A DNA stretch of 64,000 nt, taken from Gemmatimonas phototrophica (GTDB lineage: Bacteria > Gemmatimonadota > Gemmatimonadetes > Gemmatimonadales > Gemmatimonadaceae). A program made the position numbers and the translations under genes. Within the stretch, counting starts at the first letter, position 1, and each line of letters starts with the position of its first letter. Shown here piece after piece: positions 1-64,000 of this stretch. The notes below the pieces were generated by a model that did not search any database, was not told the origin of the DNA, and saw only the letters and a program-made list of their open reading frames with translations. The DNA is taken from assembly GCF_000695095.2 (NCBI RefSeq), contig NZ_CP011454.1, positions 2,604,001 through 2,668,000 on the forward strand, read 5' to 3'.

Positions 1-234
1 TGCCAATGCTGCCACTCTCAGACTGCAGCATCAGTACGGTGAGCTGGCCGTCCGGGTCCGCGGCCCGAATGGCGGCGAGTCCGGATGGGAGCGCGACTGG
101 GAGTACGACGGACGGAATCACGCGGATGGCAGCAGGCCCCGGACTGGAAGCCGTGCCGTTCCCTGAAGAGTACTAGCAGCGCCTCCAGGAGTGGCATGTC
201 GCTATCTTCCGCACATCACACACGTGGAGCGACC
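1..234. other. Left-edge sequence with two competing partial open frames
   Basis: Two frames stay open across the left edge and both have GC-rich third positions. On the plus strand, codons run from base 2 to a TGA at 164-166, about 54 residues that could be the C-terminus of a gene starting outside the window. On the minus strand, a frame opens at a GTG at 121-119 and runs off the left edge, about 40 residues. Neither carries a motif I recognise, and only one, if either, is real. Confidence 0.3.
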
Positions 235-396
235 ATGAAGAAGCGCAATGCAACCGCCGTCCCCGACTTTTCGCGCCGAAAGCCCGCCGCAGGCGGCCAG
301 CCGGTAGCGTCTGGCGACAAGACGCGCATGCCGGATCCAAGACAGAAGCAGAGTGCCCCGACAAAGGCCAAGAACGGTGGCCGTCGCGGAACCTAA
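235..396 (+). CDS. Small basic protein of unknown function (53 aa)
   Basis: I do not recognise this protein. It is a 53-residue, strongly basic and probably disordered product, starting MKKRNATAVPDF and ending GGRRGT, with many Lys, Arg, Pro, Gln and Gly. The ATG at 235 follows a GGAG-like ribosome site (tggagcgacc) at suitable spacing. A longer in-frame start at 85 exists but has no clear ribosome site. A strong hairpin begins 13 bases after the stop, so the gene looks like a self-contained transcription unit convergent with the tRNA cluster. No signal peptide or membrane segment is visible. Reality of the gene is moderately likely; its function is unknown. Confidence 0.45.
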   Translation: MKKRNATAVPDFSRRKPAAGGQPVASGDKTRMPDPRQKQSAPTKAKNGGRRGT

Positions 397-408
397 GGAC
401 CACTGAAC

Positions 409-441
409 GCAAAACGGCTCCCACAAGGGGAGCCGTTTTGC
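409..441. terminator. Strong bidirectional hairpin terminator
   Basis: A perfect 14-bp stem (409-422 with 428-441) closes a 5-base loop. The arms contain AAAA and TTTT tracts, so either strand reads as a stem with T-rich 3' flank. It lies between the 53-aa gene on the plus strand and the tRNA cluster on the minus strand and probably ends both transcripts. Confidence 0.75.
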
Positions 442-471
442 TGTGTCAAAGCCATCTGCTCTGAAAAACAG

Positions 472-543
472 AGCCACAGATCGGGATTGAACCGATGACC
501 GCCCGATTACGAATCGGGTGCTCTACCACTGAGCTACTGTGGC
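472..543 (-). tRNA. tRNA-Thr (CGT)
   Basis: A complete cloverleaf on the minus strand: 7-bp acceptor GCCACAG/CTGTGGC, anticodon stem CCCGA/TCGGG, loop TTCGTAA giving anticodon CGT, and T-arm with GTTCAATCC. The 3' CCA is not encoded. It is the last tRNA of the cluster, just before the hairpin at 409-441. Confidence 0.93.
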
Positions 544-592
544 GGTTGATCTCACGGTGAGGTGCCGTGTCCTGCTATCCAACGGTAAACAG

Positions 593-674
593 TGCCCTCG
601 CACGGACTCGAACCGTGACGCCGTTAAGCACTACCACCTCAAAGTAGCGTGTCTACCAATTCCACCACGAGGGC
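593..674 (-). tRNA. tRNA-Leu (GAG)
   Basis: An 82-base class II tRNA with a long variable arm (GTGCTTAACGGCGT region). The acceptor is GCCCTCG/CGAGGGC. The anticodon stem CTACT/GGTAG holds loop TTGAGGT, anticodon GAG. Discriminator A fits Leu. CCA is not encoded. Confidence 0.92.
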
Positions 675-742
675 CTCCAACATCAACCAACAGTAGCGGA
701 AACTCCACCAACAACTGCTTCACATGTTGTTCCGCCGAACAA

Positions 743-817
743 CGGGAGCGACGGGGCTCGAACCCGCGACCTCTCGAGTGACAGTCGAGTGCTCTAACCA
801 AACTGAGCTACGCCCCC
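743..817 (-). tRNA. tRNA-Asp (GTC)
   Basis: The acceptor GGGGGCG/CGCTCCC contains one G-U pair. The anticodon stem CTCGA/TCGAG holds loop CTGTCAC, anticodon GTC. Discriminator G is typical of tRNA-Asp. CCA is not encoded. Confidence 0.93.
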
Positions 818-842
818 AACACCACCTGCACCTGCACCTGCA

Positions 843-914
843 TAGCTCCAACGGGAATCGAACCCGTCTCTCAACCTTGAAAGGGTCGTGTCCTAACCGA
901 TAGACGATGGAGCC
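843..914 (-). tRNA. tRNA-Glu (TTC)
   Basis: The acceptor GGCTCCA/TGGAGCT has a G1-U72 wobble. Anticodon loop CTTTCAA gives anticodon TTC, and the D-arm begins TCGTC as in other Glu tRNAs. One of two adjacent Glu isoacceptors. Confidence 0.92.
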
Positions 915-946
915 GTTGAAGCCACTGCCCTGCACCAGCACCCGCA

Positions 947-1019
947 TAGCGGTAACGGGATTCGAACCCGTGTTCCAGCCTTGAGAGGGCTGTGTCCTAG
1001 TCCCCTAGACGATACCGCC
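947..1019 (-). tRNA. tRNA-Glu (CTC)
   Basis: The acceptor is GGCGGTA/TACCGCT. The anticodon stem CAGCC/GGCTG holds loop CTCTCAA, anticodon CTC. The first five transcribed bases, GGCGG, are also the distal end of an 18-bp perfect hairpin in the leader (1015-1055), so the precursor has two mutually exclusive folds at its 5' end. Confidence 0.92.
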
Positions 1020-1055
1020 GTCGGCATTTCGCCTTCAGCGAAATGCCGACGGCGG
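1015..1055 (-). repeat. 18-bp perfect inverted repeat overlapping a tRNA 5' end
   Basis: Arms 1015-1032 and 1038-1055 are perfectly complementary around the loop CTTCA. On the transcribed (minus) strand the 3' arm ends with GGCGG, the first five bases of tRNA-Glu(CTC). There is no T-run, so an ordinary terminator is unlikely. It could be a processing or stability element of the polycistronic tRNA precursor. Confidence 0.7.
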
Positions 1056-1130
1056 AACGCTACATCTGGTCACGATTGCTGCGCGCAATCACGCCCTTCT
1101 TACCGCACCCCGAGTTGGCGTGTCCGAGAT

Positions 1131-1175
1131 CCAGTGACTGAAGACTCGACACCCACCACTCAAAACTGCAGTTGA
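1131..1175. repeat. Spacer sequence resembling the repeat upstream of lepA
   Basis: The spacer between tRNA-Trp and the Glu leader hairpin contains ACTGAAGACT and CCACTCAAAACT. Close versions of both words (ACTGAAGACT, CCACTGAAAACT) occur in the same order on the complementary strand of the lepA-upstream repeat at 58865-58916. This suggests two degenerate members of one dispersed repeat family; similarity was judged by eye. Confidence 0.35.
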
Positions 1176-1177
1176 GA

Positions 1178-1250
1178 CAGGCCCGGAGGGAATCGAACCC
1201 CCAACCGCCGGTTTTGGAGACCGGTGCTCTACCAATTGAGCTACGGACCT
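1178..1250 (-). tRNA. tRNA-Trp (CCA)
   Basis: The acceptor AGGTCCG/CGGGCCT contains a T-G pair. The anticodon stem CCGGT/ACCGG holds loop CTCCAAA, anticodon CCA. Discriminator G is typical of tRNA-Trp. Confidence 0.93.
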
Positions 1251-1293
1251 CCGGAGAGCGGCGACGGAATCGCTGCTCGCCAGTGTGACTCAG

Positions 1294-1367
1294 GGTGACC
1301 GACGGGGATCGAACCCGCAACCCCCGGAACCACAATCCGGTGCTCTGACCAATTGAGCTACGGCCAC
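1294..1367 (-). tRNA. tRNA-His (GTG)
   Basis: The acceptor is GTGGCCG/CGGTCAC. The anticodon stem CCGGA/TCCGG holds loop TTGTGGT, anticodon GTG. A G is encoded at position -1 (base 1368 on the complement) opposite discriminator C, the identity element of tRNA-His. It is first in the minus-strand tRNA cluster, about 140 bases downstream of efp. Confidence 0.93.
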
Positions 1368-1473
1368 CATGAACGAATGGGCGCTACGTAAGAAACCGCG
1401 TTCGTGACTCCCGACCGCTTGCCACCAAACTGCGTGGAGTTACTCGGGAGACGCCAAGGGTAACCGGTTAGCA

Positions 1474-1506
1474 GACCGAATTCAAGGGCTGAACCCGGTC
1501 TTTTTT
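1474..1506 (+). terminator. Weak hairpin plus T6 near the efp 3' end
   Basis: An interrupted stem (GACCG, then TTCA, pairing with TGAA, then CGGTC, with a 2x2 internal loop) is followed by six Ts on the plus strand at 1501-1506. No plus-strand gene precedes it. On the minus strand it lies just after the efp stop but lacks a T-run. Confidence 0.35.
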
Positions 1507-1507
1507 C

Positions 1508-2074
1508 TCAATCCTTGGCGCGATCGAGGTACTCACCGGTGTTCGGATTCACACGCACCCGCGTACCCTGTTCCACAAACTCCGGCACGTTCACCACCAC
1601 CCCGTTCTCCAGCTTCGCCGGCTTCGACGACGCCGTCTTGGTGGCGCCGCGCACCACCGGAGCGGTATCCACAATCTCGAAGACCATCGAGTTCGGCAGC
1701 TGAATGCCGATGGGACGACCGTTGTAATACTCGGCCAGAATCTTCAGCCCCGACTGCATCCAGGGAGCCGAGTCGCCGAGCGATTCCTCGTCGAGCTCGA
1801 TCTGGTCGTAGTTCTCCGCGTTCATGAAGTGGTACGAATCGCCGCCCTGGTACATGAACTCGAGTTCGTGCGTTTCCATGTCCGCCTTTACGATCGTGTC
1901 AGCGGCGCGGAAACGATGCTCGAAGTTCGACCCGGTGCGCAGGTTTTTGAGCTTCGCCTGCACCATGGCGCGCAGGTTGCCCGGCGTATGGTGACGGAAC
2001 TCAACAACACGGCACGGATCGCCTTCGAAGACGAGGACCATACCCCGGCGGATCTGCGTAGCGGAGAAAGCCAT
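1508..2074 (-). CDS. efp: Translation elongation factor P
   Basis: EF-P binds between the ribosomal P and E sites and relieves stalling at polyproline. The product is 188 aa, the usual length, with the three-domain order: N-terminal KOW-like domain (1-65), OB domain (about 67-130) and C-terminal OB domain ending in the signature RVRVNPNTGEYLDRAKD. The ATG at 2074 follows AGGTG at suitable spacing; the upstream in-frame ATG at 2125 adds 17 unrelated residues. Odd point: the tip of the modification loop, a Lys or Arg in well-studied EF-Ps, reads TPGNLRA here, so Asn33 sits at the modified position. No epmA, epmB or earP gene occurs in the window. Identity is secure; the unusual tip is seen directly. 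Confidence 0.95.
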   Translation of the reverse strand: MAFSATQIRRGMVLVFEGDPCRVVEFRHHTPGNLRAMVQAKLKNLRTGSNFEHRFRAADTIVKADMETHELEFMYQGGDSYHFMNAENYDQIELDEESLGDSAPWMQSGLKILAEYYNGRPIGIQLPNSMVFEIVDTAPVVRGATKTASSKPAKLENGVVVNVPEFVEQGTRVRVNPNTGEYLDRAKD

Positions 2075-2171
2075 ATCGACGACACCTGCAAGCAGGGAAA
2101 AATGCGCGGGAATGCGCGACGCCAACTGCGCGAAAAAAGTCAGCCTCGACCCCAGTGATGCGGGTCAAGTC

Positions 2172-2189
2172 GTACCAATAATCTGGTAC
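2172..2189. promoter_or_regulatory. Palindrome upstream of efp
   Basis: GTACCA and TGGTAC flank a 6-base spacer about 100 bases upstream of the efp start, between efp and the GDSL esterase. A TTGACC sequence on the minus strand just downstream could be a -35 element, but I see no convincing -10. It is a candidate operator only. Confidence 0.25.
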
Positions 2190-2245
2190 AGCCTCGGAAC
2201 CTAACCGACCTGATCGCTCGCTGGAAGTGACCGCAGGAGCTCGGC

Positions 2246-3049
2246 TTACGGCCGAGGCAAGGCCCGGAGCGCCGGCTCCAGCGCCCCCCACATCGTTTTG
2301 GCTACGACCTTCGACCCCTCCTCGTTGGGATGGATCCCGTCTCCCTGGTTGAGACGGGCCACGCCAGCCACCCGGTCCAGCAGGAAGGGCCAGAGTGGCA
2401 CCCCCGTCTCTTCGGCGGCCCGCACATACGCCGCGTGAAAGCGGGTGGTGTAGTCGCCCCCCAGGTTCGTGGGGGCCTCCATCTGCACCAGCGCGAGACG
2501 GGCGTCAGGCTGGGTACGGCGTACCGTTTCCACCAGCTTCACCAGATTGGCATACGTCGAATCGGGATCCACCCCCCGCAAGCCGTCGTTGGCACCCACC
2601 TCCAGCACCACCAGCGCGGCGGGCTGATCCAGCACCCATGCCGCCCGCCGAAGTGCCCCGGCCGACGTTTCGCCGCTCAGCCCCGCATTCACGACCCGCA
2701 CGGCCAGCCCAACCGAATCAGCCTTCGCCTGGAGCAACGCCGGATAGGCCTGCTCCGGGCTGAGCCCCAGCCCCGCCGTCAGACTCGTGCCCAGCAGGAC
2801 CACACGCGGCAACCCCGGTGCCGCGCGATTCCCCGCCGGTGGTGTATTCTCCGCCGTGGACGCGTTGGCCAGTGCCTGACGCGTCGATGAATCCCCAGTG
2901 GTGGCGGGCACGTTGGTTCCGGAGCGTCCGTTGGTCTCCTCGGAGCCACCACACGCCCCCAAGAACTGCAGGCTCGCCAGCCCAACGGCCGTCGCGGTCA
3001 ACACGGCGCGCCCTGACCGGACTTTTCCCCTTCTCTTCTGCAATCGCAT
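2246..3049 (-). CDS. GDSL-family arylesterase/lysophospholipase (TesA-like) lipoprotein
   Basis: A predicted envelope serine esterase of the SGNH/GDSL class. Signal peptide 1-32 ends in a lipobox, LGAC, with Cys33 as the lipidation site. SGNH blocks are in order: block I GTSL with the nucleophile Ser89, GAND at 152-155, and the catalytic pair in DGIHPN (Asp238, His240). The ATG at 3049 is chosen because it gives a standard lipoprotein leader; a TTG at 3073 would extend it by eight residues. It is divergent from an ABC ATPase/permease pair, the same grouping as E. coli tesA with ybbA-ybbP. The two start codons interlock within the hexamer GCATGC. Substrate is unknown; short acyl esters or lysolipids are typical. 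Confidence 0.85.
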   Translation of the reverse strand: MRLQKRRGKVRSGRAVLTATAVGLASLQFLGACGGSEETNGRSGTNVPATTGDSSTRQALANASTAENTPPAGNRAAPGLPRVVLLGTSLTAGLGLSPEQAYPALLQAKADSVGLAVRVVNAGLSGETSAGALRRAAWVLDQPAALVVLEVGANDGLRGVDPDSTYANLVKLVETVRRTQPDARLALVQMEAPTNLGGDYTTRFHAAYVRAAEETGVPLWPFLLDRVAGVARLNQGDGIHPNEEGSKVVAKTMWGALEPALRALPRP

Positions 3050-3776
3050 GCTCGTTGCCCGTGGGTTGACCAAGGAATATCAGAGCGGCACCCAGCCCCT
3101 GACAGTGCTGCGTGACGTGTCGTTCGATGTACCGGCCGGCGCCTTCGTCTCCATCGTCGGCCCCTCCGGCAGCGGCAAGACCACCCTGCTCGGGCTGCTC
3201 GCCGGGTTGGATACCCCGTCGCGCGGTTCAGTATCCCTGGATGGAATCGACTTCAGCCGCCTCGATGAAGATGCACGGGCGCGCCTGCGAGGAGAGAAAG
3301 TTGGGTTCGTCTTCCAGAGCTTTCAATTGATCCCCACGCTGACCGCACAGGAAAATGTGCAGGTGCCCCTCGAATTGGCGGGTGTCGTGGGCGTACGGGA
3401 AGCGGCCTCGCGCGCCCGTGACCTGCTCGCCCGCGTCGGACTCGGCGACCGCACGCACCACTTTCCCCAGCAGCTCTCGGGCGGTGAACAGCAGCGCGTC
3501 GCCCTCGCCCGCGCCTTCGTGAACGACCCCAAAATCCTCTTTGCCGACGAACCCACGGGCAATCTGGATGGCACCACCGGCGAACGCATCGTGGAACTGC
3601 TGCAGCAACTCAACCGGGAACGCGGCTGCACCATCGTGCTGGTCACGCACGATGCCAGCCTCGCGGCACGTACGCAGCGCACCATCCGCCTGCGCGACGG
3701 CGTCATCGTGGAAGACATCTACCACGAGCCGTCGGCTGCCAGCGACGCCATTCCGTCGGCGGCCCCCTCCGCATGA
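3048..3776 (+). CDS. ABC transporter ATP-binding protein (YbbA/LolD family)
   Basis: Cytoplasmic ATPase subunit of an FtsX/MacB-type (type VII) ABC complex. At 242 aa it has Walker A GPSGSGKTT (38-46), Q-loop Gln90, signature LSGGEQQR (143-150), Walker B ILFADEP (163-169) and switch His201. The stop overlaps the start of the next gene by ATGA, so ATPase and permease are translationally coupled. The ATG at 3048 overlaps, on the opposite strand, the ATG of the GDSL lipoprotein; no clear Shine-Dalgarno precedes it, so the mRNA may be leaderless. The 20-residue C-terminal tail after the H-loop region is Ala/Pro/Ser-rich and probably disordered. Family is certain; substrate is unknown. Confidence 0.92.
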   Translation: MLVARGLTKEYQSGTQPLTVLRDVSFDVPAGAFVSIVGPSGSGKTTLLGLLAGLDTPSRGSVSLDGIDFSRLDEDARARLRGEKVGFVFQSFQLIPTLTAQENVQVPLELAGVVGVREAASRARDLLARVGLGDRTHHFPQQLSGGEQQRVALARAFVNDPKILFADEPTGNLDGTTGERIVELLQQLNRERGCTIVLVTHDASLAARTQRTIRLRDGVIVEDIYHEPSAASDAIPSAAPSA

Positions 3777-6556
3777 CCACTCAGGCTCTGCTCCGCCTCG
3801 CTTGGCGCGAGAGTCGCACGGCACGTCGTCGGCTCGCGCTGTACATGTCGAGCATTGCGTTCGGAGTGGCCGCGCTGGTGGCCATCGATTCCTTTGCCGG
3901 CAACGTGACGCGCTCCATCCGCGAACAGTCGCGCACCCTGCTGGGTGGCGACATGGCGCTCACCGCCCGGGCCACCTTTCCGGCCGTGGTGGACACGCTC
4001 GTGGACTCGCTGCGCGCCCAGCAGATTCCGGCCGCGCGCGTGACCACCTTCGCGTCCATGGCGCTGGCGGAACCGTCCGGCGGCACGCGTCTCGTGCAGG
4101 TCCGCGCCGTATCACCTGGCTACCCGTTCTACGGCGCCATCGAAACCGAACCGGCCAATGGCTGGTCACGGGTGCACGACGACAGCGTCGTGTTCGTGGA
4201 TCCGTCGCTGCTCATTGCCCTCGAGGCCAACGTTGGCGACGTCCTCAAGCTTGGCCAGCAGACGTTCCGCATTGGTGGCACCCTGGGCAATGTACCGGGC
4301 GACGCCGGCATCACGTCGGTGATTGGGCCACGCGTGTATGTCTCCGACCGCTGGTTGGAGAAGATGGGGCTGCTCAAGTTCGGCAGCCGCGCTGAATACG
4401 AGATGGTGTTGCGGCTGCCGCCAAATCAGGCCACGCCTCAGGGCGCGGCTCAGGTAGCCAAGGCGCTGCGCCGTCGCATTGATCCGGTGGAGGCGGCGCG
4501 ACTGGAAGCGCAAGAAGCCTCCGGCGAGGCCGAGCGCTCCGGCCCGGGCGGCGAAGGCGACGACCCCGAACGCGATACCGTACGCGTGCTGCCGGCGGCG
4601 ACGACCGACAGCACCAGCCCCGACTCCGCCTCGGGGGCGAAGGCCGCCACCACCGCCGTCGCGCCGCAATCCATAGCCCCTCCACGCACCCGGGTTCGGG
4701 TCCGGACGGTCGCCGACACCGAGCGCGACTTCACTGAAGCCGTCGCGCGCCTGGCCGACTTTCTCAGCATCATTGGCCTCATTGCCCTCCTGCTGGGTGG
4801 CATCGGCGTGGCCAGTGGCGTCAACGCGTTTGTGTCGGCGAAGATTGATACCGTTGCGGTGCTCCGCTGCCTCGGGGCCACCAGCCGCCAGGTCCTTGCC
4901 CTGTACGTGGTGCAAGCCGGGGCCATGGGGCTGGTAGGAGCGACGGCGGGTGCAGCTCTGGGCGTCGCGATCCAGTTCCTTCTGCCTCAGGTCATGGGAG
5001 AGTTCCTGCCCGTGGACGTGGCCATCATGCTTGAGCCACGACCGTTGCTGCTGGGGCTCGCCACTGGCGTGTGGGTATCACTCGTGTTTGCGCTGCGGCC
5101 GCTGCTCGCGCTGCGACGGGTCTCTCCGTTGCAGGCCATTCGCCGAAACGCCGATCCCGCGGCGCTGCCCAGTGAGTGGAAGGACCCGGCGCGCCTGGTG
5201 GTGGATGCACTGTTGATCGGCAGCATCGTTGCGATTGTGATGTCGCGCATTGAGTCGGTGCGCGATGGTCTCGCCATGACGGGAGGCATTGTGGGCGTGG
5301 TGGCCATCCTGTGGCTCGCCGCCACGGCGCTCATCGCCGTGGCCCGTCGGACGACCCGTCCGTCCTGGCCGTTCCCGCTGCGCCAGGGCATTTCCAACCT
5401 GCACCGCCCGGCCAATCAAACGCGGGCCGTCACCTTGGCGCTGGGCTTCGGTGCGTTCCTGCTCAGCACCGTGTATCTCGTGCAGGCCAATCTGCTGGGG
5501 CGCGTGCAGACCACCGCTGATGCCGCGGCCGGCAACCTGCTGCTCTTCGATGTGCAGGACGATCAGGCCGCGCCGCTCGATTCCATGTTGCGCGTGCGCC
5601 AGCATCCCATTGTGCAACAGACGCCCATTGTGACGATGCGCATTGAGGCGATCAACGGCGTGTCAGTCACCAAAATGCAGGCCGATACGTCGGTGCGGCG
5701 CGCCGGGTGGGTCCTGCGGCGCGAGTACCGGTCCACGTACCGTCAGGAGATGCAGGCGTCGGAGAAGTTGATCACTGGCTCGTGGTTTCCGGATTCGTCG
5801 CAGCGTCGTGAAGCGCGGGCGGCCAATCCGGATCTCCCCTACCTGCTCTCACTCGAGACGGGACTGGCCGGCGACATGGGCGTGACGATTGGCGACACCA
5901 TCGTGTGGAACGTCCAGGGCGTCCCGGTCACAACGGTGCTGGCCAACACGCGCGAAGTGAACTGGGGCCGCTTCGAAGCCAACTTCTTTGCGGTGTTCGA
6001 GCCAGCGGCGTTGCGCCGAGCCCCGCAGCAATACGTAATCGTGGCCAACGTGCCGGCGGGACAGCCACTCGCCGCCATGCAACGGGATGTGGTGCGACGG
6101 TACCCGAATGTGTCCAGCCTGGATCTCACGCTGGTGAAACAGACGATCGGCGCCATCATCGATCGGGTGACGCTGGCCATCCGCTTCCTTGGGCTCTTCT
6201 CGCTTGCCATGGGTGTGCCAGTGCTGTTCAGTGCAGTGGCCGCCACCCGGCGTGCGCGTCTGCGCGAAGGTGTGCTGTTGCGTACATTGGGCGCGTCGCG
6301 GGCCCAGGTGGCGCGTGTGCTGCTGGCCGAATACGGGGCCCTCGGAGCGCTCGGCGCCCTCACGGGCATGGTACTCTCCTTTGGCGGCGCGTGGGCCATC
6401 ACACGCTTCGTATTCGACGACCCGTTCGACCCGGCCGTGGGCCCAACGCTGCTGATCGCGGCCGGCATGCTGCTGCTGACCATGACGATCGGTTTGCTCA
6501 CCTCGCGCGATGTCTATCGCGAAACGCCCATGATGGCGATTCGGGAACCGGGATAA
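3773..6556 (+). CDS. FtsX-like ABC permease (YbbP family)
   Basis: The membrane partner of the preceding ATPase. At 927 aa it is a duplicated FtsX/MacB-core permease: a first membrane segment near residues 20-40, a large periplasmic domain, a membrane bundle around 325-450, further segments near 475-530, a second core starting near 545, a second periplasmic domain, and a last bundle at about 805-915. This matches the YbbP architecture of two four-helix units. Residues about 240-310 form a Ser/Thr/Ala/Pro- and acid-rich low-complexity insert just before the first helix bundle, which is unusual. It overlaps the ATPase gene by 4 bases. Complexes of this class usually perform mechanotransmission or lipid/lipoprotein handling; the paired esterase suggests a lipid theme (inference). 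Confidence 0.88.
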   Translation: MTTQALLRLAWRESRTARRRLALYMSSIAFGVAALVAIDSFAGNVTRSIREQSRTLLGGDMALTARATFPAVVDTLVDSLRAQQIPAARVTTFASMALAEPSGGTRLVQVRAVSPGYPFYGAIETEPANGWSRVHDDSVVFVDPSLLIALEANVGDVLKLGQQTFRIGGTLGNVPGDAGITSVIGPRVYVSDRWLEKMGLLKFGSRAEYEMVLRLPPNQATPQGAAQVAKALRRRIDPVEAARLEAQEASGEAERSGPGGEGDDPERDTVRVLPAATTDSTSPDSASGAKAATTAVAPQSIAPPRTRVRVRTVADTERDFTEAVARLADFLSIIGLIALLLGGIGVASGVNAFVSAKIDTVAVLRCLGATSRQVLALYVVQAGAMGLVGATAGAALGVAIQFLLPQVMGEFLPVDVAIMLEPRPLLLGLATGVWVSLVFALRPLLALRRVSPLQAIRRNADPAALPSEWKDPARLVVDALLIGSIVAIVMSRIESVRDGLAMTGGIVGVVAILWLAATALIAVARRTTRPSWPFPLRQGISNLHRPANQTRAVTLALGFGAFLLSTVYLVQANLLGRVQTTADAAAGNLLLFDVQDDQAAPLDSMLRVRQHPIVQQTPIVTMRIEAINGVSVTKMQADTSVRRAGWVLRREYRSTYRQEMQASEKLITGSWFPDSSQRREARAANPDLPYLLSLETGLAGDMGVTIGDTIVWNVQGVPVTTVLANTREVNWGRFEANFFAVFEPAALRRAPQQYVIVANVPAGQPLAAMQRDVVRRYPNVSSLDLTLVKQTIGAIIDRVTLAIRFLGLFSLAMGVPVLFSAVAATRRARLREGVLLRTLGASRAQVARVLLAEYGALGALGALTGMVLSFGGAWAITRFVFDDPFDPAVGPTLLIAAGMLLLTMTIGLLTSRDVYRETPMMAIREPG

Positions 6557-6570
6557 CCCGTCCAACGCGG

Positions 6571-6597
6571 CCGCTGACGGTTTTCGCGCGTCAGCGG
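6571..6597. terminator. Hairpin between convergent genes
   Basis: A 9-bp stem CCGCTGACG/CGTCAGCGG with a 9-base loop containing TTTT. It lies between the permease stop and the convergent lipoprotein gene and overlaps that gene's stop codon. There is no external T-run. Confidence 0.4.
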
Positions 6598-7400
6598 TTG
6601 GCGATCAGGCCGTAGGCGAACGGTCTGCCGTCTTTCACGGCGACCCAGACGCGGGCGCCAGTGAGACCCTGCAGCGCTGACGGCAGCGGCACACGTCTGG
6701 TACCGCTGCCATCGGTGAGTTTGAGGCCCCCATCGGGGAGGATGGTGCCGTCAAACGCGGGCACGCCGTCGGCGGCGCGCACATAGAAGTCCGAGACGAC
6801 CACATCCCGCGGCGTGATCCGTACGCCACGCACGACCACCTCACTGCCCACGAGCTTCGACATCCCGGTGGTGGCCATGCCGCTCAGGGCAATGGTGGAC
6901 TGCGCCGTACGCAACACCACGGCGCGAGCTGGCTCCGTCCCCTGCCAGATCAGCTGTCCGCGTACGGTATCGCCATGCGCGCGATCGGTGCCGGCACCAG
7001 CACCGGTCATTTTGGCGGCGAAGGCCCGCGCCATGGAGTCGCCACGCGCCTGGGCACGTTTCGACATGATCGTCCCCGCCGTCAGCGCGCCGGTGGCATC
7101 GCGGACATTGGCTCCCGGAGACGCCAACGTACCATCTCCGGCACCCGTAGCGACCCGGCTGCCGCCGCCCAGGGAATCCTTGAGCGCCTGTTCAAACTCC
7201 GCCTGCGCCGCGAGTCGCAATGAGTCGAGGACCATGGGCGCCCGGTCGGCCTGGGCGAGCAACGAGTCACCACGGAAGGCCAACGTATCCAACCCCTCAA
7301 TGTCGCCTTTTACCGTCACCCCGCCGTCGCCGATACTTCCACAGGCAAACAATGCAGGGAGCACCAGGGCTCGCGCCAGGGCGTGGCGGCAGCGGTGCAT
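6591..7400 (-). CDS. Predicted lipoprotein of unknown function
   Basis: I do not recognise a family. With the ATG at 7400 the product is 269 aa and begins MHRCRHALARALVLPALFAC, a compact signal peptide with lipobox LFAC at its end, so it is probably a lipidated envelope protein. Upstream in-frame Mets exist (7448, 7604) but would bury the signal peptide, so I reject them. The middle (about 35-125) is Ala/Asp/Arg-rich and probably helical. The C-terminal half carries short beta-rich segments with repeated value-and-target wording (VVVRGVRI, DVVVSDFYV, GTILPDGGLKL). It is convergent with the permease and divergent from the TPR gene; the 274-base upstream gap shows no clear promoter. Confidence 0.6.
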   Translation of the reverse strand: MHRCRHALARALVLPALFACGSIGDGGVTVKGDIEGLDTLAFRGDSLLAQADRAPMVLDSLRLAAQAEFEQALKDSLGGGSRVATGAGDGTLASPGANVRDATGALTAGTIMSKRAQARGDSMARAFAAKMTGAGAGTDRAHGDTVRGQLIWQGTEPARAVVLRTAQSTIALSGMATTGMSKLVGSEVVVRGVRITPRDVVVSDFYVRAADGVPAFDGTILPDGGLKLTDGSGTRRVPLPSALQGLTGARVWVAVKDGRPFAYGLIANR

Positions 7401-7674
7401 CGGCTGCCAGACACGAGGACACGGGATGGGGTGGGCCACATTGCACGATTTCATATCCGTGAAGCTACGGTCAGACTTCGTACCGTCAACGCAGAAGTGA
7501 TGCATATTGCGCGGTACGGAACGGTTCCTGCTCGGCCATTTCACACGCGGCATGGTGCGAACGGCGTTCAACGCTGGCAGACCCAGCTGTGATGCCCCGT
7601 GCATTCCCGTTACACTCCCGGCACAAATCGCAACACGAGGGTGACGTCAGCCATCACGGCGCGTCAACCAACGC

Positions 7675-9456
7675 ATGGTAGACTTCTCAACAGATCACAC
7701 GACGGCGCGCTTCGGGCGCGACACGTGGCAGCACGACAACGACCGCGGGCTCGCCCTGGCGGCAGATGGCGATTGGGCCGAGGCGACTGAAGCCTTTGCG
7801 GCCGCCGCCGACAGTCTTGCGCGTGCGCTGCCGTCGGCATCGGGAAGCCATGAGCCGCTGGCCCTCGTCCTGAGCAATCTGGCGCAGGCGAATTTCCGGC
7901 TGGGCCGTGTTGAAGAAGCCTTGCAGCATGCACAGCGGGTCTGTGCGCTGCGAGTCGCCCTGGCCGGGGAAGACGCCATGCCGGTGGCGCGGGCCCGTAT
8001 GGACCTCGCCGTGATGCTGGCCTCGAGCGGGCGTCTGGACGAAGCCAGACTGCTGGTGCAGCGCGCGATCACGGCCATTGAGCATCACGTGGGTGAGGAG
8101 GACGCGCGCTTGGCCATCGTCCTGGAGAACGCGGCGCGTATTGCGCTGGCGGCGGGAAATCCGGCCAACGCCGAACCGCTACTGCTGCGACTGCACGCTC
8201 TGTTGGATGCGCATGAGTTGTCCACGGAACGGGCCGAGGTGCTGCTGGCGCGCGTCGCGGACGTTCGCGCGCGTCAGGAGGCCGCAGCCTCACGGCACGA
8301 AGTAGAGCAGCCTCTGGTCACGGACGACATGTCCGCGGACGCGGCGGTTGTGCAAGTCACAGCCGCCGCGGCAGAGGACGCACAGGTCGTTACGCCCCGC
8401 AGCGAAACGCCTGCCCAGGTGAGCGCCTTCGACGATGACACGTCGATGCGGGTGTACGCCCACGCTTCAATCGAAGCGCATGAGGAATGGGAAGACCAGC
8501 CGCTCCGCGACGCCGTCGCGGTCACCGATGTGTTGCTGAGAACCACCCCCAGCGGGGTCCCCATCATCCCGGCCGCTCCCGTGGTGGAACCGCCGTCGCT
8601 GGATCAGGCCGACGACCTTGTGGATGAGATGCTGGACACGATGGATCTCACCGATGTGCTGCCGGCGCCAACGTTGCGCGACCCCAGTATCGACGAACTG
8701 CTGTCGGTTGACGTGATGAACACCCCACTGTCATCGCTGGCGGTCGCCGGTCTTGATCGGACCCTCACGCCGCTCGAACCCTTTGATGCGGTTCCGGCGG
8801 CGGAGCTTGACGTTGATCTGCTGGATACGACGCCAGCGGCCGATGCGTTATCCGGATTGTCACTCGACCTCGCCGATTCCGCTCCGGTGGCACAGACGGC
8901 AGGCGGGGATACCGATTTCGATCTCGACCTGGCGTTCGACGATGAGGTCGTCCCCGCCGACACGACGGCAACTGCGGTAGAGGCGCCGGCGGCCACTTCG
9001 AACGTGAACTACCCCACGCCAGCCACCAACGCCGGCTTGCTGCTCGACTTTGCCGTGGAGCACGGTGTGGTCAACGCGGACGAGGAGCCCATGCTGGTGG
9101 GTCCCCCCATTTCGTCTCCAGTACTTGGTGGCCTGCCGGACCAGCCCGCTGTACCGGCCGCTCCCGCGGTAAAGCCAGGGCCGACGCAGATCGTGTCGTC
9201 GGGGTCAACGGCTGGTATCGCCCCGTTGTCGGATATTGTGGCCACGGCACCGCCGGCCCCTTCCATGGCGGCACCGTCGCCCGAGCCGGTCCCTACGCCA
9301 CGCGCCAGCAGCACGGGCGCGGCGCCCCGCCGCACCACGGAGTCGCGTGCCGCGAACGACGCCCAACCCTCTTCAGGGAAGGGCAAGCTGTTCGTGATCA
9401 TTGGCGGGGTAGTCGCAGTGGCTGGTGGCGCCGCCGCGTTCTTCCTGCTCAAGTAA
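7675..9456 (+). CDS. TPR protein with long acidic linker and C-terminal membrane anchor
   Basis: A 593-aa protein. Residues about 20-205 are helical TPR-type repeats of the DEAxxxxQRAxxI style, for protein-protein contact. Residues about 220-555 are low-complexity, rich in Asp, Val, Pro, Thr and Ala, and probably disordered. The extreme C-terminus is one hydrophobic helix (about 571-592, LFVIIGGVVAVAGGAAAFFL) ending in a single Lys, so it looks tail-anchored with the bulk in the cytoplasm. No signal peptide. It is followed by a hairpin and the convergent infA. A second protein with the same plan lies at 31319-33073. Function is unknown; scaffolding is a guess from architecture. Confidence 0.7.
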   Translation: MVDFSTDHTTARFGRDTWQHDNDRGLALAADGDWAEATEAFAAAADSLARALPSASGSHEPLALVLSNLAQANFRLGRVEEALQHAQRVCALRVALAGEDAMPVARARMDLAVMLASSGRLDEARLLVQRAITAIEHHVGEEDARLAIVLENAARIALAAGNPANAEPLLLRLHALLDAHELSTERAEVLLARVADVRARQEAAASRHEVEQPLVTDDMSADAAVVQVTAAAAEDAQVVTPRSETPAQVSAFDDDTSMRVYAHASIEAHEEWEDQPLRDAVAVTDVLLRTTPSGVPIIPAAPVVEPPSLDQADDLVDEMLDTMDLTDVLPAPTLRDPSIDELLSVDVMNTPLSSLAVAGLDRTLTPLEPFDAVPAAELDVDLLDTTPAADALSGLSLDLADSAPVAQTAGGDTDFDLDLAFDDEVVPADTTATAVEAPAATSNVNYPTPATNAGLLLDFAVEHGVVNADEEPMLVGPPISSPVLGGLPDQPAVPAAPAVKPGPTQIVSSGSTAGIAPLSDIVATAPPAPSMAAPSPEPVPTPRASSTGAAPRRTTESRAANDAQPSSGKGKLFVIIGGVVAVAGGAAAFFLLK

Positions 9457-9475
9457 CGGCACTCCTCGCGCGACA

Positions 9476-9495
9476 GGCATGGTATGCGCCATGCC
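9476..9495. terminator. Hairpin between the TPR gene and infA
   Basis: GGCATGG and CCATGCC form a 7-bp stem around TATGCG in the 50-base gap between two convergent genes. No T-run follows on either strand. Confidence 0.4.
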
Positions 9496-9506
9496 GCGTG
9501 TTGCCG

Positions 9507-9728
9507 TCAGTTCTTGTGGCGGAAGGTGATGCGCCCGCGGGTCAGATCATACGGCGACACTTCCACGTTGACCCGGTCGCCGGCCAACACGCGGATCCGG
9601 TTCCGACGCATATTTCCCGCCAGCGTCGCGAGTATTTCGTGTCCGCTCGGCACCGCCACGCGGAACATGGCATTCGGCAACAACTCGGTCACGGTGCCTT
9701 CGAGTTCAATCGCGTCCTGCTTCCCCAT
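9507..9728 (-). CDS. infA: Translation initiation factor IF-1
   Basis: IF-1 occupies the 30S A site and helps IF-2 and IF-3 select the initiator tRNA. The 73-residue product is a single OB fold, starting [13 protein letters not shown] and carrying the family core [30 protein letters not shown] and RGRITFR at the expected places. The ATG at 9728 gives exactly the family length; longer in-frame starts to 10007 are spurious. An AGGAGAGG stretch lies about 14 bases upstream. Unlike many genomes it is not next to secY or ribosomal protein genes; its neighbours are a TPR protein (convergent) and an SDR gene (divergent). Confidence 0.96.
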
Positions 9729-9834
9729 GTCGGCGTCGGTCCTCTCCTTGGTTGGGCCGGCCCGGGAGTCGTGCCGGTCTTGACGGAGAAAAAAGATATG
9801 AAATTCCGCACCAGAGGCCAGCCGAGGCCTGTCG

Positions 9835-10731
9835 ATGGTCACTGACACCCTGCTGGTGGGCCCCGGATGGCTTGGGGCGGCCGCGGCGCTCAGCCTCGCG
9901 GCCGAGGCCAGGGTGCACCACGGACGGGTCTTTTGCCTGTCGCGCACGGCGCGCCCGGCACCTGCGGGGTGCCATGCCGTTGCCGGGGATATCGTGCGCG
10001 GCGCCAACGATGACGCCTTGCTGAACGCGCTTCCGGAACGCGTTGCACGATTGGTGGTGTGTGTCGCACCGTCGTCCGCACGGGGCGACAGCTACGCCAT
10101 CTATCCCGCTGCGGCGCGAGGCGCGGCCGCCTTGGCCGATGCACTTGGTGTCGCCAGTCTGGTGTACATATCGAGCACCGGGATCTATGACCGCCAGGAT
10201 GGGAGCGAGGTGGACGAGCGCACGATCATTGCGCCGGCCAACGAACGCGTGCAGGCGCTGATGGACGCCGAGCTGGCTGTACTGGCATCGGCCACGGCGT
10301 CGCGCGCCGTCACCGTGTTGCGCGCGGCCGGACTCTACGGCCCCGGCCGCGATCCCGGTCCACGATTCGCCAATGGCCTCACCGCCCCTGATACCTGGTG
10401 CAATTTTTCGTGGCGCGACGACGTGGTGTCGGCCATGGTGCATACGTTGGCCCTGCCGTCCACCGGAAAAGGGATGGTGTTCAATTGCACCGACAATACG
10501 CCAGTACAGGCTGGCCTCATTACACAGGCCCTTACGGGTCGGGCCGCAACGGGTGACACGGCGGCAGCGGGGGCGGCCACCACAACGGGTGCTGTGCGGG
10601 CGGGACGCAGCAATCAACGGATCTCAAGCGCCGCGTTGCTGGCCACAGGCTGGGCTCCCTCCATGCCTGACATTTTTGCCGGACTCCAGGCACTCGGCCA
10701 TGTCCTCCCCGGTCTCGAGGAGCGCGCATGA
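9835..10731 (+). CDS. NAD(P)-dependent epimerase/SDR-like protein (YeeZ-type)
   Basis: An atypical or extended short-chain dehydrogenase of 298 aa. The N-terminal Rossmann turn reads VGPGWLG (about 8-14), a GxGxxG variant as in YeeZ-like proteins. A mid-protein segment [12 protein letters not shown] supplies Ser/Thr and the Tyr of the extended-SDR active site, but the usual YxxxK lysine is not obvious. The segment [12 protein letters not shown] (about 162-173) is typical of sugar-nucleotide epimerase relatives. The ATG at 9835 follows GCCGAGG. The stop overlaps the next ORF by ATGA, indicating an operon of two. Substrate is unknown. Confidence 0.75.
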
Positions 10732-11141
10732 GCGACACGTCCCAACCTTATGGCCCCAATACGCCCGCCATCCGTCGCTTCCTCGTGCGATTCGCCGGGC
10801 TTGGTGCGGGCGACCGACAGGCCGTGGTGACCCGTTATTCGGCCGCAGCGACCACCAGGAGCTACCTCAAGGCCGAAGGCGCCCTGGCCACCGCCATCGA
10901 ACGCAGTGGGCGCGAACCATTACGCGATGCGCTGAGCGGTCCGCTGCTGCAACTGGTTCGTCGCCCCAATGCACCGGAGCCAACCGAAGCGAACGCGCTG
11001 GATGGGCTCGATGAGGTGGCAGAGCCGGCCCTGGCCGCTTTGCTGGCTCTCCTGGTACGCGACCTCCTGGCGTCTACCGAGCTGGAAGCGCTGTACACGG
11101 CCTTTCACGAGGTGATCCCGTTGGCCGACCTGACCAGCTGA
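10728..11141 (+). CDS. Hypothetical helical protein coupled to the SDR gene
   Basis: A 137-residue protein I do not recognise. It is alpha-helical, Ala/Leu-rich, without signal peptide or clear membrane segment. It carries a conserved-looking acidic C-terminal half (DGLDEVAEPALAALLALL). Translation starts inside the SDR stop (ATGA overlap), so the two proteins are coupled and probably act together. It is convergent with apaG, 29 bases away. Confidence 0.65.
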   Translation: MSDTSQPYGPNTPAIRRFLVRFAGLGAGDRQAVVTRYSAAATTRSYLKAEGALATAIERSGREPLRDALSGPLLQLVRRPNAPEPTEANALDGLDEVAEPALAALLALLVRDLLASTELEALYTAFHEVIPLADLTS

Positions 11142-11170
11142 CGGCGGGCACTGGCCGCCGTTGCGGTGCG

Positions 11171-11581
11171 CTAGAGTACCGTATCTGTCCGCGGCTCGGC
11201 CGCGAGCGTGAACCGGGGGATAACGGCCAGAAAACTCGAACCATCATCGCGCACGAAGCGATAGGTGCCCTCCATCCAGCCGTTGGGCGCCTTCAGTACG
11301 CAGAATGAGCGGTATTCGTGAATCTGTCCGGGGAGCAGGTGCGGCTGTTCTCCCACCACGCCTTCGCCTTCCACGACGGTGTCGCCCACCGCTTCATCGT
11401 GAATGAGCCAGCGGCGTGTCCGCAACTGCGCCGCCTGGTCACCCACATTCTCGATGCGGATGTGGTAGGCAAAGACGAACTGCCCCAGCAGCGGATTGGA
11501 CCGTTCGCGCAGATACGACGGGCGCACGGTGATGCGGATCCCCGACGTCATGCGGTAATAGAACGAAAGGCGATCGCTCAT
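11171..11581 (-). CDS. apaG: ApaG family protein
   Basis: A small fibronectin-III-like beta-sandwich protein (136 aa; family about 125). Seen in the sequence: ITVRPSYL near the start, FAYHIRIEN, the RRWLIHDE strand, EGVVGEQPHLLPG and the C-terminal GTYRFV. ApaG has been linked to Co2+/Mg2+ handling and protein-protein contact, but no biochemical role is settled. The ATG at 11581 shares one base with the stop of the preceding glycosidase gene (TGATG), so it is the last cistron of the hpd operon; an internal Met at 11551 is an alternative start. Confidence 0.9.
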   Translation of the reverse strand: MSDRLSFYYRMTSGIRITVRPSYLRERSNPLLGQFVFAYHIRIENVGDQAAQLRTRRWLIHDEAVGDTVVEGEGVVGEQPHLLPGQIHEYRSFCVLKAPNGWMEGTYRFVRDDGSSFLAVIPRFTLAAEPRTDTVL

Positions 11582-13269
11582 CAGAACCGTCCAGTGGACG
11601 ATGAGGTGGAACCCGACACGATCGAAAGCGACACGGGCGAACTCTCTGTACCAACGCGGTTGAGCGCCGACACGGTCACTTTGGTGGCGGCGAGGTCACG
11701 GGGAATCGTAAAGCGATCGGTCGCCCCCGGTAGTACCATGGTAACCCATGCCGTGTCGGTGCGCAGCCGTACGAGCCATTGCCACGGGGCGGTTCGTCCC
11801 TGGGGCATGAGTCGCAGCTGGAGGGCCCCGTTGGCGCGCTGCACACGCGGGGCCGGCGCGGGGGGCGGTGGGGCCACGAGCCACGGTGAGGCCGGCGGCA
11901 AGGCCACCGCCGCATACGGACCGCTCTGCAACGTGTCGTTCATCCCAGCCTGGTTCTTCAGGAACGAGGTCATGCTGAAATGCACGTTGCCGGAGGCCCC
12001 TGGTTGCAGTCGCGTGAGGCGAATCTGCTCCAGCAGGTCACTGACCGGAAACGCCGTGGAGCCGCGTCCCCCCGCCAGCGACGTGAAATTTCCCGGCCAC
12101 AAGTGGCGTTGCATTACGTTTTCACTCGCCCACCAGTCGAGCAGCACGGGATACGCCTGCGCCACCTTGGTGGTAGGCCAGTAGAGCTGCGGCGTGAAGT
12201 AGTCCACCCACCCCTCACGCAGCCATTTGCGGGCATCGGCGTACAACTTTTCGTAGGCATCGAAACCGCGGATCTGTTCAGGGTACCCTGGCCGCCAGAT
12301 CCCGAAGGGGCTGATACCAAAGCGGACCCACGGCTTGGTGGCGTGCACGGTGTCGTGCAACTGACGCACCAGCCTGTTCACATTCTCGCGGCGCCACTCG
12401 GCCCGATCGAGTTTTCCGCCGGACTTGCGGTACTTGGCGTAGCTGGTGGCATCGGGAAAGGGCAACGCCCGCCCTCGCCGATCGTTCTCGGGATACGGGT
12501 AGAAGTAGTCATCGAGGTGAATGCCATCCACGTCATACCGCTTCACGACATCCACGATGACCTTTACGGTGCGCGCGCGCACCGCAGCCTCACCCGGATC
12601 CATCCAGAGGTAGCTACCGTATTTTTTCACCAACGCCGGGTTGGTACGGCGAATGTGTGAAACGGCGGCGGGGGATTTGCCGCGCACAAAGCCGGCCCGA
12701 TACGGGTTGAACCAGGCGTGCAATTCCATACCGCGGGCATGCGCTTCGGCAATGGCAAAGGCCAGGGGATCCCAGAACGGCTGCGGCCGTTTCCCTTGCG
12801 TTCCGGTGAGGAACTCCGACCATGGCTCAAGACTGGACTGATACAGCGCATCACCGGCCGGTCGCACCTGAAAAATCACCGCGTTCAACTTGAGTGCTTC
12901 TGCCCGGTCGAAGAGGGCGCGCAACTCGGCCTGCTGGTCCTCCGTGCTCAGTGTACGCTTGGAGGGCCAGTCCATGTTGCCCACCGTGGCCACCCAGACA
13001 CCGCGAAACTCACGCAGCACCGGCGGCGCATCGACGCTGACGACGGCTTGGGGCACTTCGGCGCGCCGCACGGGGGCCTTGTCGGCGCCGCGCGCAGCCG
13101 GCGTGCGACGACGCGCGGCCGTATCCAGACGACCGGCCGCCGAATCGCTGGCCACGCCTACTGCCGGCGCCACTGGCGCGGGTATGGGCACGGCCGGCGA
13201 GAGCCCACGGCCACAGGACATGGTGGCCAGTATCACCGCCACGGCGCCGGCTCCATACACACGTCGCAT
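11581..13269 (-). CDS. Glycosyl hydrolase-like family 10 (GHL10/DUF187) lipoprotein
   Basis: A 562-aa exported protein of the YngK-like GHL10 family, predicted (beta/alpha)8 glycosidases. The signal peptide ends at lipobox TMSC (near residue 18). The family opening REFRGVWVATVGNMDWPS is at about residues 87-104, followed by LNAVIFQVRP, ELHAWFNPYRAG, and GIHLDDYFYPYP, where the acidic residues probably catalyse. A C-terminal fibronectin-like segment carries a Pro-rich linker (about 450-470). The start ATG at 13269 overlaps the aminotransferase stop (TGATG); a GTG three bases earlier is also possible. Substrate is unknown, and it is an unexpected passenger in a tyrosine catabolic operon. Confidence 0.85.
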   Translation of the reverse strand: MRRVYGAGAVAVILATMSCGRGLSPAVPIPAPVAPAVGVASDSAAGRLDTAARRRTPAARGADKAPVRRAEVPQAVVSVDAPPVLREFRGVWVATVGNMDWPSKRTLSTEDQQAELRALFDRAEALKLNAVIFQVRPAGDALYQSSLEPWSEFLTGTQGKRPQPFWDPLAFAIAEAHARGMELHAWFNPYRAGFVRGKSPAAVSHIRRTNPALVKKYGSYLWMDPGEAAVRARTVKVIVDVVKRYDVDGIHLDDYFYPYPENDRRGRALPFPDATSYAKYRKSGGKLDRAEWRRENVNRLVRQLHDTVHATKPWVRFGISPFGIWRPGYPEQIRGFDAYEKLYADARKWLREGWVDYFTPQLYWPTTKVAQAYPVLLDWWASENVMQRHLWPGNFTSLAGGRGSTAFPVSDLLEQIRLTRLQPGASGNVHFSMTSFLKNQAGMNDTLQSGPYAAVALPPASPWLVAPPPPAPAPRVQRANGALQLRLMPQGRTAPWQWLVRLRTDTAWVTMVLPGATDRFTIPRDLAATKVTVSALNRVGTESSPVSLSIVSGSTSSSTGRF

Positions 13270-14465
13270 CACGCGCCGATCGTCTCCGACGCCTGTTGCA
13301 TGGCGGCCAGCACCACACCCGCGCGCCGCGCCGCCTCGGCGATACGAGGACCCTCCTGAATGAACGAGATGCGGAAGAAACCCTCACCACCGGCGCCAAA
13401 CCCCGACCCCGGCATGGCAATCACCCCCTGCTCTTCACGCAGACGGTCGCAGAAGGCCGCGCTCGACATGCCGTCGGGAAGCGGAATCCAGAGGTACATG
13501 GTGGCCTTGGGCGCTTCGCAGGCGAAGCCGTTGGCGCGGAATGCCGCCACCGCCGCATCACGACGTGCGGCAAACACCGCGAGGTTCTGCGGCACGAACT
13601 CGGCCCAGCTTTCAATAGCGGCAACACCCGCCGCTTGAATGCCCATGTACTGCCCGGTGTCGGTGAACGATTTCACCTTCGTGAGCGCGCCGGCGATCTC
13701 CGGCTTGGCCACCGCCCAGCCGCACCGCCATCCCGTCATGTTGTACGTCTTCGACAGCGAATGAAATTCGATGGCCACGTCACGCGCTCCCTCAATCTCG
13801 AAGATGCTCGGCGGCACATAGCCATCGAAGCCCATCTCCGAGTACGCGTTATCGTACACCAGCAGAATGTCACGTTCCCGACAGGTCTGCACGACGCGTT
13901 CGAGATACTCGCGCGGCGCAATGGCGGCGGTCGGGTTGTTGGGATAATTGAGATACAGCACGCGCGTCCGTGCCATCACAGCGGCCGGAATCTCGTCGAG
14001 TTCCACGAGAAAGTTGGTACGCGGACGCAGTGCATACACGTACGGAGTGGCATCGCTCATGAGCGTCCCCCCCAGATACGCCTGATAGGCCGGATCGGGA
14101 ATGATCGCCACGTCGCCGGCGCCGAGATAGGCGAATGCCACGTGGGCCAGCCCTTCCTTGCTCCCCAGCAGCGGTACGATCTCGGTAAGCGGATCGACGC
14201 GCTGTCCAAACCGTGTGTGCATCCACGCGCTGATGGCTTCACGATACGGCACGTGTCCCAGCCCGAAGCCGTAGCGTTGCATGGCCGGGACTTCGGCGGC
14301 CGCCTGCAATGCGGCCACCGCCTTGGGGGGCGGTGGCAGATCGGCATCACCGGCGCCGAGATCGATCACGTCTACGCCGGCGGCAAGCAGTGCCTTCTTG
14401 CGCGCCGGAATATGCGCCAGCGGATAGATGGGAAAGGCCGAGAAGCGCGAAGAGAACTTGGGCAT
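13269..14465 (-). CDS. Class I/II PLP aminotransferase, possibly the tyrosine transaminase
   Basis: A 398-aa fold-type I aminotransferase. Visible marks: substrate/PLP region LGSKEGLAHV, conserved NYPNNPTA (about 172-179), VYDNAYSE, and the PLP lysine in HSLSKTYNMTGWRCGW. By sequence style it belongs to the DapL/AlaC-like group, which includes LL-diaminopimelate and broad-specificity enzymes. It starts 2 bases after the hmgA stop, with hpd before that, so the operon would supply steps one to three of tyrosine breakdown: transamination, HPPD, homogentisate dioxygenase. Tyrosine transamination is therefore inferred from context; a lysine-biosynthesis role is the main alternative. Confidence 0.82.
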   Translation of the reverse strand: MPKFSSRFSAFPIYPLAHIPARKKALLAAGVDVIDLGAGDADLPPPPKAVAALQAAAEVPAMQRYGFGLGHVPYREAISAWMHTRFGQRVDPLTEIVPLLGSKEGLAHVAFAYLGAGDVAIIPDPAYQAYLGGTLMSDATPYVYALRPRTNFLVELDEIPAAVMARTRVLYLNYPNNPTAAIAPREYLERVVQTCRERDILLVYDNAYSEMGFDGYVPPSIFEIEGARDVAIEFHSLSKTYNMTGWRCGWAVAKPEIAGALTKVKSFTDTGQYMGIQAAGVAAIESWAEFVPQNLAVFAARRDAAVAAFRANGFACEAPKATMYLWIPLPDGMSSAAFCDRLREEQGVIAMPGSGFGAGGEGFFRISFIQEGPRIAEAARRAGVVLAAMQQASETIGA

Positions 14466-14467
14466 GC

Positions 14468-15661
14468 TCAGGACGTGGGCGGATTGAACTGCGCGTGCTG
14501 CGCTTCGATCCAGCTCTGATGATACTTGGGATCTTCGATATCGACGGCGGCCTTCGCCACTTTGAGAGGGCGGAAGCTGTCCATCATGACGGCCAGTTCG
14601 TTGGTGTACTTGGCGCCGATTGACGCTTCAGTACGTCCGGGGTGCGGACCGTGCGCGAGCCCATCGGGATGGTGCGTGATGGAGCCGTACTCGATGCCCT
14701 TCCGGCTCATGAATTCACTGGAGGCGTAGAAGAGCACCTCATCGGAATCCACGTTGCTGTGATTGTACGGGGCCGGAATGGCCTCGGGATCGAAATCGTA
14801 CGGTCGCGGACAGAAACTGCAGATCACGAACCCGTCTCCCTGAAACGTCTGGTGCACCGGCGGCGGCTGGTGAATGCGTCCCACGATCGGCTCGAAATCG
14901 TGGATGTTGAAGATCCACGGATAGAAGTAGCCGTCCCATCCAATCACATCGAACGGATGGTGATCGAGCACGAGCTCGTTGAGCGCATCGTACTGCTTGA
15001 CGTAGATGGGGAACTCCCCCTTCTCGTCTCGCGGCGCCGTATGCTGCGGACGGCGGATGTCTCGCTCGGAGAATGGCGCACCTTCCAGCAGCTGTCCGAA
15101 CTCGTTGCGATAGCGCTTGGGGGTGCGCACGTGCCCGCGGCTCTCCATCACCAACAGCTTGGTTGGTCCCTGTGCCGGATCGAGCCGCCACCGGTGCGTG
15201 ATGTTGCGGTGAATGACCACGTAGTCACCGGGCTTGTACGGCAGATCGCCGAACACCGATTCCAGTACCCCGTGCCCTTCCACCACGTACACCACTTCGT
15301 CCGCCTGCGAGTTGCGGTAGAAGTGCGTATCGGCCACGTCGGGTTCCACGTACAACATGCCGATGTCGCTGTTGAACAGCAGCGGCAGTCGATCGAGCGT
15401 CGCCGACCCTCCTTTCTTCACGCGCGACGTGAGGAAGTGCCGATGACGAAGCGACATCTCCTTGTCTTCCACCCAGGCCAGATCGCGGATCTTGCGGGCC
15501 GAGAGGTACGTGGTGGGCGGATGCGTGTGGTAGAGCAGCGAGGAGGTGCCCACAAAGCCTTCGTGCCCCATGAGCTCTTCGGCGTACAACCCGCCATCGG
15601 GACGACGGAACACGATGTGCCGCTTGCGCGGAATGCTGCCGAGTTGATGATAGATGGGCAT
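14468..15661 (-). CDS. hmgA: Homogentisate 1,2-dioxygenase
   Basis: Cytoplasmic Fe(II) enzyme opening the ring of homogentisate to 4-maleylacetoacetate. The 397-aa product has the cupin-like architecture with iron-ligand motifs such as VVIHRNITHRW near 190 and THHPDGLAHGPHPG near 340, plus the family segments GWDGYFYPW and FISF-like core strands. The ATG at 15661 starts MPIYHQLGS; a longer frame to 15886 overlaps hpd and is rejected. The product is somewhat shorter than the roughly 430-aa canonical enzymes at the N-terminus, as in several bacterial forms. hpd ends 7 bases before the start. Maleylacetoacetate isomerase and fumarylacetoacetase, needed next, are not in this window. Confidence 0.93.
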   Translation of the reverse strand: MPIYHQLGSIPRKRHIVFRRPDGGLYAEELMGHEGFVGTSSLLYHTHPPTTYLSARKIRDLAWVEDKEMSLRHRHFLTSRVKKGGSATLDRLPLLFNSDIGMLYVEPDVADTHFYRNSQADEVVYVVEGHGVLESVFGDLPYKPGDYVVIHRNITHRWRLDPAQGPTKLLVMESRGHVRTPKRYRNEFGQLLEGAPFSERDIRRPQHTAPRDEKGEFPIYVKQYDALNELVLDHHPFDVIGWDGYFYPWIFNIHDFEPIVGRIHQPPPVHQTFQGDGFVICSFCPRPYDFDPEAIPAPYNHSNVDSDEVLFYASSEFMSRKGIEYGSITHHPDGLAHGPHPGRTEASIGAKYTNELAVMMDSFRPLKVAKAAVDIEDPKYHQSWIEAQHAQFNPPTS

Positions 15662-15668
15662 GGTCGGC

Positions 15669-16799
15669 TCAGAGGTTGCCGCGCAGTTCCTGCTCGCGCT
15701 CGATACTTTCGAAAAGCGCCTTGAAGTTGCCCTTGCCGAAGCTCGTGGCCCCCTTGCGCTGAATGATTTCGTAGAAGAGTGTGGGGCGATCTTCCACCGG
15801 CTTCGTGAAGATCTGCAGCAGGTAGCCGTCAGGATCACGATCCACGAGGATGCCCAGCTTGGCCAACTCTTCGACCGGCTCGTCAATCTGCCCTACGCGC
15901 GCCTGCAGCTCGTCGTAGTACGACGTGGGCACGGACAGGAATTCCACGCCGCGGTTCTTCAGGGCGGTTACCGTGGTCAGAATGTCGTCAGTGGCGAGCG
16001 CCAGGTGCTGCGCGCCGGGACCACCGTAGAAGTCGAGGTACTCTTCAATCTGCGACTTCTTCTTCCCCGAGGCGGGCTCGTTGATGGGGAACTTGATCTT
16101 GTCGTTCCCATTGGCCATGACCTTCGACATGAGCGACGAGTACTCGGTGCTGATATCCGAATCGTCGAAGGTGATGAGATTGCGGAAGCCGAGCACGTTG
16201 GCGTAGTAGGCCACCCAATGGTTCATGCGGCCCAGCTCTACGTTCCCCACGCAATGATCCACGTATTTGAGCCCCACGTCGGCGGGCTGATAGTGCGAGG
16301 TCACGGGCTTGAAGCCTGGCAGAAAGAGTCCGCGATAGTTACGGCGCTCAACCAGCGAATGTATGGTGTCACCGTAGGTGCCAATGGCGGCAAGGACCAC
16401 CTCGCCATCGGCATCCTGCACCACCTGCGGTTCCTGAATGCCAATGGCCCCGCGTGCGATGGCGGTGTCGTAGGCCAACCGGGCGTCATCCACCCACAAC
16501 GCATAATCCTTGACGCCGTCGCCATGCCGGTGCACGTGCGCGGCAATGGGCGAGTCGGACGAGAGCGCGGTGGTGAGCACCAGGCGAATCTTCCCCTGCT
16601 GCAGGAGATAGCTGGCGCGGTCGCGCACACCGGTTTCGGGGCCACGATACGCCACCAACGCATAGCCGAACGCGGCGCGATAGTAGTGGCTCGCCTGCTT
16701 GGCATTCCCGACGTAGAACTCCACGTAGTCGGTGCCATTGATGGGAAAAGCGTCCTGTTCGACGCCCGCTTCTGGAACGGTCAACGTAGCCATGGGCAT
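15669..16799 (-). CDS. hpd: 4-hydroxyphenylpyruvate dioxygenase
   Basis: Fe(II) enzyme converting 4-hydroxyphenylpyruvate to homogentisate. It is 376 aa with two VOC repeats. The C-terminal active domain shows YVDHCVGNVE with the first His ligand, GAQHLALATDDI with the second, and FYEIIQRKGATSFGKGNFKALFE carrying the Glu ligand and the gating C-terminal helix. The start could be ATG 16799 or 16793; the second has the better spacing to AGGT. It begins the five-gene operon hpd-hmgA-aminotransferase-GHL10-apaG. Two back-to-back hairpins lie in its leader (16824-16870). Confidence 0.95.
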   Translation of the reverse strand: MPMATLTVPEAGVEQDAFPINGTDYVEFYVGNAKQASHYYRAAFGYALVAYRGPETGVRDRASYLLQQGKIRLVLTTALSSDSPIAAHVHRHGDGVKDYALWVDDARLAYDTAIARGAIGIQEPQVVQDADGEVVLAAIGTYGDTIHSLVERRNYRGLFLPGFKPVTSHYQPADVGLKYVDHCVGNVELGRMNHWVAYYANVLGFRNLITFDDSDISTEYSSLMSKVMANGNDKIKFPINEPASGKKKSQIEEYLDFYGGPGAQHLALATDDILTTVTALKNRGVEFLSVPTSYYDELQARVGQIDEPVEELAKLGILVDRDPDGYLLQIFTKPVEDRPTLFYEIIQRKGATSFGKGNFKALFESIEREQELRGNL

Positions 16800-16823
16800 A
16801 CCTGTGTGATGACATGAAAAGGA

Positions 16824-16870
16824 CGGCTGTCATGGACAGCCGAAGACGCACGTCGCAGGATGGTCCTGCG
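16824..16870 (-). promoter_or_regulatory. Two adjacent stem-loops in the hpd leader
   Basis: CGGCTGTC/GACAGCCG (8-bp arms, 3-base spacer, 16824-16842) and CGCAGGA/TCCTGCG (7-bp arms, 3-base spacer, 16854-16870) sit 25-71 bases upstream of hpd. They could be operators, an attenuator, or the 3' hairpins of the acetoacetyl-CoA synthetase transcript. A perfect 14-bp palindrome, GTCGGCGCGCCGAC, lies further up at 16988-17001. Confidence 0.4.
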
Positions 16871-17048
16871 GCGCGGAAACCCTTTCAGCTCAGATATGCG
16901 AACGCGGGAGCGCGCCGATCCACGCGCGCTGCCGTTGGTCCTCCGAAGGCGGGGTGAGGAACATGCCCTAAACCTAGCAGGTCGACCGTCGGCGCGCCGA
17001 CCGGCCGCTGGCTCGGGGCACACCCGTCCCCACGGGGCGCCGGACCCG

Positions 17049-19077
<2,029 letters not shown>

Positions 19078-19088
<11 letters not shown>

Positions 19089-19377
19089 GCTTTACATCCT
19101 CACGCGCCAGCAGGACGGCATGACAGGTCGGGCCATGCGATTCGCAGTACCAGCCGTGACGATCATGAAAGACCAGATGCGGGGCATCGTTGGGACGCAG
19201 CCGAACGCGCACCAGATGTTCAACACCAGTGCGTGGTCCAACTACGGCCTTGGCATCCAGCACATCCACCACCGGCTTGACCGGAAACAGATCCAGCTGG
19301 GTCGGCGCAATCACCGACAGGTCATCGGAGGCCAACTGCTTCCGTGAGCCTTTGGCAGCGCGACGTGGTGCAGTCAT
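19078..19377 (-). CDS. Hypothetical protein overlapping acetoacetyl-CoA synthetase
   Basis: A 99-aa product of unknown function. The N-terminus is basic (TAPRRAAKGSRK). A mid-segment reads IAPTQLDLFPVKPVVDVLD. The C-terminus carries a Cys/His cluster, HDRHGWYCESHGPTCHAVLL, which could bind metal. The ATG at 19377 has a weak ribosome site; a TTG at 19416 is an alternative. It overlaps the next gene by 11 bases and follows the V4R-like gene by 45 bases, so it is probably part of the same transcript. Confidence 0.55.
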
Positions 19378-19422
19378 GGGAGGGGGAGCAAACGCGGTGA
19401 CGGACGCATCCCCCAATCCTCG

Positions 19423-20088
19423 CTAGGGTGCGCGTCCGGCGCCAGCGCCTCGGGCCCCTGGCAACGGCTCGGAACCCGTCGCGGTGGCTCCGCCGGACAC
19501 ACCTATCGACTCCACCTGCCAGTGCAGTTCCCACTCACAAAAGGCGTCGCCTTCAATGGCACACCGCACGTGGCGCACATGCGCGTGGCCGCCGCCGGCG
19601 AGGGTGATAGCCTGCCGCAATCCCCCGACCTGCCGGCGACAGAACAGGGTGGTCACGGGATCGAAGCCCACCAGCCGGAGCACCACTCGTCCAGGAGCAT
19701 TCTCCACCACCTGCATGTCCCCGGGTTGATAATAGAGCCGGAACAACGAGATACTCTGCGTCAGGAACTCCAGCGGACTGGGCTTCCGTAGAATGCCCCC
19801 ATACAGTTGCACGCCATATGACCCGATAGACGCGGCACCCGCCTGTTCTGCCCAGTGCAACGCCTCTGGGGCATGGAGCAGAACCACGTGGTTGGCGGTC
19901 TCCCAGACGCGTACCACCAGTGCATAGGGGAGCTCGTCGGTCGACCCGAGCGCTGCAACGACAGTGCGGTCATGCGGCTCGAGTGCGTGCAGGACCTCGG
20001 TGGACACGGGTTCGCCGAACGTGTCCGCAATGAAGGCGAGCGTGCTCTGTACCGTGGAGCCTTTGGCGCGTGGCCCGGTGATTGGCAT
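19423..20088 (-). CDS. DUF2378/V4R-like sensor-type protein
   Basis: A 221-aa cytoplasmic protein. The C-terminal segment GDAFCEWELHWQ resembles the terminal signature of 4-vinyl-reductase (V4R) and Myxococcus DUF2378 proteins, small-molecule-binding alpha/beta modules. The conserved-looking SYGVQLYGGIL and LFRLYYQPGDMQ sit in the middle, as in DUF2378. The last 25 residues are Gly/Ala-rich and probably disordered. The ATG at 20088 shares a base with the stop of the acyl-CoA ligase upstream (TGATG), so the two are translationally coupled; it may sense or bind an acyl product. Family assignment is by eye and uncertain. Confidence 0.5.
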   Translation of the reverse strand: MPITGPRAKGSTVQSTLAFIADTFGEPVSTEVLHALEPHDRTVVAALGSTDELPYALVVRVWETANHVVLLHAPEALHWAEQAGAASIGSYGVQLYGGILRKPSPLEFLTQSISLFRLYYQPGDMQVVENAPGRVVLRLVGFDPVTTLFCRRQVGGLRQAITLAGGGHAHVRHVRCAIEGDAFCEWELHWQVESIGVSGGATATGSEPLPGARGAGAGRAP

Positions 20089-21614
20089 CAACTCCGCTCC
20101 CGAACGGCCGCGAGGGCCATCGTCAACACCAGTTGCCGGTCGATCTTCCCGGACCCCAGCCGAGGAAGCGCCTCGGTGAAGACCAGATGGCGCGGCACCT
20201 TGTATCCCGCCAATCGGCGTCTTGCCTCACGAAGCAGGACGCTCTCGCCGAGTGCGGGGTCGCGCCGTACGACCACGGCACAGCCCACCTCGCCCCACTT
20301 GGCATCCGGCACACCCACGACGGTGGCTTCCAATACGCCTGGACAATCCAGCAGAGCGGTTTCCACCTCACCGGGAAAGACATTCTCTCCGCCGGAGATG
20401 AACATTTCCTTGCGACGTCCGCAGATGCGGTACACCCCGTCAGCGTCCACACTGGCCAGGTCACCGGTGCGCAGCCATCCGTCGCTGGTCAGGACCTCAG
20501 CGGTTCGGTCCGGGGCGTTGAAATACCCGGAGAACATTTGCGGACCGCGCAGCTGCAATTCCCCTACCTCGCCAGCGCCAGTGGGCTCCCCGGCATCGGT
20601 GTGCAGACGCATGGACAGAAACGGCATGGGCCAGCCAACCGTGCCGTCTTTCGCCATGGCGGTGGCGTCGCTGGTCGCGAAGCAATTGGGCCCGCACTCT
20701 GTGAGTCCGTACCCTTCCCGGAACCGATAGCCGGCGGCGCGCACTGCGTCTTTGGTACGCTGCGGACAGGGGGCACCGCCGGAGATGAACGTGCGTAACG
20801 CCGGAAGCGGACGCCCCCAATTGGCCGCCTGTCGCAACATGTCCAGTTGGGTGGGGACGCCAAAGGACATGGTCAGTCGATGCCGCGCCATGACCTCGAG
20901 ATGCTCTTCGGCATCGAACGCGCCCATGAGGACGACCGTACCGCCACGAAACAGCAGCGGCGTGGTGAACACATGCCAGCCGCCGGTGTGAAAGAACGGC
21001 GTTGCTGCGGGCGCCACATCTTCCGACCCCAGAGCCCATCCCGTGGAGGTACCCAACGCATTCCAGAGCAATTGCCGATGCGGGAGCATGACTCCTTTCG
21101 GCGCGCCAGTGCTCCCCGAGGTATAGAGCAGCATCGTGGTATCCTCATGCGTCCGCACGGGACTTGGGGGAGCGGTGCTCTGACGCGCCGCCATCAACAA
21201 CACCGCCGCCTCTCGATCGAGGTCCACCCAGGGCGCCGCACATCGGGCCTCTCCCGCCAGCGATTCATACGCGGCTTCGCCCAGAACCACAGTCGGCATG
21301 GCGTTCGCCAGCACCCGTGTCAACTCGGCGGGAGACAACCGCCAGTTCAATGGGACCAGGATGGCGCCACGACGGATGCAGGCGAAAAACACCGGGAGGA
21401 ACTCGTAGCGATTCTGCGCCAGTATCCCCACCCGGTCCCCGGGCTGCACCCCCAGCCGCTCCAGCACCACATGCCACGTATCGGCATCGGCATCGAGTTG
21501 CGCGTAGGAGATCGACGCGGCCGTCGCGGAATCAACGACAGCCGTTCGGGTGCCATCAACCCGGGCCCACCAGGCCACCGGGTCGAACAGCTCAGGCAAC
21601 TGGGGAAAAGGCAT
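20088..21614 (-). CDS. AMP-dependent acyl-CoA ligase (FadD/FadK-like)
   Basis: A 508-aa ANL-superfamily ligase. Core motifs: adenylation loop YTSGSTGAPKG (about 170-180), GYGLTECGP, the hinge aspartate in GWLRTGDLASVDADG, RRKEMFISGGENVFPGEVE, and the C-terminal catalytic lysine in LGSGKIDRQ. This arrangement fits medium/long-chain or aromatic acid CoA ligases; the exact substrate cannot be read. The start is ATG 21614, with a GTG just before it. Its stop overlaps the V4R-like gene. It lies downstream of a PHB-depolymerase-type esterase, so it may activate acids released by that enzyme (inference). Confidence 0.87.
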   Translation of the reverse strand: MPFPQLPELFDPVAWWARVDGTRTAVVDSATAASISYAQLDADADTWHVVLERLGVQPGDRVGILAQNRYEFLPVFFACIRRGAILVPLNWRLSPAELTRVLANAMPTVVLGEAAYESLAGEARCAAPWVDLDREAAVLLMAARQSTAPPSPVRTHEDTTMLLYTSGSTGAPKGVMLPHRQLLWNALGTSTGWALGSEDVAPAATPFFHTGGWHVFTTPLLFRGGTVVLMGAFDAEEHLEVMARHRLTMSFGVPTQLDMLRQAANWGRPLPALRTFISGGAPCPQRTKDAVRAAGYRFREGYGLTECGPNCFATSDATAMAKDGTVGWPMPFLSMRLHTDAGEPTGAGEVGELQLRGPQMFSGYFNAPDRTAEVLTSDGWLRTGDLASVDADGVYRICGRRKEMFISGGENVFPGEVETALLDCPGVLEATVVGVPDAKWGEVGCAVVVRRDPALGESVLLREARRRLAGYKVPRHLVFTEALPRLGSGKIDRQLVLTMALAAVRERS

Positions 21615-21653
21615 CACGCGAATCGTAGCAGGGAAAGGGGTCGCGGTGGGATC

Positions 21654-22712
21654 TCAGCGGCGCGACGCCGTGAGAAACGCTCGCAGCCGAGCAACGAGAT
21701 CGGGTCCACGCGGATCGGTGAATGATCCCGAGGCATCACCTCGTGGAAACGCATGCGCCAGGCCCTCTACTCTCAGCAGGGCAACCATGGTCTGTCCGCT
21801 GGCATTACGCCACTGCGTTTCCCGTACCTCCACGCCATTCATCGTGACCGCAGGGAGTTCGGTCACCACGAGTGCCGGCGCCCCCTGCCTCGCCGCCAAT
21901 GCATCGTGCAATTGTACGTACTGCCGCGCCGTTTCATCGGCGTTTCGTACGCTCACGACCGGATCCGCCACGCCATGCACCACCACCACGGGCACCGCCT
22001 GCGCGTGGGATCCCATGGCCGTCAACCACGCGGCGCCACCAGGGAGCGCGTCACCTGCCCCTTGCTGCATAACCGCCAGCGCGCGCCCGACGTTCGGCGC
22101 CGCTTGCCACGCCACCCCCGCCACTGTCATGACAGAGGCAAACTGCTCCGGATAGGCGCCGAACAACAGATTGGCCATCGCCCCGCCGGCGGAAATCCCG
22201 ACCAGATGCACCTGACCGCTCTGGCCCCCGTAGCTCCTGCGTACCTCCTCAATGAGCGCCGACAGAAGTGCGGGCTCGCCACGACCGCGCTGCTGGTGGG
22301 CCGCGTCAAACCAGTTCCAGCACTTGCGCGGGTTGGCGCTCTCCGGCTGCTCCGGATAGAGCACCAGCGCCCCCCCCTGTTCGGCCACCGCATCGAACCC
22401 GCTCCCGCGCGCAATATCTGCCGCGTCCTGGAGACAGCCGTGCAACATCACCACCAGTGGCCGTGGTGTACTGGCCGGCGCAGTGGGTAAGACCAGACGC
22501 CACGCTCGGCTCCCGTGAGGACCGGTGTGGCGGCCGGTGATCACCTGTGCAGGCGCCTCAGGTGTCGGAGCAACAGCTGCCATTTCGGTCATGTGTGTTT
22601 GACCCGCCTTCTGAAAGTGCGCCACGGTGGACGTGTCGAACGAAACACGCGGTGCGGGAGCCGCAACGGCCCCCGCACCGAATGTCACCCCAATCATGAG
22701 TGCCCGCCGCAC
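21654..22712 (-). CDS. PHB-depolymerase-family esterase, exported
   Basis: A 352-aa alpha/beta hydrolase of the LpqC/PHB depolymerase group. It has an N-terminal signal-like stretch (1-20), oxyanion-hole motif MLHGC (89-93), the CWNWFD segment typical of this family, lipase box GISAGG with Ser174, Asp250 in HGVADPVV, and His320 in GLAHAFP. There is no C-terminal polymer-binding domain, so it may act on soluble oligomers or other esters rather than granules. The GTG at 22712 lies 2 bases after the TonB-receptor stop; an ATG at 22697 would lose part of the leader. Being paired with a TonB receptor suggests periplasmic cleavage of an imported ester (inference). Confidence 0.85.
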   Translation of the reverse strand: MRRALMIGVTFGAGAVAAPAPRVSFDTSTVAHFQKAGQTHMTEMAAVAPTPEAPAQVITGRHTGPHGSRAWRLVLPTAPASTPRPLVVMLHGCLQDAADIARGSGFDAVAEQGGALVLYPEQPESANPRKCWNWFDAAHQQRGRGEPALLSALIEEVRRSYGGQSGQVHLVGISAGGAMANLLFGAYPEQFASVMTVAGVAWQAAPNVGRALAVMQQGAGDALPGGAAWLTAMGSHAQAVPVVVVHGVADPVVSVRNADETARQYVQLHDALAARQGAPALVVTELPAVTMNGVEVRETQWRNASGQTMVALLRVEGLAHAFPRGDASGSFTDPRGPDLVARLRAFLTASRR

Positions 22713-22714
22713 GG

Positions 22715-25237
22715 TTAGCGGTCGTACCGGATGCCGAAGAACGCCATGCTGCCGATGGACGGCATGTTGAGCAACTCAATGTGCCGGCGACCAAGTCCGC
22801 AGCCCCAGCCACGCTGGTATGTCGCCGGCAGCGCCGCGTTAAGGAACAACGGCGGCGTGGTGGTGCCGCTGGTGCAGGCGAATGCATTCTGCACCGACAG
22901 ATTCATCGTCGTGTGGCTATTGAGCTTGCGGCCCACGTTGAAATCGAAGGCCACGAAGCCCGGAATGCGACCGTTGTGCACGCCGGACAGGAACTGATAG
23001 TCCTTCACGAAGCGGAGCACAAACCCACCGAAGGCATCCCACTTGAGGTCGCGCGCATCCATGCCGGTCGTGAACTTGGCCTGCGGGCTGTTCAGCGCGG
23101 TGGCTTCCAGCGGATCACCGGGACGCTGAATGATGGAATCGAGCTTCAACACGCTCGCCGTGCCGGTCCAGTTTACCTTGTTGTTCACCACGTACCGCCA
23201 GCCGGCGTCGATACCCGACAGGGTGGCTTCGCCGAGGTTGTAATACGTGAGCGCAATTTGCTCCCCTCCGGCCGCGTTCGTGTACTTGGTATTCGTGGCC
23301 GTGTTGAAAGCGAACGTGGCGTTCGCGCCGGCGAACGGATTGGCGACCACCACCAGCGGGCTGAGGAACGACTTGTAGCGCGCGACATAGCCGGCGACGT
23401 CGATGTACAGTCGATCCTTGAGGACCGCCTTATACCCGAGTTCAAACGTATTGTTCACCTCGGGGACGACGGGGGCCAGCGTCCGCAGTGTGGTACCAGC
23501 CGCATTCTTGACGGTGATGCCATCACGATTGCCGAATACCCCAAGACCAGGTGCGAAGTCCCGGAAGAAGAAGCTGGTTTGCAGTGTGGTGGGCGACTTG
23601 AACGCCCGATTGAACGTCAGGCGGAACGTGCTGTTCTCCGTGGGCGACACCAACAGCGCGGCCTTGGGGCTGAACTGCGGATCATAAAACTCCGGATCGT
23701 CGTAGCGTGCCCCGAACACCAGTTTGGTCTGTTCGTTGATCGGCGTCTCGGTCTGGGCGTAGGCCCCCAGCTGCGTCATCAGAATGTCTTCACCGGTAAC
23801 GGCATCAGACAGCCAGACCCGCTTCGAACTCACCTCATCGCGACGGTACTGGACGCCGGAGACCACCCGAGTATTGAAGAGCGCGGGGAACGTGCGGTTG
23901 TACTGCACTTCGGCGGCACTCATGCGACCATCGGCCGGGAAGCCGGAGAGCGACTTGACCGAATCGTCGCTCAGTGACGCAAAGCGGGGCGCCTGACGGT
24001 TTTGCGAGTAGCCGTTCAGCGCAAACGTCTGCCCGGACAACGAACGGGTGGCATACGCCTGGGCGAACCAGTGATCACTGGTGAAACGCACCTGCTGATT
24101 CCAGTAGCCCCAGTTGCGGAGCTGATTCCGGCCGGCGCTGGTCACACCAATACCGTTACTGTTGCTGGCGCCACCCTGATACTCCAGGCGGGCCCCGTTG
24201 TCGAAATAGTACACCAGCGCCGCACCGCCGCGCGTATAGCCGGTGCTCCAGTCGGCGCCCTGCTCGCGGGAGAGCGGACCACCGGCGACCGCCGCGGCAT
24301 ACGTGTTCTGATTCTGCCAATCCTGGGCAAAGATCCGCTCGCCCGTGACCTTGAATCCAATCTTGTTCCACACGTTGGCGTAGCGGAACTGAAAGCTGGA
24401 GAAGCTGACCTGTCCGGGCTTGCGGTTATTGAAGTCCCCCACGTTCATGGTGTTGCTTCCGGCCGCCGTTTCCAGCGTCAGCCCCTTGAACTGCTTGGGA
24501 TCCTTGCTGAGCAGCGTCACGACGCCGTTGGAGGCATCGGGGCCGTACAACGCGGCACCCGGTCCCACCAGCACTTCAACGCCGGCAATGTCCACCTTCG
24601 GAATCGTGGTAAAGACGCCCACCGGCAACCCGTTTTCCGGCAACACGGCGATACGGTTGTCTTCCATCTGCAGCATGCGGTTGTTGAACGCGCTGTTGAA
24701 ACCGCGCGCGTTGATACCCGCCGCGGCAATGCCTGTCTGGAAGAAATCCACGCCCTTCACTTCCTTCAGCGCGGCCGTGAACGAATTGCCCACGGTATAG
24801 GTCAATTGGTCCGCGTTGATGCGGGTCACGGTGGCAGGCGCTTCGGTGATTTTTTCAACTCGACGCGAGGCGGACACCACGTACCCACCGAGTTGCAGCG
24901 CCGACGCCTGCAAGGTGATATCGAGGCGGGTGTCCGCCTCACCGGCGATGGCAACGTTTTCGAACGTGCGAGCGACGGCTCCGATACGTTGGACCCGTAT
25001 GGTATACGAACCCACGGGGACGCCAAGCACACGGTACTTGCCGTCCAGTCCGGTGGTTGCCCCGAAGCGAGTGCCCACAACGGTCACCTGCGTGCCCGGC
25101 AAGGGCGCCTTGGTACTATCGGTGACCAACCCAGACAAACTCCCTGACTGCGCCGCAGCCGCGGACGGGATCACCGCGAGAGCCAGGGCCATGATAACGG
25201 CGCGCCCGGACGCGAGCCGGCGAATGAAGCACTGCAT
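22715..25237 (-). CDS. TonB-dependent outer-membrane receptor
   Basis: An 840-aa receptor. Signal peptide 1-29 ends AAAAQ; then a carboxypeptidase-regulatory-like beta domain (about 30-110, LSGLVTDSTKAPLPGTQVTV), a plug domain (about 120-235, with INARGFNSAFNNRMLQMEDN and VEVLVGPGAALYGPDASNGV), and a 22-strand barrel ending in the C-terminal strand MAFFGIRYDR. The ATG at 25237 is fixed by an excellent GGAGGAG site; a Met 13 codons upstream is rejected. The ribosome site itself is part of a CCTCC/GGAGG mini-hairpin. Neighbours are an exported esterase (2 bases downstream) and an acyl-CoA synthetase upstream, so the ligand may be lipid-like or an ester oligomer (inference). Confidence 0.93.
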   Translation of the reverse strand: MQCFIRRLASGRAVIMALALAVIPSAAAAQSGSLSGLVTDSTKAPLPGTQVTVVGTRFGATTGLDGKYRVLGVPVGSYTIRVQRIGAVARTFENVAIAGEADTRLDITLQASALQLGGYVVSASRRVEKITEAPATVTRINADQLTYTVGNSFTAALKEVKGVDFFQTGIAAAGINARGFNSAFNNRMLQMEDNRIAVLPENGLPVGVFTTIPKVDIAGVEVLVGPGAALYGPDASNGVVTLLSKDPKQFKGLTLETAAGSNTMNVGDFNNRKPGQVSFSSFQFRYANVWNKIGFKVTGERIFAQDWQNQNTYAAAVAGGPLSREQGADWSTGYTRGGAALVYYFDNGARLEYQGGASNSNGIGVTSAGRNQLRNWGYWNQQVRFTSDHWFAQAYATRSLSGQTFALNGYSQNRQAPRFASLSDDSVKSLSGFPADGRMSAAEVQYNRTFPALFNTRVVSGVQYRRDEVSSKRVWLSDAVTGEDILMTQLGAYAQTETPINEQTKLVFGARYDDPEFYDPQFSPKAALLVSPTENSTFRLTFNRAFKSPTTLQTSFFFRDFAPGLGVFGNRDGITVKNAAGTTLRTLAPVVPEVNNTFELGYKAVLKDRLYIDVAGYVARYKSFLSPLVVVANPFAGANATFAFNTATNTKYTNAAGGEQIALTYYNLGEATLSGIDAGWRYVVNNKVNWTGTASVLKLDSIIQRPGDPLEATALNSPQAKFTTGMDARDLKWDAFGGFVLRFVKDYQFLSGVHNGRIPGFVAFDFNVGRKLNSHTTMNLSVQNAFACTSGTTTPPLFLNAALPATYQRGWGCGLGRRHIELLNMPSIGSMAFFGIRYDR

Positions 25238-25283
25238 GAATTCTCCTCCAGGAGGGAACTGCGTGTAGAGGAGCACGGAGACG

Positions 25284-25313
25284 ATATCCGACTCCGCGCG
25301 GGTGGAACGTCAA
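25284..25313 (-). promoter_or_regulatory. Possible promoter of the TonB receptor
   Basis: On the minus strand TTGACG (25313-25308) and GGATAT (25289-25284) are separated by 18 bases, placing a start point about 40 bases upstream of the receptor ATG. The -35 matches 5 of 6 consensus bases; the -10 is weak. Confidence 0.35.
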
Positions 25314-25399
25314 AGAAAAAGGCGGACACGAGCTATGATCAGAAACGACATCAACCACAGAGCGGCAGACGAGAGCAGGCGTGAGACGCCGCAGCGGCG

Positions 25400-27145
25400 T
25401 CAGTGGCGCACCTCCTGAGCCGTGACATCGGTTGCAGGGCCGTACAGCGCCTCGAAGTGCGCCGCATAGCGGAGGTCGGCGGCGGCGCGGATCACCTTGA
25501 AGGTGGGCGTCAGCAAGCCGTTGTCCGATGAGAACTCGTCGGCGACCACGGCAAACCGTTGTACCCGATCCGGACGCGCCAACGAGCTGTTCACATCGGC
25601 GACCGCTCCGCCCAACAGCTCCAGGACACGGTCGTCCCGCAGCAACTCCACCCACGGCAGGTCAATGCCCTGCGCCGCAGCCCACGCTTCCAGCGCGTCG
25701 CGACGCGGTGCCACCAACGCCGTGAGATACTTGCGGCCTTCCCCGTGGCAGACGGCGTGGGCAATAAAGGGGGATGCGGTCAGCGCCGCTTCGATGGGTA
25801 CCGGGGGTACCTTTCGGCCGGTGGAGAGCGCAATGAGTTCCTTGGCACGTCCGGTGATGCGCAGCGAGCCATCGGGAAGCAGCTCCGCCAGATCCCCGGT
25901 GTGCAGCCAGTGTCCGTCCTCACTGAACGCCGCGCGCGTCTCCGCAGGACGGTTCCAATAGCCATCAAAGCTCAGCGCGCTGCGACGGACCAGCAGTTCA
26001 CCGCGATCATCGATGCGCACCGTGGTGCCGGGCATGGGTGGCCCGACCGTATCAAAACGCGGCGAGTCGGGCCGGTTCATGGCGATGCACAGATGCTCCG
26101 TTTGGCCGTACGCGCCCAAAATGGGCAAGCCCAGTTGCTGCAACGTTTCGGCGATCGCCACGGGCAGCGCGGCGCCACCGGACGTCGCCAACCGTACACG
26201 GTGCCCCACCCGCGCCGTGATGGCCGCGCGCGGATCGCGCCCTTCACGGCGGGCAACGTCTGCGGCTTCGTACAGGCGTTCAAAAATGCGAGGAAGGGCA
26301 CCGAGAAGCGTGGGCTCGAAGTGCGCGGCGACCGGGAAGAGATCCGTTGGATCTTCGATGAGCGCTGACGACATCCCCACCAGCAGGCGCGTACACATGC
26401 CGAAAACCCGTTCAGCCGCATGGGAATACGGCAAAAAGCTCAGGGTACGGTCGCTGTCACCGAGTTGGAGCACTGCCGCAATGGACGCCGCTGACGCCGC
26501 GAGATAGCGATGTGAAATGCATGCACCCTTGGGTTCACCGGTGGAGCCGGAGGTGTAGATCAGCGCCGCGAGCGTGTCGGCGACGATGGCTTCGCGTCGG
26601 GCATCGAGCGCGCGCCCCAGCGCACGGTCCTGCATCAGCAGGGCAACGCCCTCATCGGCAAAAACGTGCAAAGGCGTGACCGCCAATGGCAGGCCGACAT
26701 CCGCGGTATCGTGCGTGTCGAGCACCACACCCGGTAGCGGCGTGGACACCGATGCCGTGGCAGACGCCAGACGCACGGCTTCGTGTCGCTGATCGGTAAA
26801 CAGCCACCGGGCGCCGCTGTCGCGCAGGACGTGATCCACCTGCCCAGGGGTACTGGACGGGTAGATGCCAACACCCACCGCCCCGATGGATTGGATGGCA
26901 AGGTCCAGGGTGGGCCAGATGGGCCGGTTGCCGGCAAAGACGGCAATGCGGTCTCCCACCTGCACCCCCGCGTGCACAAGCCGCGCCCCTATGGCGCGCA
27001 CCCGCGCACTCATCCCGCCCCACGTGATGCGCTCCGCCGGCGTGTGATGGCCGCGCGGATACACCGCAAACATGAGTGCGTCCGGCATAGCTTCCGCCCG
27101 GACAAAGAACCGATGAATGAGTGGAGAATCCACCACCAGACTCAC
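25400..27145 (-). CDS. Long-chain acyl-CoA synthetase (AMP-forming)
   Basis: A 581-aa ANL ligase of the FAA1/ACSL group. Motifs in order: YTSGSTGEPKGA (about 192-203), SFLPYSHAAERV, GALPRIFERLYE typical of long-chain synthetases, GAYGQTEHLC, HTGDLAEL with the hinge aspartate, and LTPTFKVIRAA with the catalytic lysine near the C-terminus. The start is GTG 27145 behind GAGGAGGTGA; no better ATG exists. It lies 12 bases downstream of the KAS III-like gene, so both are probably one transcript with the LacI regulator. The product would be activated fatty acids, possibly the donor for the KAS III-like enzyme. Confidence 0.9.
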   Translation of the reverse strand: MSLVVDSPLIHRFFVRAEAMPDALMFAVYPRGHHTPAERITWGGMSARVRAIGARLVHAGVQVGDRIAVFAGNRPIWPTLDLAIQSIGAVGVGIYPSSTPGQVDHVLRDSGARWLFTDQRHEAVRLASATASVSTPLPGVVLDTHDTADVGLPLAVTPLHVFADEGVALLMQDRALGRALDARREAIVADTLAALIYTSGSTGEPKGACISHRYLAASAASIAAVLQLGDSDRTLSFLPYSHAAERVFGMCTRLLVGMSSALIEDPTDLFPVAAHFEPTLLGALPRIFERLYEAADVARREGRDPRAAITARVGHRVRLATSGGAALPVAIAETLQQLGLPILGAYGQTEHLCIAMNRPDSPRFDTVGPPMPGTTVRIDDRGELLVRRSALSFDGYWNRPAETRAAFSEDGHWLHTGDLAELLPDGSLRITGRAKELIALSTGRKVPPVPIEAALTASPFIAHAVCHGEGRKYLTALVAPRRDALEAWAAAQGIDLPWVELLRDDRVLELLGGAVADVNSSLARPDRVQRFAVVADEFSSDNGLLTPTFKVIRAAADLRYAAHFEALYGPATDVTAQEVRH

Positions 27146-27157
27146 GAGGTCACCTCC

Positions 27158-28177
27158 TCACCGCGCATGCCAGCGCATGGCCAACGACCCCATGGCCAAT
27201 CCGGCGCCGGAGCCGGTGAACATCAGGAGTTCCCCATCACGCACGCGACCGGTTCGCACCGCATCATCCAGCGCCATGGGGAGACAGGCCGAGCCGGTGT
27301 ACCCCCACTTGTGCATGATCGTGTGCGCCCGCTCCATGGGCTGCGAGAGTCCTTGCATGACCGTTTCGATTGTGGAGCGGTTCACCTGCGTCCAGAACCA
27401 GCGATCCACATCGTCCGGCGTGTAGCCGATGCGGCCGAGCACGGACTGCACGATGCGAGGCCACCCCTCCTCGTTGATCGAGGCGGGATACTTCTGTACG
27501 AAGCGCAACTTGTTCTGCAATCCGGCGTCAAGCACCGATTGGGAGATGGGGGTGCGTGTCCCTCCTGCGAAGACACCCATGCCATGGCAGTACCGGCCAT
27601 CGGCAAAGAGCTCGGACGCGAGAATTCCGTCGGTGTCGCGAGCCTCCACGACGACGGCGCCGGCACCATCCGCGAAGATCGTGACCGTCTTCTTGTCGTG
27701 CTGGTCGAGATACTTCGACATGGCATACGCCCCCACCACCAGGATGCGCTGATAACGGGAATCGCTGCGAATGTATTTCCACGCGACATCGAGGGCGGTG
27801 ACAAATCCGGCGCACCCGGCGTTGAGATCGAACGTGCCGGCCCGGGTGAGCTCGAGACGGCCGTGCAGCACCGATGCCGTGGCGGGCGAGATGAACTCCG
27901 GGGTGTCGGTGGCGACGATCAGCAGGTCAATGGCATCGGGCGCCACTCCGGCGGCTTCCATGGCCAATCGGGCCGCATCCTCCGCGAGGTCGGCGGTGCT
28001 TTCGTCCCCCATGCACCAATGGCGCTCCTCGATACCGAGGGTGCCGCGGACAAACGGGTCGATGTCCTCCCCGAGCATCGTGGACAGCTCGGCGTTGGTA
28101 ACGATGCGGGAGGGGACGGCACTGCCGGTGCCCGTAATTACGGCCCCGCGCACGGGCATGACGGAGGGTCCGTTCAT
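27158..28177 (-). CDS. KAS III-like enzyme lacking the catalytic His and Asn
   Basis: A 339-aa thiolase-fold protein aligned by eye to FabH. The nucleophile is kept: DLNAGCAGF with Cys122. FabH uses His in PHQAN and Asn in GNTSAAS; here these positions read WTQVN (Thr263) and GYTGSACLP (Tyr293). Without them decarboxylative condensation of malonyl-ACP should be impaired, so acyl transfer, or a different condensation, is more likely, as known for several FabH relatives (for example CerJ, DpsC). The ATG at 28177 follows GAGGAG and overlaps the LacI stop by ATGA. The partner gene is a long-chain acyl-CoA synthetase. Fold is secure; reaction is unknown. Confidence 0.85.
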   Translation of the reverse strand: MNGPSVMPVRGAVITGTGSAVPSRIVTNAELSTMLGEDIDPFVRGTLGIEERHWCMGDESTADLAEDAARLAMEAAGVAPDAIDLLIVATDTPEFISPATASVLHGRLELTRAGTFDLNAGCAGFVTALDVAWKYIRSDSRYQRILVVGAYAMSKYLDQHDKKTVTIFADGAGAVVVEARDTDGILASELFADGRYCHGMGVFAGGTRTPISQSVLDAGLQNKLRFVQKYPASINEEGWPRIVQSVLGRIGYTPDDVDRWFWTQVNRSTIETVMQGLSQPMERAHTIMHKWGYTGSACLPMALDDAVRTGRVRDGELLMFTGSGAGLAMGSLAMRWHAR

Positions 28178-29202
28178 GCGCTCCTCGACGGCACGCGCCC
28201 CGACGACGCCCGCGCCACCAATCGCACCGGGAGCGGACGTGCGGTGGGCACCCGATGGGTGGAACGCTCAATGAGTTGCAGCAGCAACCGGGCCGCCCGA
28301 GCCCCAAGCTCGCGTGCCGGGATGGAGATCGTGGTCAGTTCAGGTGTCACGTAGCGAGCCAGTTCAATGTCGTCGCACCCCACGACCGACAGATCGCGGG
28401 GCAGTTCAAGGCCCGCGGTGAAGCACTGCTTCACCGCTCCAATGGCCATCAGGTCGTTTGCACAAAACGTCGCCGTCGGACGTGCGGTGCTTGCCAGCAG
28501 CGCGCGCATGGCATCGCGCCCCCCGCTGACGGTGGCGGGTGCCCGGCGCCAGCGATCACTCTCCAGCGACACCCCGGCTTCCCGGAGCGTGCGGACGAAA
28601 CCGCGCTCGCGCATACGGAAGGCGTGCACGTCGGTCGCCGGCCCTATGAAGGCAATGTCCCGGTGACCGAGTTCGAGCAGATGGCGGGCGGCAAGCTCCC
28701 CCGCCGCCAGAGCGTCGGTGGCGATCCCGGGCCACTGATCACTGGGCTCATCGATCAACACGACGTTCACCCCGGCGAGCGCCTGCTGCGAAAGCGCCGC
28801 CGCTCCCACGGCGTCCAGCAGCACCCCATCAATCTGCCGCGCGAGCAGCACCTCGAGATGCTTCTGCGCATCCCGTACGCTGTGATCGCAAAGCAACACC
28901 GCATAGCCGGCGTCGGCCGCCACGCGTTCAGCGCCAGTCACGACATCAGCCACGAAGGGATTGCGAATGTCGGGGACGATGATGCCGAGGGCGTAGGAGC
29001 GACGTTGCGAGAGGGAGCGCGCCACCACATTGGGGCGGTAGCCCAGATCGGTCGCCGCGTCGAGCACGCGCTGACGAGTACCAACCGCCACCCGGGCACG
29101 GGGATGGTTGGACAGGACCAACGAGGCGGTGGGCTGGGAGACACCAGCGCGGGCGGCGACGTCGTGGATAGTGACGCGGCGCCCAGGAGGGAGGGGGCAC
29201 AC
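28174..29202 (-). CDS. LacI-family transcriptional regulator
   Basis: A DNA-binding repressor or activator with a periplasmic-binding-protein-like effector domain. The helix-turn-helix reads VTIHDVAARAGVSQPTASLVL; the hinge region carries GYRPNVVARSL; the effector domain shows FVADVVTGAERVA, VVLIDEPSDQWP and a C-terminal SVVGCDDIELARYVTPELTTI. The start is uncertain: GTG 29202 puts the HTH near residue 10, as usual in the family, whereas ATG 29274 has a GGTGG site but adds 24 odd residues and would place a LacI-like operator (29219-29236) inside the gene. It overlaps the KAS III-like gene by ATGA and so probably controls it. The effector is not predictable. Confidence 0.88.
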   Translation of the reverse strand: MCPLPPGRRVTIHDVAARAGVSQPTASLVLSNHPRARVAVGTRQRVLDAATDLGYRPNVVARSLSQRRSYALGIIVPDIRNPFVADVVTGAERVAADAGYAVLLCDHSVRDAQKHLEVLLARQIDGVLLDAVGAAALSQQALAGVNVVLIDEPSDQWPGIATDALAAGELAARHLLELGHRDIAFIGPATDVHAFRMRERGFVRTLREAGVSLESDRWRRAPATVSGGRDAMRALLASTARPTATFCANDLMAIGAVKQCFTAGLELPRDLSVVGCDDIELARYVTPELTTISIPARELGARAARLLLQLIERSTHRVPTARPLPVRLVARASSGRVPSRSA

Positions 29203-29218
29203 GCGAGGAATATCGGGG

Positions 29219-29236
29219 TGCCAATACGCATTGGCA
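29219..29236. promoter_or_regulatory. Candidate LacI-family operator
   Basis: TGCCAATACGCATTGGCA is an 18-bp near-perfect palindrome (7-bp perfect arms) with the central CG typical of LacI-family operators. It lies between the divergent lacI-type gene and the LysM gene, 17 bases before the regulator's GTG and about 40 before the LysM ATG. Confidence 0.6.
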
Positions 29237-29276
29237 AGGGTATCCTGATCGGCGCCCGTTCCCCTACCTTCCATGT

Positions 29277-30083
29277 ATGCTGGCCACCAAGACCACCAAG
29301 GAATGGCTCACCGCTGCTGCCCCCCCGGCGCGACGTCAGCGGTCGCTGTGGGTGCGGGTGCTGGTCGCCCTCACCTCCACCACGGCACTGGTCGCGACCG
29401 CCGCGCTGGTGGCCGCAGCGGCCATTGTGCCGCCGGTTGGTGCCCGACGGACGGCGCGGGAGGCCGCGCTTCGCGAGGTGCAGTCCGCCATGGGAGACGG
29501 CGAACAGGTTGTCGCCGAGGCCTTTGCCTCACAGCGCCGATGGACCGATATGTGGCGCGAGTCCTTTGGGGTGGTGGTGGCCACCGATCGTCGGCTGCTG
29601 TATGTGGGGGCGCCGCCCACGCCGCTCCTGCGCCCGCGTGACGATGGCCCGCTCGAACTGCTCGTGGAGAGCTATCCCTACGACGCCGCATTTACTCTGG
29701 AACCCCGCACCATTTTTCGGGGGCTGGGGCGCGGGCTGGTGCTGCGAACGCCAGCCGCCCAGGTGAACTTCATTCTGGACGATGCGGCGTGGGCGAGCGC
29801 CCAACGGGTAGCGCAGGCCAGCGCGGCCGCCCGCGGGGTCGCCACCCGGCAACAGCAGGAACTTGAGCGCACCATTCAGACGGCACCGCGCCGTGCGGAG
29901 GAGTTCGTGCCGCATGTTGTACGTCGCGGCGAAACGCTCACCGGCCTCGCCCGCCGGTTTCGCACCACCACGGATGTGCTGCGTCAGCTCAACCGCCTGG
30001 GCAGTGACGACATTCAGGTGGGACAGCGATTGCGCGTGCCCAAAGTGGTGATCGCGGATACGGGGCAAGTACCGCCACCGTAA
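29277..30083 (+). CDS. LysM-domain protein with N-terminal membrane helix
   Basis: A 268-aa protein. One hydrophobic segment at about 24-52 (VRVLVALTSTTALVATAALV) anchors it or acts as an uncleaved signal. A central domain of about 60-190 is unrecognised (VVVATDRRLLYVGAPP resembles PH-like strands in membrane-associated bacterial proteins). A LysM domain of about 45 residues follows at 212-258 (HVVRRGETLTGLARRF ... VGQRLRVP), which normally binds peptidoglycan. This suggests a cell-wall-tethered inner-membrane protein. It starts 2 bases from the alternative ATG of the divergent LacI gene and shares its operator region. No clear ribosome site. Confidence 0.75.
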   Translation: MLATKTTKEWLTAAAPPARRQRSLWVRVLVALTSTTALVATAALVAAAAIVPPVGARRTAREAALREVQSAMGDGEQVVAEAFASQRRWTDMWRESFGVVVATDRRLLYVGAPPTPLLRPRDDGPLELLVESYPYDAAFTLEPRTIFRGLGRGLVLRTPAAQVNFILDDAAWASAQRVAQASAAARGVATRQQQELERTIQTAPRRAEEFVPHVVRRGETLTGLARRFRTTTDVLRQLNRLGSDDIQVGQRLRVPKVVIADTGQVPPP

Positions 30084-30126
30084 GGCCGTTCCCGACGCGT
30101 CCAAGTGGGAAGCGGCGGGGTCGCGC

Positions 30127-30192
30127 CACGGATTGCACGGATCAGGCGGAAATGCACGGATTCACAGCACCAATTGCTGCTGTTGAATCCGT
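30127..30192. repeat. Intergenic ACGGAT repeats with long hairpin
   Basis: The gap between two convergent genes holds three copies of (c/g)CACGGAT (30127, 30135 and 30154 regions). A hairpin has arms ACGGATTCA/TGAATCCGT (30156-30164 with 30184-30192) and inner CAGCA/TGCTG. It looks like a dispersed, REP-like element and may also end both transcripts. Confidence 0.5.
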
Positions 30193-30259
30193 CCAATCCA
30201 TACCCTCCGAACAATCCGCGGCGCGGCTCGGCCGCCGCCCGGTACGCCAGTCGGTGGTG

Positions 30260-31246
30260 TTACTGCCCCAACACGATGGCAAACACGAGCGGCGCTACGA
30301 TGCTGGCGTCCGACTCGATGATGAACTTGGGCGTATCGATGGCCAGTTTGCCCCACGTGATCTTTTCGTTCGGCACGGCGCCGGAGTACGACCCGTACGA
30401 CGTGGTGGAGTCGCTGATCTGACAGAAGTAACCCCAAAGTGGCACTTCCGTACGCCCAAGATCCTGGTGCAGCATGGGCACCACGCAAATGGGGAAGTCG
30501 CCCGCGATACCACCGCCGATCTGGAAGAAGCCGATCGTGGAGGTCTTGGTCATCTCGGTGTAGAGCTCGGCGAGATACATCATGTACTCAATGCCGCTCC
30601 TGACCGTATGGACATTTTTGATGTCCCCTTCCATGCAGTGACCGGCAAAGATGTTGCCGTTCGTGCTGTCTTCCCACCCCGGCACGATGATCGGGATGTT
30701 CTTTTCTGCCGCGGCCACCATCCAGGAGTCCTTCGGATCGATCTGGTAGAACTCCTTGAGCTTCCCGCTACGCAGAATGCGGTACATGAACTCGTGCGGG
30801 AAATACCGCTCACCTGCCTGATCGGCCGCCTGCCACTCTTCCAGCACTGCTTTTTCAATGCGCCGGATGGCTTCAGCCTCCGGAATGCACGTATCGGTGA
30901 CGCGATTGAAATGCTGATCAAGCAGCTTCTGCTCGTCTTCCGGCGTCAGGTCACGATAATTCGGCACCCGCGCGTAGTGGTCGTGCGCGACGAGGTTGTA
31001 AATGTCTTCCTCGAGATTCGCCCCCGTGCACGTAATGGCGTGCACCTTGTCCTGACGGATCATCTCGGCCAGCGAGATACCCAGCTCCGCGGTGCTCATG
31101 GCGCCGGCGAGGGTCACCATCATTTTGCCACCCTTGTCGAGGTGGCTGACATACGCGTCGGCCGCATCAATAAGCGCCGCGGCGTTGAAGTGACGATAGT
31201 TGTGACGAAGAAACGCCGTTACGGGCGCCGAAGTAGACTGAGCCAT
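30260..31246 (-). CDS. Deoxyhypusine synthase-like protein
   Basis: A 328-aa NAD-dependent aminobutyl-transferase family member. The Rossmann-type core shows MMVTLAGAMSTAELG near 42-56, CTGANLEEDIYNLV, the mid motif IIVPGWEDSTNGNIFAG, and the C-terminal ITWGKLAID where Lys300 corresponds to the catalytic lysine of eukaryotic DHS, followed by ESDASIVAPLVFA. Bacteria have no eIF5A, and bacterial members are known or proposed to act in polyamine chemistry (homospermidine-type reactions). The ATG at 31246 is well placed. It is monocistronic, between a LysM protein (convergent) and a TPR protein. The exact reaction here is not determinable from sequence. Confidence 0.88.
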   Translation of the reverse strand: MAQSTSAPVTAFLRHNYRHFNAAALIDAADAYVSHLDKGGKMMVTLAGAMSTAELGISLAEMIRQDKVHAITCTGANLEEDIYNLVAHDHYARVPNYRDLTPEDEQKLLDQHFNRVTDTCIPEAEAIRRIEKAVLEEWQAADQAGERYFPHEFMYRILRSGKLKEFYQIDPKDSWMVAAAEKNIPIIVPGWEDSTNGNIFAGHCMEGDIKNVHTVRSGIEYMMYLAELYTEMTKTSTIGFFQIGGGIAGDFPICVVPMLHQDLGRTEVPLWGYFCQISDSTTSYGSYSGAVPNEKITWGKLAIDTPKFIIESDASIVAPLVFAIVLGQ

Positions 31247-31318
31247 GGAGAGGTCGGTGTCAGACGGTCAGGACACGCCGGGCACCCGAATGGGATCTCG
31301 CCCGCATGCACCGGAAAT

Positions 31319-33073
31319 CTAATCGTCCCGATTCGGTGTGCGTCTCAATGCGGTAAAGACCGCGGCCCCGCCAAGCAGGGCGGCAATGCCGGCGGCACCA
31401 TTCACGACCGCCACCAGCGCACCCGCCACGAGCAGGATGGCAGGTAGCGCCGCTCCCCCTCTGCTGGACGCCGCGCGGTCGGGGCGTTCTCCCCGCCAGG
31501 CGTCGGCCGCGCGCGCGCCGCCCCAACCGAGGCCATTGGTTTCCCCGCCAACGTACAGGCCAGGCACGGGGGTTGATGTTGACCGCGAACGGCTGTGCCC
31601 TTCCGACGCGCGGGACGCATCGTCCACACGCTGCGACCGTTCGAAGGCACGACTGGCCGCGTTCTCGGTCAGCAGTGACAGGCCGAGGCGCACCGGCAGC
31701 AATGGCCCGGCCTCGCGCTCATCGCTCATAACCATTGGGTAGTCACCCGAAACCACCGTCGCACGTTCCGTCTCGGGCGCCGGCGCCCGCGAGTCGTGCG
31801 CGGCACCACGGACCAATACATTCAGCAGGCGGCGCACAGAGGGGGTGACGCTGGCGCCCGAGCGCCGGAGCAACCGTTCAGCCTCGTCCACCATGGGCGC
31901 ACCAGTACGGTCCGCGGGCCAACGGCCTTGCCCCGCGGACTGAACGGCCCCCTGCACCGGCGCGTGACCGCGCAGGAGTGGCACCAGCTTTTCCATCAGC
32001 GTGGTGAGCGACGAAGGAGCGGCGTGATCCTGGCGCACCACGATGAGCAACGCCGAGAGAATTTGCCGGGCAGCATGCGCTTCTTCCGGCATACAGGCGC
32101 TGGCCAACGCGCCTCCCGACGAACAGCCCCGCAACATCGTGCGTGCGGCGACCACCAGCTGATCCTCACGCAGCGTCGCGAGGCGACTGCCCAGCCGGGC
32201 GAGGGCGCCGGTGAGCATATCGTGCGGCTCGCCGGTAGCGCTGCCCTGTACGGGGTCGGCTTCGCCGGGAAACGAGGCGTCCTCGAGGAGTGCCGCGTCC
32301 CCCAGGAGGTCCTCAGGTGGCTGGCCGGGGGGGGTGACGCGGGGCGCCAGATCGTCCACGGGCAGTCGCGCCGCGCCCCGGGTACGATCGGCCCGTGCGG
32401 CCCGGATCTCGTGACGCGCCCACGAGAGCGCCGGATGGGCCGGCGCTTGCTGAGCGAGACGCGAAAGAATGTCCGCCGCATCGTTAGTGTGGCCCTGTCG
32501 TGCCATCAGGACAGCCTGCTGCGCCATGAGGACCGGGTCATTGGGAGCGTTCGCCAGCGCCGGGGTTAGCGCGGAGCGCGCGCCCGAGAGATCGCCGACC
32601 ATCGCCCGGGCCACGGATTGCATCAACCGCAGGGCGAGAGATGCGGGCTGCGCTTGCAGCCCTTCGGTGGCCACGCGGTCACCCTCAGCCGGGTGCCCCA
32701 TGATCGTGAGCGCGCCCGAGCGCAGATACCACCCCTCTTCACTATGTCGAGCCCCTGACCAGACCGCATCCAGGGCCACCAGTGCCTCGCCGGGCAATTG
32801 TCTCAGCAGCTGGCCGCGGGCCGACTCAAGTCCCATTTCCATGGCCACAGGTGCGACCATATCCCGGGTTTCCACGAGGTCGGCAGCAAAGAGCAGATCG
32901 GCCAGGGCAACGCCGCTGCGACTGAGCGGTGAACCACCTGGGGGCAACGGGCGGGCGCCGGATTTCTCCACCGGCACCAGCGCACGCGACGGCGCCACCG
33001 GCCGCAACGGAGCGGCCGGTGGTAACGGGGCACCGCCAGCGGCACCACCAAGCCCAGTCACGTCAGGGGGCAT
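31319..33073 (-). CDS. TPR-like protein with C-terminal membrane segment
   Basis: A 584-aa protein of unknown function. Residues 1-50 are Pro/Ala-rich. About 50-225 is helical with TPR-like repeats (ALVALDAVWSGARHSEEGWYLRSGALTI; a VLMARQGHTNDAADIL unit). About 230-520 is mostly low-complexity with some helix. At about 540-572 there is a hydrophobic double stretch (ILLVAGALVAVVNGAAGIAALLGG) ending in RRTPNRDD. No signal peptide. The plan resembles the 593-aa TPR protein at 7675-9456. The ATG at 33073 is the only plausible start. Next gene on the strand: a small conserved-looking ORF 64 bases upstream. Confidence 0.6.
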   Translation of the reverse strand: MPPDVTGLGGAAGGAPLPPAAPLRPVAPSRALVPVEKSGARPLPPGGSPLSRSGVALADLLFAADLVETRDMVAPVAMEMGLESARGQLLRQLPGEALVALDAVWSGARHSEEGWYLRSGALTIMGHPAEGDRVATEGLQAQPASLALRLMQSVARAMVGDLSGARSALTPALANAPNDPVLMAQQAVLMARQGHTNDAADILSRLAQQAPAHPALSWARHEIRAARADRTRGAARLPVDDLAPRVTPPGQPPEDLLGDAALLEDASFPGEADPVQGSATGEPHDMLTGALARLGSRLATLREDQLVVAARTMLRGCSSGGALASACMPEEAHAARQILSALLIVVRQDHAAPSSLTTLMEKLVPLLRGHAPVQGAVQSAGQGRWPADRTGAPMVDEAERLLRRSGASVTPSVRRLLNVLVRGAAHDSRAPAPETERATVVSGDYPMVMSDEREAGPLLPVRLGLSLLTENAASRAFERSQRVDDASRASEGHSRSRSTSTPVPGLYVGGETNGLGWGGARAADAWRGERPDRAASSRGGAALPAILLVAGALVAVVNGAAGIAALLGGAAVFTALRRTPNRDD

Positions 33074-33136
33074 GCGATGAGGTATCGACTGCTGAGGGCC
33101 GGCGGATAAACAGCGACGCCGTGGCCCCTCGCCGCA

Positions 33137-33430
33137 CTATACCAGGGCCTCGACCAGCGCTTCCTCGTCGTCCACCCGGACGTAGCTGCCCATTTCGTCA
33201 AACCAGCGATACGCACTGCCCGCGGCATCGAGTGCCAGTGACCGGCGGGTGGCACTGTGCTCATAGACGCGCAGTTCGCCCACACCAGCCGGTCCGGCCA
33301 CAAACCCAATGAACCAGAAGGCCGCCGTCGCTTCGACCGCCGCAATGCCGAACACGGAGGCCAGCGCTCGTTGGAGAGGGTACCAGTCCGGGGGACGGTA
33401 CGGCGGGAAAATATCGTCTGACATGGGCAT
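33137..33430 (-). CDS. Hypothetical small acidic protein
   Basis: A 97-residue protein I do not recognise. It opens with PMSDDIFPPYRPPDW. A hydrophobic middle reads SVFGIAAVEATAAFWFIGFVAGP, which could be a buried helix or a single membrane pass. It ends with acidic EEALVEALV. The ATG at 33430 follows AGCGGGA; an upstream GTG frame to 33481 is less likely. It lies 64 bases upstream of the TPR-like gene and may be co-transcribed with it. Confidence 0.5.
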   Translation of the reverse strand: MPMSDDIFPPYRPPDWYPLQRALASVFGIAAVEATAAFWFIGFVAGPAGVGELRVYEHSATRRSLALDAAGSAYRWFDEMGSYVRVDDEEALVEALV

Positions 33431-33532
33431 CGTGATTTCCCGCTGGACGCCAGCCACACGGCCAGCGTCACGAACCGTCACAGCCGTGGACCACTTTGAT
33501 ATCAGACTCCGCCCCGCCGGCCCATGTGGCGG

Positions 33533-34504
33533 TCAGCGCGAGGCTCGGGTGTGTTGTCGCATGAAATCCACTGCCAATGTGAGCGACTCTCTGGCCTCCG
33601 GCAGAACGGCGGCGAAAAACTGCCAGACGTGTGGCACGCGGGCCCACATCCGCAGCGACACCGGAACCCCCGCCGCCGCCGCCCGCTGGGCGACCCGCAC
33701 GCCATCATCACGCAGCACCTCGTCGGTGCTCGCATGCACCAGCAGTGGGGGAAGCCCACGAAAATCTCCGTACACCGGAGACACGTACGGCAACGACGGA
33801 TCGGCCGTCCCCACGTAGAGCTTCGCCGCCCGACGGATCGTGTCACCGGTGAACATGGAGCAGCGAGCACTGTTCTCCTCGAGCGACGCGCCGGTGCCCG
33901 TCATGTCCGTCCACGGACAGAACGTCACGAGCGCCGCCGGCGGTGGCCATCCTTCATCCCGGATGGCCAGGGCCAGAGCGAGCGCGAGTCCGCCGCCTGC
34001 CGAATCCCCCGCCAGCACCAGTCGCGTGGGATCAATACCCTGCACATCGAGCAGGTGTCGATACGCCGCCTTGACGTCGTCGAGCGCGGCGGGGAACGGG
34101 TGCTCCGGGGCCAGCCGATACGTTGGCACCCACGCCTGTCCCTTGGTGCGTCGCACCAGCGAGCCGACCAACGAACGGTGGGTTTCGGGCGAACAGGCGA
34201 TGAAGCCCCCGCCATGCAGGTACAGCAACGTGGGGGCGTCACTCGCCCGTGTTGGCCAGCACACATACTCCCCGCCGGGCCAGCCCTGCCCTGCCTCCTG
34301 CCGACCGAATGTGGCGCCGGTGGACTGCGCCATGAGACGCCGCGGCCCACGTGGCCGACCCATGTTCGCGCGCACCCACAGCGGATCGATGGGCTGGGTC
34401 GCATGCGGGCGCATACGCGCCGCCACCAGCAGGTGCACCAGATGGGCCTGCCAGGTGGCGGCGCCAATAGCGGGTGTAGGGGAAAGCGGGATAGCGGATT
34501 CCAT
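33533..34504 (-). CDS. Alpha/beta hydrolase, HSL-family esterase
   Basis: A 323-aa cytoplasmic carboxylesterase-type enzyme (hormone-sensitive-lipase group). Motifs: HGGG oxyanion hole at 97-100, the family YRLAPEHPFPAALDD, nucleophile elbow GDSAGG with Ser168, catalytic Asp in HASTDEVLRDDG, and His in VPHVW near residue 294. The N-terminal cap region is about 60 residues. The start is ATG 34504; an upstream frame to 34537 is rejected. It is divergent from the NmrA-like gene, 110 bases away. Substrates are typically short-chain acyl esters; the natural one is unknown. Confidence 0.87.
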   Translation of the reverse strand: MESAIPLSPTPAIGAATWQAHLVHLLVAARMRPHATQPIDPLWVRANMGRPRGPRRLMAQSTGATFGRQEAGQGWPGGEYVCWPTRASDAPTLLYLHGGGFIACSPETHRSLVGSLVRRTKGQAWVPTYRLAPEHPFPAALDDVKAAYRHLLDVQGIDPTRLVLAGDSAGGGLALALALAIRDEGWPPPAALVTFCPWTDMTGTGASLEENSARCSMFTGDTIRRAAKLYVGTADPSLPYVSPVYGDFRGLPPLLVHASTDEVLRDDGVRVAQRAAAAGVPVSLRMWARVPHVWQFFAAVLPEARESLTLAVDFMRQHTRASR

Positions 34505-34614
34505 GGGCCAGACTAACACTGGTGAAAACGGGAGCACGAGGTGTGCAGGAGAAAACCCTTGACCGAGCCGACACGCACCCCTGCCGACTCGTCACCCACT
34601 CTCCGGAGATACAC

Positions 34615-35535
34615 ATGATACTCGTCACCGGCGCCATGGGTCGCATCGGGACCGCTGCCATTGCGGCGCTGCACGCGCGTGGACTTCCCTCACGCGCTTT
34701 GGTGCCGTCGCGCCAGCGGGTCCCCTGGCTTGCCGACTTCCACACCGAACTCGTGGAGGGTGAGGCGGAGCATCCCCTCGTACTCGAACAGGCCCTCGAC
34801 GGCGTCCACGCGGTCATTCTCATTGCGCGGCCTTCGGCAACCGAGGTGGACGCGCAACGGCGCATCGTTGACGCCTGCACCGCCCGGGGAATTGCGCGCA
34901 TTGTGAAGCTGTCCGTGGCGGGAGCGAGCGAACACGCCGCGGCGGACGCCGCCCAGTGGCATTGGCGCGCCGAGCAGTACCTGCTGCAGGAGGCCGGTGA
35001 ACCCTGTATCGCGCGTATTGGACGCATCATGCAGGATCTGCTGCTGCAGGAACCGCTGCTCCTCGCGCACCATATGCTGGTCGGCTGCCAGGGGGACGGT
35101 CTCGCCGCCGACGTGGACGCCCGCGACGTGGGAGCCGTCCTCGCCGGACTGGCCGCCACCGACGCGCCACCGCAGTCCCCCGTGCTGGTCACCGGCCCCG
35201 AGGCGTTCAGCCGGCGGCGCGCGGCGACACTGCTTGGCACCGCCTTGGGGTTCCCGATTCGCTACGTCCCCTGTACGCCAGGGGACCTGACCCAGCTGTT
35301 GCTGGGGAGCGGCATCTGCCAGTGGCAGGTTGATGATCTGGTGCGGTATGAGTCTGCCGCTGCCCTGGGAGACTGGCATACCGTGACGGATGCGGTGTCC
35401 CACTGGACCGGACACCCGGCCCGCACGTTTGCCGCCTTCGCCAACGAAATGGCTGCGTCGCTGCAGTATTCGCACGGGCTGCCACAGGGGGCTGGTGAGG
35501 TACGCGACCAACTCCCCGTGGCGGTACCCCCTTGA
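34615..35535 (+). CDS. NmrA-like NAD(P)-binding reductase or sensor
   Basis: A 306-aa atypical SDR. It opens with the Rossmann turn MILVTGAMGRIG (glycine motif GxxGxxG at 6-12), followed by VHAVILIARP and IVKLSVAGASEH, as in NmrA/HSCARG and quinone-reductase-2-like proteins. No YxxxK catalytic pair is evident, which is usual for this group: some sense NADP(H), others are reductases. The ATG at 34615 sits behind CCGGAG with ideal spacing; the upstream start at 34522 would lose that site. Its stop is immediately followed by the stop of the convergent LytTR gene (no gap). Confidence 0.83.
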   Translation: MILVTGAMGRIGTAAIAALHARGLPSRALVPSRQRVPWLADFHTELVEGEAEHPLVLEQALDGVHAVILIARPSATEVDAQRRIVDACTARGIARIVKLSVAGASEHAAADAAQWHWRAEQYLLQEAGEPCIARIGRIMQDLLLQEPLLLAHHMLVGCQGDGLAADVDARDVGAVLAGLAATDAPPQSPVLVTGPEAFSRRRAATLLGTALGFPIRYVPCTPGDLTQLLLGSGICQWQVDDLVRYESAAALGDWHTVTDAVSHWTGHPARTFAAFANEMAASLQYSHGLPQGAGEVRDQLPVAVPP

Positions 35536-36402
35536 TCAGACGCCGACCTGCTTCTCCACCCGATCGCGATAGTGACGGCTCAGCCGGAGACGCGTACCAT
35601 CCTCGAGGATGACCACGTAATCGCCGGAAAACCATTGCTGCATCTCACGCACGCGATTGAGATTCACGATGGTCGAGCGATGGATGCGGGCAAACAACCG
35701 CGGATCAAGCGTCTCTTCGAGATGCGAGATACGTTCCCGGATCGTGTGCGCCGTTTTGCCCACGTGCAGCCGCACATAATTGCGATCGGCCTCAATCCAG
35801 TCGATCTCCGTGGTTTTCACGAAGAACATGCGGCCATCCTGCTTGACCAGAATACGGCTTGCGTAACGGCCATTCGCGGCGTTGGCACCTCCCGCACTAT
35901 TCGCCGTCCCGTTCGCGGCCCCTCCAACAACGCCCAACATGGCCGCCGCGTCGCCCGCCGCCGCAGCGCCGCTCCCATCGGCCAACCGCCGAACCGTTTC
36001 CAGTAGCTCCCCCAGACGCTCGGCGGCTACCGCATTGGCGCGCTGCTTCCGTGCTTTGTCAAAGGCCGACCGGAAGCGATCTCCGTCAACGGGCTTGAGC
36101 ACATAATCCACCGCATGCACATCGAACGCGCGCTGTGCATGCTCGTCGTACGCCGTGATGAACAGCACCATCGGCACCGGGCCGCTGTCGATCTCGCGCA
36201 AGACCCCGAAGCCATCCAGACCGGGCATCTGCACATCGAGGCACACCAGGTCCGGCTGCAGTTCGCGAATCATCGCAACCGCTTCATGGCCAGACTCGGC
36301 TTCGCCCACCACTTCAACATCCGCCTCATTCTGCAACAACCGCCGGACACGCTGACGGGCCAATGCCTCGTCATCCACGATCAGGACTCGCACGCTCACC
36401 AT
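35536..36402 (-). CDS. LytTR-family response regulator
   Basis: A 288-aa two-component regulator. Receiver domain 4-125 has acidic pocket DDE (10-12), phospho-acceptor Asp56 in LVCLDVQMP, Thr83 and Lys103 in YVLKPVD. A long Ala/Gly/Asn-rich linker of about 125-185 is exceptional and probably disordered. The LytTR DNA-binding domain is about 187-285 (RILVKQDGRMFFVKTTEIDWIEADRN... RLSRHYRDRVEK). The start is ATG 36402, behind GGGAGGGG. It is divergent from a LytS-type kinase 360 bases away, its likely partner. The intergenic region carries repeated GGTTGCAC boxes that could be its binding sites. Confidence 0.9.
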   Translation of the reverse strand: MVSVRVLIVDDEALARQRVRRLLQNEADVEVVGEAESGHEAVAMIRELQPDLVCLDVQMPGLDGFGVLREIDSGPVPMVLFITAYDEHAQRAFDVHAVDYVLKPVDGDRFRSAFDKARKQRANAVAAERLGELLETVRRLADGSGAAAAGDAAAMLGVVGGAANGTANSAGGANAANGRYASRILVKQDGRMFFVKTTEIDWIEADRNYVRLHVGKTAHTIRERISHLEETLDPRLFARIHRSTIVNLNRVREMQQWFSGDYVVILEDGTRLRLSRHYRDRVEKQVGV

Positions 36403-36530
36403 CTCCCCTCCCGTTGACGATTCGAAACCCATCGACCATTCACATCGGGAGGTACGATGTGACGATGCGGCTTCGACGACCATGGCCTCCCTCGACCAGC
36501 CCTGTCACGAACTGGAAGAGAGATGAGCCT

Positions 36531-36669
36531 GTGCAACCCGTGTGTTTCCGTGCATCATGGCAGACAGGGAACACGGCACATACGCCGAAACATGACGTAT
36601 AGTTGCACCGGAACCCTTCAACGGTTGCACCAAGTACCAGTTGAGGGAAGTGCAGCCAAACGGCTGCAC
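36531..36669. promoter_or_regulatory. Cluster of GGTTGCAC boxes between LytTR regulator and kinase
   Basis: Five copies of GGTTGCAC, or one-mismatch versions, occur in 139 bases of the 360-base divergent region. They are 36531-36538 (inverted, exact), 36601-36608 (AGTTGCAC), 36623-36630 (exact), 36650-36657 (inverted GTGCAGCC) and 36662-36669 (GGCTGCAC). The second and third are direct repeats 22 bases apart, two helical turns, as usual for LytTR sites. The last two form a perfect 8-bp hairpin. Confidence 0.6.
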
Positions 36670-36762
36670 CTCGCTGTTTTCCGTGGTTGATACATCATTC
36701 GCACAGCAAGGTTCCGCCCGAGACGGGCCCCTGGCTGCGCCCTTACGCGTCTTGTCTCACCT

Positions 36763-37905
36763 ATGGCCGTCTCGTCACACCCACTGACCATTGCCGACGA
36801 AGGACTGGGGCTACGCCAGCTGACCCGCTGGCTTTTCGCCCTGGTCTGGATTGTCCCCGCCGTCCTGGCGGCGCTGCAGATGAGCCTTGTGGGAGATGCC
36901 TCTGGCACCCACTACGGGCTCGGGACGGCGCTGGTGTGGCAGGGATCGGCCTGGATGCTGTGGGGGCTCTGGTCCCAATTGATTCTGACGCTGGTGGATC
37001 GGGTCAAACTGGATACAGCGAGGATTCTCCCGTGGCTGTCACTGCACGCCGGCCTCACGGTGGTCCTGAGCGCGGCCAACGTGCTGGCGATTGCCTGGCT
37101 CGACCACGTGTTCGGCGCCGTGGGACAGGTCACCAGTTATGCCTTTGCGCTGCGGGTGGTGTTGGTCAATCACCTCGACATTCAGGTCGTGCTGTATTGG
37201 GCCGTGCTGGGCGCCGCGTATATGGTGGAGTTCGTGCGCCGCTATCGGGAGCGCGACCGGGCGGCCACTGAACTCGAGCAAAAGTTGGCTCGGACGCAGT
37301 TGGAGGCGCTACGCATGCAGCTCAACCCGCACTTCCTGTTCAACGCGCTCAATTCCGTGGCTGAGCTCATGGAGATGGATGTGCAGGAAGCGCAACGCAC
37401 GCTGATTCGCGTGAGTGACCTGTTGCGCCTGTCGCTGCGCAGTGCGGGGCAATCGCTCATTCCGGTGTGGCAGGAAATCGAACTGGTGGAGCTGTACCTG
37501 CAGATTGCCCGCGTGCGTTATGGCGCGGGGCTTGATGCGGATATTGAGGTGGATCCCAATGCGGTGGATCTGATGGTGCCCAGTTTCCTGCTGCAGCCCA
37601 TTGTGGAGAACGCGCTCAAGCATGGCCTCGCGCCTGGGCACGCCGACCAGTCCATTCTGGTCAAGCTGCAGCGCGTGGGGAGCAGTCTCGAGATTGTGGT
37701 GGAAGACAACGGCAAGGGGTTGCACGGTCTCCTGACGACAAGCGGGCGGTTTCTCGCGGCGGCCCCCAGCGTGGATGGGCTGGGCATCGGGCTGACCAAT
37801 ACACGCTCACGGCTCGCCATGCTGTACGGCGATCGCTACGCCTTCCGCATGAGTAATCTTCCCACGGGCGGCTGCCGGGTGGATATCAAGTTGCCTATTG
37901 AGTGA
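36763..37905 (+). CDS. LytS/YehU-type sensor histidine kinase
   Basis: A 380-aa membrane kinase. Four or more hydrophobic segments fill residues 20-155, a coiled stretch of about 158-180 follows, then the His_kinase domain with its phospho-histidine in LNPHFLFNALNSV (His190). The HATPase_c N-box is IVENALKHGL, G1 EDNGKGL, and G2 GIGLTNTRSRL. No extracytoplasmic sensor domain is evident, so the membrane part may sense directly. It is divergent from a LytTR regulator. The ATG at 36763 lacks a clear ribosome site. Next gene: a SIMPL protein, 78 bases downstream. Confidence 0.9.
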   Translation: MAVSSHPLTIADEGLGLRQLTRWLFALVWIVPAVLAALQMSLVGDASGTHYGLGTALVWQGSAWMLWGLWSQLILTLVDRVKLDTARILPWLSLHAGLTVVLSAANVLAIAWLDHVFGAVGQVTSYAFALRVVLVNHLDIQVVLYWAVLGAAYMVEFVRRYRERDRAATELEQKLARTQLEALRMQLNPHFLFNALNSVAELMEMDVQEAQRTLIRVSDLLRLSLRSAGQSLIPVWQEIELVELYLQIARVRYGAGLDADIEVDPNAVDLMVPSFLLQPIVENALKHGLAPGHADQSILVKLQRVGSSLEIVVEDNGKGLHGLLTTSGRFLAAAPSVDGLGIGLTNTRSRLAMLYGDRYAFRMSNLPTGGCRVDIKLPIE

Positions 37906-37983
37906 CACCGATACCGCCGGTGCGGTGTATGGGCAACCGTATCCGTTCGAGGCGTTCGCCGCAGTCTCCCATCACCGACTCCC

Positions 37984-38724
37984 ATGTCTGAATCCATTGC
38001 TCCGCGCTCCCTGGCTGCCGCCCTCATTCTCGCGCTGGGCGTGGCCGGTGGCGGGTGGCTGGCCGGCGCTGGCTTTGCCCGGATGCGTACCGCCGATCGA
38101 ACGGTGTCGGTGAAAGGGGTGTCCGAGCGGGAGGCCAAGGCGGACCTCGCCATCTGGCCGTTGCGGCTCGTGGCGACCGACGACGATCTGGGCCGGGCAA
38201 ATGCGGCGCTCGAGCGAAACGTGCAGCAGGTACGGGCTTTCCTGCGCGACAACGGACTGGACTCGACGGCCGCGGAAATCACGGTGCAGGAGTTTCGTGT
38301 TGAGGATGCGCGTACGATGGGCGGTTACAGCAACACGGCCCGCTATATCATTCGCCAAACGCTGGTGGTGCGGTCGGCCAATGTGAATCAGGTGCAGGTT
38401 GCCAGCCAGCGCGTGCCCGAACTGGTGCGCAATGGCGTGGTGTTGTCATCCGGGCAGGAGTACGGCGGTGGTGGCCCCACTTTCGTCTTCACCAAACTCA
38501 ACGACCTCAAACCCGCCATGATTGCCGAGGCCACGGCACGGGCGCGTGAAGGGGCAGAGCAGTTTGCCAAGGACGCGCGCAGTGCGTTGTCGGGGATTCG
38601 CACCGCCAGCCAGGGGGTCTTCGAGATACTCCCGCGCGATCAGGCCGCCGGCATCAGCGAAGAAAGCCAGGTCATCAAGCGGGTGCGCGTGGTGACCACC
38701 GTGGTGTACGGCCTGAACGACTGA
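37984..38724 (+). CDS. SIMPL-domain (DUF541) envelope protein
   Basis: A 246-aa protein with an N-terminal signal anchor (about 8-33, LAAALILALGVAGGGWLAG). The SIMPL/DUF541 domain follows from about residue 41: TVSVKGVSEREAKADLAIWPL, the long helix GRANAALERNVQQVRAFLRDNG, and the C-terminal RVRVVTTVVYGL. Family members assemble into periplasmic rings and are linked to oxidative stress tolerance, but no activity is established. No partner is evident apart from the kinase 78 bases upstream. The end lies 11 bases before the convergent acyl-CoA dehydrogenase. Confidence 0.88.
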   Translation: MSESIAPRSLAAALILALGVAGGGWLAGAGFARMRTADRTVSVKGVSEREAKADLAIWPLRLVATDDDLGRANAALERNVQQVRAFLRDNGLDSTAAEITVQEFRVEDARTMGGYSNTARYIIRQTLVVRSANVNQVQVASQRVPELVRNGVVLSSGQEYGGGGPTFVFTKLNDLKPAMIAEATARAREGAEQFAKDARSALSGIRTASQGVFEILPRDQAAGISEESQVIKRVRVVTTVVYGLND

Positions 38725-38735
38725 GTGCCCAGCGC

Positions 38736-39935
38736 TCAGACAAACGCGGAGTGGCCGGTAATCGCCCGCCCCACAATCATGGTGTTGATCTCGTTGGACC
38801 CTTCGTAGCTATAGATCGCTTCGGCATCGGCGAAGAGTCGGGCCACATGGTATTCCAGCAGAATCCCGTTGCCGCCCATCGACTCGCGCGCCAACGCCAC
38901 GGTCTCGCGACACCGGGCGGCACAGAACTGCTTGGCCAACGCCGACAATTCATCGCGAGGCCCCAGTCGGTCCTGCAGCTCCGACGCGCGGAGCGCGAGC
39001 CCGATCATGGCCGTGATGTTGCCCAGCATTTTGACCAGCATGTTCTGCACCAGCTGATAACTGCCAATGGGGCGCCCGAACTGCGTACGTTCACTGGCGT
39101 AGCGGAGCGCGTATTCGTACGCCCCCATGGCACACCCTACGCCCTGCCATGCGGTACCGCACCGGGCCATCACCAGCACCCGCTGGGTATCCGCAAAGCT
39201 GCGCGCCTGCTGCAGTCGGTCTCGCTCGGCGACGCGCACATTGTTTAGCGTAATGAGCCCGTTGTGCACTGTGCGCTGGGCAATCTTCCCGGTCATCAGC
39301 TCCGCGGAGTAGCCGTCCAGCGAAGTCCGCACGATGAACCCCTTCACCGACTGGTCGGCTTCATCGCGCGCCCACACCACGACAATGTCGCACCAGGTGG
39401 AATTGCCAATCCACTTCTTCTGTCCGTTGAGCACCCAATGATCACCATCCCGCCGGCAGGTGGTCGTAAGCCCCTTCGCCACGCCCGATCCCACATCGGG
39501 CTCGGTCAGTCCAAAGGCCCCCACCATGTCCCAGCGGCGCAACGGCGGGAGCCACTCCGCCTGCTGTTCCTCCGATCCGCAGAGCGCAATGGCCCCCATG
39601 CAGAGGCCGGCGTGCACCCCAAAGAACGTGGCCAGCGAGGGATCAACGCGCGCAAACTCCATGCTGAGCAGTCCATCGGATATCGTGGCCGTGGCTGCCC
39701 GCTCGGGCGTGTATTTCCCACGGAGCAGATCCAGCGCCTTCATGCGCTCTACCAAATACTCGCGTGGAAAGTCGGCCCTCTCCCAGAAACCATTCGCCTG
39801 CGGCTCCCACTCCTCGCTCATGAACTGCCGCAATTTCAGCCGCTCGGTGTTGATGTCATCCGGAACGGTGGCAAACCAGTCGTAAAAGTCGCTCGTGGTA
39901 ATTGGCGCGCGCGAACGGGGAGGCTGGGCAGACAT
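38736..39935 (-). CDS. Acyl-CoA dehydrogenase, glutaryl-CoA-type
   Basis: A 399-aa FAD flavoprotein. It shows the acyl-CoA dehydrogenase order: N-terminal helices, the FAD-binding FGLTEPDVGSGV, the beta domain KKWIGNSTWCDIVVVWARD, then the C-terminal helices RTQFGRPIGSYQLVQ. The terminal YEGSNEINTMIVGRAITG carries the catalytic Glu typical of glutaryl-CoA dehydrogenase and plant ACX4. The start is ATG 39935 (MSAQPPRS); an extended frame to 40412 would run into the pseudouridine synthase and is rejected. The decarboxylase-specific Arg near the active site cannot be confirmed by eye, so exact substrate is open. Confidence 0.88.
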   Translation of the reverse strand: MSAQPPRSRAPITTSDFYDWFATVPDDINTERLKLRQFMSEEWEPQANGFWERADFPREYLVERMKALDLLRGKYTPERAATATISDGLLSMEFARVDPSLATFFGVHAGLCMGAIALCGSEEQQAEWLPPLRRWDMVGAFGLTEPDVGSGVAKGLTTTCRRDGDHWVLNGQKKWIGNSTWCDIVVVWARDEADQSVKGFIVRTSLDGYSAELMTGKIAQRTVHNGLITLNNVRVAERDRLQQARSFADTQRVLVMARCGTAWQGVGCAMGAYEYALRYASERTQFGRPIGSYQLVQNMLVKMLGNITAMIGLALRASELQDRLGPRDELSALAKQFCAARCRETVALARESMGGNGILLEYHVARLFADAEAIYSYEGSNEINTMIVGRAITGHSAFV

Positions 39936-40059
39936 GGCAGCGGGGGCAAAGGGCAGGAAACGGCACGTGGGCAGCATTATACTCTTTGGTGTCGTCCTGC
40001 ACTCAACGCCGCAGGCCGGGGACTCGCTCCCATCATTTTCTCTTCCCTGCACTGCCCCC

Positions 40060-40803
40060 GTGTCCCTCGCCCGCCATCTCGCCAAACTGGGATACGGTAC
40101 CCGCAAAGAAGCGGAGCGTCTGCTACAGGCGCGCCGTCTCACCAGTGCCGACGGCACGGTCTTGCGCGACGGCGACCGTTTTGTGCACGAGGAGGTGCGC
40201 CTGGACGGGACGCCGCTGGATCCCCCCCCGAACAGCGTGGTGCTGCTCAACAAGCCGGTGGGGTATGTGTGCTCCACCAGCGACCGACCGCCCCTGGTGT
40301 ACGACCTGCTTCCCTCACGCTTTCTGCAGCGCACGCCGGTGATGGCCACGGTGGGGCGCCTCGATGCCGATACGTCCGGCCTGCTGCTACTGACGGACGA
40401 CGGCGCGCTCAATCACCGACTCACCTCGCCACGGTCACACGTGCCCAAAACGTATGTGGCCACGTTGGCGGAGCGGTTGCGCGGCGACGAGGCCGCCCGC
40501 TTTGCCAGCGGCACCATGCGGCTGCAGGGCGAGGAGACGCCACTGCTCCCCGCCCAACTGGAGGTCCTTGGTGAGCGGGAGGCCGCGCTCACCATTCGCG
40601 AGGGACGCTACCACCAGGTGCGGCGCATGTTTGCCGCCACCGGCAACCACGTGGTCGCGTTGCGACGCACGTCGTTGGGGTCACTCCTCCTGGGCGCGCT
40701 CGCCGAGGGGAGCTGGCGGGTGTTGGACGGCGTGGAACGGGAGGCGCTGGTTGGCGCCGCCCGCGCCGCGAAATCAGGGCCGGGCCTCACCGCCGAGACG
40801 TAG
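40060..40803 (+). CDS. RsuA-family pseudouridine synthase
   Basis: A 247-aa RNA-modifying enzyme. N-terminal S4 RNA-binding domain (about 1-50, LARHLAKLGYGTRKEAERLL). The catalytic domain starts at LLNKPVGYVCS; catalytic Asp102 sits in GRLDADTSGLLLLTDDG. The C-terminal motif GRYHQVRRMFAATGNHV is diagnostic of the RsuA/RluB/E/F group. The start is taken as GTG 40060, giving the family N-terminus; the frame back to 39895 overlaps the divergent acyl-CoA dehydrogenase start and has no domain. Its 3' end overlaps the convergent thioredoxin gene by 30 bases. Target (16S U516 versus 23S) is not determined. Confidence 0.87.
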   Translation: MSLARHLAKLGYGTRKEAERLLQARRLTSADGTVLRDGDRFVHEEVRLDGTPLDPPPNSVVLLNKPVGYVCSTSDRPPLVYDLLPSRFLQRTPVMATVGRLDADTSGLLLLTDDGALNHRLTSPRSHVPKTYVATLAERLRGDEAARFASGTMRLQGEETPLLPAQLEVLGEREAALTIREGRYHQVRRMFAATGNHVVALRRTSLGSLLLGALAEGSWRVLDGVEREALVGAARAAKSGPGLTAET

Positions 40804-41412
40804 CGAGCGACGTGCGGCGCCCGTATCCGACTCGGCGAGCAACCGCCGGATCGCCGGACGCAGCGACAGGGGAGCCACCGGCCCCATGACCGTGTGCCGC
40901 ACCACGCCGTCCCGATCGAGCAGATAGCTGGTGGGATAGCCACGCACCCCGCCAAAGGCCGCAATCACGTCGTCACCCACGATGGCCACCGGGTACGTGA
41001 TGCCACGCTCCGCCAGAAAGGCGTCTACCTTCGCCGCTGGGCCGCGATCGACCGACAACCCGAGCAGCACCATCCCCTCGGCCTCGTAGGCCGTCGCAAG
41101 CTGCTGCAGCGCCGGCATTTCGGCACGACATGGCGGGCACCATGTCGCCCAGACGTTCACCAGCACCACGCGTCCGCGGAGACTATCGGCGGTAAGAGTG
41201 TGACCGGTACGGGTCTGCACGGCGTAGACCGGACGCCGGGCGGCGCGCTCCCGCACCCCAATGAGCGCTTCCACGTGAGGCCAGCAGCGAGGGGCCGCCC
41301 ACACCAGCACGACCGCCGTCAGCAGGTTGGGTAGCGTAGCCCACGACGGCCACCACGATGGCCACCAGGAGGCTCGCGGCCGCTCCTCCCGAGGTGACCC
41401 GCCATCAGCCAT
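40774..41412 (-). CDS. TlpA/ResA-like thioredoxin-family protein
   Basis: A 212-aa membrane-anchored thioredoxin. A Trp-rich N-terminus leads into a hydrophobic helix (about 29-45, LLTAVVLVWAAP) that positions the rest in the periplasm. The redox motif WCPPC (Cys92, Cys95) follows VVLVNVWAT. Then come ATAYEAEGMVLLGLSVD and the cis-Pro region GVRGYPTSYLLDRDG. This is the ResA/TlpA reductant type used in cytochrome c or envelope thiol chemistry. The start overlaps the RsmC-like stop by 8 bases, so both genes are one transcript; the 3' end overlaps the pseudouridine synthase. Confidence 0.88.
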   Translation of the reverse strand: MADGGSPREERPRASWWPSWWPSWATLPNLLTAVVLVWAAPRCWPHVEALIGVRERAARRPVYAVQTRTGHTLTADSLRGRVVLVNVWATWCPPCRAEMPALQQLATAYEAEGMVLLGLSVDRGPAAKVDAFLAERGITYPVAIVGDDVIAAFGGVRGYPTSYLLDRDGVVRHTVMGPVAPLSLRPAIRRLLAESDTGAARRSLRLGGEARP

Positions 41413-42613
41413 GGCGCACCGCCCCGATCACCTTGAAACGACGCCCGTCGTGGGCGGTGCGGACTTCGCCAAAGCACTCCGCAATCAGCGTCTCGTACGG
41501 CAACGTGCGGTTGGCCACCAGATACAACCGCCCTCCGGGCACGAGGCGCGCGTAGGCCTGTTCGATGAACGCCCGCGGGATGGCCAGATCAGTGCCTTTC
41601 CCGAGATGAAACGGAGGGTTGCTGATTACGACATCAAACCGGGCATCGCCCGCGGCGCTGGTGACATCGCTGGCCTGTACCTCCACGTTACGGCACCCCG
41701 CCTGCAGGGCTGTGCGCCGCGCACACCGAACGGCGTCGGCGTCCGCATCGAGCAGCAACACCCGGCCGGTGTGTGACTGGAGTGCGGCGACCACCCCAAG
41801 GACACCGGAGCCGCAGCCCAGATCGAGGACCGACTCACCGGGGGCAATACGCATGATGCCACCCAGAATATCCGAGGCTTCATCCACGTGTTCCCACGAG
41901 AACACGCCGGGACGGGTATACATGGTGAACGTGGTTTCGGCCAACGCCACGGGGACTTCATGGAACCGCTCGGTGTCCAGCCATGGCGACGAGATACTGG
42001 GCGCATCTACCGGTGCCTCGGCCAGCTTGGTGGCCATGACCATGCGACAGCTACTGTGCTGCGCCTCAAGCCGGGCATGTCCGAACACTTGCTGCATCAG
42101 CTTCGCCGCCGGTTTGGCCCCTTCATCGTTGGCGCCGGCCAGCAGACACACTCCGCCCACCGCCAGCGCGCGAAACGCCTCGGCCACCTGTTGCTGCACA
42201 CCGTGCTTGTCGGTGGCAATACGAATCGTGGCGAGCGCGCACGACCCGGCGGGAACCACATCGTTGGCCAACACGGCATGCGCCGCATGAAACGTCCGCG
42301 GCGTGGGCCCTTTGGCGCCAGCCTCCAGCGAGCGCTGCGTTGCCTGCGCATTGGCGGCGTACCGATCAAATGCAAAGGGTTCGAATCCCTTGGCCATGGC
42401 CACAGCGGGGACGAGTCCGTTTCCACTGGCCAGGTGCAACGACGTGGCACCGGGCACCGGTGCCGGCATCCCCGCCACCCAGGAGGCAAGCATCAGCGCG
42501 GGCGCATCCACCGTGCCGTGCGCCATGACGCCGGGCTTGGACGCCACGAGCACGCTCATGTTGTCCATGTGTGCCGGACCAATCTGCCACGTTTCGTATG
42601 CGGTACTGCCCAC
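41405..42613 (-). CDS. RsmC/RlmG-like rRNA guanine methyltransferase
   Basis: A 402-aa protein with two methyltransferase-like halves, as in RsmC: a degenerate N-terminal domain (about 1-195) and an active C-terminal SAM domain with VLDLGCGSGVLGV (motif I), LLLDADADAV, and the catalytic VISNPPFHLG, the NPPF form of N2-guanine RNA methyltransferases. The start is GTG 42613 behind GGGGAGCAC. The first residues (GSTAYETWQIGPAHMDNMSVLVASK) are unusual. It overlaps the thioredoxin gene. RsmC methylates 16S G1207; whether this one does the same cannot be told. Confidence 0.83.
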   Translation of the reverse strand: MGSTAYETWQIGPAHMDNMSVLVASKPGVMAHGTVDAPALMLASWVAGMPAPVPGATSLHLASGNGLVPAVAMAKGFEPFAFDRYAANAQATQRSLEAGAKGPTPRTFHAAHAVLANDVVPAGSCALATIRIATDKHGVQQQVAEAFRALAVGGVCLLAGANDEGAKPAAKLMQQVFGHARLEAQHSSCRMVMATKLAEAPVDAPSISSPWLDTERFHEVPVALAETTFTMYTRPGVFSWEHVDEASDILGGIMRIAPGESVLDLGCGSGVLGVVAALQSHTGRVLLLDADADAVRCARRTALQAGCRNVEVQASDVTSAAGDARFDVVISNPPFHLGKGTDLAIPRAFIEQAYARLVPGGRLYLVANRTLPYETLIAECFGEVRTAHDGRRFKVIGAVRHG

Positions 42614-42734
42614 GTTCAGTGCTCCCCTGGCTCGTTCGAACTGTGCGTTGCGCTCGCTGCAAGGTACTCAGTCGGGGTGCGGTGGAGTGAATGGCTCCCC
42701 GCCCCAACGAGCGCCCTCTCGGTGCGGACGCCCG

Positions 42735-45515
42735 CTACTCCCGCACCCACACGACCGCGGTGCGGGCCGGAACCCGCAGCAGGCCGGTGCTCGGCGTCCA
42801 CACCGACGCCCGTGCCCGCGTATCGGTGGCCCCGGACGCGCGATGAACAGGATGCAATTGCAGCGGTTGTCCCTGCAGGAACGGCACCGGAATCTCGTGA
42901 TCAATGACGTCCACGTTGACCGCGTACAGCACGTCGGCGAAGCCCGCGTTCGCCAACCCTCGGCCATCAAGGTGTCCCACCACCACCGTGGGCTCCTGTG
43001 ATGCGCCGACATTGGCAAAGCGGAGCCGACGCATCACGGCATCGGCGCTCGGCAGGCGAAACAGCGGCGTACTGGCCCGAATGCGCAGCAGATCCTTGAA
43101 GGCCTCACGCGTCCACTGCACCTGAGACGGCGTTGGCACCAGACCAGTGTTGGCCAGGCGCGGCTGCATCACGGGCCAACTGGCGGCGTTGTCACGACGC
43201 GGTGGCAGCCCACGCGAAAAGCCGTGCGTCAGGCCGGAGGGATCGTAGACATTGAACCAGTCCCCGGAGTCGAAGCTGTTGCGGTCGAGACTCTTGCTGC
43301 GCAGCAACTCCTGACCGGCGTGCACATAGGCGATGCCCTGACTGAACAGCGCCAACGCCGAGGCCAAGTGCTGCACGCGCGCACGATCTTCGCCACTCGT
43401 GTTCGCGGGCAGCTTGAGGATGTTGATGTCGAAGAGCGTCAGGTTGTCGTGGTTCTCCACGTAGTTCACCACCTCGCCGGGCGAGGTGACATAGCCGGCG
43501 GGCTGTGAGCCCCCGTAGCGAATCTCCGACAGAGGTCCGGTGGAGCCATCAGCGCGGAGGAATGCAAACGACCGCAGGGAACCGGCCAACCCCACACGAA
43601 CCAGGTCGGCCGCGGTAGCCAGCGCCGCTCGGTCAGCCCCCGGCGTACTCGCAATGGCGCGCGCCTCGTTGGGGGCATACCCCAACCCGTTCACAAAGCC
43701 CTGGTGACGCACCTGGTCGGCACCATCGTCCATAGGGCTGCCACCACGAATGGCATCGCGGGCGCGGTCGCTGAAGGTGGCAATGCCGCTCCCATTGAGC
43801 GAGAGTTGCGAGGCCTGCACGAAGCGGCGCCCATCGGCCACTTCCCCGAAATTCCACCCTTCGCCAATGAGTGGCACGACCCGACCGGCAGCAGCATTGA
43901 CCGCACGCTGCAGCGCTTCCATTGCGGCGCGCGGCTGATGTCCCATGAGATCGAAACGGAACGAACTGATGCCGTAATGCCTGACCCACGTGACCGCCGA
44001 CTCGATCATGAGCTTCGCCATCATGCGGTGCTCAGTGGCCGTATTGGCGCAACAGGTGGAGGTCTCCACTCGGCCAGTGGCATCGAGGCGATGGTAGTAG
44101 CCGGGCACGATGCGATCGAGCACCGACGAGGCATGTTGCCCCGATGCGCTGGTGTGGTTGTATACCACGTCCATTCCCACGCGCAGTCCACTGCCATTGA
44201 GTGCTTGCACCATGCGCCGGAACTCCCGAATACGCGCGGCAAAGTCACTCGCGTTGGTCGCGTAGCTCCCTTCGGGCACCGTGTAGTGCAGCGGATCGTA
44301 GCCCCAGTTGAAGCAGTCACCGGCCGCGGCGTCCATCGCCGTCGTCTGCTGGGTCTCACCGTCGGGAGAGCCACGAATCTCCGGCGTGCGACAGCCGAGT
44401 TCCGGAATGGTGGCGATATCAAACACCGGGAGCAGATGCACGTCGGTCAGCCCGGCGTTGGCCAGCGACCGCAGATGCTGCATGCCAACGGAGGCCGTGT
44501 CGGTGAAGGCCAGATACCGCCCCCGATGCGCGGCCGGGACCGTGCTGTCCTGGACGGAGAAGTCGCGCACGTGCAGCTCGTAGATCACCTGATCCGTGGC
44601 GTTCGTGAGCGGCGGCGCGCGCCGCTGCCCCCATCCGTCCGGCACAAGCGTTGGATGCTGGAGATTCACGACCACCGACCGGGCGGAGTTGGCGGTCAGC
44701 GCCAGCGAATAGGGGTCGGTAACCCGGTTGCGGACCATGCCCACCCCGGGGACGTACACGTCTACCAGATACGTGTACTCAACGCCGTGACGTACCCCGG
44801 CGACGGGCGCCTGCCAGACGCCGCTGCCGGCGTTGGCAGTGAGGGGCAGTACCCGTGCCTTGTTGGCGGTGTAGAGGCACACACTCACCTGCTGGGCGGT
44901 GGGAGCCCACAGAGCAAAGGTGGTGGCGGTGGCCGTGGTCGCTGCGCCCAAAGTGCGGGGCTGTGCCAGCGGCCCGTGCAGCGCATCCAGCGCCAGTGCC
45001 CGCTGCGTGCCGGTCACCTCCACAAGCCGGCCCATGGCGTCTTCGCGCGCCAGCACCAGCTGTCCGGTGGCGCGGAAAGGGCGTCGTCGAGATGACGGAA
45101 TGCGCAGGGTGACCCCGGCCCCCACATGCCGCACCTGTGCGGCTGTCGCCGTGGCCAGGGGGCCGACGTATGGCTCAAGGTGCACCGTGTCGGTTGCCCC
45201 GCCCACCGGCCCGCCCGTGGTGAGGCGCAGCGATCCGGTGGGGTTGCCATACACGACGTACCGTTCTCCGGCGGTCGGAGTGGGGGCACCCGGCCAGCGG
45301 ACAGTGCGGGCGTCGAGCCAGATCCCGCGGGCGTCCAGTGGCGCGGCGAGGAGTTCCCGGTGCAGTACCGTGGCCGCATCGGCCTGGGTGCACGATTGGA
45401 CTGCGACGGTGTCGGAGGCTGTTGGCGCCACGGCGGCCTGAAGGCGAGGTGGCGCCAAGAGGGACAGCAGGCCGACGGTGGCGGCCGGGCGGAGGAAGGC
45501 GAAAGACGCAAGCAT
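42735..45515 (-). CDS. Secreted pullulanase-type GH13 glycoside hydrolase
   Basis: A 926-aa alpha-1,6-debranching enzyme. A signal peptide lies in the first 30 residues (LLSLLAPPRLQAAVA). It has N-terminal beta modules and a CBM48-like domain (about 170-290, TTFALWAPTAQQVSVCLY), then the GH13 barrel: CFNWGYDPLHYTVPEGSY (pullulanase signature), VVYNHT, FRFDLMGHQP with the nucleophile Asp, IGEGWNFGE with the acid/base Glu, and YVENHDN with the third acid. A C-terminal beta domain follows. The start is ATG 45515; the longer frame to 45662 enters tRNA-Ile and is rejected. It would cleave branch points in pullulan, starch or glycogen outside the cytoplasm. Confidence 0.9.
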   Translation of the reverse strand: MLASFAFLRPAATVGLLSLLAPPRLQAAVAPTASDTVAVQSCTQADAATVLHRELLAAPLDARGIWLDARTVRWPGAPTPTAGERYVVYGNPTGSLRLTTGGPVGGATDTVHLEPYVGPLATATAAQVRHVGAGVTLRIPSSRRRPFRATGQLVLAREDAMGRLVEVTGTQRALALDALHGPLAQPRTLGAATTATATTFALWAPTAQQVSVCLYTANKARVLPLTANAGSGVWQAPVAGVRHGVEYTYLVDVYVPGVGMVRNRVTDPYSLALTANSARSVVVNLQHPTLVPDGWGQRRAPPLTNATDQVIYELHVRDFSVQDSTVPAAHRGRYLAFTDTASVGMQHLRSLANAGLTDVHLLPVFDIATIPELGCRTPEIRGSPDGETQQTTAMDAAAGDCFNWGYDPLHYTVPEGSYATNASDFAARIREFRRMVQALNGSGLRVGMDVVYNHTSASGQHASSVLDRIVPGYYHRLDATGRVETSTCCANTATEHRMMAKLMIESAVTWVRHYGISSFRFDLMGHQPRAAMEALQRAVNAAAGRVVPLIGEGWNFGEVADGRRFVQASQLSLNGSGIATFSDRARDAIRGGSPMDDGADQVRHQGFVNGLGYAPNEARAIASTPGADRAALATAADLVRVGLAGSLRSFAFLRADGSTGPLSEIRYGGSQPAGYVTSPGEVVNYVENHDNLTLFDINILKLPANTSGEDRARVQHLASALALFSQGIAYVHAGQELLRSKSLDRNSFDSGDWFNVYDPSGLTHGFSRGLPPRRDNAASWPVMQPRLANTGLVPTPSQVQWTREAFKDLLRIRASTPLFRLPSADAVMRRLRFANVGASQEPTVVVGHLDGRGLANAGFADVLYAVNVDVIDHEIPVPFLQGQPLQLHPVHRASGATDTRARASVWTPSTGLLRVPARTAVVWVRE

Positions 45516-45589
45516 CCTACACGCTGACCCGTTAGGCGGGCGGGCGCCAGCGGTCGCCGCCCATTGCAACCGCGGGTCCTGGAAACAAC

Positions 45590-45624
45590 CATGCCCCCGC
45601 CACGGAAACCGTGACGGGGGCATG
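45590..45624 (-). terminator. Hairpin terminator after tRNA-Ile
   Basis: A 16-bp stem with one mismatch (45590-45605 with 45609-45624) around an AAA loop lies directly after the tRNA-Ile 3' end on the minus strand. Only a short T-rich tract (GTTGTTT) follows. Confidence 0.6.
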
Positions 45625-45629
45625 TGAAG

Positions 45630-45703
<74 letters not shown>

Positions 45704-45817
45704 GGTGCCAGGCTACACGAACTGTGCAACCGATCCACCAGAGCCGCATAATGTATCCCGTAATGCGGCCTACGTAAAGGGATCCCGGCCATTTCGTGCG
45801 ATCTGCCGGAAACCACA

Positions 45818-45842
45818 ACGGGCGACCCACCGGGTCGCCCGT
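45818..45842 (-). terminator. Hairpin terminator after the poly-Asp gene
   Basis: A perfect 11-bp stem, ACGGGCGACCC/GGGTCGCCCGT, with a 3-base loop lies 23 bases past the poly-Asp stop on the minus strand, followed by TGTGGTTT. It separates that gene from tRNA-Ile. Confidence 0.65.
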
Positions 45843-45865
45843 CTGAGGTTCACAGCGCCCGTTGC

Positions 45866-46186
45866 TCACGCGTCGGGATCGTCCTCGTCTCCGTAGCCGA
45901 GCCCTTCGTCGTAGTCGAAGTCCTCGTCGTCATCATCATCTTCGTCGTCATCGTCGTCGTCGAGGTCATCCTCGTCATCGTCGAGGTCGTCGAGGTCATC
46001 ATCGTCGTCGTCATCGAGATCATCATCATCGTCGAAGTCGTCGTCGTCGTCCTCCTCGTCCTCGTCGAGATCATCCTCGTCGAAGCCTTCGTCATCGAAA
46101 TCTTCGTCGTCGGCCAACATGAATACCGAGGACTGCACCTTCTCTTCGAGCGCGTCCAGCGACGACGACCCGAACAGCTCCAACAT
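45866..46186 (-). CDS. Poly-aspartate low-complexity protein (106 aa)
   Basis: After a normal N-terminus of about 25 residues (LELFGSSSLDALEEKVQSSV) the protein is almost entirely Asp with scattered Glu, Leu, Phe, Gly and Tyr, about 80 residues carrying very high negative charge. It is expected to be disordered and could bind divalent cations or basic proteins. The ATG at 46186 follows CAGGAG; an upstream frame to 46285 is rejected. It lies downstream of typA and ends at a good terminator, so it is probably expressed. The coding DNA is a GAC/GAT-rich trinucleotide tract prone to length change. No family recognised. Confidence 0.75.
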   Translation of the reverse strand: MLELFGSSSLDALEEKVQSSVFMLADDEDFDDEGFDEDDLDEDEEDDDDDFDDDDDLDDDDDDDLDDLDDDEDDLDDDDDDEDDDDDEDFDYDEGLGYGDEDDPDA

Positions 46187-46304
46187 GAGACGATTCTCCT
46201 GCGAGTGTGAAGAAAATGGACTGCGTTGCCCGTTGTGCGTCAGTATCGGCAGGACACCGCCAGTACGCAAGCCGGGAGCTTGCACGTCCGATCAAATTTA
46301 CGCG

Positions 46305-48140
46305 TTACACGCCCAGCCGTTCGCGCTTGACTTCGCGGCTCACCTTTTTGCGGTCGCTGACCGACAGCATCCGCTTCCGGAGCCGGATGCTCTGCGGGGT
46401 GATCTCGATGAGCTCGTCGTCTTCGATATACTCGAGCGCAATTTCGAGCGTGATCTGCCGGGGCGGTTCCAGCGTAATGGCCTCGTCCGCGCCCTTGGAG
46501 CGCATGTTGGAGAGCTTCTTTTCCTTGCAGGGATTTACATCCATGTCGCCGGGCCGTGAGTTCTCACCGATGATCATGCCCTCGTACACGGCATCACCAG
46601 GGGTCGAGAAGAGCGTGGAGCGTTCCTGCAGCGAAAAGAGGGCAAACGCGATGATCGTGCCGTTTTCCATGGAGACCAGCACGCCACGCGACCGTCCGGT
46701 GAGCGGACCCGCCCACGGCCCGTACTCCAGGAACCGATGGTGCATGATGCCGGTGCCGCGGGTATCCGTGAGGAATTCCGAACGGTAGCCGAACAAGCCA
46801 CGGGCCGGCACCCGGTACAGCAGGCGGACGAGCCCCTGCCCCGGGTTCTTCATTTCGATCATCTCGGCCTTGCGGGGGCCGAGCTTTTCGATGACGACGC
46901 CGAGATAATCTTCGGGCACGTCGATGGAGAGCTCTTCAAACGGCTCGAGCCGCTGGCCGTTCTCATCGGTACGCATGATGACGCGCGGCCGTGACACCTG
47001 GAACTCGAAGCCTTCTCGGCGCATCGTTTCCATGAGAATGGAAAGGTGCAGTTCACCACGCCCACTGACGCTCCAAGCGTCGGTGGTGTCGCTGTCTTCC
47101 ACGCGCAGCGCCACATTGCGCTCGAGCTCCTTGTACAGGCGCTCACGCAGCTGACGCGACGTCACGAACTTCCCTTCCTTGCCGGCGAAGGGCGAGTTGT
47201 TCACCACGAAGTCCACGCTGATCGTGGGTTCTTCCACGCTGATCCCTTCCAGCGCGTCCGGCGTGCCGGGATCGGTGAGCGTGGTGCCGATGTCCACGTT
47301 CTCGAAGCCGGCCAGCAGGACAATTTCACCCGCCGAGGCTTCCTGGATTTCAATGCGCTCCAGCCCTTCGTAGCCGTAGAGCTTGGTCACGCGGCCACGG
47401 ACCGGCGCCACGCTCGCGTCGGGGGTGACGAGCGAGATGCTGTCGCCCATGTGCACCGTGCCACGCTCGATGCGCCCGATGGCCATACGACCGAGGTAGG
47501 CCGAATAGTCGATCGTGGAAACGAGCATTTGGAAGGGGCCGTTCGCATCCGTTGGCGGGGGCGGCACGGTCTTCACGATGGTCTCGTACAGCGGCACGAA
47601 GTCCACCGCTTCGACGTCGAGGTCAAGCGTGGAGATGCCGTTCTTGGCCGAGCAATACACGACCGGCGAGTCGAGCTGTTCTTCGGTGGCTTCCAGTTCG
47701 ATGAACAGCGACAGCACTTCGTCGTGCACGCGCAGCGGATCGGCGCCAGGGCGGTCGATCTTGTTGATGACGATGATGGGAGTGCGGCCGAGTTCGAGCG
47801 CCTTGCGCAGCACGAAGCGCGTCTGCGGCATGGGGCCGTCAAACGCGTCCACGACCAGCAACACGCCGTCCACCATGCGCAGAATGCGCTCCACTTCCCC
47901 GCCGAAGTCGGCGTGGCCCGGGGTGTCCACGATGTTGATCTTCGTGTCCTTCCACCGGATGGAAGTGTTCTTGGCCAGAATGGTGATTCCACGCTCTTTT
48001 TCGAGCGGATTGGAATCCATCACGCGTTCTTCTACGACCTGATTTTCGCGGAAGGCTCCAGCCTGGCGGAGCATTTTGTCGACGAGGGTGGTCTTCCCGT
48101 GGTCGACGTGCGCGATGATGGCGACGTTACGAATTTCCAT
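46305..48140 (-). CDS. typA: Ribosome-associated GTPase TypA/BipA
   Basis: A translational GTPase needed for ribosome assembly at low temperature and for stress adaptation. At 611 aa it has G1 [10 protein letters not shown] at the start, the switch region [11 protein letters not shown]3 [12 protein letters not shown] and G4 NKIDRPGA. Then come the EF-G-like domains II, III and V, and the TypA-specific C-terminal domain (about 490-611, [34 protein letters not shown]). The ATG at 48140 opens [12 protein letters not shown], the family start. It is monocistronic or followed by the poly-Asp gene 118 bases downstream. Confidence 0.96.
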
Positions 48141-48272
48141 AGCCTTAGAAGCTAGCAGAGTGAGGGTTCCGTATTCAACGGGGTGGGCCGCGATTCGGTG
48201 CCCTCTGCTCTGCTTGCACCGTCATAATCCGGGGCGTACTGTCTTATTACACCCTTCTGGAGGGATCCACCG

Positions 48273-48473
48273 ATGCACAACCAGAAGCAGGGCTCGTCCG
48301 GAACCGGCCGGGACGCGGAGGGCGGAAATGCCGCTCAGGGCGCCGGCGGGTACCCCCTGGGACGAGGGTACGGCCACGATTACATGCGGGGCGGTGAGGT
48401 GTTCGGCGGGTATGGCTACAGCGACCGCCCGGAGTACGAAAAGACGCGAGGGGAGCAGAAAGACAGCAGTTGA
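48273..48473 (+). CDS. Gly/Tyr-rich small protein (66 aa)
   Basis: I do not recognise this protein. It is 66 residues, hydrophilic, rich in Gly, Tyr, Arg, Glu and Gln (GGYPLGRGYGHDYMRGG, then GGYGYSDRPEYEKTRGE), and probably disordered. The ATG at 48273 follows CTGGAGGGATCC, a strong ribosome site, and the gene ends 12 bases before a textbook terminator. Both ends therefore support a real, independently expressed gene. It is divergent from typA. Confidence 0.65.
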   Translation: MHNQKQGSSGTGRDAEGGNAAQGAGGYPLGRGYGHDYMRGGEVFGGYGYSDRPEYEKTRGEQKDSS

Positions 48474-48484
48474 GGCGATCCGGA

Positions 48485-48512
48485 GGGCCGACGCATCGCG
48501 TCGGCCCTTTTC
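48485..48512 (+). terminator. Rho-independent terminator
   Basis: A perfect 10-bp stem, GGGCCGACGC/GCGTCGGCCC, with loop ATC is followed by TTTTCT. It ends the 66-aa gene on the plus strand and abuts the 3' end of pdxA on the other strand. Confidence 0.85.
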
Positions 48513-49408
48513 TATCGCAACCGCCGCTGCACCATGGCCACCGCGGTCTGCATGGCAACCACCAGGCTTTCGGCGCTCGCGACCCCCTGGCCGGCAATAT
48601 CCAGCGCCGTCCCGTGGTCGGGGGACGTGCGCACGAACGGCAGCCCCAGCGTGATGTTCACAGCGCTGCCAAAGCTGGCCACCTTGATGGCGGTCATGCC
48701 CACGTCGTGATAAGGGGCAATGACGGCGTCAAACTCGCCGCGCATGGCGCGCACGAAGACGGTGTCGGCCGGGAACGGCCCGGCCATACCACACGCCCGG
48801 GCCACCGGCCCCAGCAGCTCGTCATCCTCATGGCCAAACCGGCCGCCGTCGCCGGCGTGGGGGTTGAGCGCACAGAGCGCGATCCGCGGACTGGGCACCC
48901 CCAGATCGTCGCGCAGGCCGGCGTAGGTGGTGTCGTACGCCTGTCGTAGCACCTGCGCCGTGACCGCAGCCGGCACGTCACGCAGGGCAATGTGGGTGGT
49001 GGCCAGTACGACCCGTAACCGGTCGCTGGCCAGCATCATGGCGGTGGGCACACCCGCCAGGTGCGCCAGCATTTCGGTATGGCCGGGGAAATCATATCCC
49101 CCCGCCTGCAGCGCGTGCTTATCGAGCGGGGCGGTCACCATGCCCTGCACCGCCCCCCGCAGCGCCATTTGCGCCGCACATTCCACGGCCTGCCCGGCAA
49201 ACCGTCCCGCTGCCTGTTCATCGCGCACAGGGTCACCGGTTGGCTGCCACGCCCCAAGATCCTCCTGCACGGCAATGCCGGTACCTCGCGGACCCACTAC
49301 CAGCCACAAAGCGCCCAGTGCCCCGATACGCGGGTCACTGAGCGCCTTGCCGACAATCTCCGGCCCAATGCCCCGCGGGTCACCCAGCGTGAGCGCCAGC
49401 CGGATCAC
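48512..49408 (-). CDS. pdxA: 4-hydroxythreonine-4-phosphate dehydrogenase
   Basis: An NAD(P)- and metal-dependent enzyme of the DXP-dependent vitamin B6 pathway. The 298-aa product begins VIRLALTLGDPRGIGPEI, the family N-terminus. It has the substrate/metal region GYDFPGHTEMLA with the first metal His, ALNPHAGDGGRFGHEDDE with the second, and the C-terminal PYHDVGMTAIK with the third, then TSPDHGTALDIAG. The start is GTG 49408, which overlaps the upstream foldase stop (GTGA); the longer frame lies on top of that gene. Synteny with surA-type genes is as in many proteobacteria. Confidence 0.92.
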   Translation of the reverse strand: MIRLALTLGDPRGIGPEIVGKALSDPRIGALGALWLVVGPRGTGIAVQEDLGAWQPTGDPVRDEQAAGRFAGQAVECAAQMALRGAVQGMVTAPLDKHALQAGGYDFPGHTEMLAHLAGVPTAMMLASDRLRVVLATTHIALRDVPAAVTAQVLRQAYDTTYAGLRDDLGVPSPRIALCALNPHAGDGGRFGHEDDELLGPVARACGMAGPFPADTVFVRAMRGEFDAVIAPYHDVGMTAIKVASFGSAVNITLGLPFVRTSPDHGTALDIAGQGVASAESLVVAMQTAVAMVQRRLR

Positions 49409-50805
49409 CGATCGCTGCCCGACTGCTTTGCGGGGTCGTAACGCACACTCACGTAGGTCTTCTTCTTCAGGTTGTCGATCAGGCGGCGCATCTTGCGCTC
49501 TTCCGACAGCTGCTCGCGAATGCGCTCGCGCGCCTCGCCGAGCGTCCACTCGCCGGCCTCGTCGAGAAAGGTGACCTGGGCAATCACAAACTTGGACACG
49601 CCCGCCGACGGATCGGGGAGCGGGAACGGATCCACCACCTGATTGAGCGTGGCGCCTTCCAGCGCATTCCGATACGGCTCGGGCAGCTCGCTGCGCGGAT
49701 ACTCCGGAATGGTCTTGTCTTCCCCGCTCGCGTCGTCGTGGAACTTCACGCTGAGCGAGTCGAAGCTCCCACCCGCGCGCCACGCAGCCGCCACGCTGTC
49801 GGCCAGAATCCTGGCCCGACGTTCATCGGCCGTATCGACCATAGGGCGGATGAGGATGTGGCGCGCCTTGACCTCGGCCGGTTGCACCCGGTCCACCCGA
49901 ATGATGTGGAAGCCGAACGCCGTCTCCACGATGGGGCTGATGATCCCGGGGTTGAGCGAGAACATCATACGGTCGAACTCCGGCACCATTCTACCACGCC
50001 GGTTCCACCCCAAATCGCCGCCCAACTCGCGCGTGCCGTCCATGGACTCGCGCTTGGCGATGAGCTCGAAGTCTTCGGGACGCTTGAGGAGCTCCGCGTA
50101 CAACGAGTCGATCTTGTTTCGCGCGCGCTTCTTGGAATCTTCGCTGGGCTTGGTGGCCACCACGATCTGACGCAGCCCTACCCGGGCTTCCTTGGGACCA
50201 ACACGCGCCTTGAACACATCAAACGCTTCGGCAATTTCGGCCTCGCCCACATTGACCGACGTCACCTTGCCATCGCGCTGCAGCTTCTGCATGACGCCCT
50301 GCTGGAGCTTGGTGCGCTTTACCTGGTCGCCCTGCAGCTTGCGCCACTCTTCCAGCGATCCCATGCCCGCTTCCTTGAGCGCCGCCTTGAATTCGGCATC
50401 GCTCTTGAACTGCTGGCGGATCTTCTTTTCCTGGCTGTCCACCGCATCGGCAATCTCGGCGTCCTGCACTTCGACCTTCTCGTCCTTCGCCTTCTGCACC
50501 AGCAGTTCGGCGTCGATCATCTGTTCGAGAATCTCTTGCTCCAGCCGCGCCAGATCCTTGGCCGACTCCACCTTGGCCCCGCTGGCCCGCGCCTGGTTCA
50601 CCGCGGTCATGACTTCGGACACCAGAATGACCTGGTCGCCCACCACCGCGGCAATGCCGTCGAGTGGGAGCCCCTTGATCGTGTCCTGGACCGCAGCCGT
50701 GGTAGCAGGCGCGGGCGTGGTAGCGGCCTGCGCGTGAACGAACGAAGGCGCCGCGAGGAACGCGGCGCCGGTCATGAGAAAGCGAGAGACGGATCGAGGC
50801 ATCAT
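49405..50805 (-). CDS. SurA-like periplasmic peptidyl-prolyl isomerase
   Basis: An outer-membrane-protein chaperone/isomerase. At 466 aa it has signal peptide 1-25 ending FVHAQA, a SurA N-terminal helical domain (about 45-200), and parvulin domain 1 (about 200-315), with the signature GRMVPEFDRMMFSLNPGIISPIVETAFGFHIIRVDRV. Parvulin domain 2 is about 318-425 (ARHILIRP) and looks more degenerate. A basic C-terminal helix follows. The start is ATG 50805 or 50802; the frame to 50907 adds a non-signal extension. It overlaps pdxA (GTGA), the common surA-pdxA pairing. A paralogue follows at 50919. Confidence 0.88.
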   Translation of the reverse strand: MMPRSVSRFLMTGAAFLAAPSFVHAQAATTPAPATTAAVQDTIKGLPLDGIAAVVGDQVILVSEVMTAVNQARASGAKVESAKDLARLEQEILEQMIDAELLVQKAKDEKVEVQDAEIADAVDSQEKKIRQQFKSDAEFKAALKEAGMGSLEEWRKLQGDQVKRTKLQQGVMQKLQRDGKVTSVNVGEAEIAEAFDVFKARVGPKEARVGLRQIVVATKPSEDSKKRARNKIDSLYAELLKRPEDFELIAKRESMDGTRELGGDLGWNRRGRMVPEFDRMMFSLNPGIISPIVETAFGFHIIRVDRVQPAEVKARHILIRPMVDTADERRARILADSVAAAWRAGGSFDSLSVKFHDDASGEDKTIPEYPRSELPEPYRNALEGATLNQVVDPFPLPDPSAGVSKFVIAQVTFLDEAGEWTLGEARERIREQLSEERKMRRLIDNLKKKTYVSVRYDPAKQSGSDR

Positions 50806-50866
50806 CCGGGTAAGTACCCGAGGAGGAGAACAGGGTTGCACGGCGGGGCACGCCGTCCCGGAATGA

Positions 50867-50897
50867 CACGCCCCGGCCGATGGTCGGCCGGGGCGTG
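50867..50897. terminator. Perfect 14-bp hairpin between the two foldase genes
   Basis: CACGCCCCGGCCGA pairs with TCGGCCGGGGCGTG around TGG. No T-run follows on either strand. It sits 22 bases after the PpiC-like stop on the minus strand and could be a terminator or processing site that lowers read-through into surA. Confidence 0.55.
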
Positions 50898-50918
50898 GGT
50901 CACACACCGTACAGTAGC

Positions 50919-52352
50919 TTACTTCTGGGTCGTGTCAGGGGCCGGAGCCGGTGCGGGCGCGCCCGGCGCTGCCGGGTTGCCGCCCTGCTTGGCCTTCAGC
51001 GAATCCGACGTGGCGCGCACCGTCTTGGCCTTCTCGATCACCTTGTCGAGACCGGCTTCGTTGATGCCGAACGTGTACTTCTTCTGCACCGCGCGGGCCA
51101 CCGGGTACGGCACGTCCACGAACGGCACTTCGTTCTTCACGAGCTTGGCGAAGAACTCTTCCACCTTGGCGCCGGCGATCTTCTCCTTGTCCCCACCCGC
51201 CGCCTTCGCGCTGTCGGCGAGCTTGCCCGGCTCAATGCCCAGCGACGTCCAGGTCTGCGTGACGGCGTTCTTGAAGTTCAGGAACAGGTTGGACATCTCA
51301 GCCGTGTCCACCGTGGCCTTGGCGCTGTCCGCCTGACGGAGCACGAGTTCGTTGCGCACGATCTGCTTGACGAACTTGTCCACCAGCGTGTCCGGCGCCT
51401 GCACCAGCTGCGGGCGAATCTGCGACGACGGCGGATAGGCCGCCAGCCACTCCGCGAAGCGCGACGCGGAGAGCTTGCCACCCTTGTAGGTCGCGATGGC
51501 GTCGTTGTCCTTCATGTAGCCAAGCGGGTTCTTCGCAATGGCCTTGGCCTTCACCGTCGCGTTGCTTTCAATCTTGACGGCGTTGTCCGTCTCGAGCTTG
51601 GCGAGGTACGTGCTTTCGGCAATCGCCACGTTCCGCTGCTTGGCGATCGGGGCGAACTTCTCCGCCACTTCGGCAAACGGCGTGCGGTAGATGATATGGA
51701 AGCCGAATGACGTCTGACACACCGTCTGGCCGATTTCACCAATGGTGATGGCCGCGACGCACTTTTCGAACTCCGGCACCATCATGCCCTTGCCGAACAG
51801 GCCGAGGTCACCGCCGCGCTCCTTGGCGCCCGGCTCATCGGAACGGGCCGTGAGCGATACGAAGTTGGCCGTGGTGGCCTGCTTCAGAATGCCTTCGGCC
51901 TTGGCCTTGGCCGCGGCGATCTGCTCGGGCGTGGCGCCCTGGTCGGTCTTGATGAGGATGTGGCGCGCCGCGTAGGCCTCGCCGGTCTTGTAGCGCTCTT
52001 CGTCGCTGCCGGGCGACTGCGCATCCCACCCCTTGGACACGTTGTCGTAGAACTTCTTGACGCGGATGTTGTCGAGGTTCGACCACAGCGCGTCCTGCAT
52101 GACCTTGGGATCGGTGAGCGAGTCGCCCTTGGCGGCGGCCATGCCCACGAGCTGGTAGTTCACCCACAACTCGGCGATCGAGCGCGCCACGTCCTTCTCG
52201 AGCGGGGCCTGGGAGGTGCCCAGGATTTCCGCGAGACGCGTGGTGGAGAGCTGCTGATTGCCGGCCGTCGCCGCCACGTCGGGGTTGGACGCCGCGCCAC
52301 AGGCTACGGCAAACGCAACGGCGGAAAGCACGGACAAACGATACGATTTCAT
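50919..52352 (-). CDS. PpiC/parvulin-domain lipoprotein foldase
   Basis: A 477-aa parvulin isomerase. The signal peptide ends at lipobox VACG (Cys19), so it is lipidated. A helical chaperone domain is followed by one parvulin domain (about 130-235: ARHILIKTD, KERGGDLGLFGKGMMVPEFEKCV, TSFGFHIIYR). A long second helical region of about 240-445 follows, and the tail is Pro/Ala-rich. It resembles PrsA/PpiC foldases that assist exported proteins. Upstream of the SurA-like paralogue on the same strand, with a hairpin between them. The ATG at 52352 opens MKSYRLSVLSAVAFAVACG. Confidence 0.87.
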   Translation of the reverse strand: MKSYRLSVLSAVAFAVACGAASNPDVAATAGNQQLSTTRLAEILGTSQAPLEKDVARSIAELWVNYQLVGMAAAKGDSLTDPKVMQDALWSNLDNIRVKKFYDNVSKGWDAQSPGSDEERYKTGEAYAARHILIKTDQGATPEQIAAAKAKAEGILKQATTANFVSLTARSDEPGAKERGGDLGLFGKGMMVPEFEKCVAAITIGEIGQTVCQTSFGFHIIYRTPFAEVAEKFAPIAKQRNVAIAESTYLAKLETDNAVKIESNATVKAKAIAKNPLGYMKDNDAIATYKGGKLSASRFAEWLAAYPPSSQIRPQLVQAPDTLVDKFVKQIVRNELVLRQADSAKATVDTAEMSNLFLNFKNAVTQTWTSLGIEPGKLADSAKAAGGDKEKIAGAKVEEFFAKLVKNEVPFVDVPYPVARAVQKKYTFGINEAGLDKVIEKAKTVRATSDSLKAKQGGNPAAPGAPAPAPAPDTTQK

Positions 52353-52440
52353 CAGGTCAGACTCCGAAAGCGGAGTTGAGGGTGAGTTGTCTGGACTGAG
52401 ACCCGGCAGAGGCCGGATCCGTTGCCATCGAGGGAAACTG

Positions 52441-55400
52441 TCAGGGAACGAGAGCCTTGAGAGCGCGGATCAGTCCCTCGAGCATCTCCGCGCCGCCCAA
52501 ACGGGTGAGTTTGAGGGCGAGGGGCTGCGCACGGCGAACATCCACCTGGAATTGTACCCCGTGGAATGCCGCCGAGAGCCCCTTGAGTCGCGGAACTGCA
52601 TCAGCCCTGAAAGTAACACGGGCCTCCGAGGCGCGCACAAGCACCCCCTCCACCCCGAGGGAGGCGCCAATGACCCGCAGGAGGGCACTGCCAAAGAGGG
52701 CGTCGGCCGGTGCCGGGAGGGCACCGAAGCGGTCACGCACCTCTCCCTTGAGTGACTCTATGGCCGCCGGGTCGCGCAACGCCGTGAGACGGCGGTACAC
52801 ATCCAGCTTGGCCTCCTGGGAGGCGATATAGTCGTCTGGGAGGTACGACGGGAAGTCCAGCGTGACATCGGCCGGAATCCACGACTTCTGCCCACCGTCG
52901 TCGGAGAGCTGCCGCACGGTTTCGTCGAGCAGCCGCAGATAGAGGTCGAACCCCACCGAATGCACAAAGCCGGACTGCTCGGGGCCCAGCAGATTGCCGG
53001 CGCCGCGCAGTTCGAGGTCCTTCAGGGCCACCCGGTAGCCGGCCCCCAGTTCCGTATGGTGCTCCAGCACCGCCAGGCGGCGCTCGGCGTCTTCGTCCAC
53101 CCGGTCGGGGACCAGCAGATAGCAGTAGGCCCGTCGGTGTGAGCGACCCACCCGGCCCCGCAACTGATACAGCTGCGCCAATCCCAGGTGGTCGGCCCGG
53201 TTCACGAACATGGTGTTCGCGTTGGGCACATCCAGCCCGCTTTCCACAATCAGGGTAGAGACGAGGATGTCCACCTCCCCCTCCACGAACTGCCGCATGA
53301 TCTTCTCGAGCTCCCGCTCCTTCATCTGCCCGTGGCCCACGGCCACCCGGGCCCGGGGCACCACCCGCCGCAGATGATCGGCAATGGCCTCAATGGTCTC
53401 AATGCGGTTGTGCACGAAGAACACCTGCCCACCACGATCGAGCTCGCGGGAGATCGCCTCTTCAATGAGCGCGTCGTCAAACGGCTCCACAAAGGTGAGC
53501 ACCGGCGAGCGGTCGCGCGGTGCCGTTTGCATGAGCGTCAAGTCGCGCAGCCCGGCCAGCGACTGGTGTAGCGTACGCGGAATGGGCGTGGCCGTGAGCG
53601 TGAGCACGTCGGTGGAGAGCTTGAGCTGCTTGAGCCGCTCCTTGTGCTTCACGCCAAAGCGGTGCTCTTCGTCCACGACAATCAGTCCCAGCTCGGCGAA
53701 CTCCACATCAGGGCTGAGCAACCGATGCGTGCCAATGATGATGTCGACCTGTTTCTTCTTGAGCTTCTCGACAATGACCGCTTGTTCCTTGGCGGTCTGA
53801 AAGCGACTCATCACTTCCACCACCACCGGGAAGTCGGCCAGCCGGTCACCAAAGCTGCGCGCGTGCTGTTCGGCCAAGATGGTGGTAGGCACCAGCACGG
53901 CCACCTGTCGCCCGCCCTGCACCGCCTTGAAGGCGGCGCGGATGGCAATTTCCGTTTTGCCGTAGCCTACGTCGCCCACGAGCAAACGATCCATGGGGCG
54001 TTCGCCCTCGAGGTCGCGCTTTACATCCTCGGTAGCTTTGCGCTGGTCGGGGGTGTCTTCAAACAGGAAGCTGCTTTCAAGCTGCCGCTGCCAGGCGCCG
54101 TCGGCGCCGTGTGAGGGACGCGTGGTCACCTTGCGACGCGCGTACAGCTGCAGCAGCTCCTGCGTCATTTCCAGAATGGCCATGCGCGTCTTTTCGCGCT
54201 GCGCCTTCCACTTGTTGCCCCCCAGCTTGTGCAACCGCGGCGCCGGCGCGTCTTCCGACACGTCGTTGGCACTGCGGTAGCGTTCAATCTGGTCAATGCG
54301 GTACAGCGGCACGTTCAGGCGGTCACCACCCTCGTACTCAATGACCGCGCTTTCAATGGTGCTTTCGCGAACAAAGATCTTTTCAATGCCGCGATAAATA
54401 CCAATGCCGTGCTCAAGGTGCACCACATAGTCGCCGGGCTTGAGCGCGCCCAGTGACTCCAGCGACGCCCCGGTGCTGTAGCGGCGCGTACGACGCAGGC
54501 GGCGGTCACGACGGAAGATTTCGTGATCGGTAAGGACACGCACCACGTTGGGTACAATGAACCCACCGCCCAGCACGCCAATGGCCAGCGACGCGGCCAA
54601 GGGGCCGTCTTCACCCAGCAGCTCTTCCAGACGTTCGGCCTGCCCCGCGTTGTCACACAGAATGACCGTGTGCAATCCGTCGCGCTGCAAGCGACGCAGC
54701 ACCCTCAGGTCACGCGAGATGGTTTCCGGATTGCGCACCGGGAACGCGACATCGGGCTCGGGGCCCGTTGGCGCGAGATCGGCCGCGTTGCTGCTCGCGG
54801 CTTTCTGCGGCGGCGGATTGAAACGCAGCGTGCCAAAGCGGGCCAGCGTGCTGGCCATAACCGGCGGCTCCACAAACAGCCGGTCGCGATGCGTGTACTC
54901 TTCGCCGCGGCGCAGCGCCAGCTCAATGTGGTGCTTGGCCTCGTCCCACGTGCGCACCAACTCCGGCAGCACACTGCTGCCAGCGGGCATCACCACCAGC
55001 GAGTCCGACGGCCACAGCTCGGGGAGCGTGACGCGTTCGTCGGTGTCTTCGGCGGCCTGCACCCGGCCATCCACCGGGAGCACCAGCGCTAGCTCAGCGT
55101 CGCGCGTGCTACGCTGCGTGTTCAGATCAAAGTGGCGCAACTCGACAATGTCATCGCCCCAGAACTCGAGGCGCACGGGTTCGGCCATACCGAACGAGTA
55201 GATGTCGAAGATGCCGCCGCGCACACTGAACTGCGCCACGTCTTCCACCATGGGCACGCGCTCAAAGCCGATGCTTTCGAGGTGCGTGGCCAGGTCTTCC
55301 GGTCGACGCACATCACCCTTGCGGAGCTCCAGCCGAGCCCCGCTGAGGGCCGCGGGAAGTGCGGTGCGTTCCAGCACGGCACGGGCGGTGGTGAGCAGAA

Positions 55401-55752
55401 TGCGCACGCCGCTGCGGCCCAGCTTTTCCAGCGTTTCCACCCGTTCTCCGGCCACCTCGGCGTGGGGCTCCACTTCGCCAAACCCTTCCCGCGGCGGGTA
55501 CAGCGCGACGGGCACATCGTCCACCAGCGACTGCAAGTCGGCCAGCCAGCGCTCGGCGTCGCCCACCTGGTCGGTAATGACCACCACCAGTCGCTGCGGC
55601 AGGGCGCGCGCAAGGGCGGCCACCAGTACCGCATCAGACGAACCGGCAAGGCCACCAACACGAAGAGACCCACCCGGACCGGGGAGGGTCTTGAGCACAC
55701 GATCGAAGGCGGACAGCCCGGCGATCGCGTCCAGCAGACGTGGAAGTCCCAT
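52441..55752 (-). CDS. mfd: Transcription-repair coupling factor Mfd
   Basis: Mfd removes stalled RNA polymerase and recruits UvrA to lesions. At 1103 aa it shows, in order, the UvrB-homology region (about 20-330), the RNAP-interaction domain (about 430-500, LKPGDYVVHLEHGIGIYRG), and the RecG-like helicase: Walker A GDVGYGKTEIA (about 592-602), LVPTTILAEQH, DEEHRFGV, ATPIPRTL, VHNRIETI, STLIVESGLDVPNANT and LYQLRGRVGRS. The TRCF C-terminal domain of about 950-1060 (VGFDLYLRLLDETVRQL region upstream) follows. The ATG at 55752 is the plausible start. Transcribed toward the foldases, 88 bases away. Confidence 0.95.
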   Translation of the reverse strand: MGLPRLLDAIAGLSAFDRVLKTLPGPGGSLRVGGLAGSSDAVLVAALARALPQRLVVVITDQVGDAERWLADLQSLVDDVPVALYPPREGFGEVEPHAEVAGERVETLEKLGRSGVRILLTTARAVLERTALPAALSGARLELRKGDVRRPEDLATHLESIGFERVPMVEDVAQFSVRGGIFDIYSFGMAEPVRLEFWGDDIVELRHFDLNTQRSTRDAELALVLPVDGRVQAAEDTDERVTLPELWPSDSLVVMPAGSSVLPELVRTWDEAKHHIELALRRGEEYTHRDRLFVEPPVMASTLARFGTLRFNPPPQKAASSNAADLAPTGPEPDVAFPVRNPETISRDLRVLRRLQRDGLHTVILCDNAGQAERLEELLGEDGPLAASLAIGVLGGGFIVPNVVRVLTDHEIFRRDRRLRRTRRYSTGASLESLGALKPGDYVVHLEHGIGIYRGIEKIFVRESTIESAVIEYEGGDRLNVPLYRIDQIERYRSANDVSEDAPAPRLHKLGGNKWKAQREKTRMAILEMTQELLQLYARRKVTTRPSHGADGAWQRQLESSFLFEDTPDQRKATEDVKRDLEGERPMDRLLVGDVGYGKTEIAIRAAFKAVQGGRQVAVLVPTTILAEQHARSFGDRLADFPVVVEVMSRFQTAKEQAVIVEKLKKKQVDIIIGTHRLLSPDVEFAELGLIVVDEEHRFGVKHKERLKQLKLSTDVLTLTATPIPRTLHQSLAGLRDLTLMQTAPRDRSPVLTFVEPFDDALIEEAISRELDRGGQVFFVHNRIETIEAIADHLRRVVPRARVAVGHGQMKERELEKIMRQFVEGEVDILVSTLIVESGLDVPNANTMFVNRADHLGLAQLYQLRGRVGRSHRRAYCYLLVPDRVDEDAERRLAVLEHHTELGAGYRVALKDLELRGAGNLLGPEQSGFVHSVGFDLYLRLLDETVRQLSDDGGQKSWIPADVTLDFPSYLPDDYIASQEAKLDVYRRLTALRDPAAIESLKGEVRDRFGALPAPADALFGSALLRVIGASLGVEGVLVRASEARVTFRADAVPRLKGLSAAFHGVQFQVDVRRAQPLALKLTRLGGAEMLEGLIRALKALVP

Positions 55753-55799
55753 CTACAACCTGATACCTGAAAAAAAGCTGAACGGCTGAGCCACCATTT

Positions 55800-55830
55800 C
55801 TGCTCCCTGCACCCTGCTCCCTGCAACCTG
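55800..55830. repeat. Tandem CTGCTCCCTGCA repeats before mfd
   Basis: CTGCTCCCTGCA occurs twice (55800-55811, 55814-55825) with a 14-base period, followed by ACCTG, in the 83-base gap between the BatA-like gene and mfd. It looks like degenerate simple repeat of dispersed type. Confidence 0.5.
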
Positions 55831-55835
55831 CGCCA

Positions 55836-57740
55836 CTACCGCCCGCTGATGTACGCCTCGGCCAGCAGTGCGAGTAATGCCAGTGCAAGGAAGGGTATCA
55901 GCAACGCCTGTCCGGCGGCACGGGAGAACACCGCCTCCTTCCACCCGGCTGATGACGCGGTGGCCGACACGTCGCGACCGGACACCAGCCCCGCCAGCAG
56001 GGCCGGCGCGTTGGCGGTATCGGCCCCCAGCCCCGCGGCGTCAGACTCCGACGGCTCGCCGTTCACCACCAGCGCCCCAATGCGGGCGGCCTGCCGCCGC
56101 AAGAAGTAGACACCGGCCTGTCCCGGCACGGTGAGCCGGTCGCCGGAGACGGAGAGCAATGAACCATCGGGTCGCTCGAGGGCAGTGACATCGCGCATGC
56201 CGGTCACCACCTGCCCCGGCGTGACCTCCAGCAGACGCCCGTCATCACCCAACCGCCGGGCCAGCGCCTCCAGCACCCACGGAACGAACGAGGCATCGAG
56301 CGGCAAGTCGGTGGCCTCCGGCTCAATGGGCGACCCCATGAGCACATACCCGTCGCCGGCCACCACCCAGGGCGCACCGCCGGCGGTGGCAATGGTATCG
56401 GGCGTTGATGGCTGCCCACGCTCCTGCTCCCCCGGTGAGTACACCAGCGGATAACGCAACCGCACAGGGGTGCCGTCAAAGGCACGGGCCGACGGCGTGG
56501 TGGTGTCGGGAGCGCCGCCGCGGGCCGGCACGCGCGCCAGCACCTGCGACCGGGCTATGGCCCCAAAGCGCCACGGGATACCCAGCCGTTCGAGCTGACG
56601 GTTGGCTTCTCCCAACGCAATGGGATCGCGCGGGGCCGACAGCAGCACCGGCAGGCGCAACCCGGCCGCCTCAGCGCTGCTTACTGTCACCACGCGAGGA
56701 TCCCCTTCACGACCGCGGGCCAGACGACCTTCGTCAACGAGGGTGCCTAGCGCAGCACCAAGAAAGGCCCCGCCCTCCCCGCGCACACTGACTGTTGGTG
56801 GAGGCGCCACCCGCACGGCAAACCAGCGGGTATCGTCGGCGCGCAACGCATCGGCGTCGAGCTCTACACTGCCACGCACCCATCCGGTGCTGGCACTCGC
56901 CAGTCGCGAAGTCACCCGAGACGGCGCTTCCAGCGTGGCCGGCGGCACCACCCCTCGCGCGACCGTGCGACCATCCAGCGACAGGCGCCAAGCCGCCGAG
57001 TCGGACGAGGTAATGGCCAATGTCACGGCACCGCCCGGCGTCCAGCGCACGGGGTCGGGGGTGGCCTGTACCACGGCACGATTGCGAGCGAGGGCCACGC
57101 TGTGACGGAGCAGCAGCACCGGCACATCGGCGGCGTTTACCACCGAGTCGCCGCGAAAGGTGCTGCGCTGTCCGTCGCTGACCATGGCCACCACGGGGGT
57201 ACGCGGGGTGCCGCTACGGGCCAAGCCCACGGCGCGGCGGGTCGCGGCGGCCAAGTCGCCACGACCTCCCAATGGCGTGAGGGCGTCCAGTCCGGCCAGC
57301 AACGCCGAGGGGGCGCCTCCAATGACGCGACCATCAGCGGTGACAATCCAGGCGCGATCGTCGCTGGTAAGGTCGCTCACCAACTTGCGGGCATCGGCGC
57401 GCAGACTGTCGAACAGCACGCGCCCGTCCTGCACCACGCCGGCACTGAGCGAGTTGTCGAGCACGATGGCCACGGCAATGGGCGCGTGCCCTACGCCCAC
57501 CAGCCGGGCAATGGGGCGCGCGGCGGCGAGCGCAATGGCAATGACGGCGAGCAGGCGCAGCAGCAGCAACAGCCGGTTGCGCAGCTTGAGATCCTTGCTG
57601 TGCTCCTGCTCCATGCGCTCGAGATAGCGCACCGCGGGAAAGTCCACCACGCGGCCCACCCGTCGGCGCAGTAGGTGCACGAGGAGCGGCACGCCGGCCA
57701 GGACGGCGAGGGCGAGGAAGGCGGGGGCTAGAAACGCCAT
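55836..57740 (-). CDS. BatA-like membrane protein (aerotolerance-type N-terminus)
   Basis: A 634-aa membrane protein. It opens with the BatA-type N-terminal domain: a first helix at about 4-22, the RRRVGRVVDFPAVRYL segment, then a helix at about 55-75. A VWA-like region of about 88-215 follows: AIVLDNSLSAGVVQDG holds a DxSxS-like MIDAS motif (DNSLS), with VAMVSDGQRS the later acidic element. The rest is beta-rich, and a single helix closes the protein (about 610-632, LLIPFLALALLALLAEAY). It is usual next to DUF58 and MoxR genes; DUF58 lies 21 bases upstream, but no MoxR ATPase is in the window. Function in envelope stress is suggested by family only. Confidence 0.83.
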   Translation of the reverse strand: MAFLAPAFLALAVLAGVPLLVHLLRRRVGRVVDFPAVRYLERMEQEHSKDLKLRNRLLLLLRLLAVIAIALAAARPIARLVGVGHAPIAVAIVLDNSLSAGVVQDGRVLFDSLRADARKLVSDLTSDDRAWIVTADGRVIGGAPSALLAGLDALTPLGGRGDLAAATRRAVGLARSGTPRTPVVAMVSDGQRSTFRGDSVVNAADVPVLLLRHSVALARNRAVVQATPDPVRWTPGGAVTLAITSSDSAAWRLSLDGRTVARGVVPPATLEAPSRVTSRLASASTGWVRGSVELDADALRADDTRWFAVRVAPPPTVSVRGEGGAFLGAALGTLVDEGRLARGREGDPRVVTVSSAEAAGLRLPVLLSAPRDPIALGEANRQLERLGIPWRFGAIARSQVLARVPARGGAPDTTTPSARAFDGTPVRLRYPLVYSPGEQERGQPSTPDTIATAGGAPWVVAGDGYVLMGSPIEPEATDLPLDASFVPWVLEALARRLGDDGRLLEVTPGQVVTGMRDVTALERPDGSLLSVSGDRLTVPGQAGVYFLRRQAARIGALVVNGEPSESDAAGLGADTANAPALLAGLVSGRDVSATASSAGWKEAVFSRAAGQALLIPFLALALLALLAEAYISGR

Positions 57741-57761
57741 GTCAACTCAGAAGGGATCAAC

Positions 57762-58670
57762 TCACACCATCGCGCCGCGCCCATTCACGCCTACCAGATG
57801 GCGCAACGGACGGCCGAATGGTTCATCGGTATAGGCCAGTGCGTAGCGGGCGCCGGCGCGTCCCAATGCGGCCCGCCAGTCGTCGAGCGCTTCGGTAACA
57901 GTCGTGCGATAGGTGGCCCGCACATCGCCCGGGCTGGCCGGCACCTGCGCGCCCGATTCGGGGTCGCGATACAGCGCTTCCCCGCCCTCCGGGAAATCGC
58001 GTTCGGCGGGGTCCATGATGTGCAGCACCAGCACCTCGTGTCCGCGGGCGCGCAGGGTGCGAGCGGCGTCGGCGGTGGGGGTAGGGTCGGTGAGCAGGTC
58101 GCTGAGCAGCACCACAAAGCCCGGGCGGCGCACGAGCTTACCGGCGGCCATGAGGGCGTCGGCCACATTGGACTCGCTCCCGCCGCCCGGCTCGCTGAAG
58201 GCGGCCATGAGCCGCCGCCACTGGGTGCGCTGCGAACGTGGCGGCACCACATCGCGCAGCGAGGCATCGAAGCGCACGAGGCCTACGGCATCGCGCTGAC
58301 GGAGGAGCAAGAGCGCCATGGCGCTGGCCAGCCGTTCGGCGTAGGCCAGCTTCGTGAGACGGGTCGGGTCGCCGGTCCACTGCATGGAGGCGCTCACGTC
58401 GAGCACCAGCATGGCGCGGGCGTTGGTCTCTTCTTCGAACTGCTTGACTACCCAGCGGTCGGCACGACCGGCAATGCGCCAGTCCAGGTAGCGCAGGTCG
58501 TCCCCGGGCATGTACGGCCGGTGCTCGGCGAACTCCACGCTGAAGCCCTTGCGGGGGGAGCGGTGGAGCCCCGTGATGAACCCGTCTACGACCCACCGGG
58601 CCACGAGCTCAAGCTGCCCAAGGGCAGCCAGGACGGCGGGGTCGAGTTGGTCGGCGCGGGGTTGGCTCAT
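57762..58670 (-). CDS. DUF58 domain protein
   Basis: A 302-aa VWA-related protein. The DUF58 signature appears: GLHRSPRKGFSVEFAEHRPYMPGDDLRYLDWRIAGR is at about 36-70, then the MIDAS-like DVSASM (about 93-98) and a further VLLSDLLTDP. Genes of this type accompany MoxR AAA+ ATPases and BatA proteins and probably help MoxR assemble or activate a substrate; the mechanism is unproven. Stop-to-start distance to the BatA-like gene is 21 bases. It is divergent from lepA across the repeat-rich region at 58671-59016. The start is ATG 58670. Confidence 0.88.
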   Translation of the reverse strand: MSQPRADQLDPAVLAALGQLELVARWVVDGFITGLHRSPRKGFSVEFAEHRPYMPGDDLRYLDWRIAGRADRWVVKQFEEETNARAMLVLDVSASMQWTGDPTRLTKLAYAERLASAMALLLLRQRDAVGLVRFDASLRDVVPPRSQRTQWRRLMAAFSEPGGGSESNVADALMAAGKLVRRPGFVVLLSDLLTDPTPTADAARTLRARGHEVLVLHIMDPAERDFPEGGEALYRDPESGAQVPASPGDVRATYRTTVTEALDDWRAALGRAGARYALAYTDEPFGRPLRHLVGVNGRGAMV

Positions 58671-58746
58671 GTGGGAAGAGTACGCGGGGAGCGGGGTTTT
58701 CGCTTAGGGGGAGCATTGGAAGTGGAGGGTCCCACGCCGGAAACCA

Positions 58747-58907
58747 AACTGACCACTGCAAACTTCAACTGAAAACTGACGACTCGAACTGGAAACTCAG
58801 GACTCTTGGCCGTGTTCGGGACACCGGGCTCACGCTGAGCGGGTATCCGGGCCGGGAAGTTTTGAGTTTTCAGTTGGAGTTTTCAGTGGTCAGTTGGAGT
58901 TTTCAGT
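58747..58907. repeat. Long inverted repeat upstream of lepA with tandem 20-bp units
   Basis: Arms 58747-58777 and 58865-58895 match at 29 of 31 positions in inverted orientation, separated by 87 bases. The right arm also contains two exact copies of CAGTTGGAGTTTTCAGT 20 bases apart (58871-58887, 58891-58907). It fills the 346-base divergent region between DUF58 and lepA, where no gene is seen. Confidence 0.75.
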
Positions 58908-59016
58908 CTTCAGTGTAAGCTGGCCACAGCCAGTGCCCCCGCCCCCCGCCCCCTGCTATCTTTATAGGTTATCCGGGATTTCCTGCCCGGACCGGTTCCT
59001 TCAGCAAGGCAATCCG

Positions 59017-60813
59017 TTGGATCTCAGTCACATCCGCAACTTCTGCATCGTCGCGCACATCGATCACGGCAAGTCCACGCTCGCGGACCGCTTGATCGAA
59101 AAAACCGGCACCCTGCAGAAGCGTGAAATGAAGTCGCAGGTGCTCGACACGCTCGATCTTGAGCGGGAACGCGGCATCACGATCAAGCTGAACGCCGTGC
59201 GCATGAGCTACACGGCGGGCGACGGGCAGAGCTACGAGCTCAACCTCATCGACACCCCGGGTCACGTGGACTTCACGTACGAGGTGTCGCGGTCGCTGGC
59301 CGCCTGTGAGGGTGCCATTCTGGTGGTGGACGCGTCACAGGGCATTCAGGCCCAGACGCTCTCCAATCTGTTTCTGGCCATGGACGCCGGGCTCGAAATC
59401 ATCCCGGTGCTCAACAAGATCGACCTGCCGGGCGCGGAGCCGGAACGCCGCCGCCAGGAAGTGGTGGACCTCATTGGCTGCATGCCGGAAGACGTGCTTT
59501 GCGTGAGCGGCAAGGAAGGCACCGGCGTACCGGAGCTGCTGGAAGAAATCGTGAAGCGTGTGCCGCACCCCAAGGGCGACCTCAAGGGCCCCTTGCGCGC
59601 GCTCATTTTCGATTCGTACTACGACAAGTACCGTGGTGCCATTCCCAGCATCCGCGTGGTGGACGGCGAGCTTCGCAAGGGGATGAAGATCACCTTCGGC
59701 GTGTCGGACAACATCTACGAAGTGGCCGAAGTTGGGTATTTGCAACTTCGTCAGGTGCCCACGGACGCCCTGCGCGCCGGTGAAGTGGGTTACGTGCTGG
59801 CCGCCGTACGCTCGGTGCGCGAAACGCGCGCCGGCGACACGATTTTTGACCAGGACAACCGCGCGCCCGAAGCGCTGCCCGGCTACCAGGAAGTCAAGTC
59901 GTTCGTGTTCGCGGGCATCTATCCCACCGACACCACGCAGTACGAAACGCTGCGCGACGCGCTAGAGAAGATGAAGCTCAACGACGCCTCGCTGCAGTAC
60001 GAACCGGAAACGTCCACGGCGCTCGGCTTCGGCTTCCGCTGCGGCTTTTTGGGACTGCTGCACATGGAAATCGTGCAGGAGCGTCTGGAGCGTGAGTACG
60101 ATCTCGACCTCGTCACCACGGTGCCGAGCGTGGAGTATCACGTGGAGAAGACCGACGGCACCGAGATGCTGGTGGAGAACCCGGCGCTCATGCCGCCATC
60201 GGTACTCATTCAGAAGGTTGAAGAGCCGTACGTTCGCGCGCGCATCATGTGCCCCACCGACTACATCGGGCCCATCATGACGCTCGGCATGGAGCGGCGT
60301 GGCATTTACAAGAACTTGCGCTACCTCGACACGGTACGCGTGGAGCTCGACTGGGAATTCCCCCTCGGCGAAATCATTCTCGACTTCTTCGACAAGATGA
60401 AGACGGTGAGCCGCGGGTATGCCTCGCTCGACTACGAAATGCTGGAGTACCGCCCCAGCGATCTCGTGCGCCTCGACATGCTCATCAACGGCGACGCGAT
60501 CGACGCGTTCTCCGTGATCGTGCACAAGGACAAGGCCTACGAGTGGGGTCGCAAGGTGGCGGAGAAGCTCAAGGAGCTCATTCCGCGGCAGCTGTTCGAA
60601 GTGGCCATTCAGGCCACCATCGGGCAGAAGGTCATTGCGCGTGAAACCGTGAAGCCGCTCCGAAAGGACGTGCTGGCCAAGTGCTACGGCGGCGACATTT
60701 CGCGGAAGCGCAAGCTGCTCGAGAAGCAGAAGGAAGGAAAGAAGCGCATGAAGCAGGTGGGCAGCGTGGAGATTCCGCAGGAAGCGTTCTTGGCGGTACT
60801 GCAGGTCGATTGA
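59017..60813 (+). CDS. lepA: Elongation factor 4 (back-translocating GTPase LepA)
   Basis: A conserved translational GTPase acting on stalled or misassembled ribosomes. At 598 aa from TTG 59017: G1 [14 protein letters not shown], switch [14 protein letters not shown]3 [16 protein letters not shown]4 NKIDLPGA, then domains II, III, V and the LepA-specific C-terminal domain with [41 protein letters not shown] chose TTG because it follows CAGCAAGGCAATCC and gives the family N-terminus [16 protein letters not shown]; the ATG at 58894 would translate the repeat region. The heptosyltransferase starts 3 bases after its stop. Confidence 0.95.
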
Positions 60814-60816
60814 TCA

Positions 60817-61875
60817 GTGCCTGTCTCTGCGGTACTACAAACATCTTTCCTGGGTGACATGGTCCTCACCACCCCGCTCCTTGAGCGGTTGGCTGGTGAG
60901 GGCCTTGTGCATGTAGTGGCCACGCCGGCCAATGCGGCCGTGCTCGCCAATCACCCGGCGGTGGCGAGTGTCATTGTGTTCGACAAGCGAGGCGCCGATC
61001 GCGGGTGGAGGGGGTTGCGGCGCGTTGCCGAGCGGCTACGAAGCGTAGGAGCGCAGCGCGCCTATCTCGCGCAGGGCTCAAATCGTACGGCGGCGCTGGC
61101 CTGGCTGGCGCGCATCCCGGAGCGCATTGGCTTCGAGACCAGTGGTGGCAAGCTGTTTACCACACGCCGGGTGCCTTACAACCGCACGCAGCACCATGCC
61201 GCCCGTCTGTGGCAACTGGCCAATCCCCTGGGGCACGATGGCACGCTCCCGGAGCCACTCCGGCCTTCTTTGTATCCCGGCGCGTCCGATACGGCGGCGG
61301 TTGAGGCCCTCCTGCGTGCATATCAGGTGGCCCCTGGCACCTCCTTGCTGGCACTCGCCCCCGGGAGCGTATGGGCCACCAAACGTTGGCCCAGCTTTGC
61401 GGCGCTGGCCACCGCGCTGGTGCAGCGCATTGACGGCGCCAGTCACGGCACGGCCGAACGGGTGGTGGTGCTGGGAGCTGCCGGCGACGCCCCATTGGCG
61501 GCCGAGATTGCCCGTGCGGTTTACGAGGTTGGCGGACCACCGGTGATCGACGCCACCGGCAAGCTGTCGCTGCTCGGGTCGGCAGCCCTGTTATCCCGCT
61601 GTCGGGTGCTCATCACGAATGACTCGGCCCCGCTGCACTTGGCCAGTGCCATGAATACCCCTACCGTGGCGCTCTTTGGCCCGACCGTCCCCGGTATGGG
61701 CTTCGGGCCACTGGCCGAGCAGCAGGTGGTTCTTGGCCGCAAGGAGCTCTCCTGCCGCCCCTGTCATGCCCATGGGCCCCAACAGTGTCCGCTGGGGCAC
61801 TGGAAGTGTATGCGTGACCTCGCTCCCCAGGATGTGGCCCACGCCGTGCTCGAGTTGGCGCATTCGGGAGGCTAG
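60817..61875 (+). CDS. GT9 heptosyltransferase-family protein
   Basis: A 352-aa glycosyltransferase family 9 member. Opening PVSAVLQTSFLGDMVLTTPLLERL carries the family SFLGDxVLTTP motif. The C-terminal domain contains LALAPGSVWATKRWP (nucleotide-sugar contact), LITNDSAPLHLASAM and TVALFGPT. The DLA-containing C-terminus fits ADP-heptose:LPS heptosyltransferase (WaaF/RfaF type), hence an LPS inner core and a Gram-negative envelope. The start is GTG 60817, since the family motif precedes the first Met. It is probably co-transcribed with lepA. It ends with a TAG that overlaps the stop of the convergent gene. Confidence 0.85.
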   Translation: MPVSAVLQTSFLGDMVLTTPLLERLAGEGLVHVVATPANAAVLANHPAVASVIVFDKRGADRGWRGLRRVAERLRSVGAQRAYLAQGSNRTAALAWLARIPERIGFETSGGKLFTTRRVPYNRTQHHAARLWQLANPLGHDGTLPEPLRPSLYPGASDTAAVEALLRAYQVAPGTSLLALAPGSVWATKRWPSFAALATALVQRIDGASHGTAERVVVLGAAGDAPLAAEIARAVYEVGGPPVIDATGKLSLLGSAALLSRCRVLITNDSAPLHLASAMNTPTVALFGPTVPGMGFGPLAEQQVVLGRKELSCRPCHAHGPQQCPLGHWKCMRDLAPQDVAHAVLELAHSGG

Positions 61876-62966
61876 TAACGCATCGCCACCCGCAGCCGCT
61901 GCCACCACTGTTCATCGAATTTGCTGATGGCCAGCGGATTGCCGCCGGAGACATCGGCCTCCTGCCCGTGTCGCACGACGACCACGTCGAGACTGGGAAT
62001 GACGTAGATCTTCTTGTCGCCCTTGCCGAGTGCCGCGACCAGATCGCGCGGGGCGCTGGGGATAAGGGGCGCACTGACGGTCGGCAACAGGTAAGGCCCC
62101 GGCATTCGATATGTCGCGCCGCTGTTGAGCCACCACAGATAGCCGTAGCCCGCATTGTCAGGAGTGGACGACTGCCACGACCGCGTGAACCAACTGGTGT
62201 CGGTTACCACCGGGGTGCCGCTCCAGCGGCCGCGGGACATGGCCAGCAGCCCGAAGCGGGCCATATCGCGCGCCGTCGCACTGAGAATGAATCCAGGTTC
62301 GCCGGTATCAAACGACAGCCGCCAGGTGCTGGTCATGCCAATGGCATTGAATAGCAGCGCCCGGGAAACAGCATTGATGTCCTGTCCAGATGCCCGCTGG
62401 GCCACCTGAAACAGCTGGTAGTAGGCCGGGTTGTTGTAGTAAAAGCGAGTTCCCGGCGCCACCACCTGCTGCAGGGAATCATTGAGCCCCGACGCCATGG
62501 ACAGCAGATCCCGCACCCGGATACGCGCCTCGGTGGCCGGACTGCGCGACCATCCAGCCCCGATCCACTGCGACGCCGGATCGTCGAGTGAGAGGCGCCC
62601 GCTGGCGCTCAGCTGACCGATCACGGTGGACAGTACACTCTTACCGGCCGACGCAATGATGGAATCGGTGCTGATGGTCCACCCGCCCCAGTATCGCTCG
62701 GCCACAATTCGGCCCCGCCACAGGATGATCACGGCGGTGCTTTTTTGCGTCCCCGCCCAGTCGAGCGCACTCCGCAAGGCGGTGGAATCCCAGCCAACGG
62801 AGGCGGGGGCGATGGTTTCCCACGCGCCGGTTGCCGGCGGGTAGTGCACCGCGAGCGTGCGCGGGTCGGGGGCCTGAGACGGCGGCGTGGGCGCGGAGCC
62901 CGCGTCGCCGCAGGCCACCAGGGGCAGCAGCAGGGCCATGCGCAGGAGGCGGGGGTATCCAGTCAT
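61872..62966 (-). CDS. Serine hydrolase of the class C beta-lactamase/esterase family, lipoprotein
   Basis: A 364-aa exported serine hydrolase. Signal peptide 1-18 ends LPLVAC, lipobox Cys19. The SxxK active-site motif is S106-A-G-K109 in IIASAGKSVLSTVIG. The YxN element is in YYNNPAYYQ, and the C-terminal strand has VIPSLDVVVVRHG in place of the K/H-T-G box. Family members include penicillin-binding-like esterases, DD-peptidases and beta-lactamases; resistance cannot be inferred. The start is ATG 62966; a GTG frame to 62984 is possible. It overlaps the GT9 gene stop to stop. Confidence 0.8.
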   Translation of the reverse strand: MTGYPRLLRMALLLPLVACGDAGSAPTPPSQAPDPRTLAVHYPPATGAWETIAPASVGWDSTALRSALDWAGTQKSTAVIILWRGRIVAERYWGGWTISTDSIIASAGKSVLSTVIGQLSASGRLSLDDPASQWIGAGWSRSPATEARIRVRDLLSMASGLNDSLQQVVAPGTRFYYNNPAYYQLFQVAQRASGQDINAVSRALLFNAIGMTSTWRLSFDTGEPGFILSATARDMARFGLLAMSRGRWSGTPVVTDTSWFTRSWQSSTPDNAGYGYLWWLNSGATYRMPGPYLLPTVSAPLIPSAPRDLVAALGKGDKKIYVIPSLDVVVVRHGQEADVSGGNPLAISKFDEQWWQRLRVAMRY

Positions 62967-63025
62967 ATCCCCATGGACGACCAAACCGGGGGTGGCGTTA
63001 GGGCGTTGCGCGTTATCTTGTGGCC

Positions 63026-64000
63026 ATGGCTTCCACCACGCCCTCCCCCGATTCGCAGTTCATCATTGGTGTCGACCTTGGCGGCACCAACATCGTCGTC
63101 TCCGCCATGTCGCTCGACGGCTCACGCCTGTTTGGCTCGCAGTCGGAGCCAACGCTGGCCATTGAGGGGGCCGATGCGGTGATTGCCCGCATGGCCCGCA
63201 TGGTGAACACCACGGTTGGCATCACCATGAAGGAGGCCGGCGTCCCCAAGAGCGCGTTTCTGGGCGTGGGGATTGGAGCCCCGGGCACGGTAGACCGAGA
63301 GACTGGTCGCGTGCTGGCCGCGCCCAACCTCAAGTGGTACGACTTTCCGCTGGTGGAGCGGATGGCCGAGCTGACGGGTTTGCCGGTCAAGATCGATAAC
63401 GATGCCAACTGCGCGACGTACGGCGAGTGGTGGCTGGGTGCGGCGCGGGGTGGTCGCAACGTCATTGGCGTCACGATCGGCACGGGCGTGGGTGGCGGCA
63501 TCATCATCGATCGCCAGGTCTATCATGGCTCCAGCGATGCCGCGGGTGAGATCGGGCATATCACGATTGATCTCAACGGGCGTCGCTGCGGATGTGGAAA
63601 CTATGGCTGCCTCGAGGCCTATGCTTCCGGCAGTGCCATCGCCGAGCGGGCGCGCGAAGCGCTGCTCAACGATGAGTCATCGGTGCTGCCGTCGCTGGTG
63701 AACGGCGATCACTCCAAGATCACCGCGGCCGTGGTGTACAGCGCGGCGGGTCAGGGCGATGCACTGGCCCTCGAAATCGTGCGTGAAACGGCGCGCTATC
63801 TCGGGGCGGGGCTGGCCAACCTGTTGAATGTGTTCAACCCCGACGTCGTGGTGGTTGCCGGCGGGGTGACGCAAGCCGGCGAAGCGCTCTTTGGTCCACT
63901 GCGCACCGAAGTGCGACGCCGCGCCTTCAAGAGCGTGTCGGACGCCTGCCGCATTGTGCCCGGCACGTTGCCCGGCACGGCGGGCGTGGTCGGCGCCGTG
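63026..64000 (+). CDS. ROK-family sugar kinase (glucokinase-like), truncated by window edge
   Basis: Open to base 64000 with no stop, so at least 325 residues; full ROK kinases are about 310-330, so little is missing. N-terminal phosphate motif GVDLGGTN (about 15-22), central APNLKWYDFPL, catalytic DNDANCATYGEW (Asp in IDNDAN), VIGVTIGTGVGGGII, and the ROK zinc motif GCGNYGCLEAYASG around residue 190. The ATG at 63026 is close behind CTTGTGGCC and gives a sensible N-terminus. It would phosphorylate glucose or a related sugar; the pullulanase is far away (20 kb), so no link is implied. Confidence 0.9.
   Translation, partial: MASTTPSPDSQFIIGVDLGGTNIVVSAMSLDGSRLFGSQSEPTLAIEGADAVIARMARMVNTTVGITMKEAGVPKSAFLGVGIGAPGTVDRETGRVLAAPNLKWYDFPLVERMAELTGLPVKIDNDANCATYGEWWLGAARGGRNVIGVTIGTGVGGGIIIDRQVYHGSSDAAGEIGHITIDLNGRRCGCGNYGCLEAYASGSAIAERAREALLNDESSVLPSLVNGDHSKITAAVVYSAAGQGDALALEIVRETARYLGAGLANLLNVFNPDVVVVAGGVTQAGEALFGPLRTEVRRRAFKSVSDACRIVPGTLPGTAGVVGAV

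Follow-up and report, generated by a model that had tools for sequence, protein, structure and literature searches.

Elongation factor P (EF-P) with asparagine at the tip of the β3/β4 loop constitutes a defined and widespread loop class in which the tip, tip+1 and tip+2 residues switch jointly and for which a testable mechanism can be proposed. The action of EF-P is commonly attributed to a charged tip residue that is modified. Characterized EF-Ps carry either Lys at this position, which is β-lysylated or aminopentanolylated, or Arg, which is rhamnosylated. Here we describe a large, multi-phylum family, often the sole EF-P of its genome, that has neither Lys nor Arg at the tip. The starting point was a 64,000 nucleotide stretch of the Gemmatimonas phototrophica genome (contig NZ_CP011454.1, positions 2,604,001 to 2,668,000), termed the window below; coordinates refer to it.

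The efp gene is located at 1508-2074 on the minus strand and codes for 188 amino acids plus a stop. The product has three domains, a KOW-like N domain and two OB domains. It scored 214.7 bits against TIGR00038 (cut-off 185.8) and also passed NF001810; PF08207, PF01132 and PF09285, the three EF-P domains of Pfam, were all above cut-off. In a phmmer search against the PDB it aligned over its full length with solved EF-Ps. An AlphaFold2 model computed from 54 input sequences had a mean pLDDT of 90.9; its top PDB matches in Foldseek were EF-Ps from Thermus, Acinetobacter, E. coli and others (TMq 0.87 for 1ueb and 0.88 for 6enj). In the predicted structure strands 19-29 and 37-44 flank a loop of residues 30-36 with Asn33 in its middle. 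With these bounds, taken from the predicted structure and the PDB alignments, the loop TPGNLRA is encoded at 1967-1987 on the minus strand (ACG CCG GGC AAC CTG CGC GCC). The AAC codon of Asn33 is at 1976-1978 and the CGC codon of Arg35, the tip+2 residue, at 1970-1972, both on the minus strand. Directly downstream of efp and on the same strand are seven tRNA genes (Thr, Leu, Asp, Glu, Glu, Trp, His; 471-1367).

In the PDB alignments 'PGNlrA' of the window protein paired with 'PGKgqA' of E. coli. Because the loop aligned without a gap, Asn33 corresponds to E. coli Lys34. An earlier note, made from the window sequence, had claimed an EF-P with Asn at the loop tip. This was borne out: the open reading frame translates as it said, and the alignment which it had proposed as a check of the loop register placed no Lys or Arg at the tip. 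A Lys or Arg hidden by gap placement was ruled out by the gap-free alignments and by the predicted structure, which centres Asn33. The note had further named a second, canonical efp as a finding that would speak against it. The host genome, a single contig of 4,716,552 bases and 99.96% complete, yielded one EF-P match by tblastn (E ≤ 10) and one by Pfam EFP_N; thus a second canonical gene was ruled out as well.

The Pfam search returned EFP_N matches in 142 of 150 Gemmatimonadota genomes. Loops were extracted by phmmer and MAFFT. Among the matches listed, 150 Gemmatimonadota loci were read (at least one further match lies outside this set); 85 had TPGNLRA and 65 a KPGKG-type loop. By genome, 78 had the Asn type only, 57 the Lys type only and seven had both (n = 142). 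TPGNLRA was invariant in all 85 Asn-type loci and was encoded by 64 different 21-base strings. Therefore, the residues are conserved and not the DNA. The recurrence of the same seven residues at 85/150 loci, in that many different coding strings, also ruled out that Asn33 is due to a sequencing error or to chance. In the host's own family the Asn loop was the sole type (47 of 47 genomes with an EF-P read), and it was the main type in three further families (coded f2, f3 and f4); elsewhere in the phylum the Lys loop was found. The seven genomes which possess both types (G008, G012, G030, G043, G065, G133 and G141) are natural material for a comparison of Asn and Lys types within one cell.

Beyond this phylum, Asn loops turned up among named genomes in records labelled Acidobacteria, Planctomycetales, Deltaproteobacteria, Sumerlaeaceae, Eisenbacteria and Riflebacteria. 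Asn tips were present at 63 of the 80 named-genome loci, a share that is inflated because TPGN was part of the pattern by which these loci were recruited. From Planctomycetota and Acidobacteriota loci were drawn separately, in each phylum the 30 best-scoring and 20 hand-picked ones (50 of about 70 matches listed); 16/50 and 21/50 of them had Asn tips, respectively. Besides these two phyla, the Asn loop was present in Myxococcota and others. One record titled Betaproteobacteria (L237) has an EF-P that sits in an acidobacterial clade; probably it is a mislabelled metagenome bin. A tblastn search for efp on plasmids gave 84 records, all below 60% identity, and was uninformative.

The tip residue does not change alone. 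A set of 331 aligned rows contained 321 distinct sequences, with Asn (176), Lys (135), Arg (7) or other residues (3) at the tip. Gly at tip+1 was present in all Lys loops (135/135) and all Arg loops (7/7), but in none of the 176 Asn loops. Arg at tip+2 was present in 175/176 Asn loops versus 7/135 Lys loops. The residue following the Asn tip was Leu, Trp or Lys, once Arg (KIANRRA); the sole Asn loop without Arg at tip+2 was TPGNLPA (L380). The locus with KIANRRA (L373) has its Asn tip without the preceding Pro-Gly. Asn and Lys codons differ by a single base, yet the neighbouring residues shift with the tip. The Asn-loop switch is all-or-none: when the tip changes, so do tip+1 and tip+2.

The relatedness of the sequences was considered on a tree of 183 rows built without the loop columns. 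This tree required 20 changes of the Asn label, at least six of them forced by well-supported branches. The six independent Asn/non-Asn pairs on these branches changed in the same direction at tip+2 in 5.5 and at tip+1 in 5.9 cases (averages) and, apart from ties, never in the opposite direction (median p 0.031, n = 6; like all EF-P trees used here this was a quick one, and the data were already known when the loops were tested). A tree of 125 rows offered four such pairs only, with which significance is unreachable. The same tree rejected a single Asn-loop clade (p-AU 0.0001). Because the Asn loops do not form one clade, loops have been swapped repeatedly, and Asn and Lys loops look like alternative solutions which replaced one another several times. 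Among Lys tips the variant PGKGP was found in 9/28 cases where they are interleaved with Asn tips versus 1/57 in a separate Lys clade (p 0.00013, a post hoc test).

How does an EF-P with such a loop operate? No other EF-P was found in the host genome, and proline pairs are common: of the 48 window ORFs from a rough call, 32 contain PP and 15 a strong stall motif (PP with P, G, W, D or N as the next residue). Asn-loop EF-Ps are also alone in 78 of the 142 Gemmatimonadota genomes. Therefore, the general EF-P job is to be expected, i.e. the protein would enter the ribosomal E site and aid proline-rich peptides through the peptidyl-transferase centre. Since the residue after the tip is changed in every Asn loop and tip+2 is Arg in nearly all of them, the protein probably does its work with no tip modification of the usual kind. 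Our best reading, to which we give slightly better than an even chance, is that this EF-P stays unmodified, with the turn shaped by Asn33 and the positive charge provided by Arg35. The pair Gly-Asn is favoured in turns. In a loop TPGN[L/W/K]R[A/G], Gly32-Asn33 would form a tight turn, with Asn33 in a structural role and not as a modification site. The bulky residue 34 may stiffen the loop, and unmodified Arg35 may be the main source of the charge that other EF-Ps obtain from a modified Lys or Arg; a tip-modifying enzyme would then be unnecessary. Stiffening or lengthening of the loop can indeed let EF-P work without modification (PMC11611912). The enrichment of PGKGP near Asn loops would fit lineages which run EF-P without tip modification. 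For actinobacteria, the PGKGP loop of EF-P from Corynebacterium glutamicum (PDB 6s8z) was reportedly found by Pinheiro in 2020 to be functional without modification.

The enzymes which modify EF-P tips in other bacteria were searched for. EarP was found in none of the 150 Gemmatimonadota genomes and likewise in none of the 14 control genomes of that search; as a positive control the EarP model matched in 8 of 60 Pseudomonadota. EpmA was found above the curated cut-off in none of the 150 genomes, with sub-threshold matches in every one. The best match to the EpmA model in the host genome reached 240.4 bits (cut-off 286.9) and is inside an open frame of 571 amino acids, which we read as a lysyl-tRNA synthetase. 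EpmB had no match in the host genome at E ≤ 0.001, while controls including E. coli matched. The claim of the earlier note that no characterized tip modification fits therefore held, by the Asn tip itself and by the searches for EarP, EpmA and EpmB.

Asn33 or Arg35 might instead be modified by an enzyme of another type, e.g. a glycosyltransferase unlike EarP. More than half of the bacteria are devoid of a known EF-P modification enzyme (PMC6544042), and the invariance of the loop in the 85 Asn-type Gemmatimonadota loci is what recognition by an enzyme would require; in this respect strict conservation would be expected under either explanation and counts against our preferred reading. On the other hand, in 80 efp neighbourhoods (up to 4 kb on each side, ORFs clustered) no recurring gene was clearly tied to modification across phyla. 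The recurring clusters were mostly efp itself, besides genes confined to one lineage, e.g. an ABC transporter in Gemmatimonadaceae. Position 34 can be Leu, Trp or Lys, a variation that would be unusual beside a modification site. N-linked glycosylation at Asn33 was ruled out since the sequon is missing (N-L-R), and this also argues against such an enzyme. We regard this alternative as unlikely.

The window contains a second gene of interest, a homologue of deoxyhypusine synthase (DHS; Pfam DS, 328 amino acids, 30260-31246, minus strand), about 28 kb from efp and a candidate partner of the Asn loop. The Pfam DS score was 139.1 bits. The protein remained under all NCBI DHS-type cut-offs, i.e. 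those for DHS, homospermidine synthases and bis-guanidino-azanonane synthases (at best 106.7 versus 450 bits). It has kept the WGK motif with the catalytic lysine and has GDF in place of KHH of human DHS; it is a DHS relative of an unnamed subfamily. The earlier note was right about the tip residue and the misfit of known modifications; it had missed this homologue as well as the switch of the whole loop and Arg35 as a candidate source of the missing positive charge.

DHS homologues of any kind were counted at E < 1e-10 in Planctomycetota and Acidobacteriota and at E ≤ 0.001 elsewhere. They were present in 83/85 Asn-bearing versus 48/57 Lys-only Gemmatimonadota genomes, in 16/16 Asn versus 13/32 other Planctomycetota genomes and in 20/21 Asn versus 14/29 other Acidobacteriota genomes. 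In the 50 genomes of named loci, tallied by hand for 50 of the 80, the count was 35/38 with Asn tips versus 5/12 others (Fisher p 0.0007). These raw associations are strong; they are weaker once relatedness on the EF-P tree is corrected for. Over all branches, 20 pairs yielded about 6.1 changes in the same direction, 0.1 in the opposite direction and 13.8 without difference (median p 0.031). On well-supported branches alone there were six pairs, of which 1.6 went the same way, 0.4 went the opposite way and 4.0 were without difference; this was not significant. According to subtypes assigned from bit-score bands, the DHS homologues are of several distinct sequence types and not of a single partner type. 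At 11 DHS loci no efp was found in the neighbourhood, and an agmatinase was not flagged there by a motif scan. In a Gemmatimonadota relative (L246) a DHS homologue of the window type adjoins a gene that resembles a BipA/TypA-type GTPase, as judged by the first residues (1947-3785 and 4032-5021 of that locus).

Such a DHS homologue might serve the Asn loop by attaching a group of the aminobutyl type to N-x-R, or it might supply a polyamine, e.g. homospermidine, that acts non-covalently. The former would be a new chemistry as no lysine is available. The proximity to efp, the retained WGK motif, the co-occurrence and the all-branch pairs argue in this direction, and the presence of DHS-like proteins alongside Lys-tip or Asn-tip EF-Ps has been noted before (Volkwein 2019, PMC6544042). 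The co-occurrence is not explained by our preferred reading and has to be counted against it. Conversely, most Lys-loop Gemmatimonadota also have a DHS homologue, several subfamilies are involved, the score of the window protein falls well short of all DHS-type cut-offs, and significance was lost on supported branches. An amide or a guanidine group is a poor acceptor for DHS chemistry. SpeY, a DHS homologue from bacteria, produces homospermidine and is described as having no part in deoxyhypusine formation (PMC9992855; PMC10407285), and in Thermus an enzyme of the DHS kind couples agmatine (PMC10981699). Because the association weakens with relatedness, because several subtypes exist and because the published enzymes make homospermidine or couple agmatine, the DHS link was kept as a rival and not as the answer; that the homologue serves the loop is in our view decidedly unlikely. 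That the Asn-x-Arg loop actually depends on it, either by modification of a non-lysine residue or by a homospermidine-type polyamine beside the loop as a non-covalent cation substitute, appears very unlikely. If it were true, EF-P activation would share an enzyme family with the hypusination of eIF5A, yet proceed without a lysine.

Does the Asn loop operate at all? A single K34N change renders E. coli EF-P inactive (PMC6544042). This counts against an unmodified, active Asn loop, though Gly35-Gln36 were kept in this mutant, and it would be expected if Asn-loop EF-Ps were weak or specialized and most polyproline rescue were left to other proteins, e.g. the ABC-F ATPases YfmR/Uup. ABC-F proteins are tied to the relief of ribosome stalling alongside EF-P (PMC11381351). 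Yet the loop is under strong purifying selection, evident from the 64 synonymous versions of one heptapeptide, and the Asn-loop protein is kept as the only EF-P in more than half of the Gemmatimonadota genomes (78/142). We consider a weak or specialized factor highly improbable. An unmodified loop with Asn33 in the turn and Arg35 as charge remains our preferred reading, against which TPGNLPA, the one Asn loop lacking Arg at tip+2, must also be held.

An Asn tip as such is not new because it was reported in 2019: Asn tips accounted for 2.23% of 1166 EF-Ps, Pro stood at tip-2 in every case, and a mechanism was not given (Volkwein 2019, PMC6544042). A paper from 2024 repeats the occurrence (PMC11611912). 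The window protein is of this kind, with Asn34 and Pro32 in E. coli numbering. The parts of the 2019 paper considered here contain the share and the single K34N test, without mention of a switch at tip+1 and tip+2 (PMC6544042). A search of freely accessible main texts by loop strings, which matched two unrelated papers, and by the topic of Asn tips found no description of this switch either. The joint change turns the Asn tip from a curiosity into a direct test, in which the whole loop is moved and not one residue. Should the unmodified loop work, the need for charge would be separated from the need for modification, and a modification-free EF-P would be at hand for cell-free translation.

The window protein was compared with other EF-P types. 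With the Lys-type EF-P of E. coli, β-lysylated by EpmA/EpmB, it has in common the whole fold, a loop length of seven, Pro at tip-2 and Gly at tip-1; it differs by Asn instead of Lys at the tip, by Leu, Trp or Lys instead of Gly at tip+1 in Asn loops, by Arg at tip+2 and by the failure to find EpmA/EpmB. The fold and a conserved loop Arg are shared with the Arg-type EF-Ps rhamnosylated by EarP; however, this Arg is at tip+2 and not at the tip, Pro31 is present at tip-2, and EarP was not found. The YmfI type of B. subtilis, which is aminopentanolylated, has a Lys tip where the window protein has Asn33. Likewise, the acceptor Lys of the hypusine system at the loop tip is absent. EfpL (YeiP) functions with an unmodified loop Arg (PMC11611912), as we propose for the window EF-P. 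Yet the EfpL loop is longer than seven residues and Arg is its tip, and with a seven-residue loop the window protein attained 134.8 bits compared to a cut-off of 216. The PGKGP-type EF-P of Corynebacterium glutamicum is similar in its probable modification-free strategy, and on the tree its loop type is interspersed with Asn loops, but Lys is kept at its tip.

A few loops deviated from the major types. One locus (L357) had a Met tip in the loop RTGMKKP. Three acidobacterial loci (L369, L371 and L379) formed an Arg-tip group with the loop TQGRGYA. Finally, a planctomycete genome (G176; L350 and L359) encodes two paralogues, an EF-P of the Asn-loop type and an EfpL-like one with the longer loop TPSARGAA.
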